DNA from: Catenulispora acidiphila DSM 44928
GTDB lineage: Bacteria > Actinomycetota > Actinomycetes > Streptomycetales > Catenulisporaceae
DNA: 64,000 bases
Reading direction: 5' to 3'
NCBI RefSeq assembly: GCF_000024025.1
Contig: NC_013131.1
Location: 1,178,001 to 1,242,000, forward strand
A program made the position numbers and the translations under genes. Shown in pieces: positions 1 to 64,000 of the stretch; position 1 is the stretch's first letter; each line of letters begins with the position of its first letter. The notes below the pieces were generated by a model, which was given only the letters and a program-made list of their open reading frames with translations, did not search any database and was not told the DNA's origin.

Positions 1-61
1 CGGCGCGGAGTTGTTCCCGAGGGGGCTCCTGATCTGCCATGATCTGCCGGTGCCTTCGAAC

Positions 62-541
62 ATGCGCTTCAAGCTGAAGCTGTCGCCTCGTGGTTGGGTG
101 AGCTGGGCCTTTTTCGCTGCCAGCCCGGTGATCATCCCTGGCCTGGTCAGCCTCACCAAGCCTCGGCCCGTGCATTACTCGGGCTTGGGGTACGGACTGT
201 TCGCCGTGGCGGTGGGGCTGATCGTCCTGCACCGGGTTCGGGCGGCCACCGAGCTTGAGGCCGACGGTGTCCGGCTGCATCGCATGTTCTGGGTCAGGTA
301 CCTGTCGTGGAGTGAGATCACCGGCATCGAGATCCGTAAAGCAGGCAAGGCGCGCCTTGTGCAGGTACGGACGTCATCCGGCCGCGCGGTCAGGTTGCCG
401 GCTCCGATCGCGGGCGGAAGCTACGACGGCACACTGTTCGACGCCCAGCTTGCCGAGATCACGGCAGCGTGGAAGGCATCTCGGGGCGAAACCCACGAGC
501 CCGGCGCGAGCAGTGCTCGAAGCGGATCTCACCGGTTCTGA
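62..541 (+). CDS. PH-domain-like small membrane protein
   Basis: Protein of about 159 residues. It opens with two hydrophobic segments (about residues 14-35 and 43-60), followed by a soluble part with the sequence pattern of bacterial PH-type domains (ELEADGVRLHRMFWVRYLSW, then a basic strand around IEIRKAGKARLVQV). Such proteins sit in the inner membrane with the PH-like domain in the cytoplasm; their role is mostly unknown. I placed the start at the ATG where the first hydrophobic stretch gains a basic N-terminus (MRFKLKLSPRGW). An upstream TTG at position 11 is in frame, so the start is uncertain, and no good ribosome site is visible. The tail after about residue 140 is polar and likely disordered. 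It appears monocistronic; the 175 bases to the next gene hold nothing I recognise. Confidence 0.6.
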   Translation: MRFKLKLSPRGWVSWAFFAASPVIIPGLVSLTKPRPVHYSGLGYGLFAVAVGLIVLHRVRAATELEADGVRLHRMFWVRYLSWSEITGIEIRKAGKARLVQVRTSSGRAVRLPAPIAGGSYDGTLFDAQLAEITAAWKASRGETHEPGASSARSGSHRF

Positions 542-716
542 GCATCGCGCGGTCCAGTCCTGGTAGGCGCGGCGGACGTTGAGGCGCTAGAGACAGCCGA
601 TCGCGGATTCCGTCATGCGCTGCCACCCGCGCGTCGAAGGGGTCTGATGAGGTGCGCGTCCGCCGTTCAGGGTGTGGATCCGCTGAGGGCGGCGTCGACG
701 ATCTAGGGTTTCAGGC

Positions 717-1832
717 ATGAGCGCCGATGACTTCCGTAGGTTCGCGACGACGGCGGCCGGGACCTCGCCGCTGTACGCCGCGCTGGCCGAGCAGGTTGCC
801 GATGATGGGCGGCTGCGGGAGGTGTCTGAGGCCGCTGGCGATCCGTCGGTGGCGTTGTTCTTCGCTGCTGTGCAGCGGGTGCTGGCTGACCGTGGGGACC
901 ATCCGTTGGCTGCCTACTACCCGTCGTTCGGCGGCGACCGCGCGCCGGATGCGGAGCTGGCGGAGGCCTTTGAGGGCTTCGTGGTGGGACATCGTGATCG
1001 GCTTGAGGCGTTGCTGGTGACGGGACACGTCCAGAGCAACGAACCGTTGCGGGCCGCGCAGTTGCGGCCGGCGTTCGGCTGGGCCCAGGCCGGGCTCGGG
1101 CGTGCGTTGGGTCTGATCGAGGTCGGGACCAGTGCGGGGCTCTTGTTGTATCCGGAGCGCTATGGCTACGTATACGAGTTCGGCGACGGCTCGGTGCTGG
1201 AACGGCTGCCCGCAGCGGATCCTGACCAGCGCGACGATGTTCCGGGACCGGTGCTGCGGTGTCTGGTGCGCGGCGCGGCGACTGCGAAGACGCTTGCCCC
1301 GTTCGTCAGCAAGGAGCTGCGCGTTTCTTCGCGTGTCGGTATCGACCTGAATCCGTTGAAGCCGGCCGATGCCGAGACCAGAGCGTGGCTGCGCGCGCAG
1401 GTCTGGCCGGAGGAAGCCGATCGCCTGGCGCGTTTGGACGCGGCCCTGGCCATGGCGGCCCGGTATCCGTTGCGGCTGCGCCAGGGCGATGTGCTCGACA
1501 TCCTTCCGGCGGCGATCGGGATGGTGGCGGCTCCGTCCGTGCCGTGCGTCTTTCTCTCCAACACGCTGGCGCACCTCACTGCCGAGGCTCGCACCTCGTT
1601 CGTCGAGATCATCAGGGCCCTGGGATCGAGTCGAGATCTGGTGCTGATCCTGAAGGAACCTGATGCGGTGGGCTTGGGGCTGTTCGTTGAGCGGCCGGGC
1701 GGGGATCCGTCTGCGGCGCGGGCCGACTCGTTGGGTGCCGTCCTCTACCAGTCGGGTCGTGAGCGGTCCTTCTTGCTCGGCACGGCCGGATCGCGAGGCG
1801 ACTGGCTGGACTGGTCGCCTGCCATGCTCTGA
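717..1832 (+). CDS. DUF2332 family protein
   Basis: A 371-residue cytoplasmic protein matching the DUF2332 family, which is common in actinobacteria and proteobacteria and has no assigned reaction. Recognisable features are the N-terminal helical part with SPLYAALAEQVADD, the central LIEVGTSAGLLL segment (resembling a SAM-binding glycine loop) followed by a tyrosine-rich stretch, and the C-terminal VFLSNTLAHLT region. Length is normal for the family and no truncation is seen. The start ATG has only a weak ribosome site (AGGG). The gene is convergent with the HdeD-like gene downstream, with a 47-base gap. Function cannot be assigned; a methyltransferase-like fold is possible from the glycine loop, but that is inference. 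Confidence 0.8.
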   Translation: MSADDFRRFATTAAGTSPLYAALAEQVADDGRLREVSEAAGDPSVALFFAAVQRVLADRGDHPLAAYYPSFGGDRAPDAELAEAFEGFVVGHRDRLEALLVTGHVQSNEPLRAAQLRPAFGWAQAGLGRALGLIEVGTSAGLLLYPERYGYVYEFGDGSVLERLPAADPDQRDDVPGPVLRCLVRGAATAKTLAPFVSKELRVSSRVGIDLNPLKPADAETRAWLRAQVWPEEADRLARLDAALAMAARYPLRLRQGDVLDILPAAIGMVAAPSVPCVFLSNTLAHLTAEARTSFVEIIRALGSSRDLVLILKEPDAVGLGLFVERPGGDPSAARADSLGAVLYQSGRERSFLLGTAGSRGDWLDWSPAML

Positions 1833-1879
1833 ACAGGTGGTTCGGCCGGAACATGAGCAATCTCGCTGGCATGCGGGCG

Positions 1880-2470
1880 TCAGTGTGCGGCCGTGCGCAG
1901 TTGTGACCTGAGGCGGATGGCGGAGATGAGGAAGAAGATTCCGCCGAGGATGGCGTAGCCGCCGATAGCAGAGATGCTCGACGGGTCCTTGGCGGATTGA
2001 GCGAGGAAGCTGGCGCCGGCGAGGGTGGAGATGGCGCCGCTGATGATCAGGGGTATTTGCCCGCCCGCGGTGCGGTGGGAGATCGCGGTCGTGAGTTGGG
2101 TGATGCCGGAGGCTGCGGCCCATGCGCCCCAGACGGCGAGGGCGGTGCCGATGGATGATGTCGATGCCCAGCCGAGGGTGATGGCGACGCCGACGCTGAC
2201 CAGTACGTTGGCCCATTCCGCGAACGCTGGGCCCGACGGGCGGTTCTTGGAGCGTAGCTGCCACAGGACGGCGGCTGCGTCGACCAGCGGGTAGACGACC
2301 AGCAGAACTGTCAGCGCCGCTCCTGTGTGCTTGCCGGACGGGATGAGTAGCGCGGCCCAGACGACGGCGAATGCGAAGCGGGCGAAGTACAGGCGGCTGA
2401 GCATCGCGCTGAAGGGCTGCGGGGTGCTGGTGGTGTCGGCTGCGGTTTTTCTGGTTGCGACGGTGGCCAT
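1880..2470 (-). CDS. HdeD/DUF308-like membrane protein
   Basis: A 196-residue integral membrane protein with about six hydrophobic segments and short loops, in the style of the HdeD/DUF308 family: WAALLIPSGKHTGAALTVLLVVYPLVDA, then WGAWAAASGITQL, then IGGYAILGGIFFLISAIRL. HdeD proteins are linked to acid resistance in enterobacteria; in actinomycetes their role is undetermined. The gene is divergent from a TetR regulator at 2592, with a 22-bp palindrome between them. It is therefore probably the regulator's target, with the membrane protein made when the repressor is released. Confidence 0.75.
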   Translation of the reverse strand: MATVATRKTAADTTSTPQPFSAMLSRLYFARFAFAVVWAALLIPSGKHTGAALTVLLVVYPLVDAAAVLWQLRSKNRPSGPAFAEWANVLVSVGVAITLGWASTSSIGTALAVWGAWAAASGITQLTTAISHRTAGGQIPLIISGAISTLAGASFLAQSAKDPSSISAIGGYAILGGIFFLISAIRLRSQLRTAAH

Positions 2471-2506
2471 GGGGCTCTCTCTTTCGTGCGCTGCCTGCGG
2501 ATTCTT

Positions 2507-2528
2507 GTAGAGTTACTAGTACGTCTAC
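2507..2528. promoter_or_regulatory. Palindromic operator between HdeD-like and TetR genes
   Basis: A 22-bp interrupted palindrome, GTAGA-GT-TACTAGTA-CG-TCTAC, pairs 18 of 22 positions and includes a perfect central 8-mer TACTAGTA. It lies 36 bp from the membrane-protein start and 64 bp from the TetR start, as expected for an autoregulatory TetR operator. Binding by the adjacent TetR protein is inferred. Confidence 0.7.
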
Positions 2529-2591
2529 ATGGGCGACTCTAGACTGTGCCCAGCGCTGGTGCAACCAGCCGGACTGGAACGGGAGCAGGAC

Positions 2592-3212
2592 ATGCACGCC
2601 GATACCGACGAGTCAGTGACGCGCCCTTCGTCGGGCCCTGGTACGCGGGCGCGCATCCTCGCCGCGGCGAGCGAGCTGTTCTATGGGCAGGGCATTCGGG
2701 CCACGAGTGCTGACCGGATCATCGAGCAGGTCGGGATCACGAAGGTCACCTTCTACCGGCACTTCCGGACCAAGAGCGATCTTGTGGTCGCGTATCTGAA
2801 GGAGCAGGCCGCCGCCGAGCGGGGGTGGATGGAAAGCACGCGTCGTGAGGGCGACCCGGTGGGGTCGCTGCGCACACTCGCCACCGGAATCGGCGCGGCG
2901 AGTTGCCGTCCGGGGTTCCGGGGGTGCGCGTTCATCAACGCCGCGGCGGAGTTCGCTGATCCGGACGATCCGGTTCGGGCCGTGGTCGACGAGCATCGCG
3001 GGTGGATGTTGAGCGAGTTCGGCGCCATCGCCGCGGAGGCTGGGGCGAGCGACGCCGGCGCCATCGCGCGGGAGCTGATGCTGCTTCGCGATGGGGCGAT
3101 GGTCAACGGCTACCTCGGCGATCCGGCGGCTGTCGCCGACTCACTCGCGGCCGCCTTCACTGCGATCATGGCAACGGTCGAGGCAGCCGCGGTCGAGGCA
3201 GCCGCGGTCTAG
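2592..3212 (+). CDS. TetR family transcriptional regulator
   Basis: A 206-residue TetR/AcrR repressor. The N-terminal DNA-binding domain is clear (TRARILAAASELFYGQGIRATSADRIIEQVGITKVTFYRHFRTKSDLV, about residues 18-64), followed by a helical ligand domain carrying the CxFINAAAEF motif seen in this subgroup. I chose the ATG preceded by GGGAGCAGGA rather than the in-frame ATG 21 codons upstream, which abuts the palindrome at 2507-2528. The C-terminus is two copies of VEAAA encoded by a 15-bp tandem repeat; the stop codon lies in a third, mutated copy. It probably represses itself and the divergent HdeD-like gene; the ligand is unknown. Confidence 0.9.
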   Translation: MHADTDESVTRPSSGPGTRARILAAASELFYGQGIRATSADRIIEQVGITKVTFYRHFRTKSDLVVAYLKEQAAAERGWMESTRREGDPVGSLRTLATGIGAASCRPGFRGCAFINAAAEFADPDDPVRAVVDEHRGWMLSEFGAIAAEAGASDAGAIARELMLLRDGAMVNGYLGDPAAVADSLAAAFTAIMATVEAAAVEAAAV

Positions 3213-3221
3213 GCAGGCGTC
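3177..3221 (+). repeat. 15-bp tandem repeat forming the TetR C-terminus and stop
   Basis: Two exact copies of GTCGAGGCAGCCGCG followed by a degenerate third copy, GTCTAGGCAGGCGTC. The reading frame encodes VEAAA VEAAA V and then the stop: one G-to-T change turned the GAG of the third unit into TAG. The protein end was therefore shaped by repeat copying. Confidence 0.85.
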
Positions 3222-3360
3222 GCCTTAGGCAGGCGTTGACTGCTGCGGCGTCTACCAACAGCTGTGGATCTTCGGGCCTGGCGGGTTAAGGTTCTTTCAC
3301 CGGTCGCTGGTTGCGCCCCGCCGGGAGCGGAACGGGACCGGCCGACATCGAGGTGTTCCG

Positions 3361-4221
3361 ATGGGATTGATCAGCACGGTGGGGCTGGTGCTTCACCCCG
3401 AGCGTACGAGTGCGCCCACCGTGGAAACCGTGGTCCGCTGGAGCCGGGGTCGGGACGCCAAGGTGCTCGGGCTCACCGAAGAGGTGGCACGGATCGGCTG
3501 CGAAGCCGTGCCGGTGGGGGCCGAGGAGATGAACGCCTCCGCCGACCTCGTGGTCAGCCTGGGCGGCGACGGCACGATGCTGCGCGCGATGCGCCTGGCG
3601 GTCGGCGGCCGCGCGCCTGTGCTCGGCGTCAACGTCGGGCGCCTGGGGTTCCTGGCTGAGATCGACATTCCGGATCTTCCCGCCGCCCTTGACGCCATTG
3701 ACCAGCACAGCTTCACGGTGGAGGCCCGCTCGGGGGTGCGCGTCCGTTTCGGGGCTGATGAGGTGACGGCGCTGAACGACGTGGTGCTCGTCCGTTCCCC
3801 TGGGCACAAGTCCGCAGCGGTCGCGGTGCGCGTGCAGGGTCAGCCGTTCGTGCGATACAGCGCCGACGCGGTCGTCGTCGCAACACCGACCGGCTCCACC
3901 GCCTACAGCTTCTCCGCCGGCGGCCCGATCGTCTCGCCCCGAGCCGAAGGACTGCTGGTCACCCCGGTAGCCCCGCACTCAGCCTTCAACCGCTCGATCT
4001 TCCTCTCCAGCGGAGAAGAACTCACCCTCGAGGTCCTGCCCACCAGCGGCGACCTCGCCATCGAGGCCGACGGCCAACTGGTCGGCACCGTCTACCCAGG
4101 AGACGTCGTCGACGTGACGATGCTCCCCGCCGCCGCACGCATCGTGCGCCTAGGTCAGACCACGTTCTATCAGCGGGCGCAGCGCAAGCTGATGCTTTCG
4201 GGCTCGGCTGAGCCCAACTGA
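3361..4221 (+). CDS. nadK: NAD(+)/NADH kinase
   Basis: A 286-residue NAD kinase that phosphorylates NAD to NADP in the cytoplasm. The signature GGDGT is at residues 68-72, followed by GVNVGRLGFLAEI, a LND motif near residue 140 (family NE/ND region) and the substrate loop TPTGSTAYSFSAGGPIV near 180-195. Length and motif order are normal. The ATG has a GAGG ribosome site. The gene is not beside recN or a tlyA-type rRNA methylase gene, where the principal actinobacterial nadK is normally found, so this may be a second copy. It is convergent with the MetF-like gene five bases downstream. Confidence 0.92.
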   Translation: MGLISTVGLVLHPERTSAPTVETVVRWSRGRDAKVLGLTEEVARIGCEAVPVGAEEMNASADLVVSLGGDGTMLRAMRLAVGGRAPVLGVNVGRLGFLAEIDIPDLPAALDAIDQHSFTVEARSGVRVRFGADEVTALNDVVLVRSPGHKSAAVAVRVQGQPFVRYSADAVVVATPTGSTAYSFSAGGPIVSPRAEGLLVTPVAPHSAFNRSIFLSSGEELTLEVLPTSGDLAIEADGQLVGTVYPGDVVDVTMLPAAARIVRLGQTTFYQRAQRKLMLSGSAEPN

Positions 4222-4226
4222 GGATC

Positions 4227-5006
4227 TCAGAGCACAGCCTCGAGCCGTGCCGCGACCTGGCGGTAGCGGCTGACGGGTACGAGGTGGACGCCGGCGAAGG
4301 CGCCGGTGGCGCGGATGGCTAGGACTTGGTCGCAGGCTGCTTCTACGCCGGCTTGGGGGTCTTGGTCGACTGCTTGGACTAGGGCGTCGGGGATGTCGAT
4401 GTCGGGGATTGATGCTGCTAGGTTGCGGGCCATTGTGGGGCTGGCCAGGACCATGACGCCGGCGAAGATGGGGATGTCCAGGGTGATGCTCTCGCGCCAG
4501 CGGATGAGTGCTTCGAGGGAGAAGCTGACTTGGGCGAAGGCGAAGTCGGCTTCGTGCTTCCAGGTGGGGATTGGGCGGAGGCCGGTGGCTACGCCGACTT
4601 GGAACTGGCCGGCGCCTTGGAAGCGGGGGTCTTGGGCGGCGGCTCGGGATTGCTCGATCATGGTGCGGACGGTGAGGTCGCTGGTGCGGCCGCCGGAGGT
4701 TGGCTTGTCGCCGTAGACGAACAGGAAGCGGCGGACTCCGTAGGCGGCTGCGGTCAGGAGGTCGCGCTGGAGGCCGAGGACGTTTCTGTCGCGGGAGTTC
4801 AGGCAGGCTATTCCGCTCGCGCCCATGGCCTGGACCTCGTGGGCGACGGCGACGCTGGAGACGGTGGCGCGCCCGATGTGATTGTCCGGGATCAGGAACG
4901 AGTCGGCGATCGGGCTCATCACGCCGATCTGATGCCGCACGCGCTTCAGATCGGGGCGGGTGGGCGGCTCGATCTCGCAGATCAGATCGAAATCATGGTC
5001 AGGCAT
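4227..5006 (-). CDS. Methylenetetrahydrofolate reductase-like protein
   Basis: A 259-residue TIM-barrel protein of the MetF family, which reduces 5,10-methylene-THF to 5-methyl-THF with FAD. Features are CEIEPPTRPDLKRV at the N-terminus (the position of the family's EFFPP motif), an RDRN/LNSRDRN loop around residue 70, YGVRRFLFVYGDKPTSGG, and FAFAQVSFSLEALIRWRE with the expected spacing. It is shorter than E. coli MetF (about 296) and belongs to the compact actinobacterial branch, so activity on methylene-THF is probable but not certain. It is convergent with the NAD kinase. The 181 bases upstream hold its promoter region and no other gene. Confidence 0.75.
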   Translation of the reverse strand: MPDHDFDLICEIEPPTRPDLKRVRHQIGVMSPIADSFLIPDNHIGRATVSSVAVAHEVQAMGASGIACLNSRDRNVLGLQRDLLTAAAYGVRRFLFVYGDKPTSGGRTSDLTVRTMIEQSRAAAQDPRFQGAGQFQVGVATGLRPIPTWKHEADFAFAQVSFSLEALIRWRESITLDIPIFAGVMVLASPTMARNLAASIPDIDIPDALVQAVDQDPQAGVEAACDQVLAIRATGAFAGVHLVPVSRYRQVAARLEAVL

Positions 5007-5187
5007 GCCGGGACCCTACTTCTGAGTTCTCTGGGCGAGACATCTCATCTCACCCTCTGAGCGCGATGGCGGGGAAGGCTGCCGCCGTACTGAGCGGGTC
5101 CCGAGGTGGGATGATCCCGTTGTCCTGCGGGTCATGGTTCGGCGGGTCATGCCTGGGCGGCGGTTGCGGGAAGGAGGCTTCTGATTC

Positions 5188-5601
5188 ATGGGGTCGCGTG
5201 GGGTTTCGCACATTGAACTGTCATCCGTGCCCGTTGCGGCGCTGATCATCTCGGCGGCCGTCGGATGCTTGGCTGTGGCCGTCGTAGTGCTTCGCGTCGT
5301 GCCGACGTGGCAGCGTGCTCAGATCGTCCGCAACAATCTGGCGCCGGGCGTGGGCCTTTTGGCGGTGATCGCGTTCTTCAGCCGAAAGATGCTGTGGTAC
5401 GAGGCTGTGGTGCTGCTGCCGATGGCGTTGGCGGTGTTGCTGATGGGCAAGTTGCCGGAGGATCTTCCGCGGAGTACCGATCCGGCGATTCGAGAGCACC
5501 CGCAGTATCCGGCGATCCGGCGAAGGGGGATTGCCGCCTCTGTTGCCGTGATGGTGGTGATTTTTGGCGGAGCGATTCTGACTGCCGTCTTCGTCAGGTG
5601 A
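5188..5601 (+). CDS. Hypothetical three-segment membrane protein
   Basis: A 137-residue protein I do not recognise. Hydrophobic segments lie at about residues 14-36, 52-83 (possibly two helices) and 114-135, with a basic, proline-containing cytoplasmic loop (LPEDLPRSTDPAIREHPQYP) between. The start is supported by AAGGAGG ten bases upstream. It converges with the HxlR regulator gene, with a 23-base gap. No catalytic motif is visible. Confidence 0.7.
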   Translation: MGSRGVSHIELSSVPVAALIISAAVGCLAVAVVVLRVVPTWQRAQIVRNNLAPGVGLLAVIAFFSRKMLWYEAVVLLPMALAVLLMGKLPEDLPRSTDPAIREHPQYPAIRRRGIAASVAVMVVIFGGAILTAVFVR

Positions 5602-5624
5602 GCGTTCGCCTCCTTCACCGCTCG

Positions 5625-6104
5625 TCAGCTGTGGCGGGTCAGGATCTCGATGCGCTCGGCGGGGTAGGCGTCGGTTTTGACGCGGGTGAGGTCTTCGGGG
5701 GGGACTTCGTGGCCTTGGTTGTCGATCAGGCCGACGTGGACGGGGGCGCCTGCGGGGTCGTGGCGGAGGACGCTGGGGCCTTCGGGCCAGGGGAGGTGTT
5801 TGTCGCCCCATTCTTGGAGGGCCATGAGGGTTGGTAGGAGTTCGTGGCCGGCTGGGGTGAGGGTGTAGGCGTAGCGGCGGCGTTCGTTGTGTTCGCGGTA
5901 TTCGGTTTTTTGCATGACGCCGTGTTCGACGAGGGTTGCCAGGCGGGCGCTGAGGACGTCGGGGGCGATGCCGAGGCTTTGGCGGAAGTCGTCGAAGCGG
6001 GACAGGCCCTCGATGGCGTCGCGCAGGATCAGGATGGTCCACCGCTCGCCGATGACGCCGAGGGTGCGGGCGATCGAGCAGGGATTCTCTGGGACCTTGG
6101 CCAT
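5625..6104 (-). CDS. HxlR family transcriptional regulator
   Basis: A 159-residue MarR/winged-helix protein of the HxlR type. The family cysteine and motif CSIARTLGVIGERWTILILR are near the N-terminus, then FDDFRQSLGIAPDVLSARLATLVEHG (recognition helix) and RRYAYTLTPAGHELLPTLMAL. The C-terminal 60 residues extend the basic domain. HxlR proteins often sense electrophiles or redox through the N-terminal cysteine. It is divergent from the SDR gene at 6188, with an inverted repeat between them, so the SDR is its likely target. Confidence 0.9.
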   Translation of the reverse strand: MAKVPENPCSIARTLGVIGERWTILILRDAIEGLSRFDDFRQSLGIAPDVLSARLATLVEHGVMQKTEYREHNERRRYAYTLTPAGHELLPTLMALQEWGDKHLPWPEGPSVLRHDPAGAPVHVGLIDNQGHEVPPEDLTRVKTDAYPAERIEILTRHS

Positions 6105-6133
6105 GGGATCAGTATAGGGCGCTGGATTGCCTT

Positions 6134-6158
6134 TTCCAATTTAGGTGCTAGGTTGGAA
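6134..6158. promoter_or_regulatory. Inverted repeat in the HxlR/SDR divergent promoter
   Basis: TTCCAA and TTGGAA form perfect 6-bp arms separated by 13 bp, in the 83-bp spacer between the two divergent genes. The size suits a dimeric winged-helix regulator such as HxlR. Binding is inferred. Confidence 0.55.
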
Positions 6159-6187
6159 GAACCAACTCAGCGAAAGGCGCTCCTCCC

Positions 6188-6886
6188 ATGCAGCTCACCC
6201 ACGCCACCGCCCTCGTGACCGGCGCCAACCGCGGCCTCGGCCGCCACCTCGCGCAGCAGCTCCGCGACAGCGGCGCCCACGTCTACGCCGCCGCCCGGAA
6301 CCCCGCTTCCATCGACCTCGAGGGGGTCACCCCGCTCGCCCTCGACGTCACTGATCCCGCCTCGGTAGCCGCGGCGGCCAAGACCGCGACCGGCGTCTCG
6401 ATCCTGGTCAACAACGCCGGTGTCGCCACGTTCGCGAGCCTGCTCGACGGCGACGTCGAGGACATCCACCGCGAGTTCGACACCAACTTCTTCGGCACGC
6501 TGGCCGTCACCCGCGCCTTCGCGCCCCAGCTCGGAGCGCATGACGAGAGCTACGTCCTCAACATCTTGTCGGTGCTCTCCTGGGTGTCGATGCCCCACCT
6601 CGGCGGCTACAGCGCCTCGAAGTCGGCGCAGTGGTCCCTCACCAACGCGCTGCGCCAGGAACTCGCCGGCCAGGGCACCAAGGTCGGCGGTCTCCACGTC
6701 GGCTACATGGACACCGACATGGCGGCGGCGGTCGAGGACTCCAAGCTCGACCCGGCCGACGTCACCCGTCGCGCCCTCGAGGCGATCAAGGCGGGGGAGA
6801 CGGAGATCGTCATCGACGAGCTCAGCCGGAACGTGCGCGCCGGGCTGTCCGGCGGTGTGGCCGCGCTGTATCCGAGCGTGGCTTGA
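6188..6886 (+). CDS. Short-chain dehydrogenase/reductase
   Basis: A 232-residue classical SDR. Residues 8-17 hold the cofactor loop TGANRGLGRH; NNAG follows near residue 77, and the catalytic YSASK near residue 140 gives the normal Tyr-x3-Lys pair. An Arg after the first strand suggests NADPH preference. The substrate is unknown. The start ATG follows CGAAAGGCGCTCCTCCC. It is transcribed away from the HxlR regulator, which probably represses it. Confidence 0.88.
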   Translation: MQLTHATALVTGANRGLGRHLAQQLRDSGAHVYAAARNPASIDLEGVTPLALDVTDPASVAAAAKTATGVSILVNNAGVATFASLLDGDVEDIHREFDTNFFGTLAVTRAFAPQLGAHDESYVLNILSVLSWVSMPHLGGYSASKSAQWSLTNALRQELAGQGTKVGGLHVGYMDTDMAAAVEDSKLDPADVTRRALEAIKAGETEIVIDELSRNVRAGLSGGVAALYPSVA

Positions 6887-6942
6887 TCTGGACGGGACAG
6901 CCGACGGGACAGCTGACAGGACGGTCGACAGAGACAGCCGAC

Positions 6943-6972
6943 GGTCCGGACGACCGTGAAGTCGTCCGGACC
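6943..6972. terminator. Hairpin terminator between convergent genes
   Basis: Perfect 12-bp arms GGTCCGGACGAC and GTCGTCCGGACC around a 6-base loop, located between the SDR stop and the stop of the leftward gene at 6997. It can act on both strands. It is preceded by a degenerate GGGACAGCCGAC-type tandem repeat. Confidence 0.75.
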
Positions 6973-6996
6973 GATCGCACGACCGAAGCCCGACGG

Positions 6997-7992
6997 TCAG
7001 GTCGAGGCGTCGGTCGGGATGAAGCCCGTCGCGCTGGGAGCCGGCCGGTTCCCCGGGTTCGCCGTCATCCGCTTGTTGGCGCCGTCGTACAGCCAGATCT
7101 CGTCATAGCTGTTCGTCAGGACCGGCTTCGTCTGCTTGGGCGCGCCGTGGTAGGTCGGCGCATCCGGCGGCGGGTTCGGGTTCGGGTAGACCAACGGCGA
7201 GCCCGGCAGCCAGAACTTCCACCCCGGCTTCATCCCCGGCACGGTGTAAAGGGTTTCTAGCCTGGTCTCGCGCACGACCTTGTGCCCGCCGGCTGACATG
7301 TCGGGTCCGACGTAGATGTCGACGACCCGGTCCTCGACCTTCGTCGGCAGGTCGGGACCCGCCATGACGCCGGCCACCGGGACCATGAGGTTGCCGCCGC
7401 CGATGGTCTGCACGGCGAACAACGGCGAGAAGTACTTGTCGGTCGGCGTGTGTCCCGCGCAGGGCAGCGTGTCGCCGGTCGTCTGCGGCGGCGCCGTGAC
7501 CGTCATCCGGCAGATCAGGGCTCTGCCGTTCTTGCCGCCCGCCGGGGTGTCGCACTCGACGAACCCGGACGTCGCCAAGTCCGCCTTGCCGTACGTCGTG
7601 GTCTCGTGCGGCGCGTACCGGCAGGCGGAATCGGTGGTCATCCAGTAGAAGGCGCCGTCGATGTCGCTGGGAACCTTGATGGCCTCTCCCACCTTCACCT
7701 GCTTCACCGGCGAACGCTGACCGGGCGGTACCTGGTCCGGCGCAGTAGTGCCCGACGCGCTGGGGGAGAATCCGGGAGAGATCACCGCACCGCCCGAGCC
7801 GGAGGACGTGCCCAGCAGCACGAACACCGAAGCGCTCACCAGCGCCGCGACGCCGACCACGCCGACCGCGGTGCGGGCCCGGTCCCGAGCCCTGCGCCGC
7901 CGGGCGCCCGCCATGACCTGCTCGGCGCTGACCGGGGACGGCGTGAACGCGTAGCCGTGCATGGCTTCGCGCAATGAATCGTCGAAGTTCAC
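6997..7992 (-). CDS. Membrane-anchored partner of the ECF sigma factor
   Basis: A 331-residue protein with a short cytoplasmic N-terminus (about 40 residues, ending in the basic ARRRRARDRART), one membrane segment (about 41-62) and a long proline-rich extracellular domain. The layout is that of small membrane proteins encoded beside SigE-family ECF factors. The N-terminal region is too short to be a normal zinc anti-sigma domain, so an anti-sigma role is inferred from position only. GTG start; the gene follows the sigma factor gene after 7 bases, with its ribosome site (GAGAGG) inside that gene, so the two are probably translationally coupled. The outer domain has conserved-looking cysteines (RYAPHETTTYG/FVECDTPAG) but no known fold that I recognise. 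Confidence 0.7.
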   Translation of the reverse strand: MNFDDSLREAMHGYAFTPSPVSAEQVMAGARRRRARDRARTAVGVVGVAALVSASVFVLLGTSSGSGGAVISPGFSPSASGTTAPDQVPPGQRSPVKQVKVGEAIKVPSDIDGAFYWMTTDSACRYAPHETTTYGKADLATSGFVECDTPAGGKNGRALICRMTVTAPPQTTGDTLPCAGHTPTDKYFSPLFAVQTIGGGNLMVPVAGVMAGPDLPTKVEDRVVDIYVGPDMSAGGHKVVRETRLETLYTVPGMKPGWKFWLPGSPLVYPNPNPPPDAPTYHGAPKQTKPVLTNSYDEIWLYDGANKRMTANPGNRPAPSATGFIPTDAST

Positions 7993-7999
7993 GATCGCC

Positions 8000-8509
8000 C
8001 TACCTCTCCCGCTCAGCGAGGGACTCGTCCAAGCCCGGGAACGCGCGCATCCGCGCCATCGCCCGGAACAGGGTGCTCTTCACGGTGCCCTGCGCGATGC
8101 CGGTCTCGGCCGCGATCGCGGCGATGTCGAGGTCGGAGTAGAAGCGCAGAACGACGACGGCACGCTCCCGCGGAGTCAGCGTCGCCAGAGCCCGGCGCGG
8201 CACGTCGCTTTGCGCGAGCCGTATCGCGTGGTCGTCGCTCACCACGCTGTCGGGGGCAGGCTCGATCAGCACCTCGCGGTTGCGTCGGCGGCGCCACCAG
8301 TTCCGGTACTGGTTGACGATGATCTGCCGGACGTAGGCGTGCGGATCGTCGACCTGGATTTTGGGCCAGCGGATGTAGGCGCGCTCCAGGGACTCCTGCA
8401 CCAGGTCGGCAGCCCGATGCGGGTCACCGGTCAAGAGCTCGGCGAACCGAGTCAGACGGCCGACGCTGCCCGCGACGAACTCCGTGAAGGCTGCGTCTGA
8501 CCGATCCAC
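8000..8509 (-). CDS. SigE-family ECF sigma factor
   Basis: A 169-residue extracytoplasmic-function sigma factor. Region 2 (FVAGSVGRLTRFAELLTGDPHRAADLVQESLERAYIRW) is followed by a basic linker NQYRNWWRRRRNRE. Region 4 (LTPRERAVVVLRFYSDLDIAAIAAETGIAQGTVKSTLFRAMARM) gives the promoter-recognition helix. I chose the GTG start with GAAAGG upstream; the open frame continues far upstream but only as the antisense of the alcohol dehydrogenase gene. It is followed by a membrane protein that likely controls its release. Confidence 0.9.
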   Translation of the reverse strand: MDRSDAAFTEFVAGSVGRLTRFAELLTGDPHRAADLVQESLERAYIRWPKIQVDDPHAYVRQIIVNQYRNWWRRRRNREVLIEPAPDSVVSDDHAIRLAQSDVPRRALATLTPRERAVVVLRFYSDLDIAAIAAETGIAQGTVKSTLFRAMARMRAFPGLDESLAERER

Positions 8510-8586
8510 ATGTACCTTTCCACCGGCCGCAGCGATGCTGGGGATACTCACGTATAGGTGACACGGCGGAGCTGCGCAACGTTCTG

Positions 8587-9597
8587 TCAGATGGCAGGTA
8601 TCTCTGTTCCCGCGCCGGCGACCACGATCTTCCCCCGTGCGTGCCCCAGTTCCTGACGTTCGACCGCGCTCGGCAACTCCTCGAAGCGCAACACCTGGTC
8701 GATAACGGGAATCACCTCGTCGGCGGTGATGAGTTCCGCCACCTCGGCGAGCTTCCCCGGCTTGTCCCGGTAGGCGACGGTATCGGCCATCGCCACGCGC
8801 TGCCGCACCACCGGCGCCGAAATCATCGCACCGAGCATGTGGCCCATCGGCTGGAACCAGCGCCCCGCCTGACCGCCGACGAGGACGAGCGTGCCGTCGC
8901 GCAGCAAGGCGCGGCGAAGTCTGCGCGCCGGATACTGACCGGCGACGTCGACGATCGCGTCGTATCTGCGTCCTGCGTTGGTGAAATCGTGCCGTTGGTA
9001 GTCGATGACGGTGGTCGCGCCGAGGGCTTCGGCGAGATCGGCGTTCTTCGGACCGCACACGGCGGTCACCGTGGCTCCGGCGGCGCGCGCCATTTGGACG
9101 GCGAAGGAACCGACCCCGCCGGTCGCGCCGTTGACCAGGACCTCTTGACCCGACGCGACGTGTGCGACGTCGCGGACCGCGAGCAGCGCGGTCATCGCGG
9201 CCATGGGGACGGCGGCAGCCTGCTCGAAGGACATGTTCTGCGGCTTGGGAACCAGGACGTCTTCGGGTACTGCGACGTACTCGGCGAAGCCGCCGTGGTC
9301 GAGCAGCGCGAAGACCGCATCGCCGGGCTTGAAGCGCGTCACGGCCTGGCCGACGGCTTCGACCTCGCCGGCCATGTCGCAACCCAGGATGCGGATATTC
9401 GGCGCGCGCAGACCGATCGTCTTGCTCAGGAGGCGGGCGACGACCGGCTCGCCGCGCATGTGGTGCCAGTCGTAGGGATTGATCGACGTCGCCCGGTTTC
9501 GGACCAGGACCTCGTGGTCCGCCGGGACGGGCTGGTCGACGTCGGTGAGCTCCAGGTTGGTCGGTGGTCCGTACGCACGCAGTACGTAGGCCTTCAT
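8587..9597 (-). CDS. NAD(P)-dependent alcohol dehydrogenase, quinone-oxidoreductase type
   Basis: A 336-residue medium-chain dehydrogenase. The N-terminal GroES-like part (residues 1-120) has NPYDWHHMRG and GCDMAGEVEAVG but lacks the zinc-binding cysteine cluster. The Rossmann part has the NADPH loop VLVNGATGGVGSFAVQMARAAG (about 145-165). This combination is typical of zinc-independent NADPH:quinone reductases/enoyl reductases. It is divergent from the TetR regulator at 9723 across three palindromic operators, so it is likely induced by a small molecule that releases that repressor. Confidence 0.88.
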   Translation of the reverse strand: MKAYVLRAYGPPTNLELTDVDQPVPADHEVLVRNRATSINPYDWHHMRGEPVVARLLSKTIGLRAPNIRILGCDMAGEVEAVGQAVTRFKPGDAVFALLDHGGFAEYVAVPEDVLVPKPQNMSFEQAAAVPMAAMTALLAVRDVAHVASGQEVLVNGATGGVGSFAVQMARAAGATVTAVCGPKNADLAEALGATTVIDYQRHDFTNAGRRYDAIVDVAGQYPARRLRRALLRDGTLVLVGGQAGRWFQPMGHMLGAMISAPVVRQRVAMADTVAYRDKPGKLAEVAELITADEVIPVIDQVLRFEELPSAVERQELGHARGKIVVAGAGTEIPAI

Positions 9598-9614
9598 CGC
9601 TGATCCCCCTCCGC

Positions 9615-9659
9615 CTTACAGCGTAAGTCTTACGCCGTAAGGCAACCTTACGGCGTAAG
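9615..9659. promoter_or_regulatory. Three tandem 13-bp palindromic operators
   Basis: Three near-identical 13-bp palindromes lie between the dehydrogenase and TetR genes: CTTACAGCGTAAG (9615-9627), CTTACGCCGTAAG (9629-9641) and CTTACGGCGTAAG (9647-9659). The arms CTTAC/GTAAG are perfect in all three; only the central three bases change. Start-to-start spacing is 14 and 18 bp. This is the pattern of a cooperative TetR-type operator that would cover both divergent promoters. Confidence 0.85.
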
Positions 9660-9722
9660 GTTGGAAGGGGCAAGAGACGTGGTCGGCCTTGTACGATCGG
9701 CTTCGATGGAACAGGAACGCAT

Positions 9723-10421
9723 GTGAGCGCCGAAGCCCCGGCGGGGACAGAGCCGCGGACCCCGCTGAGCCGGGACCGCGTGTTGCGCGCTGCCGTCGAC
9801 ATCGCCGACAAGGGAGGCATCGCCTCGCTGACGATGCGCCGCCTGGGCGAAACCGTCGGCGCCGAGGCGATGTCGCTGTACTACCACGTCGCGAACAAGG
9901 AGGCGCTGCTTGACGGCGTCGCCGACGTCATGATCGCCGAGATCGTCGACGCCGTCGCGGACATCCCCGCGCCCCCGGACGCTGCGGCGTGGAAGGGCGT
10001 CATGCGTAGCAGGATCCTGACAGCGCGCGAAGTTCTCCTGCGCCACCCCTGGGCTCCCGGCGTACTGCAGAGCCGCACGGCGGCCAGCCCGGCGGTGCTG
10101 AGCTACATCGACACGACGCTCGGCATCATGGTGGCCGGCGGCTTCACCTACGACCAGGCGCATCACGCGATGCACGCCCTCGGCAGCCGCGCCTTCGGCT
10201 TCGCCCAGGAGCTGTTCAACCCCGCCGGCGACCCGGGCGAGGAGCCGCATCCGGAGGTGTTGGCCGGCATCGCCAGCCAGTTCCCGCACCTGGCGGCGAT
10301 GATCGTCGACGCGGTCCACAACACGCCCGAGAACACGCTCGGATGGTGCGACGACCAGACCGAGTTCGAGTTCGGGCTCGATCTGCTGCTGAACGGGCTC
10401 GACGGGATGCGCCCCAGCTGA
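9723..10421 (+). CDS. TetR family regulator (TetR_C class)
   Basis: A 232-residue regulator. The DNA-binding domain is at residues 15-62 (LSRDRVLRAAVDIADKGGIASLTMRRLGETVGAEAMSLYYHVANKEALLD) with the LYYHV motif typical of true TetR-like repressors. The larger C-terminal domain with conserved His residues (HAMHALGSRAFGF) resembles the tetracycline-repressor C-terminal family. The GTG start lies two bases inside an ATG that is followed at once by a stop. It probably binds the three CTTAC-N3-GTAAG sites and controls itself and the divergent dehydrogenase. Confidence 0.9.
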   Translation: MSAEAPAGTEPRTPLSRDRVLRAAVDIADKGGIASLTMRRLGETVGAEAMSLYYHVANKEALLDGVADVMIAEIVDAVADIPAPPDAAAWKGVMRSRILTAREVLLRHPWAPGVLQSRTAASPAVLSYIDTTLGIMVAGGFTYDQAHHAMHALGSRAFGFAQELFNPAGDPGEEPHPEVLAGIASQFPHLAAMIVDAVHNTPENTLGWCDDQTEFEFGLDLLLNGLDGMRPS

Positions 10422-10479
10422 TCGCCTGATCGCCGGTGCGCCGGCGGCGATTCAGCAGTCTTATTCACATCTCAAGCCA

Positions 10480-10514
10480 AGAGCGGCTGCCTTGTTCTTC
10501 AAGGCAGCCGCTCT
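10480..10514. terminator. Strong bidirectional terminator
   Basis: Perfect 15-bp arms AGAGCGGCTGCCTTG and CAAGGCAGCCGCTCT with a TTCTT loop, between the convergent TetR gene and the secreted protein gene. Confidence 0.9.
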
Positions 10515-10528
10515 GGTTGTATCTCGGT

Positions 10529-11665
10529 TCAGCGGCTCGCAGTGAGGATCAGCGGCTGGAACGGGCTCGTCTCGTCCGGCGTGTAGACGCCGCCGACGGT
10601 GACGGTGCTGGAGTTCACGGACAGGGAGTAGGGCGTCGAGTCGACGCCGACCGTCGGCAGGTTCAGCGAGTGCCAGCCGGTACCGTCCAGCTGCTCGCCG
10701 TAGGACTGGCTGGTGGTCTTGTCGTAGCCGACGACCGTGACGCCGCCGGGGGTCACGGCGGCGGCGTTGACCACGCCGGTGCCCGGAGCCGCGACGGTCT
10801 TCCAGCTGTGGCCGTCGTAGTGCGCGACCAGCGGGTGGCCGCGGTCCTTGTCATCGACGAGGGTGCGCCCGGCGGCCCAGACGTTGTTCGGCGCGGCGGC
10901 CACGACGGTGTTGAACTCGCCGTACAGACCGGTGTTCGGGACGGTCGCGCGCGTCCAGGTGTGGCCGTCGTAGTGCAGCAGCACCGGCTGGTCGGTGCCG
11001 TCGGTGAGGACGCCGCCGGCCCAGATGTCGCGGGGTCCGGTGGCCGAGATGCTGAACAGTTCCGTGTCGGGAACGGCCGCCGGGAGCTTGATCTGCTGCC
11101 AGGCCTTGCCGTTCCAGTGCTCGATGAGGCCGGTCTCGTAGGAGTCGTCGCCGCGCATGCGCTGCGTCCAGCCGACGGCCCAGGCGTCACGCGGGCCGAC
11201 GGTGGCGACGCCGAGGAATCCGGCGGAGAGCGTCCCGTCAGGGACCGAGGCGCTGGCGGTCTGCCAAGCCTTGCCGTCCCAGTGCTCGGTGAGGATCGAA
11301 CCGTCGGTCGCCGAGTCGTTGTCGCCGACCAGCCACACGTTGCGGGCACCGTCGGCGGACAGCGCGTTGATCCGGCTGTTCGCGCCGTCGGCGGGAGTGG
11401 CGACCCGCTTCCACGCACTCCCGGCGCGGTCGTCGCGGGCCAGCAGCAGCGGGGTGAGCGTCGTGCTGTCGCCGTCGGTGATCAGCCGGAAGCCGGCGCC
11501 CCAGGTGGTGTGCTGGTCGATCTGGGTCATCGCCAGGACGTTGCCGGACCCGGTCGGGACCGGGACCTGCTGCCAGCGGCCGGCCGCCTGCGCGGTGCCG
11601 ACGGCCGTCGCGGTGAAGGCCGCGGCGGACAGCAGCGCCACCGCCGCTCGTTTCGCTGAGTTCAT
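10529..11665 (-). CDS. Secreted beta-propeller-like repeat protein
   Basis: A 378-residue exported protein. The signal peptide is MNSAKRAAVALLSAAAFTATAVGTAQA, cleaved near residue 27. The rest is built of about six repeats of roughly 50 residues sharing an (A/V)W-x-VG core followed by EHW(D/N)GKAWQ or HYDGHTW. The pattern resembles the WD/BNR-like propeller proteins of actinomycetes. No catalytic residues are visible; a binding or structural role outside the cell is likely. The start is fixed by GAGGAGG upstream; the open frame extends further but without a signal-like start. Confidence 0.72.
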   Translation of the reverse strand: MNSAKRAAVALLSAAAFTATAVGTAQAAGRWQQVPVPTGSGNVLAMTQIDQHTTWGAGFRLITDGDSTTLTPLLLARDDRAGSAWKRVATPADGANSRINALSADGARNVWLVGDNDSATDGSILTEHWDGKAWQTASASVPDGTLSAGFLGVATVGPRDAWAVGWTQRMRGDDSYETGLIEHWNGKAWQQIKLPAAVPDTELFSISATGPRDIWAGGVLTDGTDQPVLLHYDGHTWTRATVPNTGLYGEFNTVVAAAPNNVWAAGRTLVDDKDRGHPLVAHYDGHSWKTVAAPGTGVVNAAAVTPGGVTVVGYDKTTSQSYGEQLDGTGWHSLNLPTVGVDSTPYSLSVNSSTVTVGGVYTPDETSPFQPLILTASR

Positions 11666-11778
11666 GAATATGCCTCCTCGGTCTTGGAGGCGCCCCGTTT
11701 CAACACCCCCGTGACTCCTCGACGCCCGGGACAGAGGCGAGGTTGCATCAGGGCGACGGATCCCCGACAGGCGCCGCG

Positions 11779-11816
11779 CGACGGGGTCGGACACTGGAAG
11801 GTGTCCGACCCCGTCG
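11779..11816. terminator. Terminator downstream of the 11836-13863 gene
   Basis: Perfect 16-bp arms CGACGGGGTCGGACAC and GTGTCCGACCCCGTCG with a 6-base loop, just past the stop of the leftward secreted protein gene. Confidence 0.85.
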
Positions 11817-11835
11817 TTCGCATCGCGGATTTAGA

Positions 11836-13863
11836 TCAGCCGATCGTGTAGGCGTTGGCCGTGGTCTGGGTGATCGAGCCGCCGAGTGCGTCGGACGCCG
11901 TCACCTTCAGCCACGGCGTGCTGCCCTTGGCGCCGGTGTTCGCCCAGAGGGCGACGTAGGTGCCGGAGCCCGCCGGGACCACCTTGGCGGGGGTCCAGGT
12001 CGCGCCCTTGTCGTAGGACACTGACACGGTGGCGCTGTTGACCGCCGCGTGTGAGCCGGCGCCGTTGTAGGACTGGTGGCCGACGTGCAGCTCCAGGGTC
12101 GCCAGCGGGCCGTGGACGGTGTTCTCGATGTCGCCGGCCAGGTGGTAGTTCAGGTTCAGCACCGGCAGGATCGAGCACGGCGTGGTGCTGTCGGCCTGCG
12201 CGTAGCAGGAGTCGCCGGACGGCAGTGTCCACTTCGGATCCGGAGTCGGTGTGTAGGGCACCGTGATGTCGGTGTGCGTCACCGTGGACTGCGTGATCGG
12301 GAACGCGCTGAAGTCCTGGTCGTAGACGAGCCGGTAGGTGCCGGGCTGCTGGGCCTGCCCGGTGAGCTCGGTGCCGTAGACGCCGTCCTGTGAGGCGACC
12401 TGAGTGCCGTCACGGTAGACCGTCAGGTGGAGGTCGGCCGGGCCCATCGGGCTGCCCTCCGTGTCCGGCGAGCTGTCCTGGAACATGTTCAGGGACAGAT
12501 CGACCGTGCCGCCGTCGGCGCACGCGCGGCAGGTGGTGCGGCCCTGATACTGGCCGACCTGCGGCGTCAGCGGGCCGCGACCCCAGGTGCGCCAGGTGTC
12601 GATGTGTCCGACGTATGCCGGATCGTCCGCGATCATGGAGAGCGTGGACGGGGGACCGTTGGTGAAGTCCGGGAGGTCTGTCGTGATCATGCGGGCCCAG
12701 TTCAGGTCGCCGACCGCGCTGACGTATTCGGTCAGACTGCCCGGAGAGGCCATGGGCTCGCCGGCGGTGGCGGAGCCGTACACCGGGGACGACGGCCCGG
12801 TCATGAACATCCCCAAGTGCGTGGTGTTGCCCGGATCGCTGACGAAGGTGTTGTGGATCGTGGCCAGCGTCGAGGGGTCGACGCGGTGGGTCTGGTCGGC
12901 GTCGACGTGGTCCGCCGCCGGGAACATCACGTCGTAGCGGTAGGGATCGGCGGTCCCGCTCGGACCGGTGGCGCTCCAGCCCATCAGCTGGAACGTGAAC
13001 GTGCCGAACCGCGGTTTCGCGGTCGGCGTGACGTAGGTGGCATCGGCGCCGGCGTCGGTCGAAATGAGGAAGTCGAAGTCGCCATTGACGTCAGTGTTCT
13101 GATAAAAAATGGTGCTGGCTACGGGGCTGGCCGGTCGGGGAGTCGTCGCCTGCACCCGCGCTGTCGCGGTGCGCTCGTCGGCGGTCAGGGTGGTCGTGCC
13201 GGTGCCGCCGACGGTGATGTCGAGCTGGGTCGCCATGTACATCGTCGAGGACTGCGTCGCGGGATCCCAGCTGACGAACATGGTGTTCGCGATGTAGTGC
13301 CCGGCGGGCACGGCGACCCGCGCCACCCCGTTGACGATCGGGACGGGAGAGGCGCCCCACTTGTTGATGTCGTCGACGTTGGTCAGGAACGTCGTGCCGT
13401 CGGCTGCCGCTCCGTCCATCCCCACGCCGTTGATCTGCACGATGTTCAGCGGGTAGTGCGGTATCACGGCTGGCGCGACCGGTGCGACCGGCGCGCTGTC
13501 CGCGCTCAGGTCCGCGATCTCGTACTCGGACGGCACGAACGTGCTGGGCGTGGCCAGTACCGAGTCGGGGATGACGTACGTGTGGTGCGCGTCCGGCGAG
13601 TAGCGGACGGAGGACACGCTGCTGCCGTCCGGAGCCAGGACCGCGGTGCTGGCGGCGCGACCGGAGCCGGTGACCACCACCCGGTCCCCGTTCGGCAGGA
13701 CATTGATGTGCGGGGCGGCGGCGTTGAACATGGCCGGCGCGAGGCCCACGGCGGCGGGCGGTTGCGGCGCGGCGGTCGCGCCGGCGGCGGCACCGGCGGT
13801 GGTGGCCACGGCCAGGGCTATCACCGCTGCCAGAGTCGGGATACGGCGAGTACGTGCTACCAC
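11836..13863 (-). CDS. Large secreted protein of unknown function
   Basis: A 675-residue exported protein. It begins at a GTG preceded by GAGGAG and carries a signal peptide (VARTRRIPTLAAVIALAVAT, cut near an Ala-rich site). An N-terminal region of about 120 residues (LPNGDRVVVTGSGRAAS, then HHTYVIPD) resembles the start of secreted subtilisin-like proteins, but no Asp-His-Ser protease triad could be found. Middle and C-terminal parts are beta-rich with Ig-like features, ending in VSVSYDKGATWTPAKVV, a common C-terminal module of actinomycete secreted proteins. Two Cys pairs (TTCRACADGG; SCYAQADSTTPCS) probably form disulfides. It may be an adhesin or a protease-like protein without its catalytic domain. 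Confidence 0.65.
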   Translation of the reverse strand: MVARTRRIPTLAAVIALAVATTAGAAAGATAAPQPPAAVGLAPAMFNAAAPHINVLPNGDRVVVTGSGRAASTAVLAPDGSSVSSVRYSPDAHHTYVIPDSVLATPSTFVPSEYEIADLSADSAPVAPVAPAVIPHYPLNIVQINGVGMDGAAADGTTFLTNVDDINKWGASPVPIVNGVARVAVPAGHYIANTMFVSWDPATQSSTMYMATQLDITVGGTGTTTLTADERTATARVQATTPRPASPVASTIFYQNTDVNGDFDFLISTDAGADATYVTPTAKPRFGTFTFQLMGWSATGPSGTADPYRYDVMFPAADHVDADQTHRVDPSTLATIHNTFVSDPGNTTHLGMFMTGPSSPVYGSATAGEPMASPGSLTEYVSAVGDLNWARMITTDLPDFTNGPPSTLSMIADDPAYVGHIDTWRTWGRGPLTPQVGQYQGRTTCRACADGGTVDLSLNMFQDSSPDTEGSPMGPADLHLTVYRDGTQVASQDGVYGTELTGQAQQPGTYRLVYDQDFSAFPITQSTVTHTDITVPYTPTPDPKWTLPSGDSCYAQADSTTPCSILPVLNLNYHLAGDIENTVHGPLATLELHVGHQSYNGAGSHAAVNSATVSVSYDKGATWTPAKVVPAGSGTYVALWANTGAKGSTPWLKVTASDALGGSITQTTANAYTIG

Positions 13864-14153
13864 AAGCAGCTCCTCACAGATCGTCGCCACGGCTCCGGCG
13901 CTCGGGCTTGCCCAGGTGCGAAGCCGCGTGCTTTGCGGTGTCAGAGCGTGCGGGAGCCCCGAATGGTTGGCTCGAAGACGTGAATCCGTTCTCTGATTCC
14001 GCGGATCACGAACGTGAGAATAGTTCAGCTCGCCTCTTCCTACTTGCGGGTAGCTGGGCTTACCCTTCCGGACACGGCTCACTGTGACGACGGTCATAGT
14101 GCCGGTTCTCTGCGGTTCTTCCCTGTCCCCGGGCTCGTCAGGAATCGATACAT

Positions 14154-15221
14154 ATGCGTAGATCAGTTATCGCGTTCGTCGCCGGTGCGGTCGTGTGCGC
14201 CGCCGTCGCCGGGGTGATTCGGTTCAAGCTGGTGCCGGACGCCGAGCGCGTCCAGAGCGACCAGAACACCGTCGACCGCTACACCGGGACCGCCACGTAC
14301 CTCGATCAGCGTGCGGTGGCCGGCGGTGATCTGGCGCACGCGTTCGTCAAGGACTCGCCGTTCACCGCGGTGGAGACCGTCAAGGCGGCCGGTATGCACG
14401 GCAACGTCGCGGTGCTGTCGGACGTGACCGCGATCAGCGGCGCCGGCGGCGTGCTCGGCAATCCCACGGCGACCTGGGCCGTCGATCGCAAAACCCTGAT
14501 GCCCGCCGCCGCGCCGGCCGGCGTCAAGGCCGACGCCCACCAGGGTCTGGCCGTCGGCTTCGCCTTCTCGCCCGACAAGCACGACTACCCGTGGTGGGAC
14601 GGCGCGACCGGCACGCAGGCGACGGCGAAGTACGTGCGCAGCGAGAACCACGTCGGCCGGTCCACCTACGTGTACACGGTGGACGTCTCCGGAGCGTTGA
14701 AGGACCCTGCCACGCTGGCGCAGATGCCGCAGGCGGTCCCGGTCGCGGTGCTCAAGGGCCTGGCCGCGACGATGGCACCTGACCTGCAGGGCGCCCTGTC
14801 GGCGCTGCTGCCGCCGGGCGGCGACAGCGTGATGGTCCCGCTGACGTACACATCCGCGACGAAGACCACGATGTGGGTGGACCAGCTGACCGGCACGACC
14901 GTCGACGCCGACTCCCACCAGACGGTGGCCGCGCAGATGAAGTCGAAGCTGGGGACAGTGCCGCTGACACCCGTGCTGGACGTGGACACCAAGTTCTCAC
15001 CGGCCGGCATCGCCGACGCGGTCAAGCAGTCCAAGGACGACCAGTCGCAGCTGCTGTGGGAGGGGACCGTCGCGCCGATCGCCTTGCTGGTCCTCGCCGT
15101 GGCGCTGCTCGCCGGCGCGGTGATGATGGGCCGTCGCGGCCGCGTCGCCACTGCCCCGGCCGGCGCTGGCACCGACGACGACACGCCGGAGACCCTCGAA
15201 CCGACCGCGAAGGAAGAGTAG
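14154..15221 (+). CDS. DUF3068 family membrane-anchored protein
   Basis: A 355-residue protein with an N-terminal membrane segment (residues 4-24, SVIAFVAGAVVCAAVAGVIRF), an extracellular region of about 280 residues, and a second membrane segment near residues 300-322 followed by a short acidic cytoplasmic tail. This matches the actinobacterial DUF3068 (porin PorA family) group, whose function is not settled. The sequence FSPDKHDYPWWDGATG is a good family marker. It is divergent from the 11836-13863 secreted protein gene; the 290-bp spacer holds both promoters and no clear operator. It ends at a terminator at 15239. Confidence 0.82.
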   Translation: MRRSVIAFVAGAVVCAAVAGVIRFKLVPDAERVQSDQNTVDRYTGTATYLDQRAVAGGDLAHAFVKDSPFTAVETVKAAGMHGNVAVLSDVTAISGAGGVLGNPTATWAVDRKTLMPAAAPAGVKADAHQGLAVGFAFSPDKHDYPWWDGATGTQATAKYVRSENHVGRSTYVYTVDVSGALKDPATLAQMPQAVPVAVLKGLAATMAPDLQGALSALLPPGGDSVMVPLTYTSATKTTMWVDQLTGTTVDADSHQTVAAQMKSKLGTVPLTPVLDVDTKFSPAGIADAVKQSKDDQSQLLWEGTVAPIALLVLAVALLAGAVMMGRRGRVATAPAGAGTDDDTPETLEPTAKEE

Positions 15222-15238
15222 CCAGATCCTTCACCGTC

Positions 15239-15293
15239 CTCGCGGCGGCGACAGTGCGCACGTCCCGTGCTGTCGCCGCCGCGAGCTTGTTTT
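15239..15293 (+). terminator. Intrinsic terminator after the DUF3068 gene
   Basis: Perfect 16-bp arms CTCGCGGCGGCGACAG (15239-15254) and CTGTCGCCGCCGCGAG (15270-15285), followed by CTTGTTTT. Confidence 0.9.
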
Positions 15294-15496
15294 CCCTCCG
15301 ATTCTTGCAAGGGAAGGTGTCCCGGCACCGCGGCGGCGGGGAAGGTTGCTGGTCAGGAATTTGTTGCGGCGCACACCCTTGACAGAAGGTGGCGTGCTCG
15401 CGAATCTTTGACGCGTTGTCCTCCGATAAAGCGGTGCAGAAACTCTGGGTATCGCAGGGTTCTGCCAGGTCACGGTCCAGATTGGGCGTAGGGCTC

Positions 15497-18400
15497 ATGG
15501 CACAGGAATCGAATCAGCCGTTCCGCGCGTCGCGGCGGACCGTCGTCGCGGCGGCGTCGACTTTGTTGGCCGGCTTCGCGGTGGACACCGCTTTCCCGAG
15601 TGTCGGCTTCGCCGCCGAGCCGGGGAAGGCTGGAGTCCCGGGTCATGCGCCGGCGCCGGGGGAGCTGGCGATGTACCGGCCGATCGAGGTCTCCTCGACC
15701 GATTACGCGCCCACGCCTGGCGCGTTCGCCGTCGACCGGGTGACCTCGGCCGGGGTCAGGGGTACCGGGTGGCGCGCCGCGGCCGGTGATCCGCAGTGGA
15801 TCTCCGTGGACTTGCAGGCTGTCTGCCAGGTCACCTCTGTCCATCTGACCTTCGAGGCGGCCGCGGGCGATCCGGTCTTCGTCAAGCCGACCTCCGGCAA
15901 CTGGGCCGATGGGACGACGGGCAAGGAGCTGCTCTCCAGCTACGCGTCCGCCTTCGTCGTCGAGGTGTCGACGGACAAGAAGTCGTGGACGAGCGTGTAT
16001 CAGACGGCGTCGGGCACCGGCGGCGCGGTCGTGATCGACCTGGCGGCTCCGGTCTCGGCGCGCTGGGTGCGGCTGACGGCGTCCAAGCGCTCGGATGCGA
16101 ATCCCTTGGGACTCAACGGTTTCCAGGTGTACGGCAGCGCGAGCGGGCACCGGCCCGCCGCCACCGGGTGGACCGACTGGGGTACGCACGACAACCACGC
16201 GCCCGGACTGGTCGTGGCCGCCGACGGCACCGTGCCGCTGGAGTCCGGCTGGGTGCTGACGATGGACGACTGGGCTCCCGGCGACGGGACCGCGCTGTCC
16301 GTGCCGACCGTGGACACCAGCGGGTGGTTGCCCGCCACGGTTCCCGGGACCGTCCTGGCCTCGCTCGTCGAGCAGGGGCATCTGCCCGATCCGGTCGCGG
16401 GCTTCAACAACCTGCGGATTCCCGAGGCGCTGTCCCGCCATTCCTGGTGGTACAAGCGCGACTTCGCGCTGCCCGCCGCGCTGGGCGCCGGGCACGGACG
16501 CCGGATCTGGCTGGAGTTCGACGGAGTCAACCACCAGGCCGCGCTGTTCCTCAACGGAGCGCAGATCGGCAGCCTCACCTACCCGTTCGCGCGCGCCGCG
16601 ATCGAGGTGACCGAGCACTTGGTCGCCGGCGAGCAGTCCCTGGCCGTGAAGATCGACCCGATGCCGATTCCCGGCAGCCCGGGCGACAAGGGACCGGCCG
16701 GTCAGTCCTGGGTCGATGCCGGCGCGCAGATCATGAACATGAACTCCCCGACATACCTGGCCGCCTCGGGCTGGGACTGGATGCCCGCGGTCCGCGACCG
16801 GGTCAGCGGTATCTGGAACCACGTGCGGCTGCGCTCCACCGGGGACGTCGTGATCGGCGACCCTCGGGTGGACACGGTGCTGCCGGCGCTGCCCGACACC
16901 ACCAGCGCGTCGGTGACCATCGTCGTTCCCGTGCGCAACGCCGGGTCCGCCGATGTCAGCGCGACCGTGACAGCGTCCTTCGACACCGTGCGCCTCTCGC
17001 AGACGGTGACCGTCCCGGCCGGTAAGAACCTGGACGTCACCTTCGCCCCGGCGAAGTTCGCGCAGCTGAACCTGCGCGATCCGAAGCTGTGGTGGCCCAA
17101 CGGCTACGGCGATGCGAACCTGCACACCTTGAACCTGGCGGTCACGGTCGCGGGTCAGCGCAGCGACCAGCGCACCACCCGCTTCGGCATCCGGCAGTTC
17201 GACTACGAGTACAAGACGCCGCTGCCCTTCGTCGCATCAGCCGACGCGTACACCCAGACCACGGACCTCGGTGCGCGGCAGGCGCGCTATGTGCGCATCA
17301 ACTGCCAGACGCGCGCGACCGGATGGGGCTTCTCGCTCTGGACGCTGTCCGTCCTGAACAGCGCCACGCCCGGTACCGACCTGGCACTGCACCAGCCGAC
17401 GACCGCATCGACGCAGGACCCCTCGAACCCGGTGACCAACGCCACCGACGGGGACGCGAACACCCGCTGGTCCTCCGACTTCGCCGACGACCAGTGGATC
17501 GAGGTGGACCTCGGGGCGTCAGTGTCCTTCGATCAGGTCGCCATCACCTGGGAGCAGGCGTACGCGCGCACGTACACCGTGCAGGTCTCGACGGACGGCT
17601 CGGTGTGGACGGACGCGAAGAGCGTGGACAACACGGCGATCCCGCTTCCGTTCAACGGCGGCGACGCGAGCCTGGACGTCGAGTCGTTCGCCGCGGCCTC
17701 CGGCCGCTACGTGCGGATCAGCGGCGGCGTGCGCGAGACCAGCTGGGGTAACTCGCTGTGGTCGCTGTCGGTCCTGAACAGCGCCACGCCCGGAGTCGAC
17801 CTGGCCTTGCACAAGACGGCCACCGCCTCGACCGAAGACCCCTCGAACCCGGCGGCCAACGCCACCGACGGCAACAGCGGCACCCGATGGTCCTCGGACT
17901 ATGCGGACAACCAATGGATCCAGGTGGATCTCGGCTCGTCGCAGACCTTTGACGGAGTCGGCATCCTGTGGGAGCAGGCGTATCCGAAGACCTACGTGAT
18001 CCAGGTGTCCGACGACGGCTCGTCGTGGACCGACGTGAAGACAGTCGGCCTCGCGCCGGAGTCGCTGAAGATCAGCGTGAACGGTGTCAGAGTCCTGTGC
18101 CGGGGCGGCAACTGGGGCTGGGACGAACTGCTGCGCCGGATGCCCTCCGACCGGATGGACGCGGCGATCCGCATGCATCGGGACATGAACTTCACGATGG
18201 TCCGCAACTGGGTCGGCGCCAGCAACCGTGAGGAGTTCTACGCCGCGTGCGACGAGTTCGGGCTGCTGGTGTGGAACGACTTCCCGAACGCCTGGGGCAT
18301 GGACCCGCCGGACCACGACGCGTACAACTCGATCGCCGCGGACACCGTCCTGCGCTACCGGATCCACCCGAGCGTCGTCGTGTGGTGCGGCGCGAACGAG

Positions 18401-19585
18401 GGGAATCCGCCGCAGGCGATCGACGAGGGCATGCGCAACGCGGTGACGAACGGCGCGCCCGGCATCCTGTACCAGAGCAACTCCGCCGGCGGGAACATCA
18501 CCGGCGGCGGTCCCTACTACTGGGTCGAGCCGGAGACCTACTACGACCCGGCGACGTACGGCAGCCACAGCTTCGGTTTCCACACCGAGATCGGGATGCC
18601 GGTGGTCTCCACGGCCGACAGCCTGCGGAACATGGCCGGCGAACAGCCGGCGTGGCCCATCGGCGGTCCGTGGTACTACCACGACTGGAGCCAGTACGGT
18701 AACCAGTCGCCGCTGCAGTACCAGGCCGCGATCGAAGCCCGGCTCCAGACCTCGAACACCCTCGAGGACTTCGCCCGCAAGGCGCAGTTCGTCAACTATG
18801 AGAACGCGCGCGCGATGTTCGAGGCGTGGAACGCGAACCTGTGGGCCGATGCCAGCGGTCTGATGCTCTGGATGTCGCACCCGGCGTGGCACAGCACGGT
18901 GTGGCAGACCTACGACTATGACTTCGACGTCAACGGCATGTACTACGGCGCGCGCAAGGCGTGCGAGCCCGTGCACGTGCAAGCCGATCCGGTCCACTGG
19001 CAGGTCGTCGCGGTGAACCACACGCCGCACGCGGTGAGCGGCGCGACGGTCTCGGCGCGGCTGTTCGACCTGTCGGGCAGGCAGCTCGGCACGACGCAGA
19101 GCGCTGCGATCAACGTCGCGGTGGCGGACAGTGCGAAGGCCTTCGCGGTGGCATGGACCGACGCGCTTCCCGATCTGCACCTGTTGCGCCTTACGCTCCA
19201 GGACGCCTCGGGCAAGACACTGTCGGAGAACACGTACTGGCGGTACCGCGCTCCGTCGGCGATGCAGGCGCTGAACAAGGCGCAGCAGACCCGGATCACG
19301 GCCTCGATCACCGGGGCGACCAGCGGCGGTGACGGGCGCCGCCAGCTGACGGCGACGGTTCGCAACCAGGGCTCGAGCGTCGCGGCGATGGTGCGGCTAT
19401 CACTGCAGAACCGCGCTTCGGGGCAGCGGGTCTTGCCCACGCTCTACGGAGAGAACTACGTGTGGCTGCTCCCCGGCGAGACGCGCACGATCATCGTGTC
19501 GTTCCCGTCCAGCGCGCTGCCCAAGGAGCAGCCGGAGCTGCACGTCGAGGGCTACAACACGAGCGCGGTCATCGCTCGCGCATAG
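15497..19585 (+). CDS. Secreted glycoside hydrolase family 2 enzyme with three discoidin modules
   Basis: A 1362-residue exported glycosidase. A twin-arginine signal (RASRRTVVAAASTLLAGFA) is followed by a discoidin (F5/8 type C, CBM32-like) module to about residue 215. The GH2 sugar-binding domain follows (about 240-440, SRHSWWYKRDFALP, WLEFDGVNHQAALFLNG), then an Ig-like domain ending in RTTRFGIRQFDYEY. Two further discoidin modules (about 585-855) interrupt the GH2 core before the TIM barrel resumes with VNGVRVLCRGGNWGWDELL. The likely acid/base is Glu968 in CGANEGNPP. RGGNW and NEGN resemble exo-beta-D-glucosaminidases (CsxA type) and beta-mannosidases of GH2. The start is the ATG before the twin-arginine signal; upstream in-frame codons are probably untranslated. 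It would act outside the cell on chitosan- or mannan-like polymers. Confidence 0.88.
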   Translation: MAQESNQPFRASRRTVVAAASTLLAGFAVDTAFPSVGFAAEPGKAGVPGHAPAPGELAMYRPIEVSSTDYAPTPGAFAVDRVTSAGVRGTGWRAAAGDPQWISVDLQAVCQVTSVHLTFEAAAGDPVFVKPTSGNWADGTTGKELLSSYASAFVVEVSTDKKSWTSVYQTASGTGGAVVIDLAAPVSARWVRLTASKRSDANPLGLNGFQVYGSASGHRPAATGWTDWGTHDNHAPGLVVAADGTVPLESGWVLTMDDWAPGDGTALSVPTVDTSGWLPATVPGTVLASLVEQGHLPDPVAGFNNLRIPEALSRHSWWYKRDFALPAALGAGHGRRIWLEFDGVNHQAALFLNGAQIGSLTYPFARAAIEVTEHLVAGEQSLAVKIDPMPIPGSPGDKGPAGQSWVDAGAQIMNMNSPTYLAASGWDWMPAVRDRVSGIWNHVRLRSTGDVVIGDPRVDTVLPALPDTTSASVTIVVPVRNAGSADVSATVTASFDTVRLSQTVTVPAGKNLDVTFAPAKFAQLNLRDPKLWWPNGYGDANLHTLNLAVTVAGQRSDQRTTRFGIRQFDYEYKTPLPFVASADAYTQTTDLGARQARYVRINCQTRATGWGFSLWTLSVLNSATPGTDLALHQPTTASTQDPSNPVTNATDGDANTRWSSDFADDQWIEVDLGASVSFDQVAITWEQAYARTYTVQVSTDGSVWTDAKSVDNTAIPLPFNGGDASLDVESFAAASGRYVRISGGVRETSWGNSLWSLSVLNSATPGVDLALHKTATASTEDPSNPAANATDGNSGTRWSSDYADNQWIQVDLGSSQTFDGVGILWEQAYPKTYVIQVSDDGSSWTDVKTVGLAPESLKISVNGVRVLCRGGNWGWDELLRRMPSDRMDAAIRMHRDMNFTMVRNWVGASNREEFYAACDEFGLLVWNDFPNAWGMDPPDHDAYNSIAADTVLRYRIHPSVVVWCGANEGNPPQAIDEGMRNAVTNGAPGILYQSNSAGGNITGGGPYYWVEPETYYDPATYGSHSFGFHTEIGMPVVSTADSLRNMAGEQPAWPIGGPWYYHDWSQYGNQSPLQYQAAIEARLQTSNTLEDFARKAQFVNYENARAMFEAWNANLWADASGLMLWMSHPAWHSTVWQTYDYDFDVNGMYYGARKACEPVHVQADPVHWQVVAVNHTPHAVSGATVSARLFDLSGRQLGTTQSAAINVAVADSAKAFAVAWTDALPDLHLLRLTLQDASGKTLSENTYWRYRAPSAMQALNKAQQTRITASITGATSGGDGRRQLTATVRNQGSSVAAMVRLSLQNRASGQRVLPTLYGENYVWLLPGETRTIIVSFPSSALPKEQPELHVEGYNTSAVIARA
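17226..18065 (+). repeat. 420-bp tandem duplication encoding two discoidin modules
   Basis: Two consecutive modules of 140 codons repeat in phase. The marker SVLNSATPG is encoded at about 17346 and again exactly 420 bp later; DLALH, TAST, DPSNP, NATDG, RWSSD, QWI-VDLG, WEQAY and QVS-DGS-WTD are kept in both. The duplication is in frame and lies inside the GH2 core. Confidence 0.85.
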
Positions 19586-19597
19586 CGGAAGGCGAGT

Positions 19598-19643
19598 GAG
19601 GCGGGGACATCCGAGCGTGGAACACGCCGGGCGTCCCCGCCTC
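19598..19643. terminator. Bidirectional terminator between GH2 and secY
   Basis: 11-bp arms GAGGCGGGGAC (19598-19608) and GTCCCCGCCTC (19633-19643) flank a 24-base loop, between two convergent genes. Confidence 0.7.
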
Positions 19644-19672
19644 GGTGCTTACGGTCCTTGCGGCGCTGACCG

Positions 19673-21022
19673 CTAGCGCAGGAAGCCCTCGTAATTGTGT
19701 TGCTGGAGCTGCGATTCGATCTGCTTCACGGTCTCCAGGCCGACCCCGACCATGATCAGGATCGTGGTGCCGCCGAAGGGGAACGAGGCGGTGGCGCGCA
19801 GCCCGTCGAGGGCGATCATCGGGATGGCCGCGATCACCGCCAGGTAGAGGGCGCCGGGCCAGGTGATGCGCGTCGCTACGTAATTCAGATACTCGATGGT
19901 CGGCCTGCCAGAGCGGATGCCGGGGATGAAGCCGCCGTACTTCTTCATGTTGTCGGCGATCTCGACGGTGTCGAAGGTGATCGACATGTAGAAGAAGGCG
20001 AAGCCGAGGATCAGCAGGAGGTAGGAAAGCGTGTAGGTCAGCGGGTATCCGTGCACGGTGGTGGTGAGGTTCCGGTTGATCCAGCCCTGCCAGCCCTTGG
20101 TCGCCGTCGTGCCGCCGGTCAGGCCGACCAGCATGACCGGCATCTGCAGGAGCGATGAGGCGAAGATGACCGGGACGACGCCCGGCTGGTTCAGCTTGAG
20201 CGGGATGTACGTCGAGCCGCCGCCGTACGCGCGCCGGCCGATCATGCGTTTGGTGTACTGCACGGGGATGCGGCGCTGGCCCTGCTCGACGAAGACCACC
20301 GCGGCGACGATCAGCACGCCCAGCGCCAGCACGGCGAAGAACACCGGCCAGCCGTTGAGGGTGTGCGAGGACAGCTTGATCGCCCACAGGGAGCCCGGGA
20401 ACCGGGCGGCGATGGAGGTGAACATCAGCACTGACATGCCATTGCCGACGCCGCGGTCGGTGACCAGTTCGCCGAGCCACATGAGCAGCGAGGTCGCGGC
20501 CGTCATGATGATGACCATCACCGCCGTGCCCTCCCAGGTCACCGTCGGATAGAAGACCTGGACGCCTTGGCAGCGCTGGCCGAGCAGATAGCCGGGATTG
20601 TTGCGCGCCGCCGTCAGCGTCATCGTCGATTCCAGGACTGACAGGCCGATGGTCAGGTAGCGCGTGTACTGCGTGATCTTCGCCTGCCCGGCTTGCCCTT
20701 CCTTCTTCAGCGCTTCCAGGCGCGGGACCACGACGGTCAGCAGCTGCAGGATGATCGAGGCTGTGATGTAGGGCGTGATGCCGAGCGCGAAGATGGAGAG
20801 CTGGAGAAACGCGCCGCCCGAGAACAGATTGAGCAGTCCGAAAGCCTGACTGCCGGTGCCCGAAGTGGACGACGCGCCGGTGCACGTGGCCAGATTTCTT
20901 GTCGCGACGCCCGGCAGCGGGATGTGCGCGCCGAAGCGGTAGACCGCCATGATGGCGAGGGTGAACAGTAGCTTTTTACGCAATTCGGGCGTGCGGAACG
21001 CGCGAAAGAACGCGGTGAGCAT
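19673..21022 (-). CDS. secY: Preprotein translocase subunit SecY
   Basis: A 449-residue SecY with ten membrane segments, the channel of the Sec exporter. It has the expected N-terminus (LRKKLLFTLAIMAVYRFGAHIPLPGV), the plug region, FALGITPYITASIILQLL, the cytoplasmic loop QYTKRMIGRRAYGGGSTYIPLKLNQ, and the C-terminal KQIESQLQQHNYEGFL. All are intact, so the protein should work. It is not next to rplO, adk or map, its usual partners, but sits alone between a glycosidase and sigma-factor genes. It may be a second SecY or a relocated one. A hairpin that would sequester its ribosome site lies directly upstream. Confidence 0.95.
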   Translation of the reverse strand: MLTAFFRAFRTPELRKKLLFTLAIMAVYRFGAHIPLPGVATRNLATCTGASSTSGTGSQAFGLLNLFSGGAFLQLSIFALGITPYITASIILQLLTVVVPRLEALKKEGQAGQAKITQYTRYLTIGLSVLESTMTLTAARNNPGYLLGQRCQGVQVFYPTVTWEGTAVMVIIMTAATSLLMWLGELVTDRGVGNGMSVLMFTSIAARFPGSLWAIKLSSHTLNGWPVFFAVLALGVLIVAAVVFVEQGQRRIPVQYTKRMIGRRAYGGGSTYIPLKLNQPGVVPVIFASSLLQMPVMLVGLTGGTTATKGWQGWINRNLTTTVHGYPLTYTLSYLLLILGFAFFYMSITFDTVEIADNMKKYGGFIPGIRSGRPTIEYLNYVATRITWPGALYLAVIAAIPMIALDGLRATASFPFGGTTILIMVGVGLETVKQIESQLQQHNYEGFLR

Positions 21023-21025
21023 CGA

Positions 21026-21069
21026 CGGCCCTCCGGGGTGACGTGATCTGGGTTCTGAGGGGAGGGCCG
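21026..21069 (-). promoter_or_regulatory. Ribosome-site-sequestering hairpin of secY
   Basis: On the minus-strand transcript, CGGCCCTCC (from 21069 to 21061) can pair perfectly with GGAGGGCCG (from 21034 to 21026). The second arm contains the GGAGGG ribosome site and ends three bases before the secY ATG; the loop is 26 bases. Pairing would hide the ribosome site, suggesting translational control of secY. Confidence 0.6.
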
Positions 21070-21117
21070 CGTGCCGCGACCGGTTGTGGAGCTATGGGAG
21101 CTGCTGCGCTACTGGAG

Positions 21118-21573
21118 CTATGCGGCTGCCCTGAGGCCGGCCAGCGGTCCGCGGTATGCCCCGCGCCAGGTCGCGATGGCGTCCGCTATCGACGCGGTGA
21201 TCGTGGACGTGGGCGCGACGGTGATCGATGTGGTCGCGGACACGGACGCCGACGGCGGAACAGGCGCGGGCGGCGTCTGAACATCAGACCCCTGATTCCC
21301 GCCGTACGTTCCGCTGCCGGGAATGGTGGTCGGACGCGTCGGCGCGCCGGAATCGTTGAGCGCGTAGACGGTGCCCAGCCCGATCGCCGCCGCGGCGGCC
21401 GCGGATCCGACGGCCTTGCCGACCGTCCGGTGCCGCCGGACCCGCTGTCCCCGGTCGAGCGCGCGGCGGGTCAGGGCGTCGATGTCGGGACGGCATTCTG
21501 CCGCGGTGGCGTCGAAGGCCGCGCGGACCGTTCCCGTGCCGTCGGCGGCGGTTTCGAAGATGTCGGTGGACAC
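21118..21573 (-). CDS. Small membrane protein paired with an ECF sigma factor
   Basis: A 151-residue protein: a cytoplasmic N-terminus of about 50 residues with basic RRHRTVGK, one membrane segment (about 52-70, AVGSAAAAAAIGLGTVYAL) and a Ser/Thr/Pro-rich outer tail. GTG start with GGAAGGAAGG upstream. It lies 65 bases after the ECF sigma gene on the same strand. By position it may modulate that sigma factor, but no recognised anti-sigma domain is present. The same sigma-then-membrane-protein arrangement occurs twice more in this window. Confidence 0.65.
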   Translation of the reverse strand: MSTDIFETAADGTGTVRAAFDATAAECRPDIDALTRRALDRGQRVRRHRTVGKAVGSAAAAAAIGLGTVYALNDSGAPTRPTTIPGSGTYGGNQGSDVQTPPAPVPPSASVSATTSITVAPTSTITASIADAIATWRGAYRGPLAGLRAAA

Positions 21574-21638
21574 AGGTCGGCCTTCCTTCCAAGTCGTGAG
21601 TCTGCGGCGGTCGGCGGTCGGCGGTCGGCGGGCGGTGG

Positions 21639-22142
21639 TCAGCCGAGGAGTCGTTCGGGGAACACCTCGCCGAGCGCGACGCGCAATCGGCCGAGGGCTC
21701 GCGAGGACTGAGTACGCACGGAGGCGGAGCTGATGTTCAGGACCGACGCGACCTCCTCGACACTGAGGTCCTCCCAATACCGGAGCACGACCACGGCCCG
21801 GTCCCTGACGGACAGATTCGCCAGCTCCGCGAGCAGCGTCAGCCGCACCGCGGAATCGACGTCCTCGATGCCCCGCTCCGGCGGCTCGGCGATCGGCTGC
21901 TCCGTCGAGCGCTTCCGGCGGCGCTGGCTGATGAAGGTGCGCGTGAGGACGGTCTGCGCGTAGGCAGCGGGGTTCTCGACCCGGCTGACCCTGCGCCACG
22001 CCACGAACACCTTGACGAGGGCCTCTTGGGTGAGGTCCTCGGCAAGGTGCCAGTCGCCGCCGGCCAGGAAGTACGCGGTACGGAAGAGTCGGGCCCCGTG
22101 TGCGGCAGTGAAATCCTGAAACGCCTGCCGGTCATCCTTCAT
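21639..22142 (-). CDS. SigE-family ECF sigma factor
   Basis: A 167-residue ECF sigma factor. Region 2 is FQDFTAAHGARLFRTAYFLAGGDWHLAEDLTQEALVKVFVAWRRV; region 4 is LSVRDRAVVVLRYWEDLSVEEVASVLNISSASVRTQSSRALGRLR. The start ATG (MKDDRQAF) has GAGGAG upstream; an in-frame codon 14 residues earlier is less likely. It heads a two-gene operon with the small membrane protein. A terminator at 22249-22282 separates it from the next sigma pair. Confidence 0.9.
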   Translation of the reverse strand: MKDDRQAFQDFTAAHGARLFRTAYFLAGGDWHLAEDLTQEALVKVFVAWRRVSRVENPAAYAQTVLTRTFISQRRRKRSTEQPIAEPPERGIEDVDSAVRLTLLAELANLSVRDRAVVVLRYWEDLSVEEVASVLNISSASVRTQSSRALGRLRVALGEVFPERLLG

Positions 22143-22248
22143 CTCCTCTGCCTTCGTCGCCCGCGCTGTTTGACGTCCACACAAGGTTCAACGCGCGAGG
22201 GCGAGCGCTTTGTGACACCTCGGCGACGGCGATTTCGCCAGACACGGA

Positions 22249-22282
22249 GAAGGCCGACGATTCCGTGGAATCGTCGGCCTTC
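22249..22282. terminator. Terminator of the upstream sigma/membrane-protein operon
   Basis: Perfect 16-bp arms GAAGGCCGACGATTCC and GGAATCGTCGGCCTTC (in practice a 14-bp stem with a 6-base loop), 12 bases beyond the stop of the leftward gene at 22294. Confidence 0.85.
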
Positions 22283-22293
22283 CGGCGTGGTCA

Positions 22294-23409
22294 TCACCCC
22301 TTCAGGGGTACCTCCGGCGTCATGCCCGGGCAGACCGTGTTCGCCGGCAGCAGTTCGCGCGCGCTCTGCTCCTGTGCGGCGGAGGTGCCGCCCAGCAGGG
22401 GGGCGGTGGCTGTGGTCCCGTCGGGGCGGACGATCTTCACCTCGGTGAGCGTCGGGTACATCCCCGGGTTGCCGGAGTCCAACGGCACTTCGGCGACGCC
22501 GGACGCGCCGACCGTGACCGTGCTCGACTGGAAGGGCGTCGGAGGGGTCAAGCCGTCGGTGTTCGTGCCCGACACCGTCACCTTCGAGCCGGGGGCGGCG
22601 ACGACGGGTTCGTAGAATTCCTGGGCCGGCTGGTCGAGTTCGGCCAGGGCCGCGGCGTCGATGCGGGCCGCGGTCGTCGTGTCGATGGTGGTCGGCAGCA
22701 TGAGCCAGACGCCCTTGTAGGTGTCGAGGCCGACCATGCGGTAGGTGGCGCCGCCGTGGCTGACGTCGACGAGGGCCGCGCCGTTCCCGCCGGAGTGCGC
22801 CAGGTCGCCGGCCCACCGGAGCGTGAAGGTGTAGGAGCTCAGGGAGTAGCCGCACAGTTTGAAGCTGCCGACCAGGTTGTCCAGCACGTTCCGGGTGCCT
22901 TGGTCGACCGGCTCGCCGTACGCGTGGACGATGGCGTTCACCGTCGGCACCGCCTCGGTCGTCGCCGTCTTATAGCCGGGGAACAGCGAGAAGTCCGAGG
23001 GCCAGCCGAGCATCATCGGCTGGGAGGTCGACGGCATCGACCACGACGGTGAGGTCTGGGGGGTCGGCGGATCGCCGGCTTTCGCAGCGCTCGTCGACGG
23101 CGTGGCCGATGGGGTCGGCGCTGCTGGGGTCGGCTTCGCGGCCGGTGTCCTGTCGCTGCCCGGCGCGGCGCCGGAACTCTGGACGGACGCCGAACTCCCG
23201 CGTCCTACTTCGTCGCCGATCCCGATCGCCGCCCCGAGCACGGCCACGACGGCGAGCGAAGCGCCGATGGCGGTCCGCCTCTTCCGGTCGCGGGAGACCG
23301 CTATGCCGACCGGACCGTACGGGTCCGTGGTCTGAGGGGTCTCGGCCGCGGCCGCGCGCAGACTGGTGGCCAACTCGTCTGTGAAGTCGTTGTCGAGCTC
23401 ATCGCTCAT
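22294..23409 (-). CDS. Membrane-anchored partner of ECF sigma factor
   Basis: A 371-residue protein: about 45 cytoplasmic residues (DELATSLRAAAAETPQTTDPYGPVGIAVSRDRKRR), one membrane segment (about 48-66), a Ser/Pro/Ala-rich linker and a globular outer domain of about 240 residues containing two Cys (LCGYSLSS; TVCPGMTPE). I chose the ATG with GGAGG six bases upstream over an in-frame ATG five codons earlier that lacks a ribosome site. It is placed 20 bases after the sigma gene. The outer domain has no fold I recognise; a regulatory or sensory role is inferred from the pairing. Confidence 0.68.
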   Translation of the reverse strand: MSDELDNDFTDELATSLRAAAAETPQTTDPYGPVGIAVSRDRKRRTAIGASLAVVAVLGAAIGIGDEVGRGSSASVQSSGAAPGSDRTPAAKPTPAAPTPSATPSTSAAKAGDPPTPQTSPSWSMPSTSQPMMLGWPSDFSLFPGYKTATTEAVPTVNAIVHAYGEPVDQGTRNVLDNLVGSFKLCGYSLSSYTFTLRWAGDLAHSGGNGAALVDVSHGGATYRMVGLDTYKGVWLMLPTTIDTTTAARIDAAALAELDQPAQEFYEPVVAAPGSKVTVSGTNTDGLTPPTPFQSSTVTVGASGVAEVPLDSGNPGMYPTLTEVKIVRPDGTTATAPLLGGTSAAQEQSARELLPANTVCPGMTPEVPLKG

Positions 23410-23429
23410 GGTGTCCTCCGTCATCGGGT

Positions 23430-23984
23430 CTACCCGGCTCTCCGTGTGGTCGCCGCGGCCCGTTCGGCCGCGGCCTCCGTCCCGAGATGGGTCCGGAGCT
23501 TGGCCAGGGCTCTGGAGGTCTGGGACTTGACGGTTCCGACGGAGCATCCGAGAACCTCGGCGGTCTCGGTCTCCTTGAGGTCTTCCAGGAAGCGCAGAAC
23601 GATGATCGCCCGCATGCGCGGCGGTAGGGTCAGCACAGCGCGCCACACCTGGTCGCGCCGGTCGACGGCTTCAGTGCCGTCGGCCGTCGCGACATCGGGC
23701 AGGAACGCCACGGGGCGTTCGGAGCGGTGCGCGACACGCCGCCACCAGGAGGCGTGCAGATGGATCACGATCTGCCGCGCGTACAGCTCCGGCACGTCCC
23801 GCCGCTCGATCCGGTGCCAGGCGCGGTACGTCCGCACCAGCGCCGTCTGCACCAGATCCTCTGCTCGGGCGTAGTCGCCGGTCAGAACGTAGGCCGTGCG
23901 CACCAGCCGATGCCGGCTGTCGATCACGAACCGTCGGAAGTCCTCTTCCTGTTCCGCCCGCACTACGCGCCCCCCATCGTCCAC
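23430..23984 (-). CDS. SigE-family ECF sigma factor
   Basis: A 184-residue ECF sigma factor. Region 2 is FRRFVIDSRHRLVRTAYVLTGDYARAEDLVQTALVRTYRAWHRI; region 4 is LPPRMRAIIVLRFLEDLKETETAEVLGCSVGTVKSQTSRALAKLR. It is GTG-initiated; a second GTG seven codons in could also be used. It is part of a leftward run of cupin, sigma factor and membrane protein with 72- and 20-base gaps, possibly one operon. Confidence 0.9.
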   Translation of the reverse strand: MDDGGRVVRAEQEEDFRRFVIDSRHRLVRTAYVLTGDYARAEDLVQTALVRTYRAWHRIERRDVPELYARQIVIHLHASWWRRVAHRSERPVAFLPDVATADGTEAVDRRDQVWRAVLTLPPRMRAIIVLRFLEDLKETETAEVLGCSVGTVKSQTSRALAKLRTHLGTEAAAERAAATTRRAG

Positions 23985-24056
23985 GTCCGGCCTCTGCCGG
24001 ACACCGTCAGGAACCAGAGCCCTCGAGGAGGCAAGAAGGTTGGCTCGCGCACGACA

Positions 24057-24428
24057 TTAGACAGCCGGCGCAGAGCCCTTCCATTTGTCCGGGTAGAACA
24101 GGAGCAGCGTGCAGCCGGTGTCGCTGTACGGTTGGTGGGACGTGCCCTGCTCCGCGCAGACCAGGGAACCGGCCGGGCAGCGGTCGTCGACCTTGTTGAC
24201 CCCCGTTCCCGGGACGCCTGTGCGCAGCACGCCGGACTGGACGTAGACCGCTTCCGCGCTATCGCTGTGTATGTCTTCGCCCGGCCATACGGCACCCGGA
24301 GCGAAGGTGACTTCCAGCGCCACGGGTGATCCGCCGGCATCGGTGCGCAGAACCTTCGCGCTGATCTCCGGGGAGATCGCGAACGTGCTGGGGATGTCGG
24401 TGGTCAGCACGGCGTCGAAATCGGCCAT
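24057..24428 (-). CDS. Cupin-domain protein
   Basis: A 123-residue single-cupin protein. The two cupin motifs are recognisable: GAVWPGEDIHSDSAEAVYVQSGVL and later GTSHQPYSDTGCTLLLFY. Metal ligands are partly kept (His in IHSD, Glu in AEAVY, His in SHQPY). It could be a small sugar- or acid-modifying enzyme or a ligand sensor. The start is fixed by AAGGA upstream. It lies just upstream of an ECF sigma gene, which recalls the cupin-containing ChrR regulators, but it lacks their N-terminal zinc anti-sigma domain. Confidence 0.72.
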   Translation of the reverse strand: MADFDAVLTTDIPSTFAISPEISAKVLRTDAGGSPVALEVTFAPGAVWPGEDIHSDSAEAVYVQSGVLRTGVPGTGVNKVDDRCPAGSLVCAEQGTSHQPYSDTGCTLLLFYPDKWKGSAPAV

Positions 24429-24493
24429 TTGAGGTTCCTTCTTGAGGTTGGGGCCATTGCTTCGCGTATAAGCTCCCTGGTTTGGTAGGCCGC

Positions 24494-24537
24494 GTCCACG
24501 GTGGACTGTGCACGATCCGGACCCGCAATGGTGAATC
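24494..24537. promoter_or_regulatory. 44-bp regulatory element, copy 1 (inverted)
   Basis: This 44-bp segment between the cupin and PucR-like genes matches, on the opposite strand and without gaps, 33 of 44 positions of a segment at 26218-26261 past the end of the PucR-like gene. Conserved blocks are GATTCACCA, CGTGCA and TCCACCGT. It is probably a binding site for the regulator encoded between the copies. Confidence 0.6.
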
Positions 24538-24577
24538 TTGCCCACCCGTCGCCGCCGCCCGCCTAGGATCGCCTGAC

Positions 24578-26122
24578 ATGACGACCGTGAGTGCCCGGTA
24601 CGAGACCGGGTTGCTGCATGTCGAGCGGCTGCTGGCCGATCCGGCGGCCCGCCCCAGCGGTGCGGCCCTGGTCGGGGCGCTCGCCGTCGATCTGGACGGG
24701 GCGGTCGTCGTCCTCGGCGCGGACGGCGCGGTGCTCGCGCGGGCCGGCAGTGCGGCCGGGGCTCACGTCGCGCGCCGGTTCGTCACGCTGGACGGCAGCG
24801 CGACCGGCACTGCGAGCGGCGCCGCGAACGGCACTGCGACCGGCAGCGCGGAACGCGGTCTGGGAGAAGGACAGCAGGACTGGTCCGACTGGTCCGTCCG
24901 CGTGTGGCCGCTCGCCGCCGGCGGGGGCAGATCCCTGGTGGCCGCGCGCCGCCGGCCGTGGACGTCGCCGATCGAGGCCACGGCGGGCCGGGCCGCGACG
25001 ATCATCGCCACCGCCCTGCTGGCCGACGAGAACGACATCGAGCGGGAGCGGCTGGCCGGCGGGCGCCGGGCGGTCTGGCGCTCCGTGCTCCAACTGCTGA
25101 TGACCGGTCAGGTCGCCGAGGCGCAGCGGGTGGCCGGCGCGCTGGAGCCGGCGATCCTCGACACGGACCGGGTGCGGATGCACGTGCTGGCCGGGCGGCC
25201 GCGCGACCGGAATTCGTTGCTCGGGGCTTGCGAAACGCGCCTGGCCGGGCTCGCCGTGTGCGTCTCCTGCCCGGCCCGGTCGGGTCACGTGATCATCATC
25301 GAACCGGTGCATGGCGCCCAGCCGGTGCGGGGGATCGAGCCGGGCAGCGAAGGGCTCGCGCCCGTGCCCGCCGCGCTCGCCGAACTGACGACGGGTTCTG
25401 CGACCCGCAGGTTGGGGAGCAGCCGGTGCCACCCGATCGCGGCCACCGCGGCCGGATACGTGCAGGCGGTCGGCGCGCTCGCCGTGGCCGCCGTCCGTCC
25501 GGACCGGATGGCGGACGCCGAGGAGAGCACAGGCCTGACCGACCTGCTCCCGGCCGAGGCCGGCGGGTGGGCTTCGGCAGTCCTGGCACCCCTGATCGCC
25601 GGGGACGAGGACGGCACCTTGCGCCACACCCTCGCCGTCGCGCTGGCTTTCACCCGAGCCGAGGCGGCGGCGATCCTCGGTGTGCACCGGAACACGGTGC
25701 ACGCCCGGCTGGCCACCGCAGCCCACCTGCTGCGAGTGGACCTGGGCCGACTCCCGGAGCGGGCCGCGATCGACCTCGCGCTGCGCGCTCAGTCCGGTGT
25801 CGGCGAGGCGAGCCTGCCCGAGGTCCTCAGCGCTCCGCAGCTCAAGATCTGGGCCGCCGATCTCCTGGACCGACTGGACGGCTCGGTCGCTCCGCGCGGA
25901 CCGGCGCGCATGCGAGACCTGCTGCGGGCATTCATCTGTGCCGACGGGGGTATCACAGTGGCCGCGTACGCGGTGGGACTGAGCCCGAACTCGGCAAGCC
26001 GCTGGCTGGTGGCGGCGGAAGCCGTCGGCGGACTGCGATTGCGCCACGGCTACGGCGGCGCCCACGAAGTGGCAGTCGCGCTGGCTGTGGACGAAGGGCT
26101 TCCTCTGCTGCCGGGTCGCTGA
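24578..26122 (+). CDS. PucR-like transcriptional regulator
   Basis: A 514-residue cytoplasmic regulator. After an N-terminal sensor-like region (residues 1-140), which holds a short Gly/Ala/Thr/Ser-rich stretch near residues 70-90, comes a middle domain. A PucR/CdaR-type helix-turn-helix then reads LAFTRAEAAAILGVHRNTVHARLATAAHLLRVDL (about 355-390). A second predicted helix-turn-helix at the C-terminus (GITVAAYAVGLSPNSASRWL) is unusual. The start ATG has a weak AGGA site. The gene stands alone and faces away from the cupin gene. Identical-length inverted elements flank it, suggesting autoregulation and control of the downstream conservon or upstream cupin. Confidence 0.75.
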   Translation: MTTVSARYETGLLHVERLLADPAARPSGAALVGALAVDLDGAVVVLGADGAVLARAGSAAGAHVARRFVTLDGSATGTASGAANGTATGSAERGLGEGQQDWSDWSVRVWPLAAGGGRSLVAARRRPWTSPIEATAGRAATIIATALLADENDIERERLAGGRRAVWRSVLQLLMTGQVAEAQRVAGALEPAILDTDRVRMHVLAGRPRDRNSLLGACETRLAGLAVCVSCPARSGHVIIIEPVHGAQPVRGIEPGSEGLAPVPAALAELTTGSATRRLGSSRCHPIAATAAGYVQAVGALAVAAVRPDRMADAEESTGLTDLLPAEAGGWASAVLAPLIAGDEDGTLRHTLAVALAFTRAEAAAILGVHRNTVHARLATAAHLLRVDLGRLPERAAIDLALRAQSGVGEASLPEVLSAPQLKIWAADLLDRLDGSVAPRGPARMRDLLRAFICADGGITVAAYAVGLSPNSASRWLVAAEAVGGLRLRHGYGGAHEVAVALAVDEGLPLLPGR

Positions 26123-26430
26123 GCAGGCGGCGCATCGCGGTCAGGACGGCTCGGGACTGCTCGGGACTTGAGCCGGGAGAGCCTGTGGCCGCTCGGCAAA
26201 CGCTGCCGACTGTGCATGATTCACCACTACCTGTCGACACCGTGCAAACTCCACCGTAGACGCCGCCTCCCCCGATCCGAAATCTTCGTGTGCGAAGACG
26301 TGAGCCCGGAGGGGAACGCCGGCTCCCTGATGCAGCGGCCCGTCGGGCCGCGGCGACGCCGCAGCCTTGACTCCGAGGGAGCACATTGCCGCGGGTTCGG
26401 GCTGCGGTCAGACGATGAGGGGAGTTCGTG
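26123..26430. other. 308-bp spacer before the conservon
   Basis: No gene is supported here. The open frame at 26168-26431 has no ribosome site and a composition unlike a protein. The spacer holds the second copy of the 44-bp element, the conservon promoter region, and a GAGGGGAG ribosome site just before 26431. Confidence 0.6.
26218..26261. promoter_or_regulatory. 44-bp regulatory element, copy 2
   Basis: This is the plus-strand counterpart of 24494-24537: 33 of 44 positions agree over an ungapped alignment. It begins GATTCACCACTAC and ends CCACCGTAGAC, and lies about 170 bp before the first conservon gene. Confidence 0.6.
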
Positions 26431-27948
26431 ATGTCGGATCTGCCGTCAGGACGGCGTGGAAGCCCGAGCAGCAGGGACGCGCGAGACGTGCGGATGGCTG
26501 TTGGTCTCGCCCTGGCCGTCGGCGGTGGATGCGGGGCCGCGGTGATGTGGGCGATGCGCGGTGTGGGGTCCGCGCATCCCGAGATCGAGATCGCCGTGGT
26601 CGCCGCTTTCGGTCTGATCGCGTTGGTCCTGGCCTTCCTGATGATGAATCCCGCGCACGACGGGCATCGCACGCCGCGTCACCGCGAGCGCGAGATGGAA
26701 GCCCTGCGCGCTCGCCTCGAGGCGGCGTGGACGGCGCACCTGGGCCAGCTTCTGGTCGCCGCCGCGGAACGCCTCGCCCGCGACCGGCCGGAGATCGAGG
26801 TCCAAGCCGTGGAGAGCGGGTTGGCCACCGGAGGCATCGCCGGGATCGAGGCCGCGATCACGGCACTGGTCGCGCCTGCCGCCTACCCGTCCTCGCCGGA
26901 GGCCTCGCAGATCCAAGCGGACGCGTCGATGACGATCGCCCGCCGCGTCCTGGCTCTGATCGTCCGGGTGCTGCGGCAACTCGACGCGCTCGAGCGCGAA
27001 ACCGAGGATCCGGCGGCCTTGAAGTCCTTGTTCGTCATCGACGAGCAGGTGACGCGCATCCGCCGGGCCGTCGAGACGCTGGCGGTGTTCGGCGGCGTCG
27101 CCCCGCGCACGGCCACCCGGCCGGTCGCCGTGAACACGGTGCTGCGCCAGGCCGTCGCCGAGATCGAGGACTACCGGCGGGTGCAGATCCTGCCGCCGGC
27201 GCTGGGCCGGGTCCACGGCGTCGCCGCGGCCGACATCATCCACCTGATCGCCGAGCTGGTCGAGAACGCCGCGAAGTTCTCGCGGCCCGGAACCGAGGTG
27301 ACGGTTCGCGTCCAGGAGGTCTCCGCCGGCATCGCGATCGACATCGACGACCGCGGACTGGGCATGGACCGCCAAGAGTGCGAGCGCGTGTGCGCGCTGC
27401 TGGCCGGGCTCGACCCGGAGCAGGCCGCGCAGCGGCTGCGCGACGGGCAACTCGGCTACCTGGCGTCCGCGCGCTTCGCCGCCCGCCACGGCATCGCGGT
27501 GCGGGTGTCCTCGAATGTCGTCGGCGGTCTGCACGCCCTGGTTCTGCTGCCGCACGCGGTCCTGGAAGCCGGTCCGGTCGTCGCCGAACCCGTCGTCGAG
27601 GTTCCCCGGGAGTACCGGACCCCGGTGGCCGTCATCCCTGAGGCGCGCTCGGCGGTTCTGACTCCCGCCGCGCACCGGGCGGTCGCGCAGAACGGCAGCG
27701 CGCAGCCGGCCCGGACCATCATTCCCGGCGGGCGCCCGCCGCTGCCCCGGCGCGAGGGCAGCTACCTGCTGCCGCAGCCCGCCACCCCCGAGACTGCCTC
27801 GCCCGAGTCCGCACGGGGGGACTCGGGCGAGGCTGCGTTCACCCCCGGTCTGCTGGCCGGCTACCGGAACGGCTACCAGTCCGGCGTCGACACCTGGACC
27901 GGCGAGGACGGCACGAACGAGTACGAGCCGCCCCGAGAGGACAGGTGA
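26431..27948 (+). CDS. CvnA-like membrane histidine-kinase-like ATPase
   Basis: A 505-residue protein of the conservon sensor class. Two membrane segments (about residues 22-44 and 54-74) are followed by a helical dimerisation region and a GHKL ATPase domain. That domain has the N-box IIHLIAELVENAAKFSRPGTEV (about 268-290), the G1 box DIDDRGLGM (about 306-314) and the G2-like LGYLASARFAARHGI. The phospho-acceptor His region is not obvious, as in other CvnA proteins. The Pro/Ala-rich C-terminus looks disordered. The GTG three bases upstream is an alternative start. It is first gene of a five-gene operon. Confidence 0.88.
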   Translation: MSDLPSGRRGSPSSRDARDVRMAVGLALAVGGGCGAAVMWAMRGVGSAHPEIEIAVVAAFGLIALVLAFLMMNPAHDGHRTPRHREREMEALRARLEAAWTAHLGQLLVAAAERLARDRPEIEVQAVESGLATGGIAGIEAAITALVAPAAYPSSPEASQIQADASMTIARRVLALIVRVLRQLDALERETEDPAALKSLFVIDEQVTRIRRAVETLAVFGGVAPRTATRPVAVNTVLRQAVAEIEDYRRVQILPPALGRVHGVAAADIIHLIAELVENAAKFSRPGTEVTVRVQEVSAGIAIDIDDRGLGMDRQECERVCALLAGLDPEQAAQRLRDGQLGYLASARFAARHGIAVRVSSNVVGGLHALVLLPHAVLEAGPVVAEPVVEVPREYRTPVAVIPEARSAVLTPAAHRAVAQNGSAQPARTIIPGGRPPLPRREGSYLLPQPATPETASPESARGDSGEAAFTPGLLAGYRNGYQSGVDTWTGEDGTNEYEPPREDR

Positions 27949-27952
27949 GACC

Positions 27953-28381
27953 GTGAGCGCGACGAACCCGCCGCAAGATCTCGACTGGCTGCTCGGGCGG
28001 ATCGTGGAACGGCTGCCCGACGCCCGCGCGGCCGTGCTCGCCTCCGCCGACGGCGTGCGGACCCACCGGTACGGCGTCGACGAGGACGACGGCGACCGGC
28101 TCGCCGCCATCGCTGTCGGGCTGTACTCCCTCGGCCGCGGCATCGGACGGTTCGGCGGCCACAGCACCGACGTGGTGCGGCAGGTGATCGTCGAGCACGC
28201 CGACGCGCTGCTGTTCGTCGCCGGCGCCGCGCCCGGAACCGTCGTCGCCGTGCTCACCACCCCCGACGCCGACTCCGGACTGGTCGGCCACGAGATGGCG
28301 CAGGCCGTCGCCGCTGTGGCCAAGCATCTGACGACCGCGCGCCGCGGCAGCTCCGGCGGGCTCGACGGGTCCGGTCCGTGA
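27953..28381 (+). CDS. CvnB-like roadblock/LC7 protein
   Basis: A 142-residue roadblock/LC7 protein. The core DLDWLLGRIVERLPDARAAVLASADGVRTHRYG is typical, with VVRQVIVEHADALLFVAGAAPGTVVAVLTTPDADSG in the second half. In conservons such proteins act with the small GTPase, probably as regulator or exchange partner at the membrane sensor. GTG start four bases after the CvnA stop; its own stop overlaps the next start (GTGA). Confidence 0.9.
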   Translation: MSATNPPQDLDWLLGRIVERLPDARAAVLASADGVRTHRYGVDEDDGDRLAAIAVGLYSLGRGIGRFGGHSTDVVRQVIVEHADALLFVAGAAPGTVVAVLTTPDADSGLVGHEMAQAVAAVAKHLTTARRGSSGGLDGSGP

Positions 28382-28761
28382 TGGGCCGGGTGCAGGACGC
28401 GGGAACGCCGTGGGACGAGGACGACGACATCGACCGGTTGCGTCTGTACTCCCTCACCGGCGGACGCACGGTGCCCACACGCTCTCTGGACCTCGCGTCG
28501 CTGGTGCACGTCGCCTCCGGGGACCCGCCGCAGATGGACGGCGAGCACGCGCAGATCCATGCCCTGTGCCGCGTCGAGGCCCGCTCCATCGCCGAACTGG
28601 CCGGTCTGCTGCGCCAGCCCGCCACCGTCGTCAAAATCCTGGTCTGCGACCTGCTCGATGCCGGAGCCCTGAGCCATGCCACGCCCGACTTCGAGTCCGA
28701 CCCGACCGACCTGAAACTCCTGGAGCGCGTCCTTGCCGGCCTCCGTGAAATCTCCTTCTGA
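28378..28761 (+). CDS. CvnC-like DUF742 protein
   Basis: A 127-residue DUF742 protein. It shows the conserved RLYSLTGGRTVPT at residues 21-33, then a winged-helix-like region (ALCRVEARSIAELAGLLRQPATVVKILVCDLLDAGAL). DUF742 proteins form the third member of the Cvn set; their mechanism is unclear. The start codon overlaps the CvnB stop, indicating coupling; an ATG directly after the GTG may also be used. Confidence 0.9.
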   Translation: MMGRVQDAGTPWDEDDDIDRLRLYSLTGGRTVPTRSLDLASLVHVASGDPPQMDGEHAQIHALCRVEARSIAELAGLLRQPATVVKILVCDLLDAGALSHATPDFESDPTDLKLLERVLAGLREISF

Positions 28762-29353
28762 CCCCCCGAGTCCCGAAGCCCGCCCGGCCGTCATGAAGAT
28801 CCTGATCGTGGGCGGATACGGCGTGGGCAAGACCACCCTGGTCGGCGCCATCAGCGAGATCGAACCGCTGACCACCGAGGCGGACGTCACCGAGGCCTCC
28901 ACCGAGCGGGATCCGATCGTCGGGATCGAGTCCAAGACCACCACCACGGTCGCCCTTGACTTCGGCCGGATCACCCTGCGCCGGCGCTGGCTTCAGTTGC
29001 TGCTGTTCGGCGCGCCGGGCCAGCCGCGGTTCTGGTTCATGTGGGACGACCTCGCCACCGGCGCGCTCGGCGCCGTGGTCCTGGCCGACACCCGCCGGCT
29101 CGCCGACTGCTTCGCCGTGGTCGAGTACTGCGAGCAGCGCCGGTTGCCGTTCGTCATCGCGGTCAACGAGTTCGACCACGCCGACCGGTATCTGGCCGAC
29201 GAAGTGCGCGACGCGCTCGGAATCCCGACGCAGGTGCCGGTCCTGCGGTGCGACGCCCGCGATCCCGCCTCGGTGCACGCCGTGCTGGTCGCCTTGGCCG
29301 AGCACGCCTTGGCCGTCCGCCGCGCCCAACGCTCACCTTCACGAAAGGACTGA
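28745..29353 (+). CDS. CvnD-like small GTPase
   Basis: A protein of about 202 residues with a Ras-like fold. The P-loop is GGYGVGKTTLVGA (about residues 23-35), switch II is FGAPGQPRFWFMW, and the base-specificity motif is NEFD in place of the usual NKxD, as in other Cvn GTPases. It is the signalling output of the conservon. The GTG start chosen overlaps the DUF742 gene; an ATG at 28793 just before the P-loop strand is possible but would leave no N-terminal extension. Confidence 0.9.
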   Translation: MKSPSDPPSPEARPAVMKILIVGGYGVGKTTLVGAISEIEPLTTEADVTEASTERDPIVGIESKTTTTVALDFGRITLRRRWLQLLLFGAPGQPRFWFMWDDLATGALGAVVLADTRRLADCFAVVEYCEQRRLPFVIAVNEFDHADRYLADEVRDALGIPTQVPVLRCDARDPASVHAVLVALAEHALAVRRAQRSPSRKD

Positions 29354-29355
29354 CC

Positions 29356-29943
29356 ATGGCCACGATCGACGGATCCGGACGCCTCCTGCTCACCCCCGAG
29401 GAACCGGAGCAGGCAGGCCAGGCGCGCGAATCCCTGCAGGCCGAACGCGGACTCGCACCGAGCCCGGACCCTGGTCTGGACGCCTTCGCCGCCGATCTCG
29501 CACGGGCCGCGGCCGAACTGACCGGTGCCGAGACGCTGCCCTTTGCGATGGTCAACCTGATCGGCGTCGGCCAGGAACAGTACTTCACCGGTCTGCACGT
29601 ACCGGAAGGTCCCGACGGGGAGAAGCCCGATATAGGGCGGACCATGGAGCGCGACCTCGGATATTGCGTCCACGCGCTGGACCGGGGCAAGGCGCTGGTT
29701 CTGGAGGACGTCTCCGACACCGCGCGTTACGCCACCAACGGTGTCGTGGGTGGCATCGGGGTCCGCACGTACCTCGGCGCCCCCCTGATCGACGAGGAAA
29801 CCGGCATCGCGTACGGCACGATCTGCGTCGTGGACACCGAACCGCGCCTGTGGGGCAAGGAGGGCCTCGAGCTCATCCGCCGCTCCCGCGACCAGCTGGC
29901 ACGCTATCTCGAAGCCCGCAAGGACACCTCGCGCGTGATCTGA
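29356..29943 (+). CDS. GAF-domain protein, last gene of the conservon
   Basis: A 195-residue cytoplasmic protein dominated by one GAF domain (about residues 45-185): LPFAMVNLIGVGQEQYFTGLHVPEG, then DLGYCVHALDRGKALVLEDVSDTARYATN, then RTYLGAPLIDEETGIAYGTICVVDTEPR. The Cys in DLGYCVHA and the surrounding motif are typical of GAF domains that bind a cofactor or small molecule. It is two bases past the GTPase stop with AAAGGA as ribosome site. It may be a ligand sensor feeding the conservon, replacing the P450 found as the fifth gene in some Streptomyces conservons. Confidence 0.85.
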   Translation: MATIDGSGRLLLTPEEPEQAGQARESLQAERGLAPSPDPGLDAFAADLARAAAELTGAETLPFAMVNLIGVGQEQYFTGLHVPEGPDGEKPDIGRTMERDLGYCVHALDRGKALVLEDVSDTARYATNGVVGGIGVRTYLGAPLIDEETGIAYGTICVVDTEPRLWGKEGLELIRRSRDQLARYLEARKDTSRVI

Positions 29944-29953
29944 CGGCGCGAAC

Positions 29954-29996
29954 AGCCCTCACGTACCGGCACCGATTCTGGTGCGGCGTGAGGGCT
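29954..29996. terminator. Terminator of the conservon operon
   Basis: 10-bp outer arms AGCCCTCACG and CGTGAGGGCT enclose an inner stem GCACC/GGTGC with a 6-base loop, 11 bases past the GAF stop. Confidence 0.8.
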
Positions 29997-30037
29997 TTGT
30001 CGTGGCGTTGGCCGTGACATCAGCTGTGACAGCAGAA

Positions 30038-30074
30038 GGCCGGCCCGCGAGCCGTGAGGCGTCGCGAGCCGGCC
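30038..30074. terminator. Terminator of the secreted peptidase gene
   Basis: Arms GGCCGGCCCGCGA and TCGCGAGCCGGCC pair at 12 of 13 positions, just past the stop of the leftward gene at 30093. Confidence 0.7.
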
Positions 30075-30092
30075 GGTAGGAATCTGCCAGGC

Positions 30093-31727
30093 TCAGCTGG
30101 TGGCGGAGGCGATCAGATCCTGACCCTCTTCCAGCAGCTTGCTGTGCTGCGTGGCGGCCTTGGCGCTCGCCGACAGCGCCGGCGCCGGCGGAGCCTCGTC
30201 CGAGCACACGGTGCCCGGCTTCGGCAGCGTCAGGTCGGCGAGGTAGGTGGCGGTCGCGTCGGTCGCGCAGGCGCTCCGGCCGAAGGCGGTGTGGCCCTCA
30301 GCGTCGAACGTCAGCAGTTCGGCGTTGTCGAAGGTGTGCGAGAGCGTGACAGCGTCCTGGTACGGGGTGTCCGGGTCGTGCGTGGTGCCCAGGACGAGGA
30401 TCGGCGCCGAGCCGGCCGCGCGGTAGGAACCGCTGTAGCGGCTGACGCGGGGGACCTGCCACTGGACGCACGCCGGGGCGCTGTTCTGGTCGTACATCGG
30501 CGGCGCGTAGGCCCACGGGGTACCGAGCAGCGGGGCGGCCTGGGAGCTGACCGTGACGTGCAGCTTCAGCTGCGAGATGCTGGTCGGGAAGTTCCGGTCG
30601 TTGCAGGAGACCACGGTGTTCGGGTTCAGCTGCGCGAAGCTGGCCGGGGACGGCGGGCTGAGCAGGAACGAGCTCGGGTCGTGCAGCTGGGCCTGGCGCA
30701 GCGCCTGGCCGAACGCGGGCCAGATCACCTTGCCGGAGTCCATGTTGAACAGCAGGCGGTAGGCCAGGGTGAAGCCGTTGGCCACCTTGCCGCTGGGCAG
30801 CGTGACCGGGTTGGCGTCCAGGTCGGCCTTCAGGGCGGTGAACTCCGCCTTGGAGTTCCCGTCGCCGAAGCCGCACTGCGACTGGTTCTGGTCGCACCAG
30901 GTGAGGAAGTCGTTCATCCCCGCGTCCAGCGCGAGGTACTGCGGGAAGTCGTACGCGTAAGGGTTGTTCGCGTAGCTGTTCGGGTCGTAGGCGCCGTCCA
31001 GAGCCATGGCGCGGACCCGGCTGGGGAACATCGAGGCGTAGACCGTGCCGACGTACGTGCCGAACGAGCGGCCGTAGAACGTCAGCTGCTGCTCGCCCAG
31101 AGCCTGGCGCAGCAGATCGATGTCCCGGGCGACGTACGCCGTGCCGAACAGGCCGGCGGTGTCGCCGAGGTTCTTCAGGCAGTTCTGGTCGTAGTCCGCG
31201 CCGACCTTGACGGCGTTGTCGAACGCGCCAGGACCGGGAACGCCCTTGGCGGCGCTGACGGCCGCGCTGTACTGGGAGTCGGTGTAGCACACGACCGGCG
31301 AGCTGGTCTGGATGCCGCGCGGGTCGAAGCTGACGACGTCGAACTTGTTCTGCAGCTCGGTCGGCAGGTCGCCCCAGCTGTCCCGGGCGAAGTCCAGACC
31401 GCTGCTGCCGGGCCCGCCGGGCTCCATCCACAGGGTGCCCACGCGCTGGCTCGGGTCGGCCGCGAGGTGCCGGATCATGTGCAGGGTGATGGTGCGGCCG
31501 TGCGGGTCGCGGTAGTCCAGCGGCACCGCTGCGTCAGAGCACTGGAAGCCGCCGCTGCAGTCCGTCCAGTTCAACGTGGGAACCGGCGGCTGGCTCTGGT
31601 CCGCCGCTGACGGACTGGCCGCCGCGATACCGGCGCCCAGGCCGGTGGCGAGGACCGCCGCTGCCAGGACGGCGCTGAGCCGGGTCCTGGTACGGGAGCG
31701 GCGGGATGTACCCCCATGGATGTTCAA
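30093..31727 (-). CDS. Secreted tripeptidyl-peptidase-like alpha/beta hydrolase
   Basis: A 544-residue exported hydrolase of the actinomycete Tap/SlpD-SlpE type, which removes N-terminal peptides from secreted proteins. A long basic signal peptide (SRRSRTRTRLSAVLAAAVLATGLGAGIAAA) is followed by WMEPGGPGSSG (oxyanion region). The nucleophile motif is GRSFGTYVG, the Asp is in GTTHDPDTPY, and the His is in AEGHTAFGRS. All three catalytic residues are present. Several Cys pairs suggest disulfides. It has its own promoter in the 250-bp spacer upstream and a terminator downstream; the substrate is inferred from the family. Confidence 0.88.
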   Translation of the reverse strand: MNIHGGTSRRSRTRTRLSAVLAAAVLATGLGAGIAAASPSAADQSQPPVPTLNWTDCSGGFQCSDAAVPLDYRDPHGRTITLHMIRHLAADPSQRVGTLWMEPGGPGSSGLDFARDSWGDLPTELQNKFDVVSFDPRGIQTSSPVVCYTDSQYSAAVSAAKGVPGPGAFDNAVKVGADYDQNCLKNLGDTAGLFGTAYVARDIDLLRQALGEQQLTFYGRSFGTYVGTVYASMFPSRVRAMALDGAYDPNSYANNPYAYDFPQYLALDAGMNDFLTWCDQNQSQCGFGDGNSKAEFTALKADLDANPVTLPSGKVANGFTLAYRLLFNMDSGKVIWPAFGQALRQAQLHDPSSFLLSPPSPASFAQLNPNTVVSCNDRNFPTSISQLKLHVTVSSQAAPLLGTPWAYAPPMYDQNSAPACVQWQVPRVSRYSGSYRAAGSAPILVLGTTHDPDTPYQDAVTLSHTFDNAELLTFDAEGHTAFGRSACATDATATYLADLTLPKPGTVCSDEAPPAPALSASAKAATQHSKLLEEGQDLIASATS

Positions 31728-31908
31728 TGCACAACCCTTCTGGTGGCGCAGAAACGTTCCACGCCTGACGGTGTGGCCGATGTGGTCGGTGTGATTGGTC
31801 CCCGAAAGTAAAGCAGTAAACAGCGACAGAATCTCTAGTTGTTTACATCTTGATGCTTGGATGCGAGGTCGGAGCGCTTGCCGAGGTAAGCGATGAACGC
31901 CAGAAACC

Positions 31909-31936
31909 CCACCCCGGGGAGTCTGTCCCGGGGTGG
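31909..31936. terminator. Terminator of the AMIN-like protein gene
   Basis: 10-bp arms CCACCCCGGG and CCCGGGGTGG with an 8-base loop, 41 bases past the stop of the leftward gene. Confidence 0.75.
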
Positions 31937-31977
31937 AGCGGTGTGTCGGCGGTGCGCGCTCCGGCGTGAATCAGACG

Positions 31978-32463
31978 TCAGTGGGCGACGTCGATCGCCA
32001 GCTGGGTCGAGCTGAGCACCGTGACGGTGTAGCTGGAGGCGTGGCTCAGGCCGATGCCGACCTGGGTGTAGCCCTCGTAGGAGCTCAGCTCCGCCACCGC
32101 GGCGACTTCCGGGTCGCCGGTGGTGATCTCGCTCGGGCCGCTGAAGCCGACGATGTCCGAGGGCTGAAGCTCGACGTCGAGGTAGGTGTTCGAGTTCGGC
32201 AGCGTGACGTCCTTGCCCGAGCCGCCGCCCATCAGCTCGTCCGTGGGCGTCACGGTGTAGCCCGGGATGCTGCTCACGGTGAGGATGACCCGGTCGTAGG
32301 TCGCGTGTGACTGCACGCTCAGTCCGAGCAGGTGCGCGGTGGACTGAGCGGTGTTCGTGGCCGCGCTGGCCGGCAGTGCGGTGGCCAGACCCAGGCAGAT
32401 GGTGCCCAGAACCGTCGCGGCCTGCCGGCTGCCGCGCCCCGTTGCCCCGTATTTCGACAGCAT
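31978..32463 (-). CDS. Secreted AMIN-like domain protein
   Basis: A 161-residue exported protein. The signal peptide (SRQAATVLGTICLGLATALPASAAT) precedes a beta-rich domain with HATYDRVILTVSSIPGYTV and a C-terminal SSTQLAIDVAH. This matches the small actinobacterial AMIN-like proteins, whose domain is thought to bind cell-wall glycans. The start is the ATG with GAGAGGC upstream; the open frame continues 59 codons further but without signal features. Monocistronic, with a promoter region that includes a 12-bp palindrome, GTACC-AA-GGTAC, at 32522-32533. Confidence 0.7.
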   Translation of the reverse strand: MLSKYGATGRGSRQAATVLGTICLGLATALPASAATNTAQSTAHLLGLSVQSHATYDRVILTVSSIPGYTVTPTDELMGGGSGKDVTLPNSNTYLDVELQPSDIVGFSGPSEITTGDPEVAAVAELSSYEGYTQVGIGLSHASSYTVTVLSSTQLAIDVAH

Positions 32464-32662
32464 GTTGCTATGCCTCTCTGCATTGCGCGCGAGACCCCGC
32501 GCGCCCGGTCCCTTAACCGGTGTACCAAGGTACCTATACACGAGGACTGAGGCATATTGAACTTTGGTGGAGGTGCGGTACGTGCGCTGGTCAGCGCCTG
32601 AGGACTCCGGAATGGCAGACGGAAACCCGCCAAACCGCATCCGGCAGCCGCTGACGCCGCCG

Positions 32663-32680
32663 CTTCAACGATCGTTGAAG
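32663..32680. promoter_or_regulatory. Perfect 18-bp palindrome upstream of LuxR gene
   Basis: CTTCAACGA-TCGTTGAAG is perfectly symmetrical over 18 bp and lies about 80 bp before the LuxR-type regulator. It is a likely operator for that dimeric regulator; binding is inferred. Confidence 0.7.
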
Positions 32681-32760
32681 TACTTGTCCGAGCCGGCTGT
32701 CACCCGCACGCTGTCACTGCGTGCGGCAGGACGCACGTGGTCACTGTTTGTGCATCGGGG

Positions 32761-33354
32761 ATGTTGAAAGTGATGATGTGTCAATGCGCCGAGGAGTCGG
32801 CCGCGACCTCTTTGGATGCCCGCGACTATCGGAATCTGCTGTCGGTATTGGCGGATGCGTCCGGGTTCTCCGATTATCGATTCTTCGAACAGCTGGGGGA
32901 GTCGCTCTCCCGTCACCTCGGGTGGACCGATGCCGTGGTGCTGGACCTCGCCGATGTCAGCCCTCTGATCAGCGAGAACGGCGTCACGAAGCTGAGCGAC
33001 CTGTTTGGGCGCATTGACGCCGGAGCGGCGGGTTCGGCCCTCATCCGCCGCAACGCCCCGGACGAAGCGAGCATCGACGAGCGTGAGATAGCGCTGATGG
33101 AACTTCTGGCCCAGTATCTGTCCCCGCGCCTGCGCGAGTATTTCGTGCGCTCGAAGGAAGTCCGCGACGGCAGCTCACTGACCGATCGCGAAGCACAGGT
33201 GGTACGGCTCGTCGCGCAAGGGATGAGCAACCGCCTCATCGCCGCTGAGCTTCATATCCGCGTCGACACCGTCAAGAAGCACGTGATGTCCGCGATGCAG
33301 AAGACGGGCGCCGGCAATCGGACTCAGCTGGCGCTTATCCATCTGCGGAGTTGA
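32761..33354 (+). CDS. LuxR-type response regulator without receiver domain
   Basis: A protein of about 197 residues. A helical N-terminal domain of about 130 residues has no recognised receiver or autoinducer-binding motif. A LuxR/GerE helix-turn-helix follows: LTDREAQVVRLVAQGMSNRLIAAELHIRVDTVKKHVMSAMQKTGAGNRTQLAL. Two in-frame ATGs at 32773 and 32776 are alternative starts (GAAAG precedes the latter). The N-terminal domain may bind a ligand or partner. The gene is monocistronic, with a perfect palindrome in its promoter, so it is likely self-regulated. Confidence 0.82.
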   Translation: MLKVMMCQCAEESAATSLDARDYRNLLSVLADASGFSDYRFFEQLGESLSRHLGWTDAVVLDLADVSPLISENGVTKLSDLFGRIDAGAAGSALIRRNAPDEASIDEREIALMELLAQYLSPRLREYFVRSKEVRDGSSLTDREAQVVRLVAQGMSNRLIAAELHIRVDTVKKHVMSAMQKTGAGNRTQLALIHLRS

Positions 33355-33362
33355 GTCCACCC

Positions 33363-33382
33363 GAGTTCTGATATCAGAGCTC
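33363..33382. repeat. 20-bp palindrome after the LuxR gene
   Basis: GAGtTCTGATATCAGAgCTC pairs at 18 of 20 positions with no loop, starting 9 bases past the LuxR stop. It may be a weak terminator or a protein-binding site. Confidence 0.5.
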
Positions 33383-33508
33383 TGAATCGCATCAGCGACT
33401 ACTGCTACCGGCCGCTCCGTAAACGCGAGAAGTCGGCATGGGAGCACCTTTGGTGGTCGCCGGGGTGGTGGTGGTCCACCGCGGGGGACTCACGAACACC
33501 GCGCGCGG

Positions 33509-34045
33509 CTACCGTGCGGTGCGATAGTCGGCGAGCACGTAGCCGCTGGGCGTCGTGACGCTGCGGATCGTCTCGAAGCGCATCTGCGGGAGTCCGTCCA
33601 GGAGCCGGCGTCCGTGGCCGGCGACCACCGGGGCGATCGCCAGGCGCAGTTCGTCGACGACGCCGGCGGCGAGCAGCGCTTGGTTGAGCCTGATGCTGGC
33701 GTGGACGCCGATGTCCTCTCCGGCGGAGTTCTTGAGGTCCTGGACGAACTCGACCAGGTCGCCGTCGATCACCGTCGTGTTGTGCCACTCGCTCTCCAGC
33801 GGCGTGGACGTCGCGACGTACTTGGGGACCGTGTTGATGAACGTGGCGAAGGGCTCGATCTCGCTGCCCGGCCAGAACGCGGACCACTCGTCATAGCTGC
33901 GGCGCCCGAGGATGACCGCGTCCTGGGTGGCGATGATGGCCTCGCCGTGGGCGTCCACCACGTCGTCCCAGCCGACGATGAACTTGTCGGCGTCCTCGGC
34001 GACGCCGTCGAGGGACAGGAACAGGGTCGAGACGAGCTTGCGCAT
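33509..34045 (-). CDS. Dihydrofolate reductase-like (RibD C-terminal) protein
   Basis: A 178-residue protein of the RibD C-terminal/DHFR-fold family. The start LVSTLFLSLDGVAED, the cofactor strand AVILGRRSYDEWSAFWPG (position of the family's GR(x)T/Y motif) and the end VVAGHGRRLLDGLPQMRFE are typical. Such proteins reduce unknown substrates with NADPH. The ribosome site is GGAGGACC. It lies opposite the DHA2 exporter with a 157-bp shared promoter region, so the two may be co-regulated; no operator is evident. Confidence 0.88.
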   Translation of the reverse strand: MRKLVSTLFLSLDGVAEDADKFIVGWDDVVDAHGEAIIATQDAVILGRRSYDEWSAFWPGSEIEPFATFINTVPKYVATSTPLESEWHNTTVIDGDLVEFVQDLKNSAGEDIGVHASIRLNQALLAAGVVDELRLAIAPVVAGHGRRLLDGLPQMRFETIRSVTTPSGYVLADYRTAR

Positions 34046-34202
34046 GGGGTCCTCCAGGTAGGCGGGTCGCTATCGGGTCAGACGATGCCGGGCGCCGAGA
34101 CTCATCGGTGCGTCCGCGGAAAGAGTTTTGCCAGGCTGTGTCGGATCCGGTCGGGGGCGTTCGTAGTCGTGCTGAGAGCCCCGACAAGGAAGGACGTTCG
34201 GC

Positions 34203-35633
34203 ATGACTGCCACGACTGCCACGACCCCCGCTACCACCACAGCCCGTTCTGCTCGCCTGATGGGGGCGATCCTGGCGCTGGTGCTGCTCGCTGACGCCCT
34301 GGACGTGATCGACGCGACCGTCACGAACATCGCCGCGCCCACGATCGCCCGCGATCTGCACGGCGGCGTGGGGCTGATCAAGTGGCTGGGGACGGCGTAC
34401 ATGCTCGCGATGGGCGTCCTGCTGGTGGTCGGCGGACGGCTGGGCGACAAGTACGGCCAGCGCAGGCTCTTCCTGATCGGCATCGCCGGGTTCGGGGTGG
34501 CCTCGGCGGTCGCCGGGCTCTCGCCCGACCCGACCCTGCTCATCGCCGCGCGGGTCGCTCAGGGTGCGTTCGGGGCGCTGCTCACGCCGCAGGGCATGGC
34601 GATCATGGTCAAGACCTTCAGTCCCGAGCTGCTCACCAAGGCGTTCGCTCTGTTCGGTCCGGTGCTCGGCATGGCGTCCGTCGCAGGTCCCGTCCTGGCC
34701 GGGTTCATCATCAGCGCCGACCTGTTCGGGCTGTCGTGGCGCCCGATCTTCCTCATCAACGTCGTGCTCGGCGGCGTCGGGCTGGTCGTCGCGGCCAGGA
34801 TCCTGCCGCGCGACGACGGCGACCGGTCCGTCGTGGTGGACGGCTGGGGTTCCGGACTGCTCGCCGCGACCATGTTCGGGCTGCTGTACGGCCTGATCGA
34901 GGGCTCGACCAATGGCTGGAGCGTGCTCCCGATCGCCTCGATCGTGGCCGGCGTCCTGTTCTTCGGCGCCTTCGCCTACCGCCAGCGCACCGCCGCCCAC
35001 CCGCTCGTCGCGCCCTCGCTGCTGCGGAACAAGGGTTTCACGTCCGGGATGATCGTCGGGCTGGTCGTCTTCGCCGCCACCACCGGCCTGATCTACGTGC
35101 TGTCGCTATTCATGCAGGAGGGCTTGCACACCGGACCGCGCGACACCTCGCTCGCCCTGGTGCCGCTCACCCTCGGCATCATCGCCTCCGCGTTCGCCGC
35201 GATGGGAGGTCTGGTCGCCAAGCTCGGCCGGACCCTCGTCTTCATCGGGCTCGGGGTCGTTCTCCTAGGCTGCGGTTGGATCCTGGCGCTTGTTGCCACC
35301 TCTGGGACGAGCGTCAGCCTGTGGGCGTTGGCGCCGGCGTTGTCCGTCACCGGTGTCGGCTTGGGCCTGTGCTACAGCACGATCTACAACGTCGCCCTCG
35401 GAGAGGCGAGCCCTGAGGAAGCCGGAAGCGCCAGCGGCTCGATCAGCTCGATCCAGCAGCTCGCTGCGGGGATCGGCTCGGCCGCGGTCACCTCGGTCTT
35501 CTTCCAGGCGGCGACGTCCGGCTTCGGGCACGCCATGAAGGTCAGCCTCATCGTGACCCTGATCGTGACCGCGCTCAGCATCCCGGTCGTCACCTTGATG
35601 CCGCGCAAGGCTGCGGCGGAACCTCAGGAGTAG
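34203..35633 (+). CDS. DHA2-family MFS drug exporter
   Basis: A 476-residue membrane transporter with about 14 hydrophobic segments, of the EmrB/QacA (DHA2) type. Motif A is GGRLGDKYGQRRLFLIGI (about residues 78-95), motif C-like LFGPVLGMASVAGPVLAG follows near 155, and LDVIDATVTNIAAP near residue 35 is the proton-coupling segment of DHA2 pumps. It would export small hydrophobic molecules against a proton gradient. Ribosome site GGAAGGA. It stops 24 bases before the convergent GGCT-M24 gene. Confidence 0.9.
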   Translation: MTATTATTPATTTARSARLMGAILALVLLADALDVIDATVTNIAAPTIARDLHGGVGLIKWLGTAYMLAMGVLLVVGGRLGDKYGQRRLFLIGIAGFGVASAVAGLSPDPTLLIAARVAQGAFGALLTPQGMAIMVKTFSPELLTKAFALFGPVLGMASVAGPVLAGFIISADLFGLSWRPIFLINVVLGGVGLVVAARILPRDDGDRSVVVDGWGSGLLAATMFGLLYGLIEGSTNGWSVLPIASIVAGVLFFGAFAYRQRTAAHPLVAPSLLRNKGFTSGMIVGLVVFAATTGLIYVLSLFMQEGLHTGPRDTSLALVPLTLGIIASAFAAMGGLVAKLGRTLVFIGLGVVLLGCGWILALVATSGTSVSLWALAPALSVTGVGLGLCYSTIYNVALGEASPEEAGSASGSISSIQQLAAGIGSAAVTSVFFQAATSGFGHAMKVSLIVTLIVTALSIPVVTLMPRKAAAEPQE

Positions 35634-35657
35634 GCAGCTCTGATGACCAGCCGGCCC

Positions 35658-36650
35658 TCAGCCCAGATCCAGCAGCTGCTCGTAGAACCCGCCGAACTCG
35701 CCCGCGGGATCCACCAGGTGGATCTCCAAGATCCAGTGGCACACACGGCCCGCGCGGTCCGTGCCCCGCATCGGCGTGGTGTTGCCCGGCGCGATGTAGG
35801 ACTGGATCTTGTCGGCGTCCATGACCTCGTGCGGGAACTCGCCGACGAGGTGTCCGGCGAAGCCCGTGCCGCCCAGTTGCCAGCCGGCGGCGCGGGCGAG
35901 GGCGTCGATCTCGGCGTGGAGGTCCGCGCCGGTGATGGCGGGGTGGTCGGCGAAGTGGCGGCGGCCGGCTTCGAAGATGCGGGGGAGATCGGCGGCGAGG
36001 CGGTGCTTGGCGGGGTCGTCGCCGAGGACGTAGGTGCGGCCGAGGTCGGCTTCGAAGTCGGCGAAGATCGGGCCGAAGTCGGCGAAGGCGATGTCGTCGT
36101 GCCGCAGGATCCGGTCCGGGGTGTTGTCGTCATAGGGGAGCAGGGTGTTCGGACCGGATCTGACGATGCGCTTGTGCCAGTGCCGGGTGGTGCCGAACAT
36201 CTCGTTGGCCAGGTCGCGGATCCGGTCGCTGATCGCGCGCTCGGACTCCCCGGCGGCGATCAGCTTGCGCGCGACCACCTCGTCGAACAGCGCGACGGCG
36301 TTGGCCTGCGCGTCGAGGAGCTGCCGGACGCGGAAGTCCTCTGCCGTCGCCGTCTCGACATAGACCCACGCCTTCGCCCCCGAGCGCAGCGCGACCGGAA
36401 CGCGGAGGTAGCCGGCCTCGAACTCGTCGGCTGCCGCGAGATCGGCGGGGGAGAGCGCGAACACCGTCCCCTCGACCGCGTCGTCCGGGGCGCCGGACTG
36501 TACCGCCGCCTGGTGCGCGTCGTCGCCTGCCGCATCCAACCGGAAGCCCGGCAGCGCGTCGGGAGTGCCGTCGAGCTCACGCCCGAACCGGGCCACCTGG
36601 ACCCGTGGCAGCTGCAAAGTCCCGTACGAGAACAACAAGTGGTCGGGCAC
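35658..36650 (-). CDS. Fusion of GGCT/AIG2-like domain and M24 metallopeptidase
   Basis: A 330-residue protein with two domains. Residues 1-110 are a gamma-glutamylcyclotransferase/AIG2-like domain: LLFSYGTLQLPRVQVARFG (substrate loop), LPGFRLD, and DEFEAGYLRVPVAL with the likely catalytic Glu. Residues 120-330 are an M24 (creatinase/aminopeptidase P) fold. Metal ligands are probably the two Asp of FADFGPIFADFEADLGRTYV, His in GHLVGEFPHE, Glu in HWILEIHLV and Glu in GGFYEQLL. Both active sites look intact. Together they could act in turn on gamma-glutamyl or X-Pro peptides (inference). The GTG start was chosen because the AIG2 domain begins there; the frame is open to 36848, so an N-terminal extension is possible. 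Confidence 0.75.
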   Translation of the reverse strand: MPDHLLFSYGTLQLPRVQVARFGRELDGTPDALPGFRLDAAGDDAHQAAVQSGAPDDAVEGTVFALSPADLAAADEFEAGYLRVPVALRSGAKAWVYVETATAEDFRVRQLLDAQANAVALFDEVVARKLIAAGESERAISDRIRDLANEMFGTTRHWHKRIVRSGPNTLLPYDDNTPDRILRHDDIAFADFGPIFADFEADLGRTYVLGDDPAKHRLAADLPRIFEAGRRHFADHPAITGADLHAEIDALARAAGWQLGGTGFAGHLVGEFPHEVMDADKIQSYIAPGNTTPMRGTDRAGRVCHWILEIHLVDPAGEFGGFYEQLLDLG

Positions 36651-36861
36651 GGGAACCCCCGGGAGTGTGGCGACCCGGGAGGCGGATCGCTGTTCGGTCT
36701 GGTGCGCGTCAAGGATATCTGCGGATATCGGCTCCCGGTGCTCACGGAGCGCGGTCGGCAGGCGCCACCCTGTTGCGGTTGGCGTAGCGGCTGGTAGGGC
36801 AGACTCCTTATGGGACGCGGCGATGGAGCTGCTCCCAGGTCGATCCACAGGAGGATGAGCG

Positions 36862-37638
36862 TTGCAGCCCAGGGCGCCGTATCAGTCCACTCAGTCCGCG
36901 GCCGCCGGCGCAGACGCTCCCCTCGAACAGATCAAGAAGCTGGCTTTGTCCCGTCCGGTCGAATACGGCGCCTTGGACCGCCTGTGCACCGGTGGCATAG
37001 CCGTGATCGCCGAAATCGACCCGACCGATCCGGCCGCAGCCGACCTCGTCAGCCGCTTCGAAGACGGCAGGGTGCGCGCGATCGCCTTCTCGGCGGGCTC
37101 GCTCACCGCGCGGGCCGAGCGCATGGTCCACATCAGGACTCATACCCACGTGCCGCTGCTGTGCCTGGAGCCGGCCGACACGAGCCACCAGCTCTGGCAG
37201 GCGCGCGCGTGTGGCGCGGACCTGATCGTCCTTCGAGCCGCGACGCTGTCGGATCTGGCGCTGTTCTCCCTCGTGGAGCGGGCCGCCTCGATCGGAATGG
37301 AAGCACTCGTCGAGGTACGGACAGGCGCTGATCTGGTGCGCGCGCTTCGGGCTCAGGCTCGGGGCGTCCTGCTGCGGCCCTCCGCCGACGCCATCCCCGG
37401 GACGCCGCAAGCGGACCTGCACGACCTGCTGTCGATGGTCCCGGACGGCGTGGTGAAGGTCGCCGAGTGCGGCCCGGGCGGCCGCTCGGATCTGATCGCC
37501 TGCGCTCGCAACGGCGCCGACGCGGTGCTGCTCGGCGCGCGCCTGCTGACCTGCCCCGACCCGGGATCGGTCGTCGCCGACCTGGCCGCGATGGGCGCGC
37601 ACCCGGCGCTGTCGCGGCGCGGCAGCCGGACGGTGTGA
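36862..37638 (+). CDS. Divergent TrpC-like (indole-3-glycerol phosphate synthase-like) protein
   Basis: A 258-residue TIM-barrel protein matching the plan of TrpC: IAVIAEI near residue 48, ACGADLIVLRAATL, GMEALVEVRTGADLVRAL, VVKVAECGPGGRSDL, and NGADAVLLGARLL. However, the TrpC catalytic signatures are changed. The Lys of EIKxxSPS is Asp (EIDPTDPAA), the KDF motif is replaced by LLCLEP, and the NNR motif is replaced by LLRPSADA. It is therefore probably not a working synthase, but a paralog with another activity or a regulator. TTG start with AGGAGG seven bases upstream. It is divergent from the GGCT-M24 gene; no trp genes lie nearby. Confidence 0.75.
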   Translation: MQPRAPYQSTQSAAAGADAPLEQIKKLALSRPVEYGALDRLCTGGIAVIAEIDPTDPAAADLVSRFEDGRVRAIAFSAGSLTARAERMVHIRTHTHVPLLCLEPADTSHQLWQARACGADLIVLRAATLSDLALFSLVERAASIGMEALVEVRTGADLVRALRAQARGVLLRPSADAIPGTPQADLHDLLSMVPDGVVKVAECGPGGRSDLIACARNGADAVLLGARLLTCPDPGSVVADLAAMGAHPALSRRGSRTV

Positions 37639-37658
37639 GTCTCAGCCTTCGATGATCG

Positions 37659-38561
37659 TCAAGAAACGAACCAACCCTCGCGTCGCGCCAACTCGCGCGC
37701 CGTACTGACGAGCACGCCGAGCGCCGCCGACACGGCGTCGCGCCGCCAGACCATCTCCAAGGTCAGGCGGGGCAGGTCGTCGGTGATGACGATGGTCGCC
37801 GTCCCGACCGGCACGCGGCCGACCGCGCTGTCCGGGACGAGGGCGAAGCTGTGGCCGTCGGCCAGGTCGAGGTGGCTCAGTCCGTGGACGGGACTCTCCC
37901 GGTACTCGAACGTCTCGCCGGACTGTCGCAGCGCATTGATCATGTAGGCGTGGCGTCCGGGAGCCAGGTTGTGCTGCGGATGGCAGAAGCGCTGCCCGGC
38001 GAACTCCCGGAGCGCGACGGCTTCCCGGCCGGCCAGGGGATGGCTTTCGCCGACGACCGCGACGAGCCCTTCGGGTCGAAGCGTCTCGCGCTGGTATTCC
38101 GGACGCGGCGGCATGTCGCGGGAGAGTACGAGGTCGTATTCACCGGCCAGCAGCGCGGTATCCAAGTCGGGCGTCCAGTTCTCGCGGAGGTCGACCGTGA
38201 CGCCGGGATGCCGCTCCGCCATCGCCGCGACGACCCGCGGGACGGTGTCGAGGACCGCTGAGTGGATGTAGCCGACGCGGACCGTGCCGAGCTCCCCGCG
38301 TCCGGCGAGCATGGTCCGCTCGATCAGGCGATCGGTCTCGGCCAATACCGTGCGCGCGGACTCGACGAAGACGCATCCGGCATCCGTCGGGCGTACCGCC
38401 GGCTTCCGCTCGAACAACGTGACGCCCAGCTCGCGTTCCAGATCGCGGATCTGCCGGCTCAGCGACGGCTGCGCGACCAGGAGCCGCTTGGCCGCGCGCT
38501 GGAACCCGCCCTCCTCGGCCACGGCGACCACGTAACGCATCAGCCTGATGTCGATCGCCAT
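37659..38561 (-). CDS. LysR family transcriptional regulator
   Basis: A 300-residue LysR regulator. The N-terminal winged helix is LMRYVVAVAEEGGFQRAAKRLLVAQPSLSRQIRDLERELGVTLFERKPAVRPTDAG; the C-terminal effector domain starts GTVRVGYIHSAVLDTVP. The ATG chosen begins at the standard family start. It is divergent from the ubiD-type gene with a 97-bp spacer holding repeats, so it most likely controls that decarboxylase in response to its aromatic substrate. Confidence 0.92.
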   Translation of the reverse strand: MAIDIRLMRYVVAVAEEGGFQRAAKRLLVAQPSLSRQIRDLERELGVTLFERKPAVRPTDAGCVFVESARTVLAETDRLIERTMLAGRGELGTVRVGYIHSAVLDTVPRVVAAMAERHPGVTVDLRENWTPDLDTALLAGEYDLVLSRDMPPRPEYQRETLRPEGLVAVVGESHPLAGREAVALREFAGQRFCHPQHNLAPGRHAYMINALRQSGETFEYRESPVHGLSHLDLADGHSFALVPDSAVGRVPVGTATIVITDDLPRLTLEMVWRRDAVSAALGVLVSTARELARREGWFVS

Positions 38562-38581
38562 AGCCGCAGGGTATCCACCCG

Positions 38582-38636
38582 AGACCGAACGGGTCTTGGA
38601 CGCCCGATGTTGATCGGCACGAGACTTGATCAGCAC
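38582..38636. promoter_or_regulatory. LysR/UbiD divergent control region
   Basis: Two elements are visible: a 15-bp palindrome AGACC-GAACG-GGTCT (38582-38596), and a direct repeat TTGATCGGCAC (38610-38620) / TTGATCAGCAC (38626-38636) with a 16-bp period. A recognition site and an activation site close to the promoter are normal for LysR systems; their assignment here is inferred. Confidence 0.6.
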
Positions 38637-38658
38637 TCGGCGATGAGAGGAACCGACC

Positions 38659-40146
38659 TTGAGGCACCTGCGCAGTCTGCGTGAATTCATAGCGGAACTG
38701 GAGCTCATCGGCGAGCTTCAGACCATCGACGAGGAGGTCGACTGGAATCTGGAGATCGGTGCGGTCATCCGCCGGTCCTACGACCTGCGCGCACCGGCGC
38801 CGCTGTTCACCACCATCACCGGCTATCAGGACACCGGATTCCAGGTGCTGGGCGCCCCCGCCGGCCTCAGCGGTCCCTCGCACCCGCACGCCCGGATCGC
38901 GCTGGCGCTCGGCCAGCCCGCCGACGCGCCGGGGCAGGACATCATGGAGGCGATCGTCGCCGCCCGCGACAAGCCGGGGATACCGCCGCAGGTCGTGTCG
39001 GCGGACGGCGCGCCGTGCAAGGAGAACATCCTGCTCGGGGACGACATCGACCTGTTCGCGTTCCCCACGCCGCTGATCCACGGCAACGACGGCGGACGCT
39101 ACATCCAGACGTACGGCATGAACATCGCCAAGACGCCCGACGGTTCCTGGACCAACTGGTCGATCAACCGCATGATGATCGCCGGCCCGAACACCTTGGG
39201 CTGCCTCATTCCCGGACCGCAGCACCTGGGAATCATCCGTGCGCAGTGGGCCGCCGAGGGCAAGCCGCTGCCGATCGCGCTCGCGCTGGGCGTCGAGCCC
39301 GGCTTGCCGTTCGTCGGCGGGATGCCGTTGCCGGAGGGCGCCGACGAGTCGCACTTCCTGGGCGCGCTGTTCGGCGAGGGTCTCGAGGTGGTGCCGGCCG
39401 AGACCGTCGATCTGATGGTGCCCGCGACCGCCGAGATCGTCATCGAGGGCCACATCGCCTTCGACGAGACGGTCATGGAAGGGCCGATGAACGAGTACCC
39501 CGGTTACAACGCGATCGAGCAGTCGCTGAAGCCGGTCTTCCATGTCTCGGCGATCACCCACCGGAACGGGGCGATCCTGCCGGTCGTCGCCGCCGGCCCG
39601 CCGGTGGAGGAGGACCACACGGTCACCGGCACGATGCATGCCGCGGAGATCCTGTACCAGCTGCGGAAGGCGGGCTTGCCGGTCACCTCGACCTGGTTCT
39701 CCTACGAATCGGCGATGCACTGGCTGATCGTCGCCGTCCGGTCGGACTGGCACGAGTCGCTGCCGATCTCCTCGGCCGAACTCACCCAGCGCGTCGGCGA
39801 GGTGGTGTTCCAGGGCAAGGCAGGGTTCGGAGTTCCGAAGGTGCTGCTGGTCGAGGACGACATCGACATCACCGACAACGACGACGTCGTGTGGGCCTTC
39901 GCGACCCGCACTCACCCCGAGCACGGCGAGGTGCACTTCCCGGCCGAGCCGCACGTTCAGCTGTCGGTCTACCTCTCCGAAGTCGAGGCGCATTCCTACC
40001 GAGCCGGGAAGGTTCTGTACAACTGCCTTTTGGCTGACCTTTTCGATGAAAAGCAGCGGCCGGTGAAGGGGAGTTTCGTCAACGGATGGCCCAAGGAGAT
40101 TCAGGACAAGGTGCTGGAAAAGTGGGAGACGTACGGCTACCGATGA
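38659..40146 (+). CDS. UbiD family decarboxylase
   Basis: A 495-residue UbiD-family (de)carboxylase that uses prenylated FMN. Recognisable parts are the N-terminal LREFIAELELIGELQTIDEEVDWNLEIGAV, the prFMN-binding region with NWSINRMMIAG, and the E-R-E type active-site residues near EGHIAFDETVMEGPMNEYPGY. Length is normal for UbiD. The TTG start has GAGAGG upstream. It would decarboxylate an aromatic or heteroaromatic acid in the cytoplasm. No prenyltransferase UbiX/Pad1 gene is next to it, so the cofactor must come from elsewhere. It is probably induced by the divergent LysR protein. Confidence 0.9.
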   Translation: MRHLRSLREFIAELELIGELQTIDEEVDWNLEIGAVIRRSYDLRAPAPLFTTITGYQDTGFQVLGAPAGLSGPSHPHARIALALGQPADAPGQDIMEAIVAARDKPGIPPQVVSADGAPCKENILLGDDIDLFAFPTPLIHGNDGGRYIQTYGMNIAKTPDGSWTNWSINRMMIAGPNTLGCLIPGPQHLGIIRAQWAAEGKPLPIALALGVEPGLPFVGGMPLPEGADESHFLGALFGEGLEVVPAETVDLMVPATAEIVIEGHIAFDETVMEGPMNEYPGYNAIEQSLKPVFHVSAITHRNGAILPVVAAGPPVEEDHTVTGTMHAAEILYQLRKAGLPVTSTWFSYESAMHWLIVAVRSDWHESLPISSAELTQRVGEVVFQGKAGFGVPKVLLVEDDIDITDNDDVVWAFATRTHPEHGEVHFPAEPHVQLSVYLSEVEAHSYRAGKVLYNCLLADLFDEKQRPVKGSFVNGWPKEIQDKVLEKWETYGYR

Positions 40147-40358
40147 GCCGCGTTTGTTTATCAGCGCAATGATTTCCTTGAAGGGCGTTGTGAATCAGTT
40201 GCTATGGAACGGCGGTTGAACGGAGACTGACGCCGTCTTCGAATTCCCGGTAATTTCGCCGAACCTCTGGATGGAAGCCCGTGAGCTGCGCGATGATCGC
40301 TCGGCGCCACAGGGAGAACCCTGCGGGCGTGTTGCGTTTAATCGGGAGAGGAATTCGG

Positions 40359-40790
40359 ATGCCGCAAGGTGCGGTCGGTAAGAAGCGTCAGCCCTGGGGT
40401 GTGTGGGGACTGTCGCTCATCACGATCGGAATCTACTACTACGTGTGGTGGTACAAGGTCAACCGTGAGACTCGGGACTTTGACAGCCGCATCACGGTGA
40501 ACCCGGCTTTGTCGGTGCTCGCCTGGATTCCGGGTTCGTATCTGGTGATTCCGCCGTTCGTGTCCGCCTTCCGGACCGGCAAGCGCATCTCGCAGGCGCA
40601 GGTCGCCGCCGGGCTGCCGGCGACGTGCAACGGCGGGCTGGGCATCCTGCTCGCGATCCTGGCCAGCACGCACACCGTGTACTACCAGGGCCAGATGAAC
40701 AAGATCTGGGACAGCTACGAGGGCGCCGCCGAAGGCACCGTCGTGCCGCACCGCAGCGAGAGCGTGCCGCAGGGGCAGCACATCGCCTAA
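40359..40790 (+). CDS. DUF4234 membrane protein
   Basis: A 143-residue DUF4234 protein. The family signature lies at the N-terminus (KRQPWGVWGLSLITIGIYYYVWWYKVNRETRDF), with two to three membrane segments (about 14-32, 50-68 and 90-110). The start ATG follows GGGAGAGGAATTCGG; the open frame upstream has no signal or conservation. Function is unknown in the family. Monocistronic, between two unrelated genes; the 212 bases upstream hold no other gene. Confidence 0.85.
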   Translation: MPQGAVGKKRQPWGVWGLSLITIGIYYYVWWYKVNRETRDFDSRITVNPALSVLAWIPGSYLVIPPFVSAFRTGKRISQAQVAAGLPATCNGGLGILLAILASTHTVYYQGQMNKIWDSYEGAAEGTVVPHRSESVPQGQHIA

Positions 40791-40808
40791 GCGGTCCCTC
40801 AGCAATAC

Positions 40809-40842
40809 TTCGCCCCGGCCGATCCTCACCGGCCGGGGCGAA
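40809..40842 (+). terminator. Terminator of the DUF4234 gene
   Basis: Perfect 13-bp arms TTCGCCCCGGCCG and CGGCCGGGGCGAA with an 8-base loop. Confidence 0.85.
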
Positions 40843-40936
40843 CGCGTTGCGGCATAACGGCTCAGAGAAGCGGTGACCAGCGAAGCCGCTGAAAATGTGT
40901 GGGGACTGCGCCGATCGGGCGCTACCGTTACCATCC

Positions 40937-41515
40937 ATGGCTCGTTTGATCGTCGTCACCGGGATCCCGGCGTCGGGCAAGAGCACGGTCGCCGCGGTGC
41001 TGGCGCAGCGCTGCGCTCGGGGCGTAATTGTTGATGGCGACACGATCCGCGCGATGGTCGTCAGCGGGTGTGTCGACATGTCACGGGAACCAAGCGCGGA
41101 GGCGTTGTGGCAACTCCGGCTGCGCTATCAGGCTTCGCTCGCAGTCGCCGGCGTCTACTTGCAGGCGGGCTTCGATGTTGTCTTCAACGACAACGTCCTC
41201 GGGCCGTTGCTCGACGAACTGCCCGGTCTGGTGCCGTGCGACCGCTTCCACCTCGTCGTGCTGAACCCTTCCCCCGAGGTCATCCGTGACCGCGACCGGC
41301 AGCGGGCGAAAACCGCGTACACCGCCGAGAACGGCAAGTTCGACTGGCTTCGCGACGTCCTCACGAAGGAGACGCCGCGCCTCGGCCTGTGGCTCGACAC
41401 CTCCCGTCAAACCCCTGACGAGTCAGCCGACATCATCATCGCGAAACTCGACGAATCCCTGATCTTCACTGATCCCAGGGACGGCATAACTTCCTTCATG
41501 GGCTTTACCGGTTAG
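40937..41515 (+). CDS. P-loop kinase-like ATPase
   Basis: A 192-residue AAA/small-molecule-kinase-like protein. It has Walker A GIPASGKST at residues 8-16, VDGDTIRAM at about 35-43, a DxD-like VFNDNVLGPLLDEL, and a lid region RDRDRQRAKTAYTAENGKFDWLRD. The plan resembles chloramphenicol 3-O-phosphotransferase and related antibiotic or metabolite kinases, but the substrate is unknown. The ATG start was chosen over an in-frame codon 14 residues upstream. Its last codons overlap one copy of the TAAC-N19-GGTTAG motif. Confidence 0.78.
   Translation: MARLIVVTGIPASGKSTVAAVLAQRCARGVIVDGDTIRAMVVSGCVDMSREPSAEALWQLRLRYQASLAVAGVYLQAGFDVVFNDNVLGPLLDELPGLVPCDRFHLVVLNPSPEVIRDRDRQRAKTAYTAENGKFDWLRDVLTKETPRLGLWLDTSRQTPDESADIIIAKLDESLIFTDPRDGITSFMGFTG
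41487..41515. promoter_or_regulatory. TAAC-N19-GGTTAG motif, copy 1
   Basis: TAACTTC at 41487-41493 and CGGTTAG at 41509-41515 are 15 bp apart, the spacing of the two copies nearby. It lies over the end of the kinase gene, upstream of the CGNR gene. It is the weakest copy, with TAAC and GGTTAG exact. Confidence 0.45.
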
Positions 41516-41532
41516 GGGGAAGTGTGTGAAGA

Positions 41533-41561
41533 TAACCCTCCAAGGGGCGCTAGGAGGTTAG
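41533..41561. promoter_or_regulatory. TAAC-N19-GGTTAG motif, copy 2
   Basis: TAACCCT (41533-41539), 15 bp, AGGTTAG (41555-41561). The half-sites are inverted repeats (TAACC/GGTTA). It overlaps the AGGAGG ribosome site and ends three bases before the CGNR start codon, so protein bound here would block expression. Confidence 0.65.
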
Positions 41562-41564
41562 ACA

Positions 41565-42098
41565 GTGTCGACGACGGCCATGACGGCGGCGGTGCCCGCC
41601 GACGAGCAGCTGCTACTGAACCTGCTCAACACCACTCCGGTGATAGACGGCCGTGAGCTGGACGAACTCGGCGACCTCGCGTCCGCGCGACGGTGGCTGG
41701 CGGCCAACGGACTGGAGAAGTCCGAGAGCGAGTGGCGAGGCCTGCTCGAGCTGAGGCCGATCCTGCAGGCGATCGTTCGCGGCGAGCAGAGCCCGCGAGC
41801 ACTCGCGCCCTTCCTGGAAGGCGTCGGCTACTCCCCGCGCGCCACCCCCGAAGGTCTCGACTGGGCACTGCACGCCCCCGAAGGCCGCATCACGGCGGCG
41901 AAAGCCGTGCTGGCCTGGGACGCGCTCCGCATCTCCAGCCCCGGCCGGCTCCGAGCCTGCGCGAACACCGAGTGCCAGCTGTTCCTGATCGACCGGAGCA
42001 AGCCGAACAGCGCCAAGTGGTGCTCGATGGCCGTGTGCGGAAACCGCATGAAGGCGCGGCGGCACTACCACCGTGCAGGTGAGACGGCGGAGGCGTAG
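41565..42098 (+). CDS. CGNR zinc-finger protein
   Basis: A 177-residue protein of the CGNR/ABATE type, presumed DNA-binding regulators of actinobacteria. The N-terminal helical stress-response-like domain includes LLLNLLNTTPVIDGRELDELGDL. The C-terminal treble-clef zinc finger is RACANTECQLFLIDRSKPNSAKWCSMAVCGNRMKARRHY, with four Cys (C-x4-C, C-x4-C) and the CGNR signature. GTG start with AGGAGG. It lies beside three TAAC-N19-GGTTAG sites, two at its own start and one before the hydrolase operon, so it probably regulates itself and that operon. Confidence 0.85.
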   Translation: MSTTAMTAAVPADEQLLLNLLNTTPVIDGRELDELGDLASARRWLAANGLEKSESEWRGLLELRPILQAIVRGEQSPRALAPFLEGVGYSPRATPEGLDWALHAPEGRITAAKAVLAWDALRISSPGRLRACANTECQLFLIDRSKPNSAKWCSMAVCGNRMKARRHYHRAGETAEA

Positions 42099-42353
42099 AG
42101 CGTGCGCTGATTGGTAGCTGGTCTGGCGAGGCGGTGCAGCCGCAGCCGCCGCAGCGCACGGAAAACTCGGCGAGACCACGTCTGGGCGCGCCGGACGATC
42201 GCCCTCGACGCGGTGTCGGTCGTGGGCGATCGGCTTGCCGTAAGCGCAGCGCATGGCAAGGCAACGGTGTGCTCAGGCTTGGAGCTCCGCCGTTTTTCCG
42301 CCCTGCTGCCAATCCGCGCACGCTCTGAGTCCGCAACCAGCCCGAATCTTTCG

Positions 42354-42400
42354 ACAGCGAGCGAGCCCGCAGCCCTTTTTGCTGCGGGCTCGCTCGCTGT
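42354..42400 (+). terminator. Very strong terminator upstream of the hydrolase operon
   Basis: Perfect 20-bp arms ACAGCGAGCGAGCCCGCAGC and GCTGCGGGCTCGCTCGCTGT with a 7-base CCTTTTT loop. Confidence 0.9.
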
Positions 42401-42434
42401 GTGGCGTGCGCTGGTGTCGGCAGGTTTTCGCCTC

Positions 42435-42463
42435 TAACCCTTAAACTCGTCTTGACAGGTTAG
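42435..42463. promoter_or_regulatory. TAAC-N19-GGTTAG motif, copy 3
   Basis: TAACCCT (42435-42441), 15 bp, AGGTTAG (42457-42463), identical in both half-sites and spacing to the copy at the CGNR start. It lies 55 bp before the hydrolase operon. Confidence 0.65.
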
Positions 42464-42517
42464 GCGGAGCACGCTTGACTGAGACCTGTCAGCAAGAGCG
42501 GTCAAGGGAGATGCGAA

Positions 42518-43390
42518 ATGAGTAACGGCGTGAACTACCGATCCGCCCAGGTCGACGGGCTGAAGGTCTTCTACCGCGAAGCCGGACCGGCGGATGCCCC
42601 GACCGTTCTGCTGCTCCACGGCTACCCGAGCGCCGGGCACATGTTCCGTGACCTGATCCCGCGGCTCGCCGGCCAGTACCGGGTCATTGCTCCGGACCTG
42701 CCGGGCTTCGGCCAGTCGGACATGCCCGACCACAAGGAGTTCGAGTACACCTTCGAGCACATCACCGACGTCATCGACCGGTTCACCGAGGAGATCGGTC
42801 TCGACCGGTATGCCGTCTACGTCTTCGACTATGGCGCGCCGACCGGCTTGCGCCTGGCGGCCCGGCATCCGGAGCGGATCACGGCGATCATCTCCCAGAA
42901 CGGCAATGCCTACGAGGAAGGACTCAGCGACAGCTGGGCACCGCTGCGCGCCTACTGGCAGGACAAGTCGCAGGCCAACCGGGACGCGCTGCGCGAGTTC
43001 CTCTCCCCGGAGACGACCGTGTGGCAGTACACGCACGGCACTCCCGAGTCCGCGACGGTTTCCCCGGACGGATACAGCCTCGACAACTACTACCTCGCGC
43101 GCCCCGGCGCCGACGAAGTCCAGCTGGACCTGATGGGCGACTACACCAGCAACGTGGAGCTGTACCCGGCCTTCCACGAGTACTTCCGCACGCACACGCC
43201 GCCGCTGCTCGCCGTGTGGGGACAGAACGACCCCTTCTTCCTGCCGGCCGGCGCCGAAGCCTTCCGCCGCGACAACCCCAACGCGACCGTGCGCCTGCTC
43301 GACACCGGCCACTTCGCGCTCGAGACCCACGTCGAGGAGATCGCCGACGCGATTCTCGAGTTCCTGGGCGGGGTTGACTATGAGCACTGA
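42518..43390 (+). CDS. Alpha/beta hydrolase with Asp nucleophile (dehalogenase/epoxide hydrolase-like)
   Basis: A 290-residue cytoplasmic hydrolase. LLLHGYPSAGHMFRD gives the HGxP oxyanion loop and VFDYGAPTGL the nucleophile elbow with Asp104 in place of Ser. DTGHFALE carries the catalytic His, and the second Asp is near GQNDPFF. An Asp nucleophile marks haloalkane dehalogenases and epoxide hydrolases; the HGYP loop favours the epoxide hydrolase side. It is first gene of a three-gene operon with overlapping ends, downstream of a CGNR-type operator motif. Confidence 0.88.
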   Translation: MSNGVNYRSAQVDGLKVFYREAGPADAPTVLLLHGYPSAGHMFRDLIPRLAGQYRVIAPDLPGFGQSDMPDHKEFEYTFEHITDVIDRFTEEIGLDRYAVYVFDYGAPTGLRLAARHPERITAIISQNGNAYEEGLSDSWAPLRAYWQDKSQANRDALREFLSPETTVWQYTHGTPESATVSPDGYSLDNYYLARPGADEVQLDLMGDYTSNVELYPAFHEYFRTHTPPLLAVWGQNDPFFLPAGAEAFRRDNPNATVRLLDTGHFALETHVEEIADAILEFLGGVDYEH

Positions 43391-44081
43391 CAACCTCACG
43401 GTCGTCCTGGCTCACGGCGCTTGGGCAGACGGCTCCAGTTGGGAAAAGGTAGTCAGCGCCTTGGAATCCGCGGGCGTCTGTACCATCGCCGCTCAGCTTC
43501 CGCTGACCTCGCTCGACGACGACGTGGCGGCGCTGGATCGCACCATCGAGCACGTCGAGGGACCGGTCGTGCTGGCCGGACACGCCTACGCCGGCGCCGT
43601 CATCGCCGCCTCCCGAGCCGCGAACGTCCGCGCGCTGGTCTACGTCGCGGCGCTCGCCCCGGACGAGGGCGAGACCGTCGCCGACATCCTCGGCCGCGTC
43701 GCGCCCCACCCGGCGGCGCCGGCGCTGGCGCCCGACGCGCACGGGCTGATCTGGCTCCCCGACGAAGCGTTCCCCGCGGCCTTCGCGCAGGACGCCACGA
43801 GCGAGGAACAGACGTATCTGCGGGCTGTGCAGCAGCCGATTTCCGTTGCGTGCATCACGGTTCCGGTCGGTCGTCCGCTGTGGAAGGACGTGCCTGCCTG
43901 GTTCCTCATCGCCCAGAACGACCGCATGATCCCGGTCGAGAACCAGCGCTTCATGGCTGAGCGGATGGGTGCCACGGTCAGCGTGCACGCGGTGGACCAC
44001 GTTCCGCTGCTCACCGCACCGACGGTCGTCGCCGACGTGCTGCTCGACGTCGTGGAGAAGGTCGGTGGGAATCATGGCTGA
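43380..44081 (+). CDS. Alpha/beta hydrolase-like protein lacking the Ser nucleophile
   Basis: A 233-residue alpha/beta-hydrolase fold protein. VVLAHGAWADGSSWEKV gives the oxyanion loop, NDRMIPVENQ the acid region and DHVPLL the expected His. The nucleophile elbow, normally GHSxxG, reads GHAYAG with Ala69 where Ser should be. Normal ester hydrolysis is therefore unlikely; it may be a cofactor-free lyase, a binding protein or a partner for its neighbours. Its ATG overlaps the previous gene by 11 bases and its end overlaps the next by 8, so the three are translated together. Confidence 0.85.
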   Translation: MSTDNLTVVLAHGAWADGSSWEKVVSALESAGVCTIAAQLPLTSLDDDVAALDRTIEHVEGPVVLAGHAYAGAVIAASRAANVRALVYVAALAPDEGETVADILGRVAPHPAAPALAPDAHGLIWLPDEAFPAAFAQDATSEEQTYLRAVQQPISVACITVPVGRPLWKDVPAWFLIAQNDRMIPVENQRFMAERMGATVSVHAVDHVPLLTAPTVVADVLLDVVEKVGGNHG

Positions 44082-44787
44082 ATCACTGCGGGATCGGACC
44101 GTCGTCGTCATCGGCAGATCGAGCGGCATCGCCCGCGCGATCGCGGATTCGGCGGTGTCGGCCGGCGCGCGGGTCGTCGTCGCCGGACGCAATCCCGAGG
44201 CGCTCGCCGACGCTTACGAGGGCAAGCTCCGCGCCGAGCGCGTCGACGTCACCGATGACGCGTCGATCGCGAGCCTTGCCGCCACGCTGGGACCCGTCGA
44301 CCATCTCGTGAGCACCGCCTCGGCGCGTGCTCGCGGCGTCCTGGGCGACCTCGAGCGCGCCGACGTCCTGAACTCGCTGAACACCAAGGTCCTCGGGCCG
44401 CTGATGCTCGCCAAGCACTTCGCGCCGCAGATCGCCGAGGACGGCTCCTTCACGCTGTTCTCCGGCGTCGCGGCGTTCAAGCCGGCGGTCGGCTACCTCG
44501 GCGTCGCGATCACCAACGGCGCGGCGGACTTCCTCACGCGCTGCCTCGCGTTGGAGCTGGCGCCGATCCGGGTCAACGCGATCGCACCCGGCGTGATCGA
44601 CACCGGCGCTTGGGACGCGATGGGGGAGGAGGGCAAGCAGGCGTACTTCGACCACTTCCGCACCCACAATCCGGCGCGGCGGATCGGCACCTCGCAGGAC
44701 GTCGCCGACGCGGTCCTGTTCGCGATGACCAACCCCTTCCTCACCGGCGTTACGCTGCGCGTCGACGGCGGCGAGCCGCTGACCTGA
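44074..44787 (+). CDS. Atypical short-chain dehydrogenase
   Basis: A 237-residue SDR-fold protein. The cofactor loop is GRSSGIAR (last Gly of GxxxGxG changed to Ala) and the C-terminal IRVNAIAPGVIDTGAWD is typical. The catalytic Tyr-x3-Lys is missing: the region reads GYLGVAITNGAADFLTR, with no Lys four residues after the Tyr, and the NNAG motif is STASA. It belongs to a divergent SDR branch whose chemistry is unclear. It is last gene of the hydrolase operon, with the start inside the previous gene. Confidence 0.85.
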   Translation: MAESLRDRTVVVIGRSSGIARAIADSAVSAGARVVVAGRNPEALADAYEGKLRAERVDVTDDASIASLAATLGPVDHLVSTASARARGVLGDLERADVLNSLNTKVLGPLMLAKHFAPQIAEDGSFTLFSGVAAFKPAVGYLGVAITNGAADFLTRCLALELAPIRVNAIAPGVIDTGAWDAMGEEGKQAYFDHFRTHNPARRIGTSQDVADAVLFAMTNPFLTGVTLRVDGGEPLT

Positions 44788-44952
44788 GGGTCGGTGAGAA
44801 CCGCCGCGGAACCGCACCACTTGCCGTTCCGAACATCCTCATCGCATCATGGATGCGGGCCGACCGGCGGTGTGCCGAGCGGTCCGAGGGGACCGGCGCT
44901 CCGATGAGGTTGGGCGGACCGCTACCCGGCAGCCGCTCTCAAGGATGTGCCG

Positions 44953-45792
44953 ATGTCCTCCGTTTCGCAGCAGTCTGACGTGCTCGCGCCCCGATACGAC
45001 CTCGGGGGCACGACCCCCTATGACGATTACATCCGGGCCTCCGCGCTGGCGGGCCTGCAACAGACCCGCACCGATGATCCCGGTGAGATGGCGTTCCTCG
45101 TGACCAGCCAGGTCATGGAGTTGTGGTTCAAGCTCCTGGTGCACGAGTGGCAGACCGCCGGCGCGGCTCTGCGTGACGACGACCTGCCCACCGCGATGAC
45201 CGCCCTCGGCCGCAGCCTGGACGAACTGCAGGCGTTGAACGCCTCCTGGCTGCCGCTCGCGCGCCTCACCCCGACGCAGTTCAACGCCTATCGCCCCGCG
45301 TTGGGCGACGGCTCGGGCTTCCAGTCCGCGATGTACCGGCGGCTGGAGTTCGTGCTCGGCGAGCGGTCGGCGTCGATGCTCGTGCCGCACGCCGGCACGC
45401 CGGGCATGCAGGCGGAGCTGAAGCAGGCGCTGGGCGAACCGAGCCTGTACGACGAGGTGCTGCGGCTGCTGCACCGTCGCGGCTACCCGATTCCGCAAGC
45501 AGTTCTCGACCGGGACCTCGCTCAGCGCTACGCGGGCGACCCGGCGGTGGAGCAGATCTGGGCCGAGATCTACGCCGCGCCGGAGCGTGAGCCGGAGCTG
45601 GTCCGCCTCGGCGAGACGCTCACCGACGTCGCCGAGGCGATATGGCGATGGCGCGGCGACCATCTGATGGCGACGCGCCGCGCGATGGGCGCCAAGGTCG
45701 GGACCGGCGGCTCGTCGGGGGTGGCGTGGCTGGCCAAGCGCGCGGACGCGCTGATCTTCCCGGAGCTGTGGACGGCGCGGAGCCGGGTCTGA
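44953..45792 (+). CDS. kynA: Tryptophan 2,3-dioxygenase
   Basis: A 279-residue heme dioxygenase that opens the indole ring of Trp to N-formylkynurenine. Family marks are MAFLVTSQVMELWFKLLVHE, the substrate-contact FQSAMYRRLEFVLG, and the C-terminal HLMATRRAMGAKVGTGGSSGVAWL with the heme-ligand His. Length is normal for bacterial enzymes. The start may be the ATG or a GTG six bases upstream; AAGGA precedes both. No kynureninase or formamidase gene is adjacent, so the product is probably used by genes elsewhere or by secondary metabolism. Confidence 0.92.
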   Translation: MSSVSQQSDVLAPRYDLGGTTPYDDYIRASALAGLQQTRTDDPGEMAFLVTSQVMELWFKLLVHEWQTAGAALRDDDLPTAMTALGRSLDELQALNASWLPLARLTPTQFNAYRPALGDGSGFQSAMYRRLEFVLGERSASMLVPHAGTPGMQAELKQALGEPSLYDEVLRLLHRRGYPIPQAVLDRDLAQRYAGDPAVEQIWAEIYAAPEREPELVRLGETLTDVAEAIWRWRGDHLMATRRAMGAKVGTGGSSGVAWLAKRADALIFPELWTARSRV

Positions 45793-45949
45793 CGGCGTCT
45801 GAGCACCGCCTGGCAGCGTCCGCGTACGTGGGCCGCTCACGTAGGCCGCTCACGGCTCGAGGCGCTCGCGCTCCGTCATCAAGGTTTTACGACTTCGGAT
45901 GGCTAGCATGGCCAGTGCAAGTGGCTCAGCCAGAGGAAGGCCTTGTCAG

Positions 45950-46933
45950 ATGGAAAAGCGAGTCCTGGGCCGGACCGGCCGGCAGGTCGGCGTGATCGGT
46001 CTCGGTGCGTGGCAGCTGGGTGCGGACTGGGGTGAGGTGGCCGAGGACGACGCGCTGGCCACGCTCTCCGCCGCCGTGGACGACGGGGTGTCCTTCCTGG
46101 ACACCGCCGACGTCTACGGCGACGGACGGAGCGAGCAGCTGATCGGGACGTTCCTGAAGTCGCGCCCCGGTGCGGACCTCACGGTCGCCACGAAGATGGG
46201 ACGCCGAGTCCCGCAGGTCCCGGAGGCGTACACGCTGGACAACTTCCGCGCGTGGAACGACCGCTCCCGCAAGAACCTGGGGGTCGACACCCTCGATCTG
46301 GTGCAGCTGCACTGCCCGCCGACGCCGGTGTACTCCAGCGACGAGGTCTTCGACGCACTGGACACCCTGGTCGACGAAGGCCGCATCGCCGCCTACGGCG
46401 TGAGCGTCGAGACCCGCGCCGAGGCGCTGACGGCGATCGCCCGCCCCGGCGTGGCAAGCGTGCAGCTCATCTTGAACATGCTGCGCCTCGGCCCGCTCGC
46501 CGATGTGCTCCCCGCCGCCCGCGAGGCCGGCGTCGGCATCATCGCCCGCGTCCCCCTCGCCAGCGGACTCCTGTCCGGCAAGTACGACGAGCACACCACC
46601 TTCGCCGAGAACGACCACCGGAACTACAACCGCCACGGCGAAGCCTTCGACGTCGGCGAGACCTTCTCAGGCGTCGACTTCGCCACCGGCCTGCAGGCGG
46701 TACGCCGCCTGGCGCCACTGGTCCCCGAGGACGTCACGATGGCGCAGTTCGCCTTGCGCTGGATCGTGGACCAGCCCGGAGTCAGCGTGGTCATCCCCGG
46801 CGCCCGCAACCCGAAGCAGGCCGCCGGAAACGCGGCTGCGGCGGCCGTGGCGCCGCTGTCCGAGGCGGATCTGGCTGCGGTGCGCGAGGTGTACGACGAG
46901 CTGATCGCGCCTCAGATCGGCGAGCGCTGGTAG
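45950..46933 (+). CDS. Aldo/keto reductase
   Basis: A 327-residue TIM-barrel NADPH oxidoreductase. The N-terminus is RVLGRTGRQVGVIGLGAWQLG, the catalytic Tyr lies in DTADVYGDGRSE and the Lys in VATKMGRR. The phosphate-binding loop is VIPGARNPKQAAGN. The start ATG has AGAGGAAGG upstream and begins at the usual family position. Substrate unknown. It is monocistronic, followed by a hairpin terminator. Confidence 0.9.
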   Translation: MEKRVLGRTGRQVGVIGLGAWQLGADWGEVAEDDALATLSAAVDDGVSFLDTADVYGDGRSEQLIGTFLKSRPGADLTVATKMGRRVPQVPEAYTLDNFRAWNDRSRKNLGVDTLDLVQLHCPPTPVYSSDEVFDALDTLVDEGRIAAYGVSVETRAEALTAIARPGVASVQLILNMLRLGPLADVLPAAREAGVGIIARVPLASGLLSGKYDEHTTFAENDHRNYNRHGEAFDVGETFSGVDFATGLQAVRRLAPLVPEDVTMAQFALRWIVDQPGVSVVIPGARNPKQAAGNAAAAAVAPLSEADLAAVREVYDELIAPQIGERW

Positions 46934-46962
46934 CTGGTAGAGCTGGTAGCCGGCTGCGGTTC

Positions 46963-46989
46963 GGGGTCTGGTGGTTGCCACCAGACCCC
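46963..46989. terminator. Terminator between convergent genes
   Basis: Perfect 12-bp arms GGGGTCTGGTGG and CCACCAGACCCC with a 3-base gap, 29 bases past the aldo/keto reductase stop and before the convergent esterase stop. Confidence 0.8.
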
Positions 46990-47017
46990 CCGCGGCGAAC
47001 CAGCCATTAGACCGGCC

Positions 47018-48076
47018 TCACCCGCCGAGCGCATCCACCATGTTCATGATGCTCTCGATCTGCGCGCCGCCCTGGATCGGGTAGTTGGTGGCGCCGAGGT
47101 AGCCCCACCAGTCCCAGCAGCCTAGGGGGTTGCTGGCGCCGGTGGTGGCTTGCGGGTAGAGGACGATCATGTTGTTGGTGTCCGCGTACTGGTTGAGGTT
47201 GGCCTCGTCGACGAAGGCGGTGCCGACGGTGTCGTAGCCCTGATCGCAGCCGTGGAGGGCGACGAGGAGCCGGCAGGTCGAGCCGGTGGCGCAGGAGTGG
47301 GGGACGTAGGAGAACCCTGCGCTCGACAGGTCCAGGGCGCCGGCTGAACCGCCGAGGGCGTAGGCGTTCTGGTTGAACCGGGTCAGGGTGCCGGTCAGTG
47401 GGCCGGTGTTCTCGGCGGTGACTGAGCCGAGCAGGGCGGTCAGCATGTCGTGCTCGGGGTCGGTGCCGCAGTTGTTCAGGTACGGGGAGCCGGTCGTGCC
47501 GCAGGAGTTGGAGCCGTACGGCGTCACCCAGGCGTGCCCGGCTCCGGTGCCGGTGACCGAAGTGACGTGTGCGCCGAAGTGGGAGAAGAAGCTCGCGCCG
47601 TCCTTGCTCACGGAAGCGGCGATGGCAGTGTCCTGCGAACCGTGGTACACCCACACCGGCCGTCCGGACAGGTGGCTGATCGGGTCGATCCAGCCGTAGG
47701 CGGACCAGAGTGAGGCGTCGGCTTCCAGGGTGCTGAGATAGTCCGGGTAGGTGTTGGCCGCGCAGCCGTACAGAGCCTCGGCGGCGTTGTTCTCAGCGCA
47801 GTAGTACGGACCGGCGCCGAACACCGCGGTGCCCTTGATCCGGCTGGAGTAGGCGACCTGCAACTGCCCGGCCATGTAACCGCCGGAGGAGATCCCGGCG
47901 ACGTAGACCCCTGATATTTGGTGCCCGGACAGGCTGCCCGCCACCGGACTCACGGTGTGGAGCCCGCCGCTCGCCGACGCCTGCGTGGTCGGCACAGCCA
48001 TCGCTGCGAACAGTGTCAGAGCCCATAGTGCCGCCCACCGCCGTGTGACACGCAGCATGCGCACGCTTCTCACCAC
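47018..48076 (-). CDS. Secreted PHB-depolymerase-like esterase
   Basis: A 352-residue exported hydrolase of the polyhydroxybutyrate-depolymerase/LpqC group. The signal peptide is WAALWALTLFAAMAVPTTQASA. The lipase box is GISSGGYMAG, the Asp lies in YHGSQDTAI and the His in GAGHAWV. The C-terminal LLVALHGCDQGY is a family mark. Several Cys suggest disulfides. It would cleave short-chain polyhydroxyalkanoates or similar esters outside the cell. GTG start with GGAGGGGAGG upstream; an in-frame ATG six codons later is possible. Confidence 0.88.
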   Translation of the reverse strand: MVRSVRMLRVTRRWAALWALTLFAAMAVPTTQASASGGLHTVSPVAGSLSGHQISGVYVAGISSGGYMAGQLQVAYSSRIKGTAVFGAGPYYCAENNAAEALYGCAANTYPDYLSTLEADASLWSAYGWIDPISHLSGRPVWVYHGSQDTAIAASVSKDGASFFSHFGAHVTSVTGTGAGHAWVTPYGSNSCGTTGSPYLNNCGTDPEHDMLTALLGSVTAENTGPLTGTLTRFNQNAYALGGSAGALDLSSAGFSYVPHSCATGSTCRLLVALHGCDQGYDTVGTAFVDEANLNQYADTNNMIVLYPQATTGASNPLGCWDWWGYLGATNYPIQGGAQIESIMNMVDALGG

Positions 48077-48181
48077 GGCCTCCCCTCCGTCTTGTCCCGC
48101 CGATGTTTCGGGGAACGTAGCTCCGGAGGGGAGGGCCAGCCATGTGCGTGCACACCATAACGACCGTGGCGCTTGTGGGAT

Positions 48182-49807
48182 CTAGCTGAGGCTCAACACC
48201 TCGCGCAGCACACCCTGCAACTCGGACTGGCGATCCAGGACGCCGTCCGTCGAGCGCCACGCGACGAATCCGTCCGGGCGGACCAGCACCGCGCCGTCCG
48301 GTCCGATGCCGTACGAGTTCTGCCAATCGACGCCGTCCTGGTCGCCGAACCGATGGCAGTTGATCGGCACACCCGTCTCGCTGGCCGCCGATGCCGCAGC
48401 CACGCGCCACGCGCTGTCCTTCCCGGAAAGCAGGACCGGCCTCCGCTCGAACAAGTCGATCGTGGAGATTCTCGCAGTATCCTGATCCACCTCGCCCTGA
48501 TTCAGCCACAGGTGCGGAGCCCTGGTCCCGGGCTCGCCGGTCGCGGCGAAGTGTTCCGGGACGATAGGCGCCTTCGCGTCCGCGCCGACCATCGCACCCG
48601 AGGTGTACCGGTACCCGAGCGCCACCGGCAGCACCGAGGAGCGGCCGCCGCCGCCACCGCCGACCGGGGGAGCGTCGAAGCCCGGGTGGCTGTGCTCCGC
48701 CGAGCGCAGGGCAGCTCGCGAGGCGGTCTCCACGGCTACCGGCTGGCGCTCGATCCCGTAGGTGTTCAGCAGCCCGGGACCTGCCCAGCCGGACAACACC
48801 GCGGAGAGCTTCCACGCGAGGTTGTGCGCGTCCTGGATCCCGGTGTTGGACCCGAAGGCGCCGGTGGGCGGCATTTCGTGCGCCGAGTCGCCGGTGAGGA
48901 AGACCCGGCCGTCGTGATAGCGGTCGGCGACGCGCTCGGCCGCGTGCCACGGCGCCCTGCCGGTGATCTCGACCGGCAGTTCGGGGACGCCGGCGGCCGC
49001 ACGGATGTGCGCCGCGCACCGCTCGTCGGTGAAGTCCTCGATCGTCTCGCCGCGGTCGGGGTGCCACGGGACGTGGAAGACCCAGTGCTCGCGGTTGTCT
49101 ACCGGGAGCAGCGCGCCGGCGCCCTGCGGATGGGTCAGGTAGCAGGCGATGAACCGGCGGTCGCCGACCACATGGGCGAGCTGCTCGGCGCGGAAGGTGA
49201 CGCTGATGTTGTGGAACAGGTCGCCGCGTCCGCTCTGGGTGATGCCGAGCTGCTCGCGGATCGGGCTGCGCGGACCGTCGGCGGCGACCAGATAATCCGC
49301 GTGGACCGTGCTGCTGCGTCCGGTGGAACGGTCCAGCAGTTCGGCTGTGACACCGTCGTCGTCCTGTTCGAACGAGACCAGCTCGGTGCCGAAGCGGACC
49401 TCGCCGCCGAGCTTCTCCGCGTGCCGCAGGAGTACCGGTTCCAGGTCGTTCTGGCTGCACAGGCACCAGGACGCCGGGCTGAAGCCGGCCGTCTTGCCGC
49501 CGGGGTCGATCTGCCGGAAGAGCCACTCCTGCTCGCTGCCGGCGAGCGTGTGCGCTTGCAGGATGCCGTGGTTGTCGCGCAGGACGGACGCGGCGCGGCG
49601 GATGTCGTCCTCCATTCCGGCGACGCGGAACAGCTCCATGGTCCGCAGGTTGTTGCCGCGGCCACGCGGGTGGTGCGAGGTCCTCGCGTGCCGCTCGACC
49701 AGCAGGTGCCGGACGCCGAGGCGGCCGAGGAACACCGACATGGACAGGCCCACGAGGGAGCCTCCGACCACGAGTACCGGTATCCGTTGCTCACTGCGCT
49801 GCTTCAC
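48182..49807 (-). CDS. FAD-dependent aromatic polyketide hydroxylase (whiE ORFVIII-like)
   Basis: A 541-residue flavoprotein monooxygenase of the PgaE/RdmE class. The FAD loop is VLVVGGSLVGLSMSVFLGRLG (about residues 11-31), the second nucleotide motif YLVAADGPRSPIREQLG, and the third GDSAHEMPPTGAFGSNTGIQDAHNLAWKL. The C-terminal thioredoxin-like domain (about 430-541) is normal for polyketide hydroxylases. It uses NADPH and O2 to hydroxylate an aromatic polyketide. It is transcribed away from the polyketide operon across a 163-bp spacer, the arrangement of whiE ORFVIII. Confidence 0.93.
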   Translation of the reverse strand: MKQRSEQRIPVLVVGGSLVGLSMSVFLGRLGVRHLLVERHARTSHHPRGRGNNLRTMELFRVAGMEDDIRRAASVLRDNHGILQAHTLAGSEQEWLFRQIDPGGKTAGFSPASWCLCSQNDLEPVLLRHAEKLGGEVRFGTELVSFEQDDDGVTAELLDRSTGRSSTVHADYLVAADGPRSPIREQLGITQSGRGDLFHNISVTFRAEQLAHVVGDRRFIACYLTHPQGAGALLPVDNREHWVFHVPWHPDRGETIEDFTDERCAAHIRAAAGVPELPVEITGRAPWHAAERVADRYHDGRVFLTGDSAHEMPPTGAFGSNTGIQDAHNLAWKLSAVLSGWAGPGLLNTYGIERQPVAVETASRAALRSAEHSHPGFDAPPVGGGGGGRSSVLPVALGYRYTSGAMVGADAKAPIVPEHFAATGEPGTRAPHLWLNQGEVDQDTARISTIDLFERRPVLLSGKDSAWRVAAASAASETGVPINCHRFGDQDGVDWQNSYGIGPDGAVLVRPDGFVAWRSTDGVLDRQSELQGVLREVLSLS

Positions 49808-49970
49808 GGTGCGGCTCCATTCCTGGCGTTGCCGGGGGGATCTGTTCTCTGGCTAATTGACCACGAGCACGACGATTGCGCGAATTTCGCCCGGATGGCT
49901 GTGAATCGTCGCGCGGTCCGGATACCTCGGAAACGATCTGGTGTCAGGCAACCGGAAAGTGAGACAGCCC

Positions 49971-51107
49971 ATGGCCCAGACAGCTCCCGTCCTCGACGAG
50001 CGCGCCCGACCGACCGACTCCCGCTTGCGAGTCGTCCTTCTGCTGGACGTCCATGACGGCGAGCAGCAAAGCTTCCTTGAGGCGTACGAGCAGATGCGCT
50101 ACCAGGTCTCGGCAGTGCCCGGGCACCTGACCGACCAGCTCTGCCAGTCCACCGACGACCCGCTGCGCTGGCTCATCACCAGCGAGTGGGAGGCACCCGA
50201 GCCGTTCCTGTCCTGGCTGGACAGCGCGGAGCACCGGGAGATGGTCAGGCCTTTGAGCAAGTGTGTCCGAGACACCAGATCCCTGCGTTTCACAGTGTTC
50301 CGCGAGACGTTCGGAGCGCAGAGCGTCGACAGCGTCCTGCCGCCCCGGGAGCGCAAGGGAACCGGTCCCGTCGCCCTCGGTCCCGGCCCGGACGGCATCA
50401 TCCGGCACGCGCTCACCTTCAACGTGAAGCCGGGCAGCGAGCAGACCGTCGCCGACATCCTCGCCGGCTACACCTCCCCGGCGTCCCAGGTGGACGAGAC
50501 CACGCGGCTGGTCCGCACCTCGCTGTTCATGCGGGGCAACGAGGTGGTCCGTTCGGTGGAGGTGATGGGCGACCTGGTCGCCGCGCTGCGCCACGTCGCC
50601 GCGCAGCCCGAGGTGCGGGCGGTCGAAGAGGCGATCAACCCCTACCTGGAGCAGGCCCGGGATCTGAACGACCCGCTGGCCGCCCGGGACTTCTTCATGC
50701 GCGCGGCGCTGCCTGCCGTGCACCACCACGCGCGCGCCGGCAAGCCCACCAAGAAGGCGGAGCCGCAACGCTTCGCCTACACCTACCCGGCGCGCTCGGG
50801 CTGCGGCGCGGCGATCGCCGAGTTCCTGGCCCGCCAGGACCGTGCCGCGATGGACGACCCCAAGTCCCCGCTCGTGCGCAGCACCGTGTTCCAGCGCGAG
50901 GACCGTGTGGTCCGGATGGTCGACATGACCGTGCCGGCGACGACGGACCCGGCGACGGCGCTCGGCGTCATGAGTCCGCGCGCCGGCGCCGTGCTGGCCC
51001 GGCTGATCCGGACGCCGCCGGACCTGCGCGACGACGACGGCCGCCGCGCGGCGATGGCGAACTGGGAGCTGACGACGATCACCGACCGGCGCTCGCCGCA
51101 GGCCTGA
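49971..51107 (+). CDS. SchA/CurD-like protein with ABM-type repeats (whiE ORFI-like)
   Basis: A 378-residue cytoplasmic protein of the SchA/CurD family, found only in type II polyketide (spore-pigment) clusters. An N-terminal part resembling the antibiotic-biosynthesis monooxygenase fold ([28 protein letters not shown]) is followed by a second similar unit ([22 protein letters not shown]) and a C-terminal third ([21 protein letters not shown]). Three ferredoxin-like units in a row suggest a cyclase or oxygenase role not yet settled for the family. The ATG with GGAAAGTGAG upstream was chosen. It is first gene of the polyketide operon. Confidence 0.85.
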
Positions 51108-51111
51108 CGCC

Positions 51112-51190
51112 TGAGCACGCCCGAGCACGCCCCAGCACGCCCCAGGGCGGCCCAGAACGCCCAGCCACCTCAGCACGCCCAAGCACACCC
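51112..51190 (+). repeat. Degenerate AGCACGCCC tandem repeat in polyketide operon spacer
   Basis: About seven copies of a 9-11-bp unit (GAGCACGCCC, CAGCACGCCCC, CAGAACGCC and variants) fill the spacer between the SchA/CurD gene and the cupin. It has no coding sense in any frame that I can support. Confidence 0.6.
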
Positions 51191-51250
51191 GAAAAGAAGA
51201 ACGCACCCGACGTCCGTCCGGGTGACCTCAAGCGCGAGGGGAAGATCGTC

Positions 51251-51757
51251 GTGACCACGCACCTGCCTGTTGTCGTCAACGTCGCCGACGCGCCGTCGAA
51301 CCGCCGCCGCGGCGGTGATCTGCGGGCGATGCTCACGCCGTCCGCCGTCGGCGCGACGAGCGGCTTCATGGGACTGGCCATCGTCGAGCCGGGCGAGCGC
51401 ATCGGCGAGCACTACCACCCCTACTCCGAGGAGTTCGTCTTCGTCGTCTGCGGCGAGCTGATGGTCGATCTGGACGGCGTGCCGCAGCCGCTGCACGCCG
51501 ACCAGGGCATGATGATCCCGATCGGCATGCGCCACCGGTTCCGCAACGTCGGCACGACCGAGGCGCGCCTGGTGTTCCACCTCGGTCCGCTGGCTCCGAG
51601 GCCGGAGCTCGGCCACGTGGACACCGAGCAGACCGAACAGACCGAACAGACCGAACAGATCAAGCAGGCCGAACAGACCATCGAGCAGCCGGTCCACCGG
51701 CACGTCGGCCAGCCGCCGCACGCGGACGCGCCCGAACCCGCGGAGGCCGTCCGATGA
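51251..51757 (+). CDS. Cupin protein of the polyketide operon (whiE ORFII-like)
   Basis: A 168-residue cupin. Motif 1 is [25 protein letters not shown] with the metal ligands His-x-His and Glu, and motif 2 is [14 protein letters not shown] with the fourth His ligand. Cupins at this place in spore-pigment clusters are believed to act on the polyketide chain or tailor it. After residue 120 the protein ends in a low-complexity [11 protein letters not shown] tail from a 9-bp tandem repeat. GTG start with GAGGGGAAG upstream; its stop overlaps the KS-alpha start (ATGA). Confidence 0.88.
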
Positions 51758-53019
51758 CCCGTCGCGCGGCGGTGACCGGGATCGGCGTCGTGGCGCCCGG
51801 CGGGACCGGCGTCCGGGCGTTCTGGGACCTGCTCTCGGCGGGCCGCACGGCCACGCGCGGGATCACCTTCTTCGATCCCGAGGGCTTCCGCTCGCGCATC
51901 GCCGCCGAATGCGATTTCGACCCCGCCGCCAACGGCCTGACCGCCGAGGAGATCGAGCGCAACGACCGCTACGTCTGGTTCGCCCTGGCCGCCGCGGACG
52001 AGGCGATCCGGGACAGCGGCCTGGACCTGGCGGCCGCCGATCCGTGGCGGCTGGCGGTCTCGCTGGGCACCGCGGTCGGCGCCACGACCCGGCTGGAGCA
52101 GGACTACGTCAAGGTCAGCAGCGCAGGCGTTGCCTGGGACGTCGACCACCGGCGCGCCGAGCCGCACCTGGAGCGCGCCTTCATGCCGAGCACCCTGGCC
52201 TCGGCGGTCGCCGAGCGCTTCGGCGCCGCGGGCCCGGTCCAGACCGTCTCCACCGGCTGCACCTCCGGTCTGGACGCCGTCGGCTACGCGGCGCTGGCGA
52301 TCGAGGAGGGGCGGGCCGACGTGGTGATCGCAGGAGCCTGCGACTCGCCGATCTCGCCGATCACCGTCGCCTGCTTCGACGCCATCAAGGCGACCTCGGC
52401 GCGCAACGACGACGCCGAGCACGCCTCCCGGCCCTTCGACGCGAGCCGGGACGGCTTCGTGCTCGGCGAGGGCGGCGCCGTGCTGATCCTGGAGGAGCTG
52501 GAGCAGGCGCGCCGCCGGGGAGCGCAGATCTACGCGGTGCTCGGCGGATTCGCCACCTTCGGCAACGCCCACCACATGACCGGGCTCACCCGCGAGGGCC
52601 TGGAGATGTCCCAGGCGATCGACCGCGCTCTGGACCACGCCCGCCTCGACGCCGCGGACGTGGACTACGTCAACGCCCACGGCTCGGGCACGAAGCAGAA
52701 CGACCGCCACGAGACCGCCGCGGTCAAGCGCTCGCTGGGCGAGCACGCGTACCGGACCCCGATGAGCTCCATCAAGTCCATGGTCGGCCATTCCCTCGGC
52801 GCCATCGGCGCGATCGAGCTCGCCGCCTGCGCGCTGGCGCTGCACCACGGCGTCGTCCCGCCGACCGCCAACTACAGCGAGCCCGATCCGGAGTGCGACC
52901 TGGACTACGTCCCGGGCAGCGCGCGCGAACTTCCGCTGCGCCACGTGCTCTCGGTCGGCAGCGGCTTCGGCGGCTTCCAGTCCGCCGTCGTGCTCAGCCG
53001 GGAGGAGGTGGCGTTATGA
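51754..53019 (+). CDS. Type II PKS ketosynthase alpha subunit
   Basis: A 421-residue KS-alpha that condenses malonyl-ACP units into a polyketide chain together with the chain length factor. The active site is complete and numbered as in the actinorhodin enzyme: Cys169 ([13 protein letters not shown]), His309 ([11 protein letters not shown]) and His346 ([11 protein letters not shown]). Length is normal. The start overlaps the cupin stop and the stop overlaps the KS-beta start, so the subunits are translationally coupled in near-equal amounts. The sequence neighbourhood points to the spore-pigment branch of type II PKS. Confidence 0.96.
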
Positions 53020-54269
53020 ACAGGTCCCAGGCTCGCCGGCGGGCGGCGGTAACGGGAATCGGCGTCGTCGCTCCCAACGGCGTCGGCACCGACCAGTACT
53101 GGAAGGCGACGTGCGAGGGCACCTCCGTGCTTGCTCCGATCGACCGCGAGGGCTGCGAGCAGTCCCCGCTGCGGATCGCGGGCCTGATCAAGGGATTCGA
53201 CGCCGCGCAGTTCGTCGAGGAGCGCATTCTTGTCGCGACCGACCGGTTCACGCACTACGCGCTGGCCGCCGCCGGTCTGGCGCTCGCCGACTCCGAGCTG
53301 CCGGTCGATGCCGAACGCGACGCGGACGACCCCTTCGGCATCGGCGTGGTCACCGCGGCCGGCTCCGGCGGAGGCGAGTTCGGTCAGGGCGAGCTGCAGC
53401 AGCTGTGGAGCCAGGGTCCGCATCATGTCGGGCCGTACCAATCCATCGCGTGGTTCTACGCGGCGAGCACCGGACAGATCTCCATCCGTGGCGGCTTCAA
53501 GGGACCCTGCGGCGTGGTCGCCAGCGACGAAGCAGGCGGTCTGGACGCGCTCGCGCACGCTGCCCGCGATGTCGTTCGGGGGACGACCGCGGTCGTGGTC
53601 GGCGCGGCGGAGGCGCCGATCGCTCCGTACTCGATGGTGTGTCAGCTCGGCTATCCGGAGCTGAGTACCGCCACCGATGCCAAGCGTGCGTATCTGCCCT
53701 TCACCGAGCAGGCGAGTGGATTCGCCCCCGCCGAGGGCGGAGCGTTCTTCGTCCTCGAAGACGAGGCGACCGCGCGCGCTCGGGGCGCCCGGATCAGGGC
53801 GGTGCTCGCCGGTCACGGAGCGACCTTCACCGGCGCGTCCCGTTGGGCGGAATCGCGGGACGGGCTCGCGCACGCGATGCGCGGCGCGCTCGCCGAGGCG
53901 AACTGCGCGCCGGAGGAAGTGGACGTCGTCTTCGCTGACGCGCTCGCCGTGCCCGATGCCGACCGCGCCGAGGCGCTGGCGCTCGCGGACGTGCTGGGCA
54001 AGCACGCCGCCCGCGTCCCGGTGACCGCTCCCAAGGCGGGCATCGGACGCGCCTACTGCGGCGGCTCGGCGCTCGACACTGCATCCGCCGCCCTGTGCTT
54101 GGAACAAGGGCTGATTCCCCCTACTCCCAACGTTTCCGGCTGCGCGTACGACCTCGACCTGGTCACCGGTTTCGCCCGAGCCGCCGCACCGCGCACCGCC
54201 CTGGTGCTGAGCAGGGGTCTGATGGGCTCCAACTCCGCGGTGCTCCTCAGGCTCGGCTCCGAGTCCTGA
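53016..54269 (+). CDS. Type II PKS chain length factor (KS-beta)
   Basis: A 417-residue KS-beta/CLF that pairs with KS-alpha and sets chain length. It keeps the thiolase fold ([66 protein letters not shown]) but has no active Cys. At the usual CLF glutamine (AEQAGGLDA in most) it reads SDEAGGLDA, with Glu172 at the Gln position. The start overlaps the KS-alpha stop. Chain length cannot be read reliably; spore-pigment systems make about 24 carbons. Confidence 0.95.
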
Positions 54270-54361
54270 CCAGCCTGAGAAGGCTGACCAGCCAGATGAA
54301 CCCGACAAGCCAGATGGACCCGACAAGCGTCCCGGCAGGGACCCGACCGAGGAGCGATCCC

Positions 54362-55411
<1,050 letters not shown>

Positions 55412-55465
55412 ACGCACTGATCGCCACCGTGCTGTTCCGGAAGTTTCGCGAGAGGAGGACTGGCC

Positions 55466-57175
55466 ATGACCGCCATCGACGGTCCGCCGGACGTTGTCGC
55501 GCCGAATTGGGTGCGGTGTGAGGGCTGCGCCGGACTGCTCTACGCGAAGCGCTTCGCCAGGATGCTGAAAGTCTGCCCGGAGTGTTCGCGGCACGGTCGG
55601 CTGACCGCGCCGGAGCGGCTCGAGCAGCTGCTGGACCCCGGTTCGGCCGAGCCCATCTTCGGCGGCCGCACCGTGCATGACCCGCTGGAGTTCGTCGACA
55701 GCCGACCCTATCCGGAGCGGCTGCGGGACGCCAGGGCGGACACCGGGCTGTCCGACGCCGTGGTCTGTGCCAGCGGCCTGATCGAGGGGCAGCCGGTCGT
55801 CGTCGCGGCGATGGACTTCCGGTTCCTCGGCGGCAGTCTCGGCTGCGCGGTCGGCGCGATGATCACGCAGGTCGCGGCGACCAGCATCGCTCGCCGCGTC
55901 CCGCTGCTGGTGGTGGCCGCCTCCGGCGGCGCCAGGATGCAGGAGGGCGCGCTGTCGCTGATGCAGATGGCGAAGACCGCGCAGGCGTTCGCGGAGTTGG
56001 ACGAGGCCGGGATCCTGACGATCTCGTTGATCACCGACCCGACGTACGGCGGCGTCGCGGCCTCGTTCGCGACGCTGGCCGACGTGATCTTCGCCGAGCC
56101 CGGCGCGCGGATGGGCTTCGCCGGACCGCGGGTGATCGAGCAGACGACCGGCGAACGCCTTCCGGAGGGATTTCAGACTGCTGAGTTCCTGCTGCGCCAC
56201 GGGATGGTCGACGACGTCATCCCGCGTGCCGGTCTGCGGTCGGCGCTGGGCCGGCTGCTGAGTCTTCGCGGATCGGACCAGAGCCCGCCCTCGGCTGCCG
56301 GCGCGGTCGGATCGGTCGTGCGGGCGCCGGAGGAACTGACCGAACTCGCGCCCTGGGAGACGGTCCGCCTGGCGCGGCATCCCGAGCGTCCGAGTACGCC
56401 GGACTACATCCGGCACGTCGTCGACGAATTCCAGGAACTGCACGGCGACCGCCTCGCCGAGGACTGCCCGGCCATCGTCGGCGGCACCGGCTTGATCGCC
56501 GGCATCCCGGTGATGCTGATCGGCCACCACAAGGGCGGTCGCGATCTCACCGAGCGGCGGCGCCGGCGGTTCGGCATGGCGACGCCCGCCGGGTACCGCA
56601 AGGCGGCGCGGCTGATGCGGATGGCCGCCAAGCTCGGTATGCCGGTCGTCACCCTCATCGACACGCCGGGTGCGAATCCGGGTCCTGATGCCGAACGCGC
56701 CGGACAGGCGGTCGCCATCGCCGAGAACCTGCGGCTGATGGCCCGGTTGCCGGTACCGATCGTCGCCGTGCTGATCGGCGAGGGCGGCAGCGGCGGGGCG
56801 CTGGCCCTGGCCGTCGCCGACCGGGTTCTGGTCAGCGCCAACGGGATCTACTCGGTGATCAGCCCGGAGGGCTGCGCCGCGATCCTGTGGAAGGCGCCGG
56901 AAGCCGCGACGACGGCAGCCGCCGCGTTGCGCGTGCGAGCCGGCGATCTGCTGCGGCTCGGCATCGTCGACGGGGTCGTCCCCGAGCCGCCGGACGGCGC
57001 GCACCGGGACTGTGCCGGGGCGGCGACCTTGTTGGAGAGCGCTCTGAAGACGACTCTTCGAGAGCTGATTCCCTGGGACCCGCAGCGGCTGATCGCCGAG
57101 CGCAGAGACCGTTTCCACCGCTTCGGGACCGAAGGGGTCGAGCAGGTGGAACCCGAGGAGAGGAGCAGGCCGTGA
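55466..57175 (+). CDS. Fused acetyl-CoA carboxylase carboxyltransferase (AccD-AccA)
   Basis: A 569-residue fused carboxyltransferase that moves the carboxyl group from biotin to acetyl-CoA to give malonyl-CoA. Residues 1-275 are AccD-like: zinc ribbon CEGCAGLLY...VCPEC (four Cys at about 18-41), VVAASGGARMQEGALSLMQMAK, and GFAGPRVIEQT. Residues 290-569 are AccA-like: PDYIRHVVDEFQELHGDR, DTPGANPGPDAERAGQ, and GEGGSGGALALAVADRVL. In most bacteria these are separate proteins. RBS GAGAGGAGGAC. First gene of a three-gene ACCase set directly after the polyketide genes; BCCP follows with overlap. Confidence 0.94.
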   Translation: MTAIDGPPDVVAPNWVRCEGCAGLLYAKRFARMLKVCPECSRHGRLTAPERLEQLLDPGSAEPIFGGRTVHDPLEFVDSRPYPERLRDARADTGLSDAVVCASGLIEGQPVVVAAMDFRFLGGSLGCAVGAMITQVAATSIARRVPLLVVAASGGARMQEGALSLMQMAKTAQAFAELDEAGILTISLITDPTYGGVAASFATLADVIFAEPGARMGFAGPRVIEQTTGERLPEGFQTAEFLLRHGMVDDVIPRAGLRSALGRLLSLRGSDQSPPSAAGAVGSVVRAPEELTELAPWETVRLARHPERPSTPDYIRHVVDEFQELHGDRLAEDCPAIVGGTGLIAGIPVMLIGHHKGGRDLTERRRRRFGMATPAGYRKAARLMRMAAKLGMPVVTLIDTPGANPGPDAERAGQAVAIAENLRLMARLPVPIVAVLIGEGGSGGALALAVADRVLVSANGIYSVISPEGCAAILWKAPEAATTAAAALRVRAGDLLRLGIVDGVVPEPPDGAHRDCAGAATLLESALKTTLRELIPWDPQRLIAERRDRFHRFGTEGVEQVEPEERSRP

Positions 57176-57783
57176 CCACCGAGGTCAGAGATGAGTCCGC
57201 CAAGAACGGCGTGGTGCGCAGGCACTCGGCGGGCATGATGCGCCCCGCGGCGGTCACGGCGGTCGGCGCGGAGCTGGCCGACCTGGAGGCGATGTGCCAC
57301 CACATCGCCGATCTCGCGCGGACCCGGACGGAGGCGCCGAGCCGGATCCGGGTGGAGCACTTGGGGACGGCGCTGGAGATCGAGTGGCCCTCGCCGGTGG
57401 CGAAGGTCGTCTCGGCGGTCGGTGCCGGTCCTTATCGTGGTCCTGATTCCGGAAGCCACGGCTCTGGTCCCGGTGCGACCGAGGCGGCGGAATCGGCTGC
57501 CACGCACACGGATCCGCCGGTCGCCGACGACGGACTGCAGCGTGTGTGCGCCCCGATGATCGGCACGTTCTATCACTCGCCGGAGCCCGGCGCCCCGCCG
57601 TTCGTGGCCGTCGGCGACACCGTCGTGCCCGGTCAGCAGATCGGGATCCTCGAGGTGATGAAGATGATGAGCCCGGTCGAGGCGCACATCGCCGGGATCG
57701 TGCGGGAGATCCTCGTCCCCGACGGCGGCTCGGTGGAGTTCCAGCAGCCGCTGCTCGCCGTCGAATCGGTCGGTGGCCGCTGA
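57172..57783 (+). CDS. accB: Biotin carboxyl carrier protein
   Basis: A 203-residue BCCP carrying biotin between carboxylase and carboxyltransferase. The C-terminal biotinyl domain (about 125-200) has APMIGTFYHSPEPGAPPFV and the biotin site EVMKMM with Lys164. The first residue of the usual AMKM motif is Val here. A Ser/Ala/Pro-rich linker (about 85-120) precedes it. GTG start overlaps the carboxyltransferase stop; the end lies one base before the biotin carboxylase ATG. Confidence 0.94.
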   Translation: MTTEVRDESAKNGVVRRHSAGMMRPAAVTAVGAELADLEAMCHHIADLARTRTEAPSRIRVEHLGTALEIEWPSPVAKVVSAVGAGPYRGPDSGSHGSGPGATEAAESAATHTDPPVADDGLQRVCAPMIGTFYHSPEPGAPPFVAVGDTVVPGQQIGILEVMKMMSPVEAHIAGIVREILVPDGGSVEFQQPLLAVESVGGR

Positions 57784-57784
57784 C

Positions 57785-59141
<1,357 letters not shown>

Positions 59142-59164
<23 letters not shown>

Positions 59165-59603
59165 GCTCTCCCAGCGGCCAGTCGTCGGTCAGCCAGGTCG
59201 AGACCGCTGTGTACAAGGGCTCGTCCAGCTCGGCGTGGCTGGCGCGGACCCAGGAGTGCACGTCGGTGACGCGGTTGTCGCTGCGCAGGGGGTAGATGTA
59301 GACGCAGCCGATGACGTCGCCGTCGGCGGTGTCGAGCACCGTGTAGGTGAAGCCGCGGCGGTGGACGAAGTCGGCGGCGTGGCGTTCCAGGTCGGCCAGG
59401 TTCGCCTCCAGGCTCATTCCGTCGGCGGGCGGCCAGCTCCAGTCCGCGAAGCCCGGGCTGGCCTTGATGTGCTCGATGCTGGAGGTCCAGGCGGCGTGGT
59501 CGGCGGCGTTGTGCTGCGGGCCCAGCGGTTCCAGCCGGAACCGCGGGGTGATCAGCTCCGTGGGGACGATGAAGTCGTCGGGGACGAGGGCGTGGTCGGT
59601 CAT
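59142..59603 (-). CDS. GNAT N-acetyltransferase
   Basis: A 153-residue GNAT-fold protein. It starts TPRFRLEPLGPQHNAADHAAWTSSIEHIKASPGF and has the strand pair FTYTVLDTADGDVIGCVYIYP typical of the GNAT core; the Q/RxxGxG/A acetyl-CoA loop is weak. It may acetylate a small amine or be inactive. Its last 23 bases overlap the end of the biotin carboxylase gene in antisense, so the two genes share coding bases. Confidence 0.8.
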
Positions 59604-59659
59604 GGGCCGAGGCTACGACGTGAGGGCGAGCCGGGCTGAACTGGCGACGGCCGTTCGGA

Positions 59660-62419
59660 TCAGCTCCGCGCCTCGGCGTCCAGGACCGTCCGGATCAGCG
59701 CCGCCCGGCTCGACACCCCCAGCTTCCGGTAGATCTGGCCGAGGTGGGCGTCGACCGTCCGGCGGCTCAGGAAGAGCGTTTCGGCGATCTGCCCGCTCGT
59801 GACGCCGGTGCTCGCCAGGGCGGCGATCTCGCGCTCGCGCGCGGTCAGTCCGGCCAGGGCGTCTGTCGCTTCCCGCTCGGCCACCTTCTCGGTGAGGCGG
59901 GTGCGCTGCCTGGTCGTCTCGCTGATCAACAGGGTCGCCTCGCACTGCTCGGCCAGGCTGGCGGCGCGGTCGAGCCATTCCTGGGCCTGCTTGTGGTCTC
60001 CGAGGGCTGCTGCGAGCGCGGCTGCCGCCGACAGGGTTCGGCAGATCTCGATGCGCTCGCCGCTCGCTGTGAAGCTCTCGATGGCTTGCTGGGCGCTGGC
60101 GAGGGCGGCTTTGAGGTCGTCGTTCATCGTCTGGGCGCGCATGCGGGCGCGGAAGGCGAAGGCTCTGTTGCTGGGAGAGGAGATGCGTTCGAGCGAGTTC
60201 TCGGCGAGTTCGGCCCAGCGGTCGGCGGCCGCGTGGTCGTTCTCGTACATCGCCACCTCGGTGAGGGTGTCGCAGGACCTTGTCTTGCGAGCGGCGATCA
60301 GGTTGGGCATGTCCGGGCCGCCCACTGCCTCCAGCAGCAACCGTCCCGCGCGGGACGGGTCGCCGGCCGCCAGGACGATCTCGGCGCGGCGGCAGCGGAC
60401 CACGACCGCCCACACGGTGGTGCTGCCCTCGGCCCAGGCCACGGCGCGGTCGGCCCAGGCGAGGGCTTGTTGCGGCGCGTCGCTGACGCCGGTGAACAAC
60501 AGGGCCAGCGCGCGGATGATCGCGAGGATGGCCTTGGTCGCCGGGTTCTCGGCGCTCTCGACGTACACGTCGGCCTCGTCGAGGGTGACCAGGGCGCGTT
60601 TCACGCTGCCGGCGCGGACTTGGGTGTCCGCCAGGGATTTCAAGATCATCGGCAGGACGTAGTTCTGTCCGCTGTGCCGGGACAGCGACGCGCCGCGGAT
60701 CAGGTGGCGTTCGGCGTCGGCGAGCCGGGACATCATCGATTCGCTCAGGCCGAGTTGGTAGACGGCCTCGAGGTTCTTCAACAGTGCGGCGTCCGAGGCG
60801 GCGTCGACGAGTTCGGCAGCCTGGGTCAGGGAGGTCTCGGCGGCGTCGAGGTCGTCGGAGGACAGGTAGGCGAGCGCCGCCTGGGCCTTCGCCAGCGCCT
60901 CGCCGACGAGATCGAGGCTGCCGTGGGCCAGCGCGGCGGCGGTGTCGGCGTGCAGTTGGGCGCGCACGTAGTCGCCTTGGTCCAGGGCGTTGTCGGCTTG
61001 CATGCTGTGCAGCGCGGCGGCCGAGGAGTCGTTGCCGGGGACGGCTGCCAGGCCGGAGCGGACGATCGCGGAGGACTCGGACAGCCGGCCGAGTTGGCGT
61101 TCGAGGCGTCCGGCGACGGCGACTGCCGTGAGGTCGCCGGAGGGCTGGTCCACCATCGCGGTCAGCGCGTGCAGCAGGGTGCGGCCTTCGGAGGCTTGTC
61201 CGGTCAGCAGGCGTGCGCGAGCCAGGAGGACCTGGATCTCGCGCCACTCCGGGGAGTCCTCCGGAAGCTGCGGGAGCGCCGCCTGGAGGTACCTCGCGGC
61301 GTCGGCGGGAGCCGTGTGGATGCTGAGGCGGGCAGCGGTGATCAGGGTCGCTGTGTGCTCCGGGCGGCTGGGGTCGGCGGCGTGCGTGAGGTGGTAGGCG
61401 CGGCGGGCGATCGGCGCGGACTGGCTGGCCAGCACGCTTTCGGCACGCAGGTGGATCGCGATGCGCGAGCCGGGGTCGATGCGGCGGTAGACGACCTCGC
61501 CGACCGCGGGGTGGCGGATGGCGAAGCGGGCGATCGTGCCGGTCGTGCGGACGATGTCGAGCCGGGTCAGGGAGTCCAGGGCGTCGAGGGCTTCGGCGGC
61601 AGAGAGTTCGGCGACGGCGGCGATCAGCTGCGGGTGCGACGGTTCCCTGAGGACGGCGAGGGTTTGCAGCGTGGTCAGGGTTCTGGGGTCCAGGTCGGCG
61701 AGTTCTCCGACGACGGCGCGGGCGGCGTCGGCGTGCGGGTCGCCGTCGGCGCTCAGGATCCTGAGGTACTGCGGGTTGCCGCCGGACGCGCCGTGGACGG
61801 CGTCGAGGTTCGGCAGGTCGCCGACGAGTTCGCGGGCCTCGTCCTTGGACAGCGGGCCCAGTTCCCAGACGTCGAGCAGGTCCGCGGCCTCGGCGCGGGA
61901 GACGGCGGCGGCCACCGCCGGGGCGAGCTGGCGTCGGCGGTAGGCCAGGAGCAGGAGGGTCGGGGCGTCGGCGGCCGACCAGATGAGGCGTTCCAGGGCG
62001 GGCAGGTGGTGCGGGGATATGCGGTGGAGCTCGTCGGCGGCTATGACCACGGCGTCGCGGGACTTCGGTTTGGTCCTGGCGTCGGCGCGGGCGACGCCGT
62101 TCGCGTTTCTGTTCGAATTCGCGTTTGTGTGTGCGTTCGCGTTCGCGGCTGCGCCGGCGTCGGCTGAGGTGGTCGCGGTGGCCGCGATCGTGTCGCAGAA
62201 AGCCGGTCCCAGGACTTGGATTCCGGCCGCGCGGGCGCGGGCTGCGAGGTAGGTGACCAGAGTGCTTTTCCCTATGCCCGGCTCGCCGGCCAACGCGATC
62301 GCCCGTCCGCGGCCCGCCCGGAGTTGGTTCAGGGCACCGTCCAGTGCGCTGACCTCGGCGGTCCTGCCTATCACCTGGCGTGGGCGGTCTGCGGTGCTGC
62401 GATCTCGGGCTGTGGGCAT
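59660..62419 (-). CDS. LuxR-family LAL regulator
   Basis: A 919-residue large ATP-binding LuxR-type regulator. Walker A is GEPGIGKST (residues 45-53); the Walker B region is AVVIAADELHR. A helical repeat region of about 550 residues follows. The C-terminal helix-turn-helix is LTAREREIAALASTGVTSGQIAETLFLSRRTVDAHLGQIYRKLGV (about 858-902). Between the Walker motifs lies an insertion of about 45 Ala/Asn/Thr-rich residues (ANANAHTNANSNRNANG) with locally lower GC. Start fixed by AGGAGG. It is positioned to activate the polyketide and carboxylase genes, as LAL proteins often do; the target is inferred. Confidence 0.92.
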   Translation of the reverse strand: MPTARDRSTADRPRQVIGRTAEVSALDGALNQLRAGRGRAIALAGEPGIGKSTLVTYLAARARAAGIQVLGPAFCDTIAATATTSADAGAAANANAHTNANSNRNANGVARADARTKPKSRDAVVIAADELHRISPHHLPALERLIWSAADAPTLLLLAYRRRQLAPAVAAAVSRAEAADLLDVWELGPLSKDEARELVGDLPNLDAVHGASGGNPQYLRILSADGDPHADAARAVVGELADLDPRTLTTLQTLAVLREPSHPQLIAAVAELSAAEALDALDSLTRLDIVRTTGTIARFAIRHPAVGEVVYRRIDPGSRIAIHLRAESVLASQSAPIARRAYHLTHAADPSRPEHTATLITAARLSIHTAPADAARYLQAALPQLPEDSPEWREIQVLLARARLLTGQASEGRTLLHALTAMVDQPSGDLTAVAVAGRLERQLGRLSESSAIVRSGLAAVPGNDSSAAALHSMQADNALDQGDYVRAQLHADTAAALAHGSLDLVGEALAKAQAALAYLSSDDLDAAETSLTQAAELVDAASDAALLKNLEAVYQLGLSESMMSRLADAERHLIRGASLSRHSGQNYVLPMILKSLADTQVRAGSVKRALVTLDEADVYVESAENPATKAILAIIRALALLFTGVSDAPQQALAWADRAVAWAEGSTTVWAVVVRCRRAEIVLAAGDPSRAGRLLLEAVGGPDMPNLIAARKTRSCDTLTEVAMYENDHAAADRWAELAENSLERISSPSNRAFAFRARMRAQTMNDDLKAALASAQQAIESFTASGERIEICRTLSAAAALAAALGDHKQAQEWLDRAASLAEQCEATLLISETTRQRTRLTEKVAEREATDALAGLTAREREIAALASTGVTSGQIAETLFLSRRTVDAHLGQIYRKLGVSSRAALIRTVLDAEARS

Positions 62420-62437
62420 GGGGCCTCCTGGAACGAT

Positions 62438-62452
62438 CTACAGCAAATGTAG
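62438..62452. promoter_or_regulatory. Inverted repeat at the LAL promoter
   Basis: CTACA-GCAAA-TGTAG is a 15-bp interrupted palindrome 19 bases upstream of the LAL start, next to its ribosome site. Confidence 0.5.
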
Positions 62453-62576
62453 TCCACTGATTCGCCGTCACCATATGTCAGCAGTCTTAGCAAAACGGTT
62501 CGTGGCATGGCGGGGTTCACCAGCTTGTGACTCATATCGCACGGAGTCCACCGCTAGGCATATCAGAGCTCTTGGC

Positions 62577-62618
62577 ACAACTACCTAGATCCGGGCCGTG
62601 GTGAGGTCCAGTAGTTGT
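62577..62618. promoter_or_regulatory. 8-bp inverted repeat with 26-bp spacer
   Basis: ACAACTAC (62577-62584) and GTAGTTGT (62611-62618) are perfect inverted copies in the middle of the divergent spacer, suited to two half-sites on the same face of the helix or to a hairpin. Confidence 0.5.
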
Positions 62619-62772
62619 ACCGATGCGCCGCCGGTCGATCCGCACTTCACTGGGTCTGCGCGGTCGCCGCTTCGGGCGTCGGCACCACCATTTACCCCTA
62701 TCCCGTCGCCACACGCTCGGTGCCCAGAAAGTCCGCCCGGCGCCCGTCTGATCCGGCCCCGAGGAGTCTGAC

Positions 62773-62898
62773 ATGCCCGTCTGCACAGGTCACGACACAT
62801 CCGGCCGCGCCACCGTGCGTGCCGCCGGCGAGATCCGGTCGACCCGGCCGACGTGGAGCGGGCCTCTGGTCGGGCCGCACGAGCTCGTGGCGGCCTGA
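62773..62898 (+). CDS. Small 41-residue ORF coupled to the thioesterase gene
   Basis: Begins MPVCTGHDTSGRAT and ends PHELVAA. Two features support translation: GAGGAG lies six bases before the ATG, and the stop overlaps the thioesterase start as TGATG. Composition is polar with one Cys and one Trp; there is no signal peptide, membrane segment or known domain. It could be a leader peptide that sets thioesterase translation or a small cluster protein. It could equally be the remnant of a longer gene. Confidence 0.5.
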   Translation: MPVCTGHDTSGRATVRAAGEIRSTRPTWSGPLVGPHELVAA

Positions 62899-63773
62899 TG
62901 ACCATGACCGCCACCGGCACCACCACGGGCCTCACCTCAGCAGTCGGCACGCCCGCGAAGAGCGCGAACACCACCGCGAACACCGCCGCCGCCCCCACCC
63001 CGTCGGCGCCCTCTGCCCCCTCCGACACCACCGCCGACCAGGCCCGATGGCTCCGCCACCTGAACCGCCGCACCGGCGGCATCAGGCTCTTCTGCCTCCC
63101 CGACGTCGGAGCCGGCGCCACCACCTTCCGCGGCTGGCCGGAACTCCTCGGCCCAGGCGTCGAGGTGACCGCCGTCCAACTCCCCGGCCGCGAGGACCGC
63201 ATCCGCGACCGAGCCCACGAAAGCCTGGACGAGCTGCTCGACGAGCTGGTCCCGGTCCTGGCAGACGCCGTGGACGGCCCATACGCGCTGTTCGGACACA
63301 GCATGGGCGCACTGATCGCCTTCGAGGCAGCCCGGCGCTTGGTGGCACAAGGAGCGCCCGCACCACTCCATCTGTTCGCCTCAGCGCACGGCGCACCGCA
63401 TGCTCCATATAGAGCCCGGTATGTCAGCAATCTGCCAGAGCCCGAATTCCGGCATGCAGTGGTTTCCCTTAACGGATTCCGCGAGGGCGCGCCGAAGGAG
63501 TCCGCGTTTCTCAGTTTGCTGCTGCCGACACTTCGCGCGGACTTCCGTTTGTGCGAGACGTACGAATTCGTCCCGGGCGCCCCGCTGCCCTGCCGCCTGA
63601 CCGTCCTTACCGGAGCCGACGAGGACGTCTCGCCGTTGGATCTGGCTCTGTGGCGCGAGCTGCACACCGGCCGGTTCCGGATCCGCGTGATCGACGGCGA
63701 CCGCGACTTCGTGGTGAAGCACCGGCGACAGGTCGCGGAGGTCGTGCGGGCGGGGCTTGCGGGGGAGTACTGA
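62898..63773 (+). CDS. Type II thioesterase
   Basis: A 291-residue thioesterase of the GrsT/RifR type, which frees carrier proteins from wrong or stalled acyl groups. After a Thr/Ala/Pro-rich N-terminus (about 45 residues) comes LFCLPDVGAGATTFRGWPELL. The nucleophile motif is FGHSMGALIAFEAARRL, the Asp lies in LTGADEDVSP, and the expected His follows in the C-terminal DFVVKHRR region. The ATG that overlaps the small upstream ORF was chosen. It is probably part of the polyketide cluster, although classical type II aromatic clusters often lack one. Confidence 0.88.
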   Translation: MTMTATGTTTGLTSAVGTPAKSANTTANTAAAPTPSAPSAPSDTTADQARWLRHLNRRTGGIRLFCLPDVGAGATTFRGWPELLGPGVEVTAVQLPGREDRIRDRAHESLDELLDELVPVLADAVDGPYALFGHSMGALIAFEAARRLVAQGAPAPLHLFASAHGAPHAPYRARYVSNLPEPEFRHAVVSLNGFREGAPKESAFLSLLLPTLRADFRLCETYEFVPGAPLPCRLTVLTGADEDVSPLDLALWRELHTGRFRIRVIDGDRDFVVKHRRQVAEVVRAGLAGEY

Positions 63774-63791
63774 GCAGCGCTTTCTTTTGCT

Positions 63792-63827
63792 CGGCTTACT
63801 CGGCTTACTCGGCCTACTCTGCTACTC
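63792..63827 (+). repeat. 9-bp tandem repeat after the thioesterase gene
   Basis: CGGCTTACT, CGGCTTACT, CGGCCTACT and a partial fourth copy, between the thioesterase stop and the HPr stop. No gene uses it. Confidence 0.75.
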
Positions 63828-64000
63828 CACCTCGGCGAGGATCGCGGCGAGCGTTTCGACCGCCGCGTCGGCGTCGGGTCCTTCGGCGTGGACGGTGACT
63901 GTGCCGCCGGCGGTGGCGCCGAGGCTCATCACGGTCAGGACGCCGGTGGGGTTGACCGTTTTGCCGCCGTATTCGAGGCGGATGGTGCTGGTGAACTTCG
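63822..64000 (-). CDS. HPr phosphocarrier protein (C-terminal part)
   Basis: The C-terminal 58 residues of an HPr-family protein of the phosphotransferase system; the N-terminus with the active His lies beyond the right edge. Visible parts are TSTIRLEYGGKTVNPTGVLTVMSLGATAGGTVTVHAEGPDA and DAAVETLAAILAEVE, the typical second half with the conserved MSLGA stretch. The usual Ser in the regulatory position (K-S-I-M) is replaced by GVLTVMSLG. No partner PTS genes can be seen in the window. Confidence 0.88.
   Translation of the reverse strand, partial: KFTSTIRLEYGGKTVNPTGVLTVMSLGATAGGTVTVHAEGPDADAAVETLAAILAEVE

Follow-up and report, generated by a model that had tools for sequence, protein, structure and literature searches.

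A single gene of Catenulispora acidiphila DSM 44928 joins a gamma-glutamylcyclotransferase (GGCT)-like domain to an M24 metallohydrolase domain, and this fusion is genuine, rare and under selection, a new combination of two known families. The product, which is probably cytosolic, is tentatively read, at somewhat below even confidence, as a two-site enzyme that would hydrolyse gamma-glutamyl-capped nitrogen compounds in two steps.

The fused gene and its two halves

The window analysed here is the whole stretch of 64,000 nucleotides at positions 1,178,001 to 1,242,000 of contig NC_013131.1, from a genome that consists of a single contig of 10,467,782 bases. On its minus strand, the ORF listing gave a frame of 396 amino acids that ends at 35658 and begins with a GTG at 36848. 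The fused gene probably starts at the GTG at 36650, since most of the fused relatives shown carry Met at the same position (M-x-D-H/Q-LLFSYGTL), and a GGGGG lies 5 nt upstream of it. From this start, PF06094 (GGACT) and PF00557 (Peptidase_M24) are both matched by Pfam in one stop-free frame, with the following features.

35658 to 36650, minus strand: fused GGCT-M24 gene, 330 codons plus stop, GTG start at 36650
36354 to 36635, minus strand: GGACT/AIG2-like cyclotransferase domain (PF06094), from Pfam, fold predicted by model
36615 to 36626, minus strand: YGTL active-site loop, residues 9 to 12, from alignment (compare A2LD1 Tyr7–Leu10)
36531 to 36536, minus strand: approximate site of an 11-residue deletion, from alignment with other fused relatives
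36417 to 36419, minus strand: likely catalytic Glu78, invariant in 19 of 19 rows, matched to GGACT Glu82 by motif order
35766 to 36317, minus strand: M24 metallohydrolase domain, PF00557 match (Pfam), the fold continuing to the C-terminus
36132 to 36134, minus strand: Tyr173, at the position of the M24 peptidase catalytic His (model confidence below 50 here)
36078 to 36080, minus strand: presumed metal ligand D191, 47 of 47 rows
36045 to 36047, minus strand: presumed metal ligand D202, 47 of 47 rows
35850 to 35852, minus strand: presumed metal ligand H267, 47 of 47 rows
35724 to 35726, minus strand: presumed metal ligand E309, 47 of 47 rows, by order and spacing
35679 to 35681, minus strand: presumed metal ligand E324, 47 of 47 rows, by order and spacing

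The first-pass annotation had proposed that a GGCT domain with its YGTL loop and likely catalytic Glu is joined in frame to an M24 domain with likely metal ligands. The joining was confirmed within one frame of 330 codons, and the two domains, the loop, the likely Glu and the presumed ligands were supported by Pfam, alignments and models.

In the N-terminal half, PF06094 was matched with E=6e-9 and 36.9 bits (cut-off 22.8). This half was modelled and structure-searched alone, as the full-chain structural alignment covered the M24 half only; the AlphaFold model (pLDDT 88.0) matched the AIG2-like protein 2jqv (E 3.3e-6), human GGCT 3cry (1.9e-5) and human GGACT 3jud (2.2e-3) in Foldseek, and a GGCT/BtrG fold is thereby predicted for the window domain. 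Residues E78, Y81, R83, G10 and L12 are invariant across 19 GGCT rows, stand-alone GGCT proteins included, with position 9 occupied by Tyr in 16 and Phe in 3, and position 11 by Thr in 18 and Ser in 1. In mouse GGACT (A2LD1) the site is described as a Tyr7–Leu10 loop with Glu82, Ile50, Tyr88, Tyr115 and Tyr143 (PMC2954230); by motif order, Y9-G10-T11-L12 and E78 appear to correspond to that loop and to Glu82. The window domain has 101 residues, compared with 112–113 in the other fused relatives, and because these 11 residues are missing the C. acidiphila copy may be the least typical member of the fusion.

The match of the C-terminal half to PF00557 was stronger (E=5.7e-18, 65.9 bits against a cut-off of 23). 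The full-chain AlphaFold model had a mean pLDDT of 82.5 and a pTM of 0.77, with values below 50 at residues 172–175 and 273–280, and predicted a pita-bread fold for the M24 half (Z 19.5, rmsd 2.7, 204 residues aligned to 3q6d_C). Conservation was read from an alignment of 47 hand-picked rows that excludes frame-broken copies and two ligand-poor paralogues (L161, L162) and includes relatives 33–34% identical on Burkholderiaceae and Novosphingobium plasmids. None of the five presumed metal ligands varies in these rows; E309 and E324 lie outside the Pfam and HMMER matches and are assigned by order, spacing and fold. W158, H159 and W306 are likewise invariant, H311 is kept in 45 of the 47 rows and a second His, H274, in 46.

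Two catalytic positions of M24 peptidases are replaced throughout this branch. Tyr173 aligns with His in five PDB sequences, of which two represent a single protein, and in the second M24 protein of the genome; we take the aligned PDB residue to be His243 of E. coli AMPP. In the 47 rows, this position is Tyr in 39, Phe in 6, Ala in 1 and Leu in 1. The relay Arg position, two before the last Glu ligand, is Phe322 in 47 of 47 rows; since the C-terminus aligned poorly in the automatic alignment, Phe322 was located from the distance between the two Glu. In the aminopeptidases, E. coli His243 and human His395 are required for activity, and human Arg535, two before the ligand Glu537, has a role (PMC5774706). 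No Creatinase_N/AMP_N domain was matched by Pfam up to E=1, where PF00557 and PF06094 were the only matches, and no NCBIfam model reached its cut-off (PepQ, 23.4 of 630 bits; type I methionine aminopeptidase, 17.1 of 171.35 bits). The earlier suggestion of activity on X-Pro peptides is therefore weakened, as the catalytic His and Arg are replaced family-wide and the Creatinase_N/AMP_N domain is missing. The M24 half is a separate M24 branch whose substrate is probably not an X-Pro peptide; with the two peptidase catalytic residues missing, a bond other than X-Pro is probable. The 15 plasmid relatives listed are named 'M24 family metallopeptidase', are unnamed, or, in one more distant case, are called 'aminopeptidase P family protein'.

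The two ligand-poor M24 paralogues, both from Streptomyces, have lost both Asp ligands.

L161:13161-13865, plus strand: ligand-poor M24 paralogue
L162:6366-7070, minus strand: ligand-poor M24 paralogue

In these paralogues, DFGP...EADFGRT has become ELGS...EVAFAST; a methyltransferase gene adjoins and MoeA is near. They lie on a long branch and are probably non-catalytic.

Distribution, selection and origin of the fusion

Intact fusions were found in 14 genomes including that of the window, namely 7 of the window's genus, 6 of Herbidospora and Planotetraspora thailandica. Within the genus, the full-length in-frame fusion is present in 7 of 10 genomes, and the three genomes without it are 77, 81 and 90% complete. 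In wider samples, which overlap one another, the fusion occurs in 7 out of 293 genomes at order level, 2 out of 394 at class level, 7 out of 150 in the Herbidospora family, where one broken copy was found besides, and 1 out of 296 at phylum level, the last being the window's own genome. It was also found in 3 of 50 genome-contig loci among the matches listed and in none of 32 plasmid records with 80% cover. In the broken copy (G703:C12:617483-618129, in L156), a nitrate-reductase gene lies directly beside the fusion.

Both halves are under purifying selection, with dN/dS across seven pairs of 0.15–0.43 for the GGCT half and 0.14–0.45 for the M24 half by a simple estimate. An assembly or frameshift artefact that joined two genes is a negligible prospect, given the single-contig genome and the same joint in 13 further genomes, and it was rejected. 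A common architecture was likewise rejected on the few full-length matches in the order, class, family, phylum and plasmid samples, and no characterised enzyme of GGCT-M24 make-up was found among the open-licence PMC papers listed. The two outcomes that the first-pass annotation had named as fatal to its proposal, a frameshift between neighbouring genes and an architecture that is common and already characterised, thus did not come about.

The M24 part was found unfused in 47 of 50 loci among the matches listed, mostly in Streptomyces, and since most of the M24 relatives found are unfused its coupling to GGCT is optional. In a tree of 34 GGCT domains, all 13 distinct fused domains fell in one clade (99/96). 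In a tree of 85 M24 domains, built from the full set of 14 fused sequences and 71 of the 94 unfused ones and with a bootstrap that had not settled, 13 fused M24 domains formed one clade (99/99), and the M24 half of the following fusion fell inside a clade of stand-alone Streptomyces proteins (100/99).

L155:629-1651, minus strand: Planotetraspora thailandica fusion, with the M24 half from the Streptomyces stand-alone clade; a PNPOx-type gene adjoins, as it does beside some Streptomyces M24 genes

A single clade of all 14 fused M24 halves was rejected (p-AU 0.0093), in a test run after the odd placement had been spotted by eye. With the GGCT halves in one clade and the M24 halves in two places, the lineages have been joined more than once: the GGCT lineage could have met M24 twice, or one M24 half could have been swapped through recombination.

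Of the 47 unfused M24 loci among the matches listed, 4 have a separate GGCT gene no more than 5 kb away, at about 180 nt in L028 and L031, about 90 nt in L035 and 1.2 kb in L043; L028 and L031 are alike and perhaps not independent. By cluster and length, the GGCT genes of L028 and L031 are of a second fused kind, in which the partner is a GDSL/SGNH hydrolase.

L161:5370-6311, plus strand: GGCT-GDSL/SGNH hydrolase fusion, Streptomyces, from Pfam
L160:6766-7716, minus strand: GGCT-GDSL/SGNH fusion, assigned by cluster

The GGCT matches of 39–47% in frames of about 290–390 amino acids in genomes of the order may have this architecture too. A functional link between GGCT and M24 is supported by the occurrence of one GGCT lineage on two M24 lineages and by the GGCT genes near unfused M24 genes. 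The coupling of two activities put forward in the first-pass annotation has gained support from these observations; that they act stepwise on gamma-glutamyl peptides is still to be read as a suggestion.

Gene neighbourhood and proposed function

The neighbours of the fusion in the window include genes for a LuxR-type regulator, a RibD_C protein, a LysR regulator and a UbiD-type protein, and an MFS transporter gene lies 24 nt from it, tail to tail. On the other side is a gene resembling IGPS.

36862 to 37638, plus strand: IGPS-like gene, divergent (head-to-head) neighbour of the fusion, kept in five genomes of the genus including the window's

An IGPS-like gene is also found near the unfused M24 gene of genome G019. 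The IGPS/TrpC-like neighbour scored below the NCBIfam TrpC cut-offs (best 127.6 against 329 bits) and is perhaps not an enzyme of the trp pathway. No GlnR-type box was found upstream of the fusion gene, with 3 matches to the pattern in the window against 8.07 expected. A promoter and terminator scan of the locus, which is weak for such DNA, returned nothing, and the available text of a GlnR study in S. venezuelae contained no M24 gene that could be tied to the fusion (PMC3087709).

Across genomes, the M24 gene is often near a gene for a nitrate-reductase-like protein of about 1400 residues joined to a flavoprotein reductase, here labelled nasC after NF047855, which it matched below cut-off. 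Of 72 genomes searched, all chosen as M24 carriers, 50 had a nasC match and 22 had none at the limit used. The two genes lie within 5 kb of each other in 12 of these 50 genomes, from five genera, against about 0.085 expected; the count takes a single M24 gene from each genome, sets the nasC length at a nominal 4330 and is drawn from genomes that are related and thus non-independent. These 12 include one genome in which only a ligand-poor paralogue lies near nasC (G245), the broken fusion (G703) and one case with a 2.8 kb gap (G118); in 7 more of the 50 genomes the distance is 25–40 kb. A Mop/TOBE gene lies within 5 kb of M24 in 11 of the 43 genomes having one, with positions compared by eye and with the M24 copy of G044 and G245 being a 45–48% one. 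Genes for Mop/TOBE, MoeA, ModA, ModBC and sulfite-oxidase-like proteins are near M24 in some loci, and orientation varies. Other frequent neighbours are SAM methyltransferase genes (15 loci, with L013/L157 being one place counted twice) and PNPOx-type genes (8 loci). An arbitrary stretch that was queried, L143:15000-16000, gave no match.

Among the 14 intact fusions, those of G007, G011 and G023 are the only ones beside nasC. No nasC-like gene was found beside the Herbidospora and other remaining fusions within the stretches fetched, and in the genome of the window the nasC match lies 4.5 Mb from the fusion. This match (G000:C1:5751061-5751636) has a TAG inside the aligned stretch. On the Pseudonocardia plasmid pBCI1-2 (L163:7998-9233), an M24 gene is followed directly by TOBE, and formate dehydrogenase and cyanase genes adjoin.

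In the two-step reading, the N-terminal GGACT-type domain would release 5-oxoproline from a gamma-glutamyl-capped amine or short peptide, and the C-terminal dinuclear-metal M24 site would then hydrolyse the freed amino compound, probably at an amide or amidine bond that is not X-Pro. Because a cyclotransferase frees an amine, and a free amino end is what M24 substrates usually have, the uncapping should come first. The outcome would be nitrogen salvage, with 5-oxoproline and an amine or amino acid as products. Cyclotransferases are reported to convert a gamma-glutamyl end to 5-oxoproline and a free amine by means of a catalytic Glu (PMC12756093), and Streptomyces makes gamma-glutamylated polyamines and ethanolamine for nitrogen use (PMC8998196, PMC5403932, PMC6529630). 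These compounds are candidate substrates of the fusion, and not more. Against the two-step reading stand the 11-residue deletion in the window GGCT domain, the GGACT site residues Ile50, Tyr115 and Tyr143 for which no counterpart was located, the location of 11 of 14 intact fusions away from nasC, the lack of a GlnR-type box, the optional coupling of M24 to GGCT, the chance that the Planotetraspora case is a recombination swap and the relatedness of the genomes behind the linkage counts.

In one of the main alternatives, the GGCT domain would have ceased to be an enzyme and would act in binding or assembly at the N-terminus, where M24B peptidases have Creatinase_N. The GGCT domain does occupy that position, with no Creatinase_N/AMP_N match in the protein; the window copy is without 11 residues, and there is a weak Foldseek match to allophanate hydrolase, in which a domain of similar fold has another job. 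This explanation is nevertheless considered unlikely, as E78, Y81 and R83 are invariant in all 19 rows, the loop is kept as described above and the selection on this half is similar to that on the M24 half. It is also improbable that the chain holds two active enzymes without a common substrate, the fusion being neutral or serving co-expression only: the sporadic distribution and the many unfused M24 relatives would fit this explanation, but the same GGCT lineage occurs on two M24 lineages, and some unfused M24 genes have a GGCT gene nearby.

A further possibility is that the M24 branch serves the handling of molybdenum cofactor or nitrate reductase, with GGCT modifying that job in a few lineages. 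The proximity counts for nasC and Mop/TOBE, the adjoining MoeA, ModA, ModBC and sulfite-oxidase-like genes and the plasmid-borne TOBE gene after M24 all speak for such a role, which is nonetheless judged quite improbable: orientation varies, many M24 loci, 11 of the 14 intact fusions among them, have no such neighbour, and we know of no chemistry that connects this branch with molybdenum or nitrate handling. The strongest form of the two-step reading would combine these elements, making the fusion a dedicated uncap-then-hydrolyse enzyme for a gamma-glutamylated nitrogen compound, born of at least two separate joinings between a gamma-glutamylcyclotransferase and a divergent M24 branch whose chemistry is new and which belongs to nitrate/molybdenum assimilation in actinobacteria; in full, this is an unlikely proposal.

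Fusions name pathway partners, and this one suggests that gamma-glutamyl uncapping and metal-dependent hydrolysis belong together. The M24 branch occurs here and there among actinomycetes, repeatedly in the vicinity of nitrate-reductase and molybdenum genes. Knowing its substrate would assign it a function and extend the uses of gamma-glutamyl protection in actinobacterial nitrogen metabolism.

Comparison with known systems

The M24 half shares the pita-bread fold with prolidases, aminopeptidase P, methionine aminopeptidase, creatinase and the ectoine hydrolase EutD (Z 17.0–19.5, 50 matches listed), and the five presumed metal ligands and the second His of its branch are as in known M24 enzymes. 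The branch differs from these enzymes in that the catalytic His is replaced by Tyr or Phe in 45 of 47 rows and the relay Arg by Phe in all 47, and in having an invariant Trp158-His159 pair and, in the fusion, a GGCT domain instead of Creatinase_N.

For the GGCT half, the fold, the YGTL loop and the likely catalytic Glu are common to the window domain and to GGACT (human 3jud, mouse A2LD1), although the bacterial domain shares 24% identity with 3jud when the structures are aligned. The 3jud and A2LD1 structures are single-domain and of 144–149 residues, whereas the bacterial domain stops near residue 101, and counterparts of GGACT Ile50, Tyr115 and Tyr143 were not located in it. Y81 lies three residues after E78, whereas Tyr88 of A2LD1 lies six after Glu82, so that their equivalence is unsure.

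As in the GGCT-M24 fusion, the GGACT domain of the Streptomyces GGCT-GDSL/SGNH fusions is N-terminal to an unrelated hydrolase, and these genes are found near M24 genes; they differ in having a GDSL-type partner and a GGCT lineage separate from that of the GGCT-M24 fusions. Allophanate hydrolase (4iss) and urea amidolyase (5i8i) contain a domain of similar fold, with weak Foldseek matches (E 0.014 and 0.03, respectively). They carry an amide hydrolase of nitrogen metabolism in one chain with such a domain, which in allophanate hydrolase has another job, and they differ from the fusion in domain order, partner family and chemistry.
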